Positions 1 through 21,220 of a stretch of 21,220 nucleotides of DNA are shown here, piece by piece; within the stretch, counting starts at the first letter, position 1; every line of letters starts with the position of its first letter. The translations under genes were made by a program, and so were the position numbers. The notes under the pieces are model-generated. The model did no database searches. It had not been told where the DNA came from and saw only the letters and a program-made list of their open reading frames with translations. This DNA comes from a virus. The DNA lies in the IMG/VR virus record IMGVR_UViG_3300021373_001941, positions 1 to 21,220 of that record, one strand, 5' to 3'.

Positions 1-36
1 CTTAAAAGACGTACATGTTGTTTGAATTATTGCCAT
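1..36 (-). CDS. Probable tail or virion protein, N-terminal 12 codons only
   Basis: A start codon at 34-36 opens a frame that runs off the left edge of the window (MAIIQTTCTSFK...). A good ribosome binding site, AGGAGATAGGG, lies just upstream and begins at the stop codon of the preceding adaptor gene. It is the next gene of the minus-strand virion operon. The QT.CTSFK start resembles small tail or virion proteins of uncultured marine phages, but 12 residues are too few to name it. Confidence 0.6.
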   Translation of the reverse strand, partial: MAIIQTTCTSFK

Positions 37-46
37 ACCCTATCTC

Positions 47-679
47 CTACGCGGCGGGTTGCCTGTATGTATCAGTTCTCAACTTCGCACCCAAAGAAGC
101 CATATTGATAAGGGCTGATGAATATCTTTCGTTATACAACTGAACCATATCGCCTTCGCCTTTCATAAACGTATACGCTTCTATAAGGGATCCGTAAAGC
201 AATGTCGCTTCCGCATTGTCGCCAAGCCAAGATGTGCCAGAGGTGACAATAGAAGGTGGATCATAATAGTAATGCAACTCCAAGTCATATGCTGCATCAG
301 GCGTAGGGCCAAGCAAAAAGTTGCCATTACCTGTAGCGGTATCCCCATCAAATATTGCGTAATACTGTGGCAATCCCTGCACCGTGGTGTCGGGGTAGGC
401 TTCCCGCACAAAGTTTACCTCTTTGTCTAAAAGGTAAGTGTATGTTGTGCCGTTGATAATAGCCAAGGAGAACGTGGCTAGAAAGTCATCAGGCCTCGCA
501 ACATACTTATTGCCAGCGTTTACATTGCCTGTGACGTTTCTGCGTAGCTCTGGAATGGTGATATCCCTAAAAATCCGCTCTTCAGCCTGACGCACAAAGT
601 TAGGAATATTGGTCACAAAGGTACTCTCTGTGTTCTCCGTATAGTCTTTAATTGCTTGCGTCAGTTCTGAATAGTTCAT
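47..679 (-). CDS. Head-tail adaptor-like protein (SU10 adaptor type)
   Basis: A 210-aa protein. The N-terminal helical part (YSELTQAIKDYTEN, then a RQAEERIFRDI segment around residues 30-40) precedes a beta-rich middle (GNVNAGNKYVARPDDF) and a C-terminal helix pair (LLYGSLIEAYTFMKGE). This is the pattern of adaptor proteins of podovirus-like phages that sit below the portal ring and join it to the tail. That identity comes from recall of the family, not from a search. The gene lies at the tail end of the head operon, as expected. Its start codon is enclosed in a palindrome (673-686) that follows the ribosome binding site AAGGAA, so initiation may be controlled by RNA structure or by a bound protein. 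Confidence 0.75.
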   Translation of the reverse strand: MNYSELTQAIKDYTENTESTFVTNIPNFVRQAEERIFRDITIPELRRNVTGNVNAGNKYVARPDDFLATFSLAIINGTTYTYLLDKEVNFVREAYPDTTVQGLPQYYAIFDGDTATGNGNFLLGPTPDAAYDLELHYYYDPPSIVTSGTSWLGDNAEATLLYGSLIEAYTFMKGEGDMVQLYNERYSSALINMASLGAKLRTDTYRQPAA

Positions 680-686
680 TTGAACT
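673..686. repeat. Boundary palindrome copy 1 (AGTTC-ATTT-GAACT)
   Basis: A perfect 5+5 inverted repeat with a 4-base centre. Read on the minus strand it follows the AAGGAA ribosome binding site and contains the ATG of the 47-679 gene. It starts 6 bases after the stop codon of the 692-1009 gene. It is one of five perfect copies in the window. Confidence 0.8.
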
Positions 687-691
687 TTTCC

Positions 692-1009
692 TTATGCCAT
701 CCTAAACTTGCCACCTTTAGAGGCAGCGCCCATACCACGGCAGCTACCACCATCGCGCATTTTCTTAACCTTACCGCCATAGGCCATTTTGCCTTTTCCA
801 TCAGCAGCATAAAATGGAACTTCTACACCATCTGAGTTCTTTACCATCTTCAAAGAACCACCATCCTTCATGGCAATAGGCTTGTTACGCATCATATAAC
901 CACCGCCCATTTTGTATTGGACTTCTTGATCTGTATCTTTAGCCGCCTTCTTAGCTGCCTTCATGCCCGCTTTAGTATACGGGAACTCTTTACTTCCGAC
1001 CTTTGGCAT
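692..1009 (-). CDS. Small basic Gly/Lys/Met-rich phage protein
   Basis: A 105-aa protein rich in Lys, Gly and Met, with two GG-type repeats (YKMGGGYMMRNKP, AYGGKVKKMRDGG) and a C-terminal CRGMGAASKGGKF motif. Similar endings (RGMGAA.RGGKF) are common in small proteins in the head-tail region of marine phages, whose function is not known. A clear AGGAG lies 8 bases before the ATG. Composition suggests nucleic-acid contact or an intrinsically disordered virion component; that is inference. It sits between two structural genes, so a role in the particle is more likely than regulation. Confidence 0.75.
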   Translation of the reverse strand: MPKVGSKEFPYTKAGMKAAKKAAKDTDQEVQYKMGGGYMMRNKPIAMKDGGSLKMVKNSDGVEVPFYAADGKGKMAYGGKVKKMRDGGSCRGMGAASKGGKFRMA

Positions 1010-1018
1010 ATCAAACTC

Positions 1019-1333
1019 CTAAGTTATGCTAATATTAACAGTTCCAACCTCTGCTGTCATGTACTGTGCGCCATTCCACACAGGATTAAAGCCAAACAAG
1101 CCACGACTAGCCTGTAAGGATGTATCTGGTCTTGGATTCCTCAAAGACTGAGGATCATTTATCTTAATTCTACCAAGAAAATTTTGTGGCTGATCTGGAT
1201 CAACAACATCACGACCAACTAGAAATCCAGTCTTAACGCCGTTGCTAAACTCAGGAACAAGGTCAGACAAAGGATATCTAAACCCTGTCTTATCACAGTA
1301 GCCAAAAGCATATTTGCCTCTCGCGTAGCTCAT
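1019..1333 (-). CDS. Conserved small virion-operon protein, unknown function
   Basis: A 104-aa protein starting MSYARGKYAFGYCDKTGFRYP. The GYCDKTGFRYP segment looks like a conserved turn motif, with one cysteine, that recurs in proteins at this position in marine podovirus-like genomes. The middle is Pro/Asn-rich (DPDQPQNFLG..., NDPQSLRNPRPDTS) and the C-terminus beta-rich. The start overlaps the stop of the upstream 226-aa gene by ATGA, so the two are probably translationally coupled. The location suggests a connector or neck accessory. No catalytic motif is seen. Confidence 0.7.
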   Translation of the reverse strand: MSYARGKYAFGYCDKTGFRYPLSDLVPEFSNGVKTGFLVGRDVVDPDQPQNFLGRIKINDPQSLRNPRPDTSLQASRGLFGFNPVWNGAQYMTAEVGTVNISIT

Positions 1334-2010
1334 CCCGCACCCATCATAAATGTATTGAATGGAACAAACTTAATTGATGCTGTCTCTTCATCCTCACCAG
1401 CAGCAAGCTGGAATTGAAACTCATACTCTTGTTTTAAGTTAGCTGCCATCTGAGGATTCTTTTTCATGGCGATATAGTAAGCCATACCAGCCACCAAGCA
1501 TGGCACAAAACGTGGGGGCACAGATGTTATTGTAGAACCTACACCAGATGAAAGACCATCAATACCTTTTAACCTGAAGTAAGATATTGTGTATGTTGTC
1601 GTGCTATCAGGAACAGGCCAGAGAGTTACTTTTGTTTCTGTCGGGAGCCTTTGGACGTAGATTTGGGTCGGCCTACCTTGCGTGTTTTTGTTTGTTTGCT
1701 GCGCGTAGGTTGCGACACTGACTCTTTCGAGGGCTGTATCGACTTGGTTTGTGCCCGTTCCAGTACGAATTTGATGTTCGATGATGTCGATTGTGTCCGT
1801 AGGAAGGGTATACGTTGCCGTACCCGCTGTAACAGCGAGCGTACCCGCTTCAATAGTGAAGAGATTAAGACCACGGTTCTGCCACTCCAATGTTAAAAGG
1901 TTTAGACTTCTTCGTGCGGTTTTAAGATCGTATCCAGTACGCATCTCAAGGCCAGCCCTTTCAAAAGCTTCCTCAAAGATCTCTGGCATGTCTGGGGTTA
2001 CTACAGCCAT
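1330..2010 (-). CDS. Putative head-tail connector/adaptor protein
   Basis: A 226-aa protein. An N-terminal helical segment (PEIFEEAFERAGLEMRTGYDLKTARRSLNLLTLEWQNRG, about 9-48) is followed by a beta-rich domain with a typical structural-protein strand (GTATYTLPTDTIDIIEHQIRT, about 63-83). A C-terminal helix (LVAGMAYYIAMKKNPQMAANLKQEYEFQFQLA) follows. The fold order resembles the 210-aa adaptor at 47-679, so the two may be distant relatives filling two connector positions. The gene starts on a TAATG overlap with the upstream small basic gene and ends on an ATGA overlap with the next. Alternative: a tail-tube initiator. Confidence 0.65.
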   Translation of the reverse strand: MAVVTPDMPEIFEEAFERAGLEMRTGYDLKTARRSLNLLTLEWQNRGLNLFTIEAGTLAVTAGTATYTLPTDTIDIIEHQIRTGTGTNQVDTALERVSVATYAQQTNKNTQGRPTQIYVQRLPTETKVTLWPVPDSTTTYTISYFRLKGIDGLSSGVGSTITSVPPRFVPCLVAGMAYYIAMKKNPQMAANLKQEYEFQFQLAAGEDEETASIKFVPFNTFMMGAG

Positions 2011-2273
2011 TATGTCACTACGCTCCTAAACCGTTTGGTTTTTTCTGCAATCTTCTTAGGCTGCTTAGCAACCTGCTTACCCTTCTTAGTGGCCTCGCGT
2101 TTTTTCTTCGTAGTGGCAGCGTACTCCGCAGAAGTCAAAGACTTGATAGCCTTCTCAGGAAGATATCGCTCACCTGTAGCTTTGCTCCCCTGCGTCGATG
2201 GCTTGCCACTCTTAGTGCGCCACTTCTGCTTTGTCCAAGACTTCAAGCTTTTCTGTGACTTTTTGAGCGCCAT
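2010..2273 (-). CDS. Small Lys-rich phage protein
   Basis: An 87-aa, strongly basic protein (KKSQKSLKSWTKQKWRTKSGK... ending in KKIAEKTKRFRSVVT). The core SLKSWTKQKWRTKSGKP followed by ATGERYLPEKAI is reminiscent of DUF5872-like small proteins of phages, which have no assigned function; I state that from memory. Basic charge throughout and location among structural genes make a DNA-binding internal virion protein plausible. It is joined to both neighbours by TAATG stop-start overlaps, so it is surely translated with them. Confidence 0.75.
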   Translation of the reverse strand: MALKKSQKSLKSWTKQKWRTKSGKPSTQGSKATGERYLPEKAIKSLTSAEYAATTKKKREATKKGKQVAKQPKKIAEKTKRFRSVVT

Positions 2274-2554
2274 TAGCCTCTATAGCCCCCACCCTTAGCT
2301 TTATATTGCTTAGCAAGCATTTGAGCTTTTCTCGCACTCCACTGACCCGGTTTACCACCCTTGCCGCCAGCTTTAATTTTATTAAACAAATTCTTTCGCA
2401 TAGTTGGCTTTGTATAGTTTCCAGCCTCATTGACACGGCTTTTAGTTTTGCCGCCTTTTCCCATGCGAATAATTTCAAGATCCTTGGCATCGTCACCCGT
2501 AGAAACTCTGTTCCCCACAAGTTGACTGCCCATCTGAGAACGCGAGATAGCCAT
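2273..2554 (-). CDS. Small basic phage protein (RVNEAGNYTKP type)
   Basis: About 93 aa from the ATG at 2552-2554. A GTG six bases upstream (2558-2560) is also in frame, but the ATG overlaps the previous stop (TAATG) and has AGGTG at a good distance, so I prefer it. The C-terminal half carries a motif frequent in small marine phage proteins: RVNEAGNYTKPTMRKNLF, then KAGGKGGKPGQWSARKAQML. Function is not known. It is the second of three consecutive Lys/Gly-rich small genes. Confidence 0.75.
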   Translation of the reverse strand: MAISRSQMGSQLVGNRVSTGDDAKDLEIIRMGKGGKTKSRVNEAGNYTKPTMRKNLFNKIKAGGKGGKPGQWSARKAQMLAKQYKAKGGGYRG

Positions 2555-2859
2555 TACCACTTCACCTTATCAGCCCAATATGCGGCGCTCATCTTGCCTT
2601 TCTTGATGTTCTTACCATGACGGGCCTTAAAGCTTGCACGTTTCTTTTTCATCTTGTCGCCTTCACCAGCCTTTGGCTTTCCTGCTGTTTTAGCGCCCTG
2701 CTCCCCAAACCTAATTGTCTTAACCTTATCGCCCTCTTTAGCCACAACAACATGTGACTTCTTTGGGTGACTTGGTGTGCGTTTAGGCTTGTTGAATCCA
2801 GAAACCCCCGCCCGTGCTAGGCGAGGATCTTTTTTTGATTTTGTTTTTTTCTCAGCCAT
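2554..2859 (-). CDS. Small basic phage protein with FKARHGKN...YWADKVKW motif
   Basis: A 101-aa Lys-rich protein. After a basic N-terminus it has VKTIRFGEQG (about 47-56) and ends SFKARHGKNIKKGKMSAAYWADKVKW. This RFG...FxARH...YW arrangement recurs in small proteins of many tailed phages; the histidine and aromatic residues look conserved, but the role is not known. It lies directly upstream of the other two basic genes and directly downstream of the two paralogous beta-rich genes. Confidence 0.75.
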   Translation of the reverse strand: MAEKKTKSKKDPRLARAGVSGFNKPKRTPSHPKKSHVVVAKEGDKVKTIRFGEQGAKTAGKPKAGEGDKMKKKRASFKARHGKNIKKGKMSAAYWADKVKW

Positions 2860-2862
2860 GAC

Positions 2863-3147
2863 CTACTCATAAAATACTGTAACGCTTACGTTTGATGGTA
2901 GGGAAGCGTACACTCCATTCTTAGCCAGAATGCCATCGCCCGGTATGATTATATCAACCGTGCTTACAGCTTTTTCATCAACCTCAAGCAAAACTGTACC
3001 TGATGCCGCAGAAGCATTATCATAAAATATAACATCACCTGAGCCTCCAGATGACGTATTCACAACCACACCCCTCAGTCTGGTCCTTCTATCTACAAGC
3101 CCCGCTGAAGTGTGCGTGTGTGCAGATAATACGTCATTACCAGCCAT
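2863..3147 (-). CDS. Small beta-rich virion protein, paralogue B
   Basis: A 94-aa protein with no lysine-rich tail, predicted all-beta. It aligns along its length with the 95-aa product of the neighbouring gene at 3151-3438: both start MAG, share R.R(I/L).G(V/I).V, then NASAASGTVLLEV against NGSASGDTLLDL, and IPGDGILAKNGVYAS against LPNDGILADNGAYVS. This is a tandem duplication. Small all-beta proteins next to the capsid gene are often decoration or cement proteins; that role is inferred. The gap to the paralogue is 3 bases. Confidence 0.7.
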   Translation of the reverse strand: MAGNDVLSAHTHTSAGLVDRRTRLRGVVVNTSSGGSGDVIFYDNASAASGTVLLEVDEKAVSTVDIIIPGDGILAKNGVYASLPSNVSVTVFYE

Positions 3148-3150
3148 ATC

Positions 3151-3438
3151 CTACTCCAGTAATAGAGTTATCACTGATCCCGTGCCAGACAACGCAGATA
3201 CATATGCACCGTTGTCTGCAAGGATTCCATCGTTTGGAAGGAACACATCATTCCATCCCGCTGGGAGAGTTAGATCCAACAGAGTGTCTCCTGATGCGGA
3301 GCCATTCTTAATGGTAAAGGCTGTAATGTTAGTGGCATACACTAAAATGCCCTGTATCCGACTTCGTGCGGGGCCAACGACCCCAGCACTAAATCCTGAT
3401 GTTGAGACATTAAATGCCCGTATTTCTTGACCAGCCAT
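3151..3438 (-). CDS. Small beta-rich virion protein, paralogue A
   Basis: A 95-aa protein, the first copy (in transcription order) of a tandem duplicated pair with 2863-3147. The central strands SRIQGILVYATNITAFTIKNGSASGD and the C-terminal LPNDGILADNGAYVS match the partner. Its ribosome binding site AAAGGAGG lies just before the ATG and is one of the strongest in the operon, which fits an abundant particle protein. Capsid decoration, or a fibre-like part, is inferred from size, beta content and position. Confidence 0.7.
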   Translation of the reverse strand: MAGQEIRAFNVSTSGFSAGVVGPARSRIQGILVYATNITAFTIKNGSASGDTLLDLTLPAGWNDVFLPNDGILADNGAYVSALSGTGSVITLLLE

Positions 3439-3449
3439 CTAGGCCTCCT

Positions 3450-3911
3450 TTAAGCAAGGTTATTATTCTGAGCGTACAGAATAGTAACACGAACTTCACC
3501 CGCTGTTGTAGCGGCAGAGTTTGTTACGGTCAGACGTATATCAGCAGAACCTGTATCTTCCCATGCTAACGCTGCACCCGCTTGGGTGGTCGGGTATTTG
3601 CGACCTGCGGTTGTTCCAATAGCGTAAGTGTTAAGGATAGATGTTGCGCCACCTACGGTGTCACCAACGCTCAGATTGGTTGCTCCGCTTGCCGCTGTAA
3701 TAACGTCAATCACACAGTCAATAATCTGTGAGTTTGCTGGAATAACTACATTTGTAGTATCGGCAGCAATGGCTCCATTAGACAAATCAGCAGCGAAAGT
3801 TTGAGACATTACAACTTGTCCGACATTTGCAACATCGCTTCCAAGTGTAGTGCCTGTGGTATTCTTGATGGTTCCAGCCTTGATTGGACCAGAAAAAGTA
3901 GTAGTACCCAT
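3450..3911 (-). CDS. Putative virion surface/decoration protein
   Basis: A 153-aa protein rich in Thr, Ala, Gly and Val with almost no charged residues in its core, typical of a secreted-like beta-sandwich virion protein. The N-terminus (FSGPIKAGTIKNTTGTTLGS) looks like a flexible anchor; the rest has alternating strands (VVIPANSQIIDCVIDVITAASG, ADIRLTVTNSAATTAGEVRVTILY). It is the first gene after the capsid-gene terminator, so it needs its own promoter or read-through. A 19-base hairpin (3935-3953) lies in its leader. Name not known to me. Confidence 0.65.
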   Translation of the reverse strand: MGTTTFSGPIKAGTIKNTTGTTLGSDVANVGQVVMSQTFAADLSNGAIAADTTNVVIPANSQIIDCVIDVITAASGATNLSVGDTVGGATSILNTYAIGTTAGRKYPTTQAGAALAWEDTGSADIRLTVTNSAATTAGEVRVTILYAQNNNLA

Positions 3912-3934
3912 GTCGATCTCCTGTCTGGGTTAGT

Positions 3935-3953
3935 CAAACACACCATGTGTTTG
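3935..3953 (-). promoter_or_regulatory. Perfect hairpin in the leader of the 153-aa gene
   Basis: An 8-bp perfect inverted repeat, CAAACACA-CCA-TGTGTTTG, between the capsid terminator and the ribosome binding site of the 3450-3911 gene. There is no T-run, so it is not a classical terminator. It could be an operator, an RNA processing site or a 5' stabilising hairpin. Confidence 0.6.
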
Positions 3954-3983
3954 TCAGGGATATTGAGATACTAACATAGAAAC

Positions 3984-4019
3984 AAAAAAAATAAAGGGGC
4001 AACTTTCGCCACCCCTTTA
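3984..4019 (-). terminator. Intrinsic terminator after the major capsid gene
   Basis: Read on the minus strand, an 8-bp stem TAAAGGGG/CCCCTTTA encloses a loop and is followed directly by eight T residues (A-run at 3984-3991 on the plus strand). It lies about 25 bases after the stop codon of the capsid gene, just beyond the boundary palindrome at 4028-4041. It should end or attenuate the portal-to-capsid transcript. Confidence 0.85.
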
Positions 4020-4027
4020 CCGATAAA

Positions 4028-4041
4028 AGTTCTATTGAACT
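4028..4041. repeat. Boundary palindrome copy 2 (AGTTC-TATT-GAACT)
   Basis: A perfect 5+5 inverted repeat that ends 1 base from the stop codon of the major capsid gene. On the minus strand it continues as GAACTTTTATCG, a short stem followed by a T-tract, ahead of the main terminator. Confidence 0.8.
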
Positions 4042-4042
4042 A

Positions 4043-4948
4043 TTATGCTCCGCGAGAACCGTAGATTCCCAATGGATCTGATACACCAAAGCTGTAACGC
4101 TCACGCGCTTTATAGCGCACGTTACCAGTGTCAAAGTCACCATCCATGCCTGTTTGCATAGCGGTACGGACAAAGTGCTTCATGCCGTTGGGCACATCAG
4201 TTGTGATGAAGAAGGCATCATTGTCTGTCAGATAGTGGTTCACCGCATAACCCTCTGGGATAGACCCGTTTGAGTTAAGTGCGTTGATATCATTATCTGC
4301 TGTACCAACACGCAGAGTTGTTTCCAACAAGCGAGTTGCAACAAACATCAATGCTGGTGGAATGATCAACTTGCGAGGGCGAGCAGCAATCAACAAGCCA
4401 CGTTCATCAGTGAACGCAGCGATATCAATAACAGCTTGCTCAAGTGAAGTTTCATTCAAGTCAGCATCAGTTGTAGGGCGGTTAGCGTTAGTTGTGCCCT
4501 CAACAGTTGGGTGCGCTGTGCTAAACAAAGTAACGCCATCACCTGAGTTAAAGGTGGTGAAGCCTGTGTTCAACAAAGACGCAGCCTTTGTTTGCTTGGT
4601 GTATGCCATACCGCGAGCAAGAGCTTTAGTATAGCGAGCAGAGAGCGAATCATAAAGATTGTCTTCCATAGCCTCTTCTGTAATAGAAAAGCCCATTGCA
4701 ACAGTCTCATGATTGTAACGCGCAGTGAATGATTCCTGTGCGTTATCATAAGAAATTGAAGCACCTTCTGCTTTCACAGGGGCGGCTCCAAATCCGCTCA
4801 ATTTAACTTCCTCTTCAAAACTACGCTCTGAAGTTTCAGTTTCATAGATCTCAGCATGTTCGTCTTCGTACTTGCCGTACTCCAAACCAAACAATGCATT
4901 CAGACCGGGTAGTAGCTCTTTAAGGAGCTGGGCGCGTGAAATAGCCAT
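4043..4948 (-). CDS. Major capsid protein
   Basis: A 301-aa protein. The order fits a HK97-fold capsid subunit of the kind related to Mu gpT: an N-terminal arm (MAISRAQLLKELLPGLNALFG), an E-loop-like acidic stretch (YETETSERSFEEEVKLSGFG, about 35-54), then a long helical segment rich in Ala and Thr (SARYTKALARGMAYTKQTKAASLLNTGF, about 103-130). A beta-rich second half (RPRKLIIPPALMFVATRLLET, about 186-206) ends in RYKARERYSFGVSDPLGIYGSRGA. It lies downstream of portal, GroES-like and scaffold-like genes and directly before a strong terminator, the usual capsid-gene place. Good AAGGAGG upstream of the ATG. Confidence 0.85.
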   Translation of the reverse strand: MAISRAQLLKELLPGLNALFGLEYGKYEDEHAEIYETETSERSFEEEVKLSGFGAAPVKAEGASISYDNAQESFTARYNHETVAMGFSITEEAMEDNLYDSLSARYTKALARGMAYTKQTKAASLLNTGFTTFNSGDGVTLFSTAHPTVEGTTNANRPTTDADLNETSLEQAVIDIAAFTDERGLLIAARPRKLIIPPALMFVATRLLETTLRVGTADNDINALNSNGSIPEGYAVNHYLTDNDAFFITTDVPNGMKHFVRTAMQTGMDGDFDTGNVRYKARERYSFGVSDPLGIYGSRGA

Positions 4949-4960
4949 GATTTAACCTCC

Positions 4961-5575
4961 TTATAAGCCTACGTTATTGGTCATCTGGTGAGCGCCCGGA
5001 TTGAACTTTACAAGTACATCTGGGAACGCATCAGCAGGATCTGACACATGTGAAACAACACGGAACGCCGCTGCGGCAGTCTTTACCGTAGCGTCCAATG
5101 CAGATGTAGAGTTACCTGTTGTGGTATTACCAGTTGAGGTAGACTGCACTGCTGCAAAGAATGTGTTCGTGCCGATGATTGTTTGCGCTCCTGCACCATC
5201 AAGCTGAGCTTGGAATAGTACGTTTGGATCGTCAACAACATATGCTTTGATCGCAGTACTACTACTGTTTGTACCAGATGGGTAATACTGCGCCTGAACA
5301 CGTTGGCCTGAAGAATTTACATACTCACAACCAACGAAAACGCCGATAGCGCCAACGCCTGTTGTTCCTGAGATGCTGTTAGATGTCAGGTCTGAACCTG
5401 AACCAGTTGCAAGTGCGATGTAACCATCAGCCCCAATGATAACAACTTGCCCGTAAAACAGGTTTGTTGCTTCTCCAGCGGGGTCAATGAGATACTGATT
5501 AGTCGCACCAGCATACGGCATTCCGTCTGCGCGGCGCACAGGCTTTAAGCCGTAGGGAGCTGCTGTAGTAGCCAT
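4961..5575 (-). CDS. Head-associated protein, probable decoration protein
   Basis: A 204-aa protein starting MATTAAPYGLKPVRRADGMPYAGATNQYLI, an opening I associate with head proteins encoded beside capsid genes in marine phages. The rest is Ser/Thr/Ala/Gly-rich and beta-prone (GEATNLFYGQVVIIGADGYIALATG; GVGAIGVFVGCEYV). No catalytic motif. It lies 12 bases upstream of the capsid gene in the transcript and was probably coordinated with it in dose. A cement or decoration role is the best guess; a minor head protein is the alternative. Confidence 0.65.
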   Translation of the reverse strand: MATTAAPYGLKPVRRADGMPYAGATNQYLIDPAGEATNLFYGQVVIIGADGYIALATGSGSDLTSNSISGTTGVGAIGVFVGCEYVNSSGQRVQAQYYPSGTNSSSTAIKAYVVDDPNVLFQAQLDGAGAQTIIGTNTFFAAVQSTSTGNTTTGNSTSALDATVKTAAAAFRVVSHVSDPADAFPDVLVKFNPGAHQMTNNVGL

Positions 5576-5621
5576 TTTCTCATACTCCTAGAGTTTAAGT
5601 TACGACAAGCTCCCCAAAGGG

Positions 5622-6065
5622 TCACTTGCCAAATGAAATTCGTGTACTCCGCTCTGGATTTAGAACGGGCATACGGGGGTCTGATTGTTTTAGGTATGAG
5701 TTATCGACAGCATCCATCTGGCTTTGGGCCGTTTGCAACTGTGCTTCAACTCTTGCCTCGACGTTCTCAGTGGCGTTTTGACAAAGCAATAAACCACCTA
5801 CCTCAATATTGTCTTGGAACCTTGAATCTATATCAGACACAACTTGAAGGTCTGCATGATCCTCTTTACGAACTGGCGTCCATCCCTCACGAAATCTAGA
5901 AGAGACGTTCTTGTTATCCATATTACCCAAGGTAGATGTGCGAATCCAGCGGAAGGTAACACCATCACGCGGAGTCGGGGTTGGTAACATTGTCGGTCTC
6001 GTCCATGACGCTTTGCGTGACTCCGCTTCGCGGGTCTCTGTTGTGCGTGGAGATCTTTTCGTCAT
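5622..6065 (-). CDS. Conserved head-region protein, unknown function
   Basis: A 147-aa protein. The N-terminal 30 residues are basic and Thr/Pro-rich (SPRTTETREAESRKASWTRPTMLP), then a conserved-looking core TFRWIRTSTLGNMDNKNVSSRFREGWTPV (about 37-65), then DIEVGG-like DNIEVGGLLLCQ. A helical Gln-rich part follows, ending DNSYLKQSDPRMPVLNPERSTRISFG. I recall similar proteins between scaffold and capsid genes in uncultured marine phages without an assigned role. Its start overlaps the scaffold-like stop by ATGA. Virion or assembly component by context. Confidence 0.65.
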   Translation of the reverse strand: MTKRSPRTTETREAESRKASWTRPTMLPTPTPRDGVTFRWIRTSTLGNMDNKNVSSRFREGWTPVRKEDHADLQVVSDIDSRFQDNIEVGGLLLCQNATENVEARVEAQLQTAQSQMDAVDNSYLKQSDPRMPVLNPERSTRISFGK

Positions 6066-7015
6066 TTGGATTGATCCTTCATTAATTGCGCCGCATATTG
6101 CTCATTTGTGAGTCCAAGCCGCTTGGCGAGAGAGGCCTGAGTTGAGGATAGCTTTATAGAGCGTGATTTTTTAGTTGTCCTTGACGGTGCAGCAACCACG
6201 GAGCTGGCCTGACGTTGTGGTGCCTGTTCCTCAATTTCCACATCGTCAAACTTATCTGGAAAGACCTTTCTTACGGCCTTATCAATTTCTGTATAATACT
6301 GATCTGTATTTGGATCAATCCCTGATTGTACAAGACGTTGATGTACACCATATGCGTACCCCGTCATTTCAGGATCTTTCTCAAACCAAGTATTCCTTTT
6401 GCCCCACTCAATAGCTCTTGGATCAGGTCTTGGAGCCTGAGGTGCCTGTTGTTGGTAAGTAGGCTCTGGAGTTGTAGGCTTAACCGCAGCCCTTTTTTGA
6501 GGCTTGTAATTTTTAATCCTATCCTGCTCAACTTGAAGTGAGGTCAACCTCTCCTGCGCAGCTAGCAACAAATCAGGATCACCGACCTCATAAGCTGACT
6601 TATACTCAGCCTTAGCCTTATCTAGTTCAGATTGGACCCGCGCAGTAGCTTGACCAATGAGGGTTTCCTCACCAGCATCTAAGTTTTTACGCAAAGCTTC
6701 GTTCTCAGCCTTTACTTGCTGGGCATACCGCAATGCTTCTTCCTGCATCCTTGCGGCTTCTTCTTTTTGCCTGCGCTCTTCATGATACTCAAACTTTAGC
6801 TGCTTGATGCGCTTCTGTACGCCCTCAGAATAATTAGATATCTCATCATCTTCTGGGATGTTTGGCTTTGAGCCATCTGCCCTGCGAGGCTTCCCACGAT
6901 CCTCTTCTGGAGTATCGTCTACGATTTCAACCTCAATCGAATCAACATCTTGTGTTTCAGGTGATTCGTTTTCAACATCTTCCATAATTTCAGGTTCTGA
7001 AGCTAAATTATTCAT
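6062..7015 (-). CDS. Scaffold-like capsid assembly protein
   Basis: A 317-aa hydrophilic protein. The first 70 residues are very acidic (MEDVENESPETQDVDSIEVE...). A long Glu/Lys/Gln-rich coiled coil follows (about 75-190, RRQKEEAARMQEEALRYAQQVKAENEALRKN...), then a Pro-rich linker, then a C-terminal helical segment (SLAKRLGLTNEQYAAQLMK). Acidic N-terminus, central coiled coil and small C-terminal capsid-binding helix is the usual build of phage scaffolding proteins, and the gene lies between portal and capsid. It overlaps both neighbours by ATGA. Alternative: an internal head protein. Confidence 0.75.
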   Translation of the reverse strand: MNNLASEPEIMEDVENESPETQDVDSIEVEIVDDTPEEDRGKPRRADGSKPNIPEDDEISNYSEGVQKRIKQLKFEYHEERRQKEEAARMQEEALRYAQQVKAENEALRKNLDAGEETLIGQATARVQSELDKAKAEYKSAYEVGDPDLLLAAQERLTSLQVEQDRIKNYKPQKRAAVKPTTPEPTYQQQAPQAPRPDPRAIEWGKRNTWFEKDPEMTGYAYGVHQRLVQSGIDPNTDQYYTEIDKAVRKVFPDKFDDVEIEEQAPQRQASSVVAAPSRTTKKSRSIKLSSTQASLAKRLGLTNEQYAAQLMKDQSK

Positions 7016-7380
7016 GCCCGTGTATACCCCCTTGGATCATCAACAACAGCCTCAATAGTGTCATCGTTCACTAATCGAAACTCTTTGCCGTGTATTTTAA
7101 ACCTTGTTCCTGAATAGGATCTAAAGATTACAAAGTCACCTTCTTTACAGTAGGCTCCATTTGGAAATCTTTCTTTATCGGAATACGCATCTGGCCCAGT
7201 CTTTATAACAAAGCCAATGATAGATGCTGTTTCTTCCATTTGTCTGAGGCCATCTGGCATATATACGCCGCCCTCAGTCTTCTCATTAACCTCAACTGTA
7301 CTAATGAGAACTTTGTAGCCCTTAGGTTCTGGCAACTGAGTCGCTACTTTTTCCTCAGTTATTTTTTTATCTGCATACAT
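7012..7380 (-). CDS. GroES-like co-chaperonin
   Basis: A 122-aa protein. It has the GroES layout: GYKVLISTVEVNEKTEGGVYMPD (about 21-43) matches the N-terminal strand plus mobile loop, where GG-VYM takes the place of the GroEL-binding GG-IVL tripeptide. KEGDFVIFRSYSGTRFKIHGKEFRLVNDDTIEAVV (about 79-113) matches the barrel core and C-terminal strand. Phage-encoded versions, such as T4 gp31, cap host GroEL to fold the capsid protein. Its place right beside scaffold and capsid genes fits that. The length is a little above the usual 95-100 aa because of an N-terminal extension and an insert near residue 65. No GroEL gene is visible. Confidence 0.88.
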   Translation of the reverse strand: MYADKKITEEKVATQLPEPKGYKVLISTVEVNEKTEGGVYMPDGLRQMEETASIIGFVIKTGPDAYSDKERFPNGAYCKEGDFVIFRSYSGTRFKIHGKEFRLVNDDTIEAVVDDPRGYTRA

Positions 7381-7402
7381 TTTATATACCTTGCAGTGAT
7401 TA

Positions 7403-7436
7403 AAGGTTCACAGAAACCTTGCGCGGCCTATCCGCG
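7403..7436 (-). promoter_or_regulatory. Two tandem hairpins upstream of the GroES-like gene
   Basis: Two adjacent perfect inverted repeats: AAGGTT-CACAGA-AACCTT (7403-7420) and CGCGG-CCTAT-CCGCG (7422-7436). With the palindrome at 7458-7471 they make a structured 90-base gap between the 62-aa gene and the GroES-like gene. No T-run follows on either strand. They may be transcript-processing sites or a partial attenuator that sets the level of the GroES-scaffold-capsid message. Confidence 0.55.
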
Positions 7437-7457
7437 AAGCCCCCCAATTTGAGAAAT

Positions 7458-7471
7458 AGTTCAATTGAACT
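7458..7471. repeat. Boundary palindrome copy 3 (AGTTC-AATT-GAACT)
   Basis: A fully self-complementary 14-mer. It overlaps by one base the stop codon (7471-7473) of the 62-aa gene that follows the portal. Confidence 0.8.
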
Positions 7472-7659
7472 TATTGTTCAATAAATCTTTTCTCTATATC
7501 GGATAAATCAGCTTCTAATAGTTTTAGAGCCTCATATCTACCAACAAGTCTACTATAGTCATCCATAGTTTGAGCTTGGCCTCCCGCCAAGAACTGTTCT
7601 ATTTCAACTTTATAGTCAGAGATACTACGTTTCATCAACGCAACAACTGTATCATCCAT
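7471..7659 (-). CDS. Small helical protein downstream of portal
   Basis: A 62-aa, mostly helical protein (MDDTVVALMKRSISDYKVEIEQFLAGGQAQTMDDYSRLVGRYEALKLLEADLSDIEKRFIEQ). Its start overlaps the portal stop by eight bases, which implies coupled translation. Small helical proteins at this place, with a Y..L.GR...L..LE...D pattern, are common in phages with this portal type; the role is unknown. A portal or scaffold cofactor is possible. Confidence 0.7.
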   Translation of the reverse strand: MDDTVVALMKRSISDYKVEIEQFLAGGQAQTMDDYSRLVGRYEALKLLEADLSDIEKRFIEQ

Positions 7660-10066
7660 CCCCCTTACCTAACTCCTTTGCTAATTCAACTCCCAGTTTT
7701 GCCCCAGCCTGCTGATCTGCACGTTGGGAATTATCAAGATCGGTTGCAAGCTTAACTCCCAGCTTAGCCCCCTCTCTTTGATTCGTGGCTTTTATCTTCT
7801 CAGCTTCAAGCTGAAGTTTAGCCGTGTCTAGTTGCATCTTATGCTGAAGCTCTTGAGCTTTTAACTGAAGCTCTTGCTGCTGCATTTGAACTAAAGGATC
7901 TTGCTGTTGAGCTTGGGCTTGCTCTTGGGCAGCTTCTGCCTGATCCTTCTTGAGAAGTTTCTCTGCTGCGTCCTTAGCCAACCTAGAGATCTCAACCTCT
8001 ACATTTTCAGGAAGGTTCTGATCCTCATTTGGCAACTCAACGCCAAGCATTTTCTCCATTTCCCTACGGTACTGGAATGCAACATGCTCTGTGATATGCG
8101 CTGCCATTGCTTGTTGTATTACCTGAGCGAATGGAGACTGTCCTATCATCTGCGCCAATTTAGGATCTTGGGCAGCAGACATGTGAACAGCTAAATGAGC
8201 TTCATGATCTTGATACTTGAATGCCTTAACTGGTTCCTGCTTCAAGATCATCATATTCTCAGTTACAGGATCGGCAGGCTTGATGTCATCTGGAAGCTTA
8301 ATGAGATCATCAGCATCTTGGATACCAAGAACCTCAAGCATTTGCCTGTGCAACTTACCCATATCATATAACTGCGGAGCTTGCTGCGCTAATTGCAACG
8401 CAGCCTGATACTGCATAACACGCTGCGACATAGTAGAGGCGTTGGGGTCTGAGACTGGGATTACATCTATTCGTCTGTCGAAATCAGCAGTCCTGCTGAA
8501 ATCACCATCGACCTCATAAGCATACTCATCAGGCATGTAATCGTGAACAATCTTAGACAGAAGTCGTAACTCTTTTTTCATGGCAGCATGAAGGCGAGCC
8601 TGTACACCAGACATCACTTTCATTGACCGCTCCAAGAGGGCAAGAGTTGTGCCCACGGGTGCCTGTGCGTTCATGTCCCCTACTTGAATGTCTGCGACTG
8701 AGCCAATGCGGCGTCCCTCTTCGACAATATTTCCAAGTAAAGAGTACAATACGCTTGATGGCTCTTTGTAAGGGATAAACGTAATCGAGTCACGTATGGC
8801 ACCGCCCGGTACGTCCACATCCCTAAATTCACCCGGCATAAGAGGAGTGTCATCCCCCTTAATACGAAGACCGCGAGCTTTAAGACCCGCTGGCAAATTC
8901 GACAATGTGCCAGCATCAACCAACTGGCGAAGGATAGAGGTAGCCGACTTAGCAAGGCCACCAATAAGATGAATAAGCCCCGTTCCATAAAACCCAAGGC
9001 CCGGTAAATAACGGTAGTGTACAAAGTGTAAGCGTTTTCTTTTTTTGTTGTCATCTTCATACCAGTTCTTGCGGATGGATAGGATCTCTCTTGAGGACTT
9101 ATCAATAGTTACAACGTATGGCCTAGCTATTCCTTGAGCGTCATCAAACTCTTCTGGCATGTTCATGGTCACATGCATCTCAAGAATTGTATGCCTGTCG
9201 TCATTCTCAATAACTGCGCTTTCGCCATCCAGTTCATCATACTTTTCTTGGATGTCTGAAAAGTCGGGCGCTGGTGCAGGCAATTCTATGTCACGGTAAA
9301 AGCCCGCAACCTGAAGCTCCAGTATCTCATTGCTCGATTTCTTCATGATGTGCGTATACCGTGGGCATGTCATGAGGTCTGTAGTGCCGTATGATGCAAC
9401 AAAATCTTCCGCAGGAATAAATACAGCGCATGGGCGCTCCATGAGCGGATCATAGTAAACCTTCTTGAACGCAGAGCCAGCCAGAGGAAGCTTGAAGAGC
9501 AATTGTTCAAGCTCATCCCTATACTCCGTCATCTCTTCAGTGAGGAGATAGTTCATTTCGTTTTGTACGCGGTCAGCTTGATCCATTTTTTCTGGAGTCA
9601 TCTTGCCCAGTACCTTAGAGCGCACGGGTCCACTAGCAGGAAACAACTCACCCATAGCCTGAGCTTGGAACCTAACGACTGATTCCGTCAATACTGGATG
9701 AAAAACTCCAGACGCGCCAGCCCACGGCTGCTGACGATCTTCAATCTTCATTCCCAATAGGTCTAAGCCTTTCACATAGGCCCTCGCCCAGTCTGACCTT
9801 GACTCACGATCAGCTTCAAAATCTGAAACAAGTTCAGACGCCATTGACTCCAACGTGGTTTCATCAATGAAATCAGCTAGATTGGAGTCGTGATCTGGCC
9901 CCAACAATTCTTCAGAAAGGCCACCATCAAAATCTATGATAACACTGCCATCGTCTGTTTCCATAGACACAGCATCTGGATTTATAATCTCAACAGTAAT
10001 CTCATCTTCAGTTGGATTATCTTCTATATCCAGTGCTGAAGGTATCATGGGTTTCTCAATAGCCAT
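7652..10066 (-). CDS. Portal protein, P22 type
   Basis: An 804-aa protein, near the 725 aa of P22 gp1. After an acidic N-terminus (1-60) there is a conserved portal start (SDWARAYVKGLDLLG, RQQPWAGASGVFHPVLTESVVRFQAQAMGELFPASGPV, about 91-148). Next come the stem/wing region (FVHYRYLPGLGFYGTGLIHLIGGLAKSATSILRQLVDAGTLSN, about 348-390) and the typical GDMNAQAPVGTTLALLER (463-480). The last 110 residues are a Gln-rich coiled coil like the P22 portal barrel, ending in a short internal repeat. The dodecameric portal is the entry for DNA and the seat of the terminase and adaptors. GGAG lies 6 bases before the ATG. It is the first gene of the head operon. Confidence 0.92.
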   Translation of the reverse strand: MAIEKPMIPSALDIEDNPTEDEITVEIINPDAVSMETDDGSVIIDFDGGLSEELLGPDHDSNLADFIDETTLESMASELVSDFEADRESRSDWARAYVKGLDLLGMKIEDRQQPWAGASGVFHPVLTESVVRFQAQAMGELFPASGPVRSKVLGKMTPEKMDQADRVQNEMNYLLTEEMTEYRDELEQLLFKLPLAGSAFKKVYYDPLMERPCAVFIPAEDFVASYGTTDLMTCPRYTHIMKKSSNEILELQVAGFYRDIELPAPAPDFSDIQEKYDELDGESAVIENDDRHTILEMHVTMNMPEEFDDAQGIARPYVVTIDKSSREILSIRKNWYEDDNKKRKRLHFVHYRYLPGLGFYGTGLIHLIGGLAKSATSILRQLVDAGTLSNLPAGLKARGLRIKGDDTPLMPGEFRDVDVPGGAIRDSITFIPYKEPSSVLYSLLGNIVEEGRRIGSVADIQVGDMNAQAPVGTTLALLERSMKVMSGVQARLHAAMKKELRLLSKIVHDYMPDEYAYEVDGDFSRTADFDRRIDVIPVSDPNASTMSQRVMQYQAALQLAQQAPQLYDMGKLHRQMLEVLGIQDADDLIKLPDDIKPADPVTENMMILKQEPVKAFKYQDHEAHLAVHMSAAQDPKLAQMIGQSPFAQVIQQAMAAHITEHVAFQYRREMEKMLGVELPNEDQNLPENVEVEISRLAKDAAEKLLKKDQAEAAQEQAQAQQQDPLVQMQQQELQLKAQELQHKMQLDTAKLQLEAEKIKATNQREGAKLGVKLATDLDNSQRADQQAGAKLGVELAKELGKGDG

Positions 10067-10250
10067 ATGCGCTCCATAAGCGTTGCATGTATGTAACCTA
10101 ACAAAATATTACTGCGTGGTCTAGTGTCGAGGTGGGCAACTTGGGGGAAGCCACCACACCCCGACGAGGGCATTGGGAGGAGTGCCCATAATTATTTCTT
10201 AACTTAGACGGGCTGTTGAAACAAATACTATATTCATGTAATAACAAATC
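10067..10250. promoter_or_regulatory. Divergent intergenic region between portal and plus-strand cassette
   Basis: 184 bases without a gene. It must hold the promoters for the head operon (minus) and for the small plus-strand cassette. Visible structure: a short stem GGGCA/TGCCC at 10168-10187 and a G-rich stretch around 10135-10150 with GGTGG/CCACC complementarity. No clear ribosomal binding site lies near the plus-strand ATG at 10251. Confidence 0.55.
10216..10244 (+). promoter_or_regulatory. Candidate promoter for the plus-strand cassette
   Basis: TTGAAA at 10216-10221 and TAATAA at 10239-10244 are separated by exactly 17 bases. The predicted transcription start would fall at or next to the ATG at 10251, giving a leaderless or nearly leaderless message. 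The -10 match is only moderate; TATATT at 10229-10234 is an alternative. Confidence 0.4.
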
Positions 10251-10472
10251 ATGGATAACATGTTGATATGGAACATAGTGCTAACTTTTGTGGTCCTACC
10301 TATAGGGTGGTGGGCCAACCAGATTGCATCTGAGGTTAAACGTCTCAACATACTATTGAACATGACAAGGGAAAACTATGTAAAGCGAGAAGATCATTCT
10401 GGAGAACTTGGGAGAGTTGTCGATCATCTTGTAAGGCTGGAAGCCAAAATAGATAAACTTGCAGAAAAGTAG
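10251..10472 (+). CDS. Small membrane protein with coiled coil (holin/spanin-like candidate)
   Basis: A 73-aa protein with one N-terminal membrane segment (about 4-22, MLIWNIVLTFVVLPIGWWA). A charged amphipathic helix follows, ending in a heptad-like stretch (ELGRVVDHLVRLEAKIDKLAEK). Similar one-helix-plus-coiled-coil proteins occur in phage lysis regions (holin-like or spanin-like), but no family motif proves it. There is no Shine-Dalgarno sequence before the ATG, and an in-frame stop lies just upstream (10242-10244), so the start cannot be further out; leaderless translation is possible. Confidence 0.65.
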   Translation: MDNMLIWNIVLTFVVLPIGWWANQIASEVKRLNILLNMTRENYVKREDHSGELGRVVDHLVRLEAKIDKLAEK

Positions 10473-10491
10473 GGGGAGATAGGCATGGGAT

Positions 10492-10680
10492 ATGTTCATC
10501 TGCGCCCTAACAGCGATATTAGCTAGTCAAAACCCCACTATAGGACTGCACCAAACCTGTGAGTACAGGTGCCCTAGAGAAGTTTCACAGTTTTATTATC
10601 AGTATCCAGCCAAGGTCAGGGTTCCTTGGAAGCATTTCTGTCCACCATACATCGTTGTTGGTAGGGGGAGAAAGACATGA
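10492..10680 (+). CDS. Small Cys-containing, possibly exported protein
   Basis: A 62-aa protein. The first 12 residues (MFICALTAILAS) are hydrophobic and could be a minimal signal sequence, though without a basic n-region. The rest has C23, C27 and C50 (CEYRCPREVSQFYYQYPAK...HFCPP), which suggests disulphides outside the cytoplasm. Its stop overlaps the next ATG (ATGA at 10677-10680), strong support that the frame is real. The ribosome binding site AGGGGGAG (10471-10478) is better placed for another ATG at 10485, which opens only 13 codons in a different frame. Possible lysis or envelope factor. Confidence 0.55.
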   Translation: MFICALTAILASQNPTIGLHQTCEYRCPREVSQFYYQYPAKVRVPWKHFCPPYIVVGRGRKT

Positions 10681-11120
10681 TTGATCCATTTACGGCGCTT
10701 GCGGCTGTGAAATCTGCCGTATCCGCAGGCAAGGAACTGGTAAATGTCACCAAGCAGATTGGTGAGTTCTTCGACGGAGTAGATGAGTTACGCGCAGCGC
10801 ACGAGAAAAAGAAAAACAGTTTGTTTTCTGGAACCGATGAAAACGCGATGGAGACTTTTGTGAATTTACAGAGGGCCAAGGACGCTGAGGAGGAGCTTCG
10901 TCAGATTGTTATTGCAACCAGAGGTTTTAGCGCGTGGGGTGAGTTGCAAGCTATACGTGTACAGGCAAGAAAAGATCGAAAGGCAAAGCTTGAGGCTGAG
11001 AGAAAGCGCAAAGCAAAGCGGATTGAACGTATTATCGTTTACGGTGGTTCAACAATTATTGTTTCAATAATGATTGGCATAACGGTTGTAATAATCTTGG
11101 CAAAGCAGGGTAGACTATGA
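10677..11120 (+). CDS. Membrane-anchored helical phage protein
   Basis: A 147-aa protein. The N-terminus (IDPFTALAAVKSAVSAGKELVNVTKQIGEFF) is an amphipathic helix, followed by a charged region with a Lys/Arg-rich helix (about 95-118, RVQARKDRKAKLEAERKRKAKRIER). A single C-terminal membrane segment spans about 119-141. The basic stretch before the segment predicts a cytoplasmic N-terminus. Proteins of this design (IDP..A...A...V..G) are common in marine phage genomes without a known function. AGGGGGAG precedes the ATG, and both ends overlap neighbours by ATGA, so it is part of a coupled cassette. Confidence 0.75.
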   Translation: MIDPFTALAAVKSAVSAGKELVNVTKQIGEFFDGVDELRAAHEKKKNSLFSGTDENAMETFVNLQRAKDAEEELRQIVIATRGFSAWGELQAIRVQARKDRKAKLEAERKRKAKRIERIIVYGGSTIIVSIMIGITVVIILAKQGRL

Positions 11121-11371
11121 GTGACGGTCTAAGTGGTGTGGGGTCAGCCCCATTCAACATTCAGTCAGATATCCATCAGCAAACTCAAAGCCGTGAGCGA
11201 ATAGAGGCACATCTTGCTGAGCAAAGGGTGACAAAAGAACATCGCGCAAATCACATGCACTTAGAATCCCTTAGAGAGCAAAGACTAGATCTAGGCAAAG
11301 CTTATGATAGGTTTGGAACAAAGACTACTGCCGATAGACCACAGGGAACTAACATAAACATAGAAGTTTAG
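11117..11371 (+). CDS. Small hydrophilic protein, unknown function
   Basis: An 84-aa protein rich in Gln, Arg, His and Glu (SDIHQQTQSRERIEAHLAEQRVTKEHRANHMHLESLREQRLDLGKAYDRFG), probably a long helix with a disordered tail. It starts on an ATGA overlap with the membrane protein before it. Its TAG stop forms the first bases of a boundary palindrome. It ends 13 bases from the convergent large terminase gene. No known family recognised. Confidence 0.65.
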   Translation: MSDGLSGVGSAPFNIQSDIHQQTQSRERIEAHLAEQRVTKEHRANHMHLESLREQRLDLGKAYDRFGTKTTADRPQGTNINIEV

Positions 11372-11383
11372 TTCAATAGAACT
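11370..11383. repeat. Boundary palindrome copy 4 (AGTTC-AATA-GAACT)
   Basis: It fills the 13-base gap between two convergent genes: it overlaps the stop TAG (11369-11371) of the plus-strand gene and ends 1 base from the stop codon of the minus-strand large terminase gene. GAACTTTTAATA on the plus strand gives a short stem plus T-tract. Confidence 0.8.
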
Positions 11384-11384
11384 T

Positions 11385-12896
11385 TTAATAATACTCTACA
11401 GGACGCTGATACTTAGGCTCATCATCCCAATCATCTGACTCAGCCCTGACCCATCCACCCTGCCTAAACCTCAGGAGTGCCTGTGATGTAGAGTCAACAA
11501 AGTCATCATGTTCTCCTGATGGAAATGCAGCGCATTCTTCTATCACATCATCTGCCCACTTGGTCGGTGGGTGCCAGATAGATCCACTAGAAAATAAATC
11601 CGTTACCGCGTTCACCCTTGCTATCTTATCCTGCCCCCGTGAGGGGGTAAACTCAGTGACAGCCATACCCATAGCCCTAAGCTCAAATATAAGCGGGGCA
11701 CCAGAAGCTTTCTTCTCCACAATCAATTGATCTGGGTCAAACTCAATGTATTTATCATAAGCAGCACGTTTTAACTCTGGGAACTCAAGCTTCTCTTTGT
11801 ATGCATCCAGCAGTATTAAGTTGGGCTGGCTCTTGCCGCTTTCGTCTGGGTGGTAGAATACGCCCCACGTAGTGCAGGCACTGTAGTCAGATCGTTGTGT
11901 CTTGAGGAATGCGGTGTCCCAAGACTGCAATATGATCTCACATGGGGGCGGGCTTGGCTTATCCCACTCTCTCCACCATTCACGCTTGATAAGTGCCCCC
12001 TCTTCAGAGGTGGGGTTCTGTTGATACTGAGCATTCCACTTAGATGATGGCAGTTCTGCCTCCAAGGCACTAAGTTCTTCCTTCGACCAGAACTCAGGCC
12101 ATAGAGGAGTGCCAGAAGGAAGTATGGCAGGGAACTCAATTACTTCCCATTCGTCCATACCTTTGCGGTTACCTGTGGATTTAAGGATCTGACCAGTAAG
12201 ATCTCTCAAAGACCACCGCGTCATCACGACAATGATGGCACCACCGGGCTGTAATCGCTGGCGTGGGCCAGATGTGTACCATTCATACACACGATCATAG
12301 ACTTCTGGGTTAAATTGCCCCTGCTGTGCGTCCTGTTCTGAGTGAGGATCATCAATAATTAGCAGATCAGCACCCTTACCAGTCACAGCACCACCTACAC
12401 CGATAGCAAAGTAGTCACCTCGCTTGTTGGTATTCCACCGACCAGCAGCTTTTGAGTCGGATGATAGACTAATCCCGCTAAATACCTTCTGAAAATCCTC
12501 AGACTGAATCAGGTTACGGACTTTACGCCCAAATCCTACAGCTAATTCTGCTGTGTGTGCCGTTTGAATGACTTTCTTTTCAGGATATTTACCAAGAAAC
12601 CACGCAGGAAGAAGGTATGATGCGAACTCCGACTTGGTATGACGGGGTGGCATGTTAATAATCAGACGTTTTAGCTCCCCTTTCGCTACACGCTCAAAGG
12701 CATTCGCCATTTCTTGGTGGTGCCTGCCACTGATAAAGCTGGGCCACATCATATTCACAAAGGATATGAAGTCATCTTTAGCCGCAGATTTATTCTGTAC
12801 CTCTTCAAGCTCCTTGATCAGGTCAAGCAACTCTGCCTGCTGCTCAATAGGAAGAGTATTCAACTTGCTTTTGATCTTTGACAGTTGCAATTCCAA
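11385..12896 (-). CDS. terL: Terminase large subunit (packaging ATPase-nuclease)
   Basis: About 503 aa. The motor domain shows a Walker-A-like loop MPPRHTKSE (82-90), Walker B LLIIDDPH (178-185, D182/D183) and a coupling motif VVMTRW (223-228). The RNase-H-fold nuclease shows acidic residues at D327 (LQSWDTAF), E394 (IVEKKASGAP) and D464/D465 (GEHDDFVDS). Together they pump and cut concatemeric DNA through the portal. The start is uncertain: no ATG exists before residue 49, an in-frame stop lies at 12903-12905, and TTG codons at 12896 or 12890 follow GGGGG. I use the outer TTG. It lies apart from the small subunit gene, with a plus-strand gene between. Confidence 0.95.
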   Translation of the reverse strand: MELQLSKIKSKLNTLPIEQQAELLDLIKELEEVQNKSAAKDDFISFVNMMWPSFISGRHHQEMANAFERVAKGELKRLIINMPPRHTKSEFASYLLPAWFLGKYPEKKVIQTAHTAELAVGFGRKVRNLIQSEDFQKVFSGISLSSDSKAAGRWNTNKRGDYFAIGVGGAVTGKGADLLIIDDPHSEQDAQQGQFNPEVYDRVYEWYTSGPRQRLQPGGAIIVVMTRWSLRDLTGQILKSTGNRKGMDEWEVIEFPAILPSGTPLWPEFWSKEELSALEAELPSSKWNAQYQQNPTSEEGALIKREWWREWDKPSPPPCEIILQSWDTAFLKTQRSDYSACTTWGVFYHPDESGKSQPNLILLDAYKEKLEFPELKRAAYDKYIEFDPDQLIVEKKASGAPLIFELRAMGMAVTEFTPSRGQDKIARVNAVTDLFSSGSIWHPPTKWADDVIEECAAFPSGEHDDFVDSTSQALLRFRQGGWVRAESDDWDDEPKYQRPVEYY

Positions 12897-12903
12897 AGCC
12901 CCC

Positions 12904-13024
12904 TATATATAATATATATATAATATATACATTACTACGGAATATATACTTAAAGATATCTAATAGTATTAAGATTAATGTAATTCTATCTGATATACTA
13001 CCAATAATGTATTTATATATTATA
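12904..13024. other. 121-bp extremely AT-rich segment bounded by C5 and G4 runs
   Basis: Only about 17 G or C bases in 121, so about 86% A+T. It opens with alternating TATATAATATATATA tracts. It is bordered by CCCCC (12899-12903) and GGGG (13025-13028), so the flanks are loosely inverted (CCCCTATATATAAT and ATATTATAGGGG). It lies upstream of both the large terminase (minus) and the 77-aa gene (plus), so it should hold divergent promoters. It could also be a DNA-unwinding element. Confidence 0.7.
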
Positions 13025-13035
13025 GGGGTGGGGGT

Positions 13036-13269
13036 ATGAAAGTTGCAGAAGAAGAATTGCTTAGTGACGTAAACAGTTACGTCGAGGCACTCCCAGATAG
13101 AACAACAATGTACCGACATGTGGCTTACCTGATGGGGAAACTGCATCTGGGGTGGGTAGATATACCAAAAGAAGAAAGCAGCACTCAGTGGATCTCTCAG
13201 CGAGAGCTAGAGGTGTTTCCATACTACAGGGAAGTGCTCACACGATACAGGGAGAGAGGGTATTATTAA
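13036..13269 (+). CDS. Small acidic-basic protein between the terminase genes
   Basis: A 77-aa protein (MKVAEEELLSDVNSYVEALPDRTTMYRHVAYLMGKLHLGWVDIPKEESSTQWISQRELEVFPYYREVLTRYRERGYY) of normal amino-acid composition. GGGGTGGGGG immediately upstream can act as ribosome binding site. It lies on the opposite strand between terminase large and small genes, whose shared orientation it interrupts. It could be a late insertion or a packaging or regulatory factor. I do not recognise the family. Confidence 0.6.
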   Translation: MKVAEEELLSDVNSYVEALPDRTTMYRHVAYLMGKLHLGWVDIPKEESSTQWISQRELEVFPYYREVLTRYRERGYY

Positions 13270-13298
13270 AACCTTTTGTAATTGTTTGTGTGGAACAT

Positions 13299-13327
13299 CA
13301 TGTATACGCGTGTGTGTGCGTGTGCGC
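13299..13327. repeat. 29-bp alternating pyrimidine-purine tract (Z-DNA-prone)
   Basis: An unbroken alternation of pyrimidine and purine, mostly TG and CG steps (ACGCGTGTGTGTGCGTGTGCGC in its core), which is the classical sequence for left-handed DNA under negative supercoiling. It lies 7 bases before a G-quadruplex motif, in the gap between the 77-aa gene and the end of the small terminase gene. Confidence 0.7.
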
Positions 13328-13333
13328 CTCTGC

Positions 13334-13356
13334 GGGGGGGTGGGGGTGGGTGGGGG
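13334..13356 (+). other. Strong G-quadruplex motif
   Basis: Four G-runs of 7, 5, 3 and 5 bases separated by single T loops. One-base loops favour a very stable parallel quadruplex. The C-rich minus strand is the template for plus-strand transcription; on the minus strand the complement would be read before the end of no gene, because the site lies beyond the small terminase stop codon at 13422. Confidence 0.75.
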
Positions 13357-13404
13357 TTCTCGCGCGTTCCTTCTAAATATAAAACGCGAGCAGACGTTTT
13401 GAAA

Positions 13405-13418
13405 AGTTCAAGCGAACC
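13405..13418. repeat. Boundary palindrome, near-perfect copy (AGTTC-AAGC-GAACC)
   Basis: One mismatch from the AGTTC-N4-GAACT pattern. It ends 3 bases from the stop codon of the small terminase gene and is flanked on both sides by four-base A/T tracts (AAAAGTTC...GAACCTTTT). Confidence 0.65.
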
Positions 13419-13421
13419 TTT

Positions 13422-13949
13422 TCAGCCACCCAGCATGCGTTGCAGCTTCTGCTCAAGCTCTGCCTTGATCGTGTCGGCGTTGCGTTCAGTCTTGTCCTCT
13501 GTTTCCACAACGTCCTTGAACAGCCCAATGGATTTGCCCAGCAACTCAAGCGCCCTGATCTGAGCAGTGCCGCCCTGATCGTCGCCCAGCCCGATATCCT
13601 CCAGCTTTTTTATCACCTTCTCTGATCGAGAGAGCGCCTGCATGCTTTGCTGCTTAACCCTCACCCTATCAAGCTCCTCTAGCCTCAGGGCCACCTTAGG
13701 GCTTGTGACAAGCTGATAGGCCTCTTGGTGTATGCTTGCTGGACTCATGTTCTGTGCATCATATGCCAGCCTGTACGCATCACTAAAATTGCTGCCCTCG
13801 AACACTGCCTGAGCGAAGGCCTCCTGCTTGTCTGTGAGGCCATTGGCTCTTCTGGCAGTCTTGACTGTTTGCTTGTACGGCTTTCCCCCCTTGTTGGTGA
13901 TCACGGTAAGCTTGGCGCTGCGCTTGGTGTCGGCGTTTTTCTCAGTCAT
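13422..13949 (-). CDS. terS: Terminase small subunit
   Basis: A 175-aa protein. The basic N-terminus (1-35) is followed by a helix-turn-helix-like DNA-binding part LTDKQEAFAQAVFEGSNFSDAYRLAYDAQNMSPASIHQEAYQLVTSPKVALRLEEL (38-93), which has the F......G....AY..AY....MS..S....A..L...P pattern of phage terminase small subunits. The central oligomerisation helix carries AQIRALELLGKSIGLFKD (129-146), also usual in the family. The Gln/Glu-rich C-terminus (161-172) would contact the large subunit. It recognises the packaging site. Its gene is 525 bases upstream of the large subunit gene in transcription order, with odd DNA between. Confidence 0.85.
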   Translation of the reverse strand: MTEKNADTKRSAKLTVITNKGGKPYKQTVKTARRANGLTDKQEAFAQAVFEGSNFSDAYRLAYDAQNMSPASIHQEAYQLVTSPKVALRLEELDRVRVKQQSMQALSRSEKVIKKLEDIGLGDDQGGTAQIRALELLGKSIGLFKDVVETEDKTERNADTIKAELEQKLQRMLGG

Positions 13950-14048
13950 TTATGGCCCTTTCAATGATGGGGTATTATTCCACCCCCACTGTAGCTGTCA
14001 CTGTTTCCCAGCAAATCACCCCTGCAAAATGACACGCTGCTAGTCAAA

Positions 14049-14062
14049 AGTTCTATTGCACC
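14049..14062. repeat. Boundary palindrome, degenerate copy (AGTTC-TATT-GCACC)
   Basis: Left half and centre match the perfect copies, while the right half has two changes. On the minus strand it reads GAACTTTTGACT, the same tail as the copy at the start of the ATPase gene (GACTTTTGACT). Confidence 0.45.
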
Positions 14063-14113
14063 ATTGTAGCGCAGCAGATCCATCTTGTCACGATACCCCT
14101 TGTTTTTATGGGT

Positions 14114-14155
14114 TAGTGTAAAATAATGCACCATAGTGTAAATTAAGGGTTTACA
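14114..14155. promoter_or_regulatory. Direct repeats TAGTGTAAAATAA / TAGTGTAAATTAA with inverted TTTACA
   Basis: Two 13-base repeats with one mismatch (14114-14126, 14134-14146) start exactly 20 bp apart, about two helical turns, so a protein could bind both on one DNA face. TGTAAA of the second copy (14137-14142) is inverted in TTTACA at 14150-14155. Typical of operators or iterons. Confidence 0.6.
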
Positions 14156-14272
14156 GGGGAACCATAAGCTGTCATAAGGGCAATCGAAGGCGGGGGGGCA
14201 ACGCAGTGCCCGACACTCACAACCCCTGACCAGACAATGCCGCAAGGCCCATGACAATAGTCTCAAGGTAGC

Positions 14273-14300
14273 ATCCCCGACCGCGAGGTCATCAAGGGAT
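14273..14300. other. Stem-loop with GCGA tetraloop
   Basis: Outer stem ATCCC (14273-14277) with GGGAT (14296-14300), inner stem GACC (14279-14282) with GGTC (14287-14290), closed by the GNRA-type loop GCGA. This is a compact RNA-like fold inside the gene-free region, compatible with a small or leader RNA. Confidence 0.4.
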
Positions 14301-14354
14301 CGACTTGCAGGGTTTCCATCACTCTGCACACGAAGCACTGTGACCCGCCCCGCT

Positions 14355-14572
14355 CAGCCAAAGAGGAATAACCCTGTAATCGTGGGAGTATTTCAGAGAC
14401 TAACGTAAACGCTGCGAGTGCCGCCACTGGGAAACGGGCTAGCGAGGCGGTTGAATGTAGAGAACACCAGCTTGCAGTAGTAGTGACGCTTTGAACCCCA
14501 CAGAGTGATTTGTGCGTGAATTTAAACATGCAGCATTCGTGCTGCATACTTAAATCCACCAGCCAAAGAGGA
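14355..14572 (+). repeat. Duplicated leader element CAGCCAAAGAGGA
   Basis: A 13-base sequence occurs at 14355-14367 and again at 14560-14572. The second copy contains the ribosome binding site of the 114-aa gene; the first is followed by no usable reading frame. It may be a relic of a duplicated or deleted gene start. Confidence 0.55.
14520..14555 (+). promoter_or_regulatory. Long leader hairpin before the 114-aa gene
   Basis: Perfect 8-bp stem ATGCAGCA (14528-14535) and TGCTGCAT (14540-14547) with a TTCG loop. It continues, after a 2x2 internal loop, with ATTTAA (14520-14525) and TTAAAT (14550-14555). No T-run follows, so it is more likely a 5' leader structure than a terminator. It ends 24 bases before the start codon. 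Confidence 0.6.
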
Positions 14573-14579
14573 GATCCCA

Positions 14580-14924
14580 ATGGCTTCTATCACTGCAAAA
14601 TTTGATTACGTTAATGAAACAGGCATGGCTATGACCATCACGCTCATAGATGACTGTGGCAGCGAAACAGTGATCTGCATCAAGTCGATGCCTAATTCTC
14701 ACCGTGCTTGGAAATACTCTGTCGAGGATCGTGACAACAATTACTGGCGCTTAAGAACAGATGATTTTCTGTTCAATGGCAGCACCAGCTTTGATCCAGA
14801 AAACATCTTTCATGCGGCCTACATCGTCCAGATGGTTCAGGAAAAGGGCCACGGCTGGAGCAAAACGGGCCAGCTAATCAGCTCACCTGAAGGATGGGTG
14901 AATGATCTAAACCAAAGCGCGTAA
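14580..14924 (+). CDS. Hypothetical small soluble protein
   Basis: A 114-aa protein, mixed alpha-beta, with no membrane segment (MASITAKFDYVNETGMAMTITLIDDCGSETVICIKSMPNSHRAWKYSVEDRDNNYWRLRTDDF...). AGAGGAG lies 8 bases before the ATG. It is the first gene of the plus-strand accessory operon, behind the long control region and leader hairpin, so it is probably expressed early and strongly. I do not recognise the family. Confidence 0.7.
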   Translation: MASITAKFDYVNETGMAMTITLIDDCGSETVICIKSMPNSHRAWKYSVEDRDNNYWRLRTDDFLFNGSTSFDPENIFHAAYIVQMVQEKGHGWSKTGQLISSPEGWVNDLNQSA

Positions 14925-14937
14925 GGTTTTACACTAC

Positions 14938-14961
14938 ATGCCCCGTGATCATGCGGGGCAT
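14938..14961 (+). terminator. GC-rich hairpin ATGCCCCG/CGGGGCAT, possible attenuator
   Basis: A perfect 8-bp stem (14938-14945, 14954-14961) round an 8-base loop, 13 bases after the stop of the 114-aa gene. It lacks a T-run, so termination would be weak or factor-dependent. Related hairpins occur at 15840-15862 and 20722-20746. Confidence 0.5.
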
Positions 14962-15010
14962 TGAGGGTAAAATCGCCCATGATAATTGTCAGCCTAGAAG
15001 GAAGATACAG

Positions 15011-15715
15011 ATGACAAATTTTGCAAAAGCACCAACACTCTCAAACGAAACCATCAACACTGTTGAGAGCATCGAGGCTCAGGTAGTAAACCTGCGCGGC
15101 GATAAGAAGGCTTCAGACGAGGCCATCAATGCACACAAGGTCAACCAGTATGCTGAGTTGATTGCAGCCATCGCGGCTGATCGCAAGCCCAATGGCAAGT
15201 TCGAGCGGGGCTATGGCACCAAGCTGAAATCAGACCTGCATGAATTCGCAGGCATCCCTGAGGCCACTGCCAAGCGCCTTGGCGAGAACGCTGTCAATGC
15301 AGTCAAGTTGATCCACGACAAGATTGGCGACATCCCCACCCAGTACACCGCTGATGCGGCTAAGGGTGACCTCGAAAGCTTGGGTGCAACCAGCGAAAAC
15401 AAGCTGGTCAAAGCCATCAAAGAAAATCGTGGCGGGGCTGTCGATAAAGTCGAAAAGCTTGCTCGCAGCGTGGTTGGTTACTATGGCACCACAGTCAACA
15501 AGGACACGGGTGACACCAAGGTCAATAAGGCTTCATTCCTTAACGGCCTGTCTGATGAGGATCTCGAAACATTCGAGGCCCGCATCGCGGAGTTGATCGA
15601 GGTGCGCCGTGAGTTCGCCGCCGCATCTGAGGCAGCACAAGCGGCAGAGGAAGCCAAGAAGGCAGAGAACGAAGCGGTCAAAGCCGCTGAAGCTGCCTTG
15701 GCTAACGCAGCATGA
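15011..15715 (+). CDS. Ala-rich helical protein, unknown function
   Basis: A 234-aa protein from the ATG at 15011, which has GAAGGAAG upstream. A GTG at 14945 is in frame but lies inside the hairpin and has no binding site, so I reject it. The first 40 residues are helical. The middle (HEFAGIPEATAKRLGENAVNAVKLIHDKIGDIPTQYTADAAKGDLESLGATSENKLVKAIK) may be a compact helical domain with HhH-like turns. The end is an Ala/Glu/Lys coiled coil (EAAQAAEEAKKAENEAVKAAEAALANAA). It may be a nucleoid- or replication-linked protein; not known. It overlaps the next small gene by ATGA. Confidence 0.7.
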   Translation: MTNFAKAPTLSNETINTVESIEAQVVNLRGDKKASDEAINAHKVNQYAELIAAIAADRKPNGKFERGYGTKLKSDLHEFAGIPEATAKRLGENAVNAVKLIHDKIGDIPTQYTADAAKGDLESLGATSENKLVKAIKENRGGAVDKVEKLARSVVGYYGTTVNKDTGDTKVNKASFLNGLSDEDLETFEARIAELIEVRREFAAASEAAQAAEEAKKAENEAVKAAEAALANAA

Positions 15716-15828
15716 GCCGCCGCATGACGCAGCGCGAGCGCCGCATAATCTTTGTAGAGGGCATCGCTTCTGGCGTTGCCTTCACATGCATGATGGTGGG
15801 AATGGTCATCTTCATGCTGGCTTGGTGA
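15712..15828 (+). CDS. 38-aa single-pass membrane protein
   Basis: Begins on an ATGA overlap with the gene before. The product has a basic N-terminus (MSRRMTQRERRIIF) and one hydrophobic helix (about 17-38, GIASGVAFTCMMVGMVIFMLAW) that ends right at the C-terminus. The positive-inside pattern puts the N-terminus in the cytoplasm. The overlap and clean membrane design argue that this is a real small gene. Role not known; small phage membrane peptides can alter host envelope or transport. Confidence 0.6.
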   Translation: MSRRMTQRERRIIFVEGIASGVAFTCMMVGMVIFMLAW

Positions 15829-15839
15829 TGAGCTTTTTT

Positions 15840-15862
15840 ATGGTGCCCCACTGGGGCATCAT
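15840..15862 (+). terminator. GC-rich hairpin ATGGTGCCCC/GGGGCATCAT, possible attenuator
   Basis: A 10-bp stem with one G-T pair and a 3-base loop (ACT), 11 bases after the stop of the 38-aa gene. There is a T6 just before the stem but no T-run after it on the plus strand. Second of three related hairpins. Confidence 0.5.
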
Positions 15863-15868
15863 GGAAAA

Positions 15869-15881
15869 ATTCATACGAACT
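15869..15881. repeat. Boundary palindrome, near-perfect copy (ATTC-ATAC-GAACT)
   Basis: One mismatch in the left half. The following TTTTATCAGAGGAGAG gives the ribosome binding site of the 173-aa gene, 20 bases before its ATG, the same layout as at 19602-19615. Confidence 0.5.
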
Positions 15882-15901
15882 TTTTATCAGAGGAGAGAAA
15901 T

Positions 15902-16423
15902 ATGTTGAACCAACGCGAAAAAATGATCGTGAAGTTAAACAATATGAAGGGCAGCGAATTCGCAGCCAGCCTGATCAAGCAATACAGCCGCAAGGGCACA
16001 CTGTCCGACAAGCAGTGGTGGTGGGTCGAGAAGCTCACCAATCCCGACAAGGATGCCACGCCCGTGAATGCTGGCCCCATCATTGACCTGTTGCAATACG
16101 CCAAGGTCAAGCGCCCTGTCTTCAGGGCAGAGGGCCTTCAGTTCTCTTTGGCACCAAGTCATGGGCGCAATGCTGGCGCGGTATATGTCAAGGCACAAGG
16201 CGAGTATCAGGGCAAGATCATGGGTGGCACATTCAAGCCAGCCCGCGACTGCTATGATGACACGGGTGCCAAGGTCGCAAAGATCGCCAAAGATCCGCGC
16301 GGTGCCGCCGTTCAGTATGGACGCGACACTGGGATCTGCGCCTGCTGTGGCAGGACACTGACCGATCCTAAAAGCATAGAGTTGGGCATAGGCCCAATCT
16401 GTGCAGACACTTGGGGGCTGTGA
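15902..16423 (+). CDS. DUF6011-like zinc-binding protein
   Basis: A 173-aa protein. The N-terminal 60 residues are helical (MLNQREKMIVKLNNMKGSEFAASLIKQYSRKGTLSDKQWWWVEKL). The middle is beta-rich (about 70-115). The C-terminus carries a four-cysteine cluster CACCGRTLTDPKSIELGIGPICA (about 147-169), the C..CGR.LT...S...GIGP.C signature I associate with DUF6011, probably a zinc ribbon. Such domains are frequent in phage and actinobacterial accessory genes, with nucleic-acid-linked roles suspected. AGAGGAGAG precedes the ATG. Its stop overlaps the next small gene (TGATG). Confidence 0.75.
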   Translation: MLNQREKMIVKLNNMKGSEFAASLIKQYSRKGTLSDKQWWWVEKLTNPDKDATPVNAGPIIDLLQYAKVKRPVFRAEGLQFSLAPSHGRNAGAVYVKAQGEYQGKIMGGTFKPARDCYDDTGAKVAKIAKDPRGAAVQYGRDTGICACCGRTLTDPKSIELGIGPICADTWGL

Positions 16424-16581
16424 TGGCCCCTTGGTTCGCCATCTGGATACAGTCGGGCACCAATGCCCGCATGTATGCAGAAGCAGATAGCCGCGAAGAG
16501 CTGGAGCTAAAGATCTGGGGTCAGGCTTATGCCCCAAAGAAAGCAACCATAAGCATTTATCAGAGAAGGAAAAGTTCATGA
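16423..16581 (+). CDS. 52-aa small soluble protein
   Basis: It starts at the ATG that shares one base with the previous stop (TGATG at 16421-16425) and ends on a TGA that overlaps the ATG of the ATPase gene (ATGA, 16578-16581). The product MAPWFAIWIQSGTNARMY... continues with a Glu-rich helix (EADSREELELKIWGQ) and a basic tail (YQRRKSS). The two-sided coupling makes it convincing. It may help or regulate the ATPase module downstream; that is inference. Confidence 0.65.
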   Translation: MAPWFAIWIQSGTNARMYAEADSREELELKIWGQAYAPKKATISIYQRRKSS

Positions 16582-16585
16582 GACT
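16573..16585. repeat. Boundary palindrome, degenerate copy enclosing the ATPase start codon
   Basis: AGTTC-ATGA-GACT resembles the perfect copies with one base lost in the right half. As at 673-686 (minus), it follows AAGGAAA directly and encloses the ATG; the 12-base AAGGAAAAGTTC is shared by both starts. Confidence 0.4.
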
Positions 16586-17645
16586 TTTGACTGCAAAAAA
16601 TATTTTGGTTCAGGCCATCGTAAACAACGTAAAGCTGGGCCAGAAGGGCGGGGCATATAACGCCCAGTTCGTGCCGCTCAAATTGGTGGGCGCTGTCGGC
16701 ACAGGCAAATCATCCATCGCCAGACAGGCGGCGGCAGAGGCCTTTGAAAGCATGGGTGTCAAGGAATATGCCTTCCACGTTGTGAACATTGCAGAGGAAG
16801 CGCCAGACGATATTGCTGGCAGCAATTATTACGACGAAAAGAACGGGCGCATGGTCAAGCTGAAGCCGTGGTGGTTTCCTGCCGACGATCAGCCCTATGG
16901 CGTTGTGTTCCTTGATGAATATGACCAAGGTGATAAGTCGCAGCAAAATGCTGGCGGCAACATCCTAGAGGAGCGCCGTTGTGGCCCTCACAAATTGCCC
17001 GCTGGCTGGGTCGTGATTGCTGCTGGCAACCGCAAGCAGGATCGTGCGGGCACCACCAACAACCCCGCTCAGGTCAAGGACAGAACCCTCAACTGTGAGG
17101 TTGAGGTCAACAAGGAAGACACCTTGGCCCACGCAAATCGGAACGGCTGGAACGATAAGATCAAAGGGTTCCTGCGTTTCGCTGGTGATGAGTGGCTGCA
17201 CAAATTTGATCCTGATGCTCAAAGCTTTCCAACCCCAAGGTCATGGGAAAAGACAAACACAGTCATGACATGGGATCTTGAGCCAGAGGAAATGCTGCAA
17301 GCGATTGCGTCCAAGATCGGCGCACCAGCCGCCGCTGCGTTCAATGGTTTCTGCAAGGTCTTTGATCTGGTGCCAGACATTGATGAGCTTATCGCAAAAC
17401 CTGATGAGGCTATGGTGCCAGACACCCCTGATGTTCTCTATGCGGTATGCGCTGCGCTGTCATCACGGGCAAACGCCGACAACCTTGCAGCCATTCTTAA
17501 ATACTGCAAGCGGTTCGAGCATCAAGAGTTCACAGCTATGATCATGCGAGATGTTCGCTCGCGTGTCGGGCCTATGGTTTTAAAGAAAGTGCCAGCCTTC
17601 AGAGAGTGGGTCATGGCAGGCGGCGGGAAGGAGTTGCTGGTATGA
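16578..17645 (+). CDS. MoxR/CobS-type AAA+ ATPase
   Basis: A 355-aa protein. Walker A GAVGTGKSS (38-46), Walker B VVFLDEYDQ (109-117), sensor 1 AAGNR (148-152), an arginine-finger candidate in KDRTLN (167-172) and sensor-2-like TPRSWE (219-224). A helical lid follows. This is the MoxR-type design; phage copies are often labelled CobS, the cobaltochelatase ATPase, but no CobN is seen here. MoxR ATPases work with VWA-domain partners to remodel or activate target proteins. A metallopeptidase-VWA protein lies two genes on, with a 61-aa protein between, all joined by ATGA overlaps. GC content looks higher than in the structural genes. Confidence 0.88.
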   Translation: MRLLTAKNILVQAIVNNVKLGQKGGAYNAQFVPLKLVGAVGTGKSSIARQAAAEAFESMGVKEYAFHVVNIAEEAPDDIAGSNYYDEKNGRMVKLKPWWFPADDQPYGVVFLDEYDQGDKSQQNAGGNILEERRCGPHKLPAGWVVIAAGNRKQDRAGTTNNPAQVKDRTLNCEVEVNKEDTLAHANRNGWNDKIKGFLRFAGDEWLHKFDPDAQSFPTPRSWEKTNTVMTWDLEPEEMLQAIASKIGAPAAAAFNGFCKVFDLVPDIDELIAKPDEAMVPDTPDVLYAVCAALSSRANADNLAAILKYCKRFEHQEFTAMIMRDVRSRVGPMVLKKVPAFREWVMAGGGKELLV

Positions 17646-17827
17646 GTGAACGCGAAAAGAACTTAGCCAACTACCTGCATAAGGTAGTTGGTTGGATCGA
17701 GAATGATATAATTGATGGGGATTGTGATCCCCATGATTTTTGTCGTGATCTTAAAGATAGTATTGAATTGCAGCTTGGGGTCTGGGCTATCCCAACTGAA
17801 TTTATCCTGAAAGGGGATGTAGAATGA
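17642..17827 (+). CDS. 61-aa linker-gene protein between ATPase and VWA protein
   Basis: It starts at the ATG overlapping the ATPase stop (ATGA at 17642-17645) and ends overlapping the start of the VWA gene (ATGA at 17824-17827). The longer upstream GTG frame would overlap the ATPase and is rejected. The product is acidic and helical (MSEREKNLANYLHKVVGWIENDIIDGDCDPHDFCRDLKDSIELQLGVWAIPTEFILKGDVE), compatible with a small adaptor. Its base composition is more AT-rich than that of its two neighbours. No family recognised. Confidence 0.7.
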   Translation: MSEREKNLANYLHKVVGWIENDIIDGDCDPHDFCRDLKDSIELQLGVWAIPTEFILKGDVE

Positions 17828-18951
17828 TGGAACCAAACCTAATCGTATCGCGGGCTGTTACACAGCTTGCATTCAATCATCCATTCTTTGGTTCAATTGC
17901 ACTTTCCACAGGCATGTCCAAAGACGAAACAATCGACACCATGTGTACCGATGGGTCGCGGATCTGGTGGTCACCAGACTTTGTGGCGGGGCAGTCCCCC
18001 GCCAAGGTCGAGGGCACCATTGCCCATGAGACCATGCACATTGTCTTGTGCCATCACCTACGGCGCGGCAATCGTGACCCGTTTCTTTGGAACTGCTCTT
18101 GTGATTATGTAGCGAACCTAATCTGCAAGGACGCAGGGCTTGAGCTTCCTGAGGGTGTATTGATTGATGAGCAATACAGGGGCATGACTGCGGAGCAGGT
18201 CTATGATCGCCTGCCTAAGAACTTTCAGGTGCCTGATGATACCGTGATGCTGGGCGAGGTGAAGGACGCCAAGAACAAGAACGGCGAGGCACCCTCTGAG
18301 GCAGAGATCAAGCAGATGACTGCGGATGTTCAGGCAAAGTCCATGATGGCTGCGGAGAGTGCCCGCATGCGTGGCAAGCTTCCCGCGTCCTTGAGTGCCG
18401 TGATCGACGAGATGAAGAAGGCAGACATAGATCTGCATGCTGTCATGTCGCGGTTTATGAGTGGTCAAAACCCAGACTACTACTCGACAGCCAGACCTAA
18501 TCGTAAGAAGATCAGGTCGCTCAAGATTGTTGCGCCCACTGTTATCAAGACTGGTTGCGGCAACGTGGTCTTCAGCATGGACACATCTGGATCTGTCTTG
18601 GACAACGAGATCAAGTATTTCCTTGGTGTTGCGAACGAGCTTGTTGATGAGATGCGTCCGACATCTGTGACTGTCATCACATGGGATAGCAAGGTTCGCA
18701 CAGTCAAACGATACGAAGAGGGCGAAGAGATCCAGTCCTTTGAGATTGGTGGGCGAGGCGGCACCAGCGTGTCGCCAATGTTCAGCTACATTGAGGACAT
18801 GGATATCGAGTGTGATCAGATGATCTGCCTCAGTGACATGGGCATCCATGACTATCCTGATGATCCAGACTACCCAGTTCTCTGGGTATCTTCATGGTCG
18901 AGCGGGCGTCCTGCGCCCTTTGGCGAGACCACTTATCTTAACTGTCCATAA
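17824..18951 (+). CDS. Metallopeptidase-like protein with C-terminal VWA domain
   Basis: A 375-aa protein of DUF2201-like type. The N-terminal part has a zinc-peptidase motif HETMH (H68, E69, H72) with a possible third ligand in NCSCDYVAN (D94). A helical linker (about 145-230) follows. The C-terminal VWA domain has a full MIDAS: DTSGS (253-257), T314 in GGTS and D338 in LSDMG. The pair with a MoxR ATPase resembles bacterial MoxR-VWA chaperone modules and some counter-invader systems. It might cut or remodel a host target, dependent on ATPase and metal. A second ATG at 17827 is possible. Confidence 0.85.
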   Translation: MMEPNLIVSRAVTQLAFNHPFFGSIALSTGMSKDETIDTMCTDGSRIWWSPDFVAGQSPAKVEGTIAHETMHIVLCHHLRRGNRDPFLWNCSCDYVANLICKDAGLELPEGVLIDEQYRGMTAEQVYDRLPKNFQVPDDTVMLGEVKDAKNKNGEAPSEAEIKQMTADVQAKSMMAAESARMRGKLPASLSAVIDEMKKADIDLHAVMSRFMSGQNPDYYSTARPNRKKIRSLKIVAPTVIKTGCGNVVFSMDTSGSVLDNEIKYFLGVANELVDEMRPTSVTVITWDSKVRTVKRYEEGEEIQSFEIGGRGGTSVSPMFSYIEDMDIECDQMICLSDMGIHDYPDDPDYPVLWVSSWSSGRPAPFGETTYLNCP

Positions 18952-18962
18952 GGGAGAAAATT

Positions 18963-19199
18963 ATGGGAAAGCATATGCAATTTATAATCGACATGCTTGA
19001 GGAGCATGTCGGTTACATCATGAAGGAAGATCCAACCCTGACTTTTGACGAGGCAAATGCCCTTGCGTGGGAACAGGGGCAAGATGGCCTGCTGAAATAT
19101 CTTGACGCAGATATAAATGAGAAGTCAGAATTGACCTCAAGGATAAGGCACAGGAGAAACTCTGACCCCAGTGGGAAGGGTAGGTATCTGCATGATTGA
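18963..19199 (+). CDS. Small acidic helical protein
   Basis: A 78-aa protein, helical (MGKHMQFIIDMLEEHVGYIMKEDPTLTFDEANALAWEQGQDGLLKYLDADIN), with a basic disordered tail (SRIRHRRNSDPSGKGRYLHD). AGGGAGA lies 7 bases before the ATG and starts at the stop of the VWA gene, so it is in the same transcript. It overlaps the next gene by 8 bases. Function not known. Confidence 0.7.
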   Translation: MGKHMQFIIDMLEEHVGYIMKEDPTLTFDEANALAWEQGQDGLLKYLDADINEKSELTSRIRHRRNSDPSGKGRYLHD

Positions 19200-19422
19200 G
19201 TTCTTTACAGCGTTGGTTCTGCACTATGAGGTGCAGGGCCAAGATCTTACAGCAGTGATGTGGTTTGAGAACCGTGATCACTGCGAGCAGGTAGCAATGA
19301 GCGGTATCTACGATGTGATCTATGATCACTATGATGATACCATGATGTACTGCGAGGAGACTGATACACCATCAAGACTTGTCAGACCTCGCGCCAGACC
19401 AGAGGATATAGGTAATGGGTGA
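19192..19422 (+). CDS. Small conserved phage protein, unknown function
   Basis: A 76-aa protein from the ATG at 19192. An in-frame GTG at 19171 lies before the GGGAAGGGTAGG binding sequence, so I reject it. The product (MIEFFTALVLHYEVQGQDLTAVMWFENRDHCEQV... DVIYDHYDDTMMYCEETDTPSRLVRPRARPED) has two cysteines and a pattern (QGQD...WFE.RDHC...YDH.....M.C) I recall from alphaproteobacterial phages. Role not known. Confidence 0.7.
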   Translation: MIEFFTALVLHYEVQGQDLTAVMWFENRDHCEQVAMSGIYDVIYDHYDDTMMYCEETDTPSRLVRPRARPEDIGNG

Positions 19423-19603
19423 TGAGGAGTTGGGTTTGTTTCAAGCAGCCCATCTGCGTTGGCTGAAAAATCAGGTAAACAATCTGCAAGACCTGCGGTA
19501 TACAAGCAAAGCACCAAATGATCTTGACCGTCAGTTGTTTGCAGCAAGAGAGGAGTTGGACAATTACGTGAGCCAACTCAGAGAGCATGGAAAACAAATA
19601 TAG
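19415..19603 (+). CDS. Small helical protein
   Basis: A 62-aa protein, nearly all helix (MGDEELGLFQAAHLRWLKNQVNNLQDLRYTSKAPNDLDRQLFAAREELDNYVSQLREHGKQI), perhaps a coiled-coil hairpin. It starts with an 8-base overlap with the gene before. Its TAG stop begins the boundary palindrome. No family recognised. Confidence 0.65.
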   Translation: MGDEELGLFQAAHLRWLKNQVNNLQDLRYTSKAPNDLDRQLFAAREELDNYVSQLREHGKQI

Positions 19604-19615
19604 TTCTATTGAACT
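19602..19615. repeat. Boundary palindrome copy 5 (AGTTC-TATT-GAACT)
   Basis: A perfect copy. It begins within the stop codon of the 62-aa gene and runs into TTTAATCGGAGAG, the ribosome binding site of the 251-aa gene, 17 bases before its ATG. It therefore fills the whole boundary between the two genes. Confidence 0.8.
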
Positions 19616-19632
19616 TTTAATCGGAGAGAAAA

Positions 19633-20388
19633 ATGTTGAATGAATTTCAACGGGCAAAAGTCCGTAACAAAACCATGCGCGACTTGTGCAGGGTTATTAA
19701 GGTGCCAGACAATCAGTTGTCTAGGTATCTACCAATGTCTTCAAACTATAGGTACTCAGCATCTTTTCCAGAATATCTGGACGAAAAATTCTATGATCAG
19801 GTTACATTCAATGAGGTATCTGATGCAGTTGATACCTTATATCAAAGAATAAAAAGCCACAGGAAAAACATCAAGGGCGTATCATCTGATTACGACACTT
19901 GTTTTCAGAGAAATGCTAGAGCTTCCTGTCAGCATGCTGAAGCCACTTTGAGTAGCGCATTTAAAACATGGAGTGGGTACACAGTGATCGCACTGATGGA
20001 ATATGCGGATCATCAAGAGATACCAGAGGCAGAAAAGCATGAACCAAATATTGTCATTCCGATCCACTGGAAGAAAAGTGTGTATGATAATGACATAGAG
20101 GTTGTCGAGGGCGGCAAGCAAAGACATTTTGTTTTGAGCGCCAAACCATTCAAAATTAACCGTCTCACCCGTGAGAACATCCAAGCATACACCTGTAAAT
20201 CATTGACTGTACGCAGAAATCGCAATCATTATAGGTCGCCTCATGAGGCAGAGATGCACGATGGATATGTCATGACATACTGGGTAGGTGGTAAGCGTAT
20301 CAGCGCTATACACAATGACTTTGGTCGGACTGAAAGCTTGCTCAGAAGGCGCATCCAAGATACTGTTATGAAGAGGTTGGATGTATGA
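19633..20388 (+). CDS. Hypothetical 251-aa protein
   Basis: The N-terminus (MLNEFQRAKVRNKTMRDLCRVIKVPDNQLSRYL) looks helical and could be a DNA- or RNA-binding segment, as in simple helix-turn-helix proteins. The middle has charged helices (residues 50-105). The C-terminal half is beta-rich with many basic and aromatic residues (SLTVRRNRNHYRSPHEAEMHDGYVMTYWVGGKRISAIH). No catalytic motif that I can name. CGGAGAG lies 7 bases before the ATG. It is more AT-rich than the ATPase-VWA block. It is followed by a gene in ATGA overlap. Confidence 0.65.
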   Translation: MLNEFQRAKVRNKTMRDLCRVIKVPDNQLSRYLPMSSNYRYSASFPEYLDEKFYDQVTFNEVSDAVDTLYQRIKSHRKNIKGVSSDYDTCFQRNARASCQHAEATLSSAFKTWSGYTVIALMEYADHQEIPEAEKHEPNIVIPIHWKKSVYDNDIEVVEGGKQRHFVLSAKPFKINRLTRENIQAYTCKSLTVRRNRNHYRSPHEAEMHDGYVMTYWVGGKRISAIHNDFGRTESLLRRRIQDTVMKRLDV

Positions 20389-20660
20389 ACGATATGGAAA
20401 CTGATGGCCTAGACTTTAAAGTGGTCAGCGATCTGATAGATGGGTTGCCAAGAGAGGCAACGCAAGAACAGCTATGCAATCTTCTTATGAATATTGTATT
20501 GAGGTATGGTATAAAAGATCCACAAGAGATGTTTGAAACATTTCTTGTGACACAGAATATGGCTATGGCTGCTTTGGGTTTAATAACACCTGAACAGTTC
20601 AGAGAAAATGCTTTAGATTTAGAAGCATTAACCTCGAACGATGAGGACACCATACACTAA
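20385..20660 (+). CDS. Hypothetical small acidic protein
   Basis: A 91-aa acidic, helical protein (MNDMETDGLDFKVVSDLIDGLPREATQEQLCNLLMNIVLRYGIKDPQEMFETFLVTQNMAMAALGLITPEQFRENALDLEALTSNDEDTIH). It starts on an ATGA overlap with the 251-aa gene, so the two are probably made together and may act as a pair. No family recognised. Confidence 0.65.
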   Translation: MNDMETDGLDFKVVSDLIDGLPREATQEQLCNLLMNIVLRYGIKDPQEMFETFLVTQNMAMAALGLITPEQFRENALDLEALTSNDEDTIH

Positions 20661-20760
20661 CTCAAGTGCACTCCTCATGACGTTCAGACACTGCCTGTAT
20701 GAACGCGCACTTGTAAACTGGCGGGGCTATGCCCCGTCTTTTTTTTGGAGAATGATATGA
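20641..20760 (+). CDS. Possible 39-codon ORF spanning the intergenic terminator
   Basis: An ATG at 20641 opens 39 codons (MRTPYTNSSALLMTFRHCLYERALVNWRGYAPSFFWRMI) and stops on a TGA that overlaps the ATG of the next gene (ATGA at 20757-20760). The overlap style fits this genome, but there is no ribosome binding site and the frame reads through a terminator. It may be chance. Confidence 0.3.
   Translation: MRTPYTNSSALLMTFRHCLYERALVNWRGYAPSFFWRMI
20722..20746 (+). terminator. Intrinsic terminator
   Basis: CGGGGC-TAT-GCCCCG stem-loop (extended by a G-T pair) followed by C and eight T residues. This should end the long plus-strand accessory transcript, so the following Fis-like gene would rely on read-through or its own promoter. 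Confidence 0.85.
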
Positions 20761-21059
20761 ACATAGAGTTGGAAAACCTAAGCATCGCTGTTGAAGATGG
20801 CAAGCTCATCATCACCCCAACAAAGACTGAAAAAACTTTGCGTGGTTTCAGGGATGATATGAATGTGCATCTCGCTATAGAGGATCTGATTGATGATTAC
20901 ATTGAGAAGGCCTTGGACATCGTGGGAAGAGGGCACGGCTCTCAAACAAAAGCAGCTAAGTTGCTTGGCTTTGATAGCTATCAGGCCTTCAGCTACTGGC
21001 TAAAAAGAAGAGAGAAAAAAAAGACTATAGATTACGTCAAGAGATTTGAACGGATTTAA
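20757..21059 (+). CDS. Fis-like helix-turn-helix protein
   Basis: About 100 aa from the ATG at 20757, which has TTGGAG 6 bases upstream. A TTG at 20745 is in frame but lies in the terminator T-run and is rejected. The C-terminal part IEKALDIVGRGHGSQTKAAKLLGFDSYQAFSYWLKRR (about 55-91) fits the HTH_8 domain of Fis and NtrC proteins (A......G...KAA..LG.......WL). The N-terminus is beta-prone (LSIAVEDGKLIITPT). A likely DNA-binding regulator or nucleoid-like protein; it is a candidate binder of the repeated palindromes, which is speculation. Confidence 0.75.
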   Translation: MNIELENLSIAVEDGKLIITPTKTEKTLRGFRDDMNVHLAIEDLIDDYIEKALDIVGRGHGSQTKAAKLLGFDSYQAFSYWLKRREKKKTIDYVKRFERI

Positions 21060-21075
21060 ATCAGCATTTAAATCC
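21052..21075. promoter_or_regulatory. Perfect AT-rich hairpin GGATTTAAAT/ATTTAAATCC
   Basis: A perfect 10-bp stem round a CAGC loop. It overlaps the stop codon of the Fis-like gene. It is followed on the plus strand by TTAG and eight A residues, so it is not an intrinsic terminator in that direction. It may be an operator or 3' RNA end structure. Confidence 0.6.
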
Positions 21076-21128
21076 TTAGAAAAAAAATGCAGAGTTAGTA
21101 ATGTAGGAATAACTTTTCCTGTAATGGT

Positions 21129-21157
21129 AAAAAAAAGAGGTGGCACAAGGCCACCTC
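21129..21157 (-). terminator. Intrinsic terminator, minus strand
   Basis: Perfect 8-bp stem GAGGTGGC/GCCACCTC with a 5-base loop (21137-21157). On the minus strand it is followed by eight T residues (A-run at 21129-21136). It would stop transcripts entering from the right side, so a minus-strand transcription unit or antisense transcript probably lies beyond the window. Confidence 0.75.
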
Positions 21158-21213
21158 AGTATTATCAGAGCAGGAAAATACAAAGCATACTGAAACCGGA
21201 GAGTAACTATTGT

Positions 21214-21220
21214 ATGAATG
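21214..21220 (+). CDS. Possible start of a plus-strand gene at the right edge
   Basis: An ATG at 21214-21216 lies 10 bases after GGAGAG (21198-21203), the same type of binding site used by genes in this window. Only two codons are visible, so this is a weak call. Confidence 0.25.

Follow-up and report, generated by a model that had tools for sequence, protein, structure and literature searches.

A MoxR-like ATPase and a putative zinc metallopeptidase-VWA protein of a marine phage belong to the N4 gp24/gp25 family and flank a lineage-specific small open reading frame

Introduction

Several phages have been reported to encode a MoxR-like ATPase together with a partner that joins a metallopeptidase-like domain to a VWA domain. 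One such pair, gp24/gp25 of Escherichia phage N4 (Schitoviridae), belongs to the core of all N4-like phages compared (PMC4193335). The pair of the jumbo phages was described in 2021 by Iyer et al. as a chaperone and a co-chaperone with an N-terminal metallopeptidase domain, and was assigned to virion assembly in these very large phages (PMC7824862).

The systems NorQ/NorD, CbbQ/CbbO and RavA/ViaA likewise consist of a MoxR ring ATPase and a VWA partner with a MIDAS, and they target known proteins. None of the three is known to have an HExxH domain fused to the VWA domain. Here we describe a pair from a 21,220-base stretch of marine phage DNA (the window), which is the whole of record IMGVR_UViG_3300021373_001941, with nothing beyond it.

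Results

Organization of the locus

The record is that of a phage, since terminase small and large subunits, a portal and a major head protein were found in it. These structural genes lie on the strand opposite the pair, whose neighborhood is as follows.

15011..15715, + strand: 234-aa protein, upstream neighbor
15902..16423, + strand: DUF6011 protein carrying a zinc-ribbon-like C-x2-C motif, neighbor of the pair in the same direction
16423..16581, + strand: 52-aa protein, with a TGATG overlap with the DUF6011 gene at its 5' side
16578..17645, + strand: MoxR-like AAA+ ATPase, 355 aa (N4 gp24 family, phrog_1297)
17642..17827, + strand: 61-aa lineage-specific ORF between the ATPase and partner genes
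17824..18951, + strand: DUF2201_N + DUF2201 protein, 375 aa, putative zinc metallopeptidase-VWA (N4 gp25 family, phrog_1314)

The initial annotation had read 16423-18951 as four overlapping genes (52 aa, AAA+ ATPase, 61 aa and HExxH-VWA), and all four ORFs were found there. The ATPase, 61-aa and HExxH-VWA genes each start in an ATGA overlap with the preceding stop, and the start of the 52-aa gene shares TGATG with the stop of the DUF6011 gene. The Walker A, Walker B, sensor, HETMH and complete MIDAS motifs that had been claimed were all present in the two large proteins. Compared with a 94%-identical relative (L002), the two long ORFs gave dN/dS values of 0.12 and 0.14. Both the ATPase and the partner are thus under purifying selection, indicating that the two ORFs are real genes.

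The ATPase and its partner

The ATPase is a member of the MoxR-like AAA+ family. It matched phrog_1297 with an E value of 5.6e-68 (spanning 28-346 of 355), and its top solved-structure match by sequence was Midasin (E 2e-32). Walker A (GAVGTGKS, residues 38-45), Walker B (VVFLDE, residues 109-114), sensor 1 (AAGN, N151) and the arginines R169 and R221 were conserved or nearly so in an alignment of divergent phages. The monomer prediction had a pLDDT of 89, and a reading of its secondary structure suggested the features typical of MoxR proteins, namely helix-2 insert strands at 82-86 and 91-95 and a presensor hairpin before 143-151. The model aligned to CbbQ2 (Z 13.4, 228 residues, 3.6 Å) and NorQ (Z 13.3, 217 residues, 3.6 Å). 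Since dynein and other ATPases with a helix-2 insert gave similar structure scores, MoxR cannot be told apart from them by fold alone.

The partner is a putative zinc metallopeptidase, as judged from its motifs, fused to a VWA-like domain. It matched PF13203 (DUF2201_N; E 4e-35, 122 bits against a gathering score of 23.2), PF09967 (DUF2201; E 1e-18, 67.9 bits against 26.4) and phrog_1314 (E 6.5e-91, spanning 8-372 of 375). Together with the phrog_1297 match, these hits bear out the earlier reading as a MoxR-VWA pair in which a peptidase-like domain is present. That domain had been regarded as an addition in a phage; it is the normal architecture of the family, being present in the jumbo phages (PMC7824862) as well as in N4 gp24/gp25 (PMC4193335). 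The database label of phrog_1314, HNH endonuclease, was rejected for the partner, as a Pfam scan found no HNH domain in the protein. The label likely stems from genes lying between the two members of the pair, which are an HNH gene in G7C and, in Vibrio K479, a gene labelled HNH.

The zinc motif HETMH is located at 68-72 (H68, E69, H72), and the MIDAS is complete, with DTSGS at 253-257 (D253, S255, S257), T314 and D338. These residues and D94, which is the probable third zinc ligand, were invariant in 14 divergent sequences. In the structure search, residues 242-375 aligned to VWA domains with Z of about 12-13.5; the whole partner served as query and VWA domains filled the matches, so that the zinc half was barely probed. 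For the N-terminal half, an M48 peptidase and MJ1213 were the nearest solved matches. With about 130 residues the VWA part is short, and no long finger of the NorD type is obvious from the secondary structure predicted for it, whereas NorD itself is much larger and has a finger proposed to enter the pore of the ring. Docking on the ATPase ring may therefore differ from that of NorD.

The pair could be a non-proteolytic remodeler, in which the zinc domain would serve solely as a scaffold that binds metal and the pair would act, like NorQD, as a chaperone or a machine for cofactor insertion. Most MoxR-VWA pairs with a known function are indeed chaperone-like (PMC9976466), and nine cellular relatives keep the metal ligands while the catalytic Glu of HExxH is replaced by T, L or D. 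Peptidase action is thus not essential across the whole family. However, HExxH was kept by 14 of the 14 members of the partner alignment, which was not selected on the motif and includes 12 members from separate phage records, and we regard a purely non-proteolytic role as rather unlikely for the phage pair. The presence of HExxH in 80/80 IMG/VR loci is a biased count, because the motif was part of the scan pattern.

The general likeness of AAA+ ATPases with VWA partners would also allow the pair to be small subunits of a cobalt or magnesium chelatase (CobS/CobT-like). We consider this very improbable: the domains of the partner are DUF2201_N/DUF2201, and no CobN/ChlH large subunit was matched in 12 phage records with the pair (the 21-kb window record and 11 related ones), whereas five control genomes were positive. 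On these records, of which that of the window spans 21 kb and not a full genome, a cobaltochelatase was accordingly disfavored, in agreement with the initial annotation, which had argued against cobalt chelation.

Occurrence of the pair

The pairing of the two large genes is known, already catalogued and widespread. Relatives of each were present in 570-711 phage records. Among 80 IMG/VR loci, the ATPase gene was upstream of the partner gene and on the same strand in all 73 in which an ATPase was found, and the other seven hold at most 1.3 kb upstream of the peptidase gene. The same arrangement was observed in 72 of 80 cellular loci. The tree distances of the ATPase and the peptidase correlated over 133 loci (r 0.80), against a permutation maximum of 0.09.

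The pair shares gene order, domains and co-directionality with N4 gp24/gp25, and its identity to the relatives aligned is about 20-30%. The spacer between the two genes varies by lineage among N4-like phages, with an HNH endonuclease in G7C and a 43-aa ORF in DSS3phi2; elsewhere it comprises several genes in CRP-7, the 61-aa ORF in our window and none in S-TIM61. The jumbo-phage pair has the same architecture, although the phage studied here is smaller. In the IMG/VR loci the neighbors of the pair are clade-specific and unrelated proteins.

The pair is also carried by conjugative plasmids, a conjugative transposon and bacterial chromosomes, with up to 34-36% identity. Operons of these elements encode the same two proteins, but they differ from the phage loci in a conserved third gene of about 300 aa, which was present in most cellular and plasmid copies (57 loci) and in only 1 of 80 viral loci.

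The small genes at the locus

The initial annotation treated the four genes as one device with two tiny partner proteins. When this gene order was sought in other loci, neither small gene proved to be a fixed member. No homologue of the 61-aa protein was found in IMG/VR, 50,697 phage records or the 187 loci searched, and two 94%-identical relatives (L002 and L003) lack the gene through a clean 182-bp difference, their ATPase and peptidase genes being directly joined by ATGA. The gene is AT-rich (GC 41%, GC3 37%, compared with 52-53% GC in the flanking genes). We read it as a recent insertion outside the machine, and its role as a fixed partner was rejected. Because no second copy exists, the case for the ORF being a real gene is its open frame and ribosome-binding site, from which we take it as a candidate gene.

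We regard the 52-aa gene as an optional neighbor at best. Only 8 of 80 IMG/VR loci (L028-L033, L036 and L076) have a homologue upstream of the ATPase, and phage CRP-902 carries one although it has no ATPase-peptidase pair. Further upstream, the DUF6011 gene was kept in 18 of 80 loci. The 234-aa protein, whose homologues precede the ATPase in 40 of 80 loci, is a clade-wide neighbor without a Pfam or PHROG match. It was rejected as the phage version of the third protein of plasmids, since comparing the two profiles gave no sign of kinship (hhalign probability 0.5%). Profile comparison also found no relation of the 240-aa proteins of clade B to either of them.

Discussion

Our leaning, a modest one, is that the pair is the phage MoxR/DUF2201 (N4 gp24/gp25) machine, which remodels or cuts proteins in soluble form in the infected cell, and that the 61-aa gene is not part of it. 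The ATPase would form a ring on which the zincin-VWA partner docks. The VWA MIDAS may hold an acidic patch of the target protein, while ATP hydrolysis by the ring would remodel the target and the zinc domain would clip an exposed segment. NorQD serves as the template: it requires the ATPase ring, the hydrolysis of ATP by that ring and a VWA domain whose MIDAS is intact (PMC9976466). The machine would act before or apart from particle assembly, and its targets would be one or more host or phage non-virion proteins.

An explicit published proposal places the pair in virion assembly instead, drawing a parallel to the tail chaperone of Acidianus two-tailed virus, which is of the MoxR-VWA type (PMC7824862); the pair would then remodel and cleave structural proteins during assembly or maturation. 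In line with this, some N4-like roseophages have a second structural module in the vicinity of their gp24/gp25 homologues (PMC4193335), and the pair of cyanophage S-TIM61 comes after Hsp20 and near annotated virion proteins. However, N4 gp24/gp25 are middle rather than late genes, and their homologues were not among the 13 virion proteins of RPP1/RLP1 identified by mass spectrometry (PMC4193335) nor marked as detected in KP8 (PMC6950046), although rare proteins may escape gel-based lists, and such lists are uninformative on assembly factors that act transiently. The position opposite the structural genes in the window also speaks against this role, as do the same-architecture relatives on elements that make no virion, namely conjugative plasmids and one conjugative transposon. 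The relatives on plasmids point to a wider role, and together with the virion lists they make a pure assembly function fit less well; we think it improbable. A search of the papers available to us found none on a knock-down of N4 gp24/gp25.

Besides the soluble machine that we favor, a role in host takeover or anti-defense may be considered, and it becomes a little more likely because the pair also rides on conjugative elements (plasmids and a transposon) and is absent from virion protein lists. As an anti-defense or competitor-exclusion device, which the initial annotation had suggested, the pair would dismantle or cleave a host immune protein or a protein of a rival element. Such a function would be expected in phages and conjugative elements alike and yet be dispensable within a lineage; in keeping with this, the terminase relatives HTVC023P, HTVC027P, 023Pt_psg01, DSL-LC04 and CRP-902 do not have the pair, while conjugative plasmids do. 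Its core status in N4-like phages (PMC4193335) contrasts with most anti-defense genes, which are patchy, and PADLOC, a library of defense and not of anti-defense systems, gave no match for the pair. We therefore find this specific function quite unlikely, and the lack of a PADLOC match also led us to reject the pair as a defense system. As for the MoxR-vWA conflict systems of the VMAP, iSTAND, FtsH and beta-propeller types (PMC7159879), no third signature Pfam domain was present in the ATPase, the partner or the scanned neighbors, and PADLOC gave no match here either.

A broader and more speculative view, doubtful at present, is that the pair is an AAA+-powered, zinc-dependent proteolytic machine of phages, conjugative plasmids and integrated elements, which would disarm or remodel a host factor for the benefit of incoming DNA. 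Each lineage would then place an accessory protein of its own between the two genes or next to them, such as the third subunit of about 300 aa in plasmids, the 240-aa protein in one phage clade and the 61-aa protein in the window.

While the 61-aa insertion was found nowhere else, the pair itself is already known and catalogued. It is one of the common uncharacterized gene pairs of large tailed phages. Its occurrence on plasmids, the conserved third gene and the natural variants of the catalytic Glu in cells offer ways to separate a role in virion assembly from an action on host proteins.

Open reading frames and conserved motifs

Four open reading frames joined by ATGA overlaps had been described in the initial annotation, and all of them were found exactly where it had placed them:

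16423-16581, + strand, 52-aa protein
16578-17645, + strand, MoxR-like AAA+ ATPase
17642-17827, + strand, 61-aa protein
17824-18951, + strand, partner protein (HExxH zinc-peptidase-like domain fused to a VWA domain)

Such overlaps are frequent among phages and alone prove no more than likely translational coupling. The motifs claimed for the two large proteins were also intact. The ATPase contains Walker A (GAVGTGKS), Walker B (VVFLDE) and sensor 1 (AAGN) as well as the conserved arginines, and the partner has a complete MIDAS (DxSxS...T...D) in addition to HETMH. These motif residues are invariant or nearly so across divergent phages, and both large genes are under purifying selection, with dN/dS of 0.12 and 0.14 against a 94%-identical relative.

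Family and pairing of the ATPase and the partner

The partner matches PF13203 (DUF2201_N, putative metallopeptidase, E 4e-35) and PF09967 (DUF2201, VWA-like, E 1e-18), while the ATPase has a Pfam match to AAA and a weak one to AAA_5. The PHROGs assignments are phrog_1297 for the ATPase and phrog_1314 for the partner. The database label of phrog_1314 (HNH endonuclease) is at odds with the partner, which has no HNH domain; the label appears to be a misannotation of the zincin-VWA family that has spread to many phage records. In phage G7C an HNH gene is located between the two genes.

Relatives found by tblastn (partner in 570 phage records, ATPase in 711) include N4-like and jumbo phages, Bacillus phage G, Thermus phage phiFa, cyanophage S-TIM61 and rv5-like phages. 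The core genes of N4-like phages include N4 gp24 (AAA+ ATPase) and gp25 (vWFA) (PMC4193335 Table 3; PMC7650795 Table 2, in which one of three methods recovered gp25), and a MoxR and metallopeptidase-vWA pair was already reported from jumbo phages (PMC7824862). The pair in the window is therefore a further member of a known family.

The ATPase gene was identified in 73 IMG/VR loci and lay upstream of the partner on the same strand in every one of them, the seven remaining loci having too little upstream sequence; the same arrangement was present in 72 of 80 genome loci. The gap ranged from -4 bases to 2 kb, with gene content differing by lineage; in PVP-SE1 the two genes are separated and divergent. 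In another phage clade, a 240-aa family with a weak phrog_1965 match lies between them (L092:3910-4641), and further copies occur downstream in many loci of that clade. Tree distances of the two proteins were correlated (r 0.80 over 133 loci; permutation maximum 0.09), as would be expected of partners, though shared ancestry contributes.

The neighboring small genes

The 61-aa protein had been proposed as part of the device, which the comparison with close relatives did not bear out. In both of them (IMGVR_UViG_3300028844_002415 and 3300022074_001701) the ATPase end GCTAGTATGATGGAACC leads directly into the partner, whereas the window has 182 additional bases at this junction, corresponding to the 61-aa gene and re-creating the ATGA overlap at either side. 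No homologue was found in IMG/VR, the phage collection or the 187 loci. The gene is AT-rich, with GC of 41% and GC3 of 37% compared to 52-53% in neighboring genes. A recent insertion is the most plausible reading of these sequences, although the comparison involves three sequences only and loss from the relatives is possible.

The 52-aa gene is retained in both close relatives. More distant homologues lie immediately upstream of the ATPase in six further loci, but the gene also occurs in Roseobacter phage CRP-902, which is without the pair. A commoner neighbor is a 234-aa protein (15011-15715 in the window), whose gene precedes that of the ATPase at 40 of 80 IMG/VR loci, a frequency that may reflect descent rather than function because those phages are related. 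It has a conserved EAT(x)KRYxENSVGA motif and belongs to no known family. At 20745-21059 the window also encodes a small protein that contains a helix-turn-helix resembling that of Fis (GHGSQTKAAKLLGFDSYQAFSYWLKRR) and weakly matches phrog_35, a family of transcriptional repressors.

Predicted structures and putative zinc site

In the partner model (pLDDT 86, pTM 0.59), HExxH is within helix 59-74 and D94, the putative third metal ligand, within helix 86-103. Judged from secondary structure in this metal-free model, the placement would be as in zincins. The VWA domain is at residues 242-375 (structure alignment Z about 12-13.5), and the zinc half is nearest to MJ1213 (E 5e-4) and M48 (E 0.014), by sequence only. 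The ATPase model (pLDDT 89, pTM 0.79) aligns to CbbQ2 (Z 13.4) and NorQ (Z 13.3), but other helix-2-insert ATPases, dynein among them, align equally well; its nearest solved protein by sequence is Midasin (E 2e-32).

HExxH was present in 80 of 80 IMG/VR loci, a figure biased by a search pattern that contained the motif, and in 14 of 14 sequences of the tblastn-chosen set, which is free of that bias. In nine cellular partners, from Desulfobacterota and others, the catalytic Glu (E69) is replaced by T, L or D while H68, H72 and D94 are kept:

Cellular loci with a replaced catalytic Glu
L135, L143, L152, L159, L165, L167, L173, L175, L185

These are possibly natural non-proteolytic versions.

Proposed mechanism and site of action

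NorQD requires its ring ATPase, ATP hydrolysis and the MIDAS, and its VWA domain plugs into the pore (PMC9976466). With NorQD as the template, the ATPase would likely form a ring with the partner as adaptor, and the zinc domain would likely cut whatever the ring exposes. No homologue of the pair is among the virion proteins listed for RPP1/RLP1 (PMC4193335) or KP8 (PMC6950046), and N4 gp24 and gp25 are expressed as middle genes (PMC4193335). Together with the occurrence of relatives on plasmids, this favors action in the cell over a purely virion role. The initial interpretation of the genes was supported in part only; the observation underlying it was confirmed.

Plasmid and chromosomal relatives

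Relatives of the partner occur in 68 plasmid records. The ATPase was upstream in all three plasmid loci read; two of these plasmids are conjugative by typing, and one locus is beside T4SS and PRTRC genes. The pair is also present in many bacterial genomes. One copy adjoins conjugative-transposon TraM and ParB genes and another adjoins ParB; elsewhere the neighbors were varied (integrases, primases and also metabolic genes), and because they are mixed, mobility may not extend to all copies.

A third, conserved gene of about 300 aa accompanies the pair in 57 cellular or plasmid loci, compared to 1 of 80 viral loci:

Cellular and plasmid loci with the third gene
L021:9068-9928
L022:9052-9981
L023:7087-7986
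54 further genome loci

Its protein had no Pfam match above the cut-off. This distribution suggests a three-protein system in plasmids and chromosomes, whose third component is largely missing from phages, through loss or because they never carried it. Among the viral loci only L067 (IMGVR_UViG_3300021425_000117) has the plasmid-type third gene, located between the pair; L067 may belong to a phage-plasmid or may have been misclassified.

We regard the discovery as ordinary, but it concerns a common gene pair, for which the connection to plasmids and the third gene may offer useful leads.
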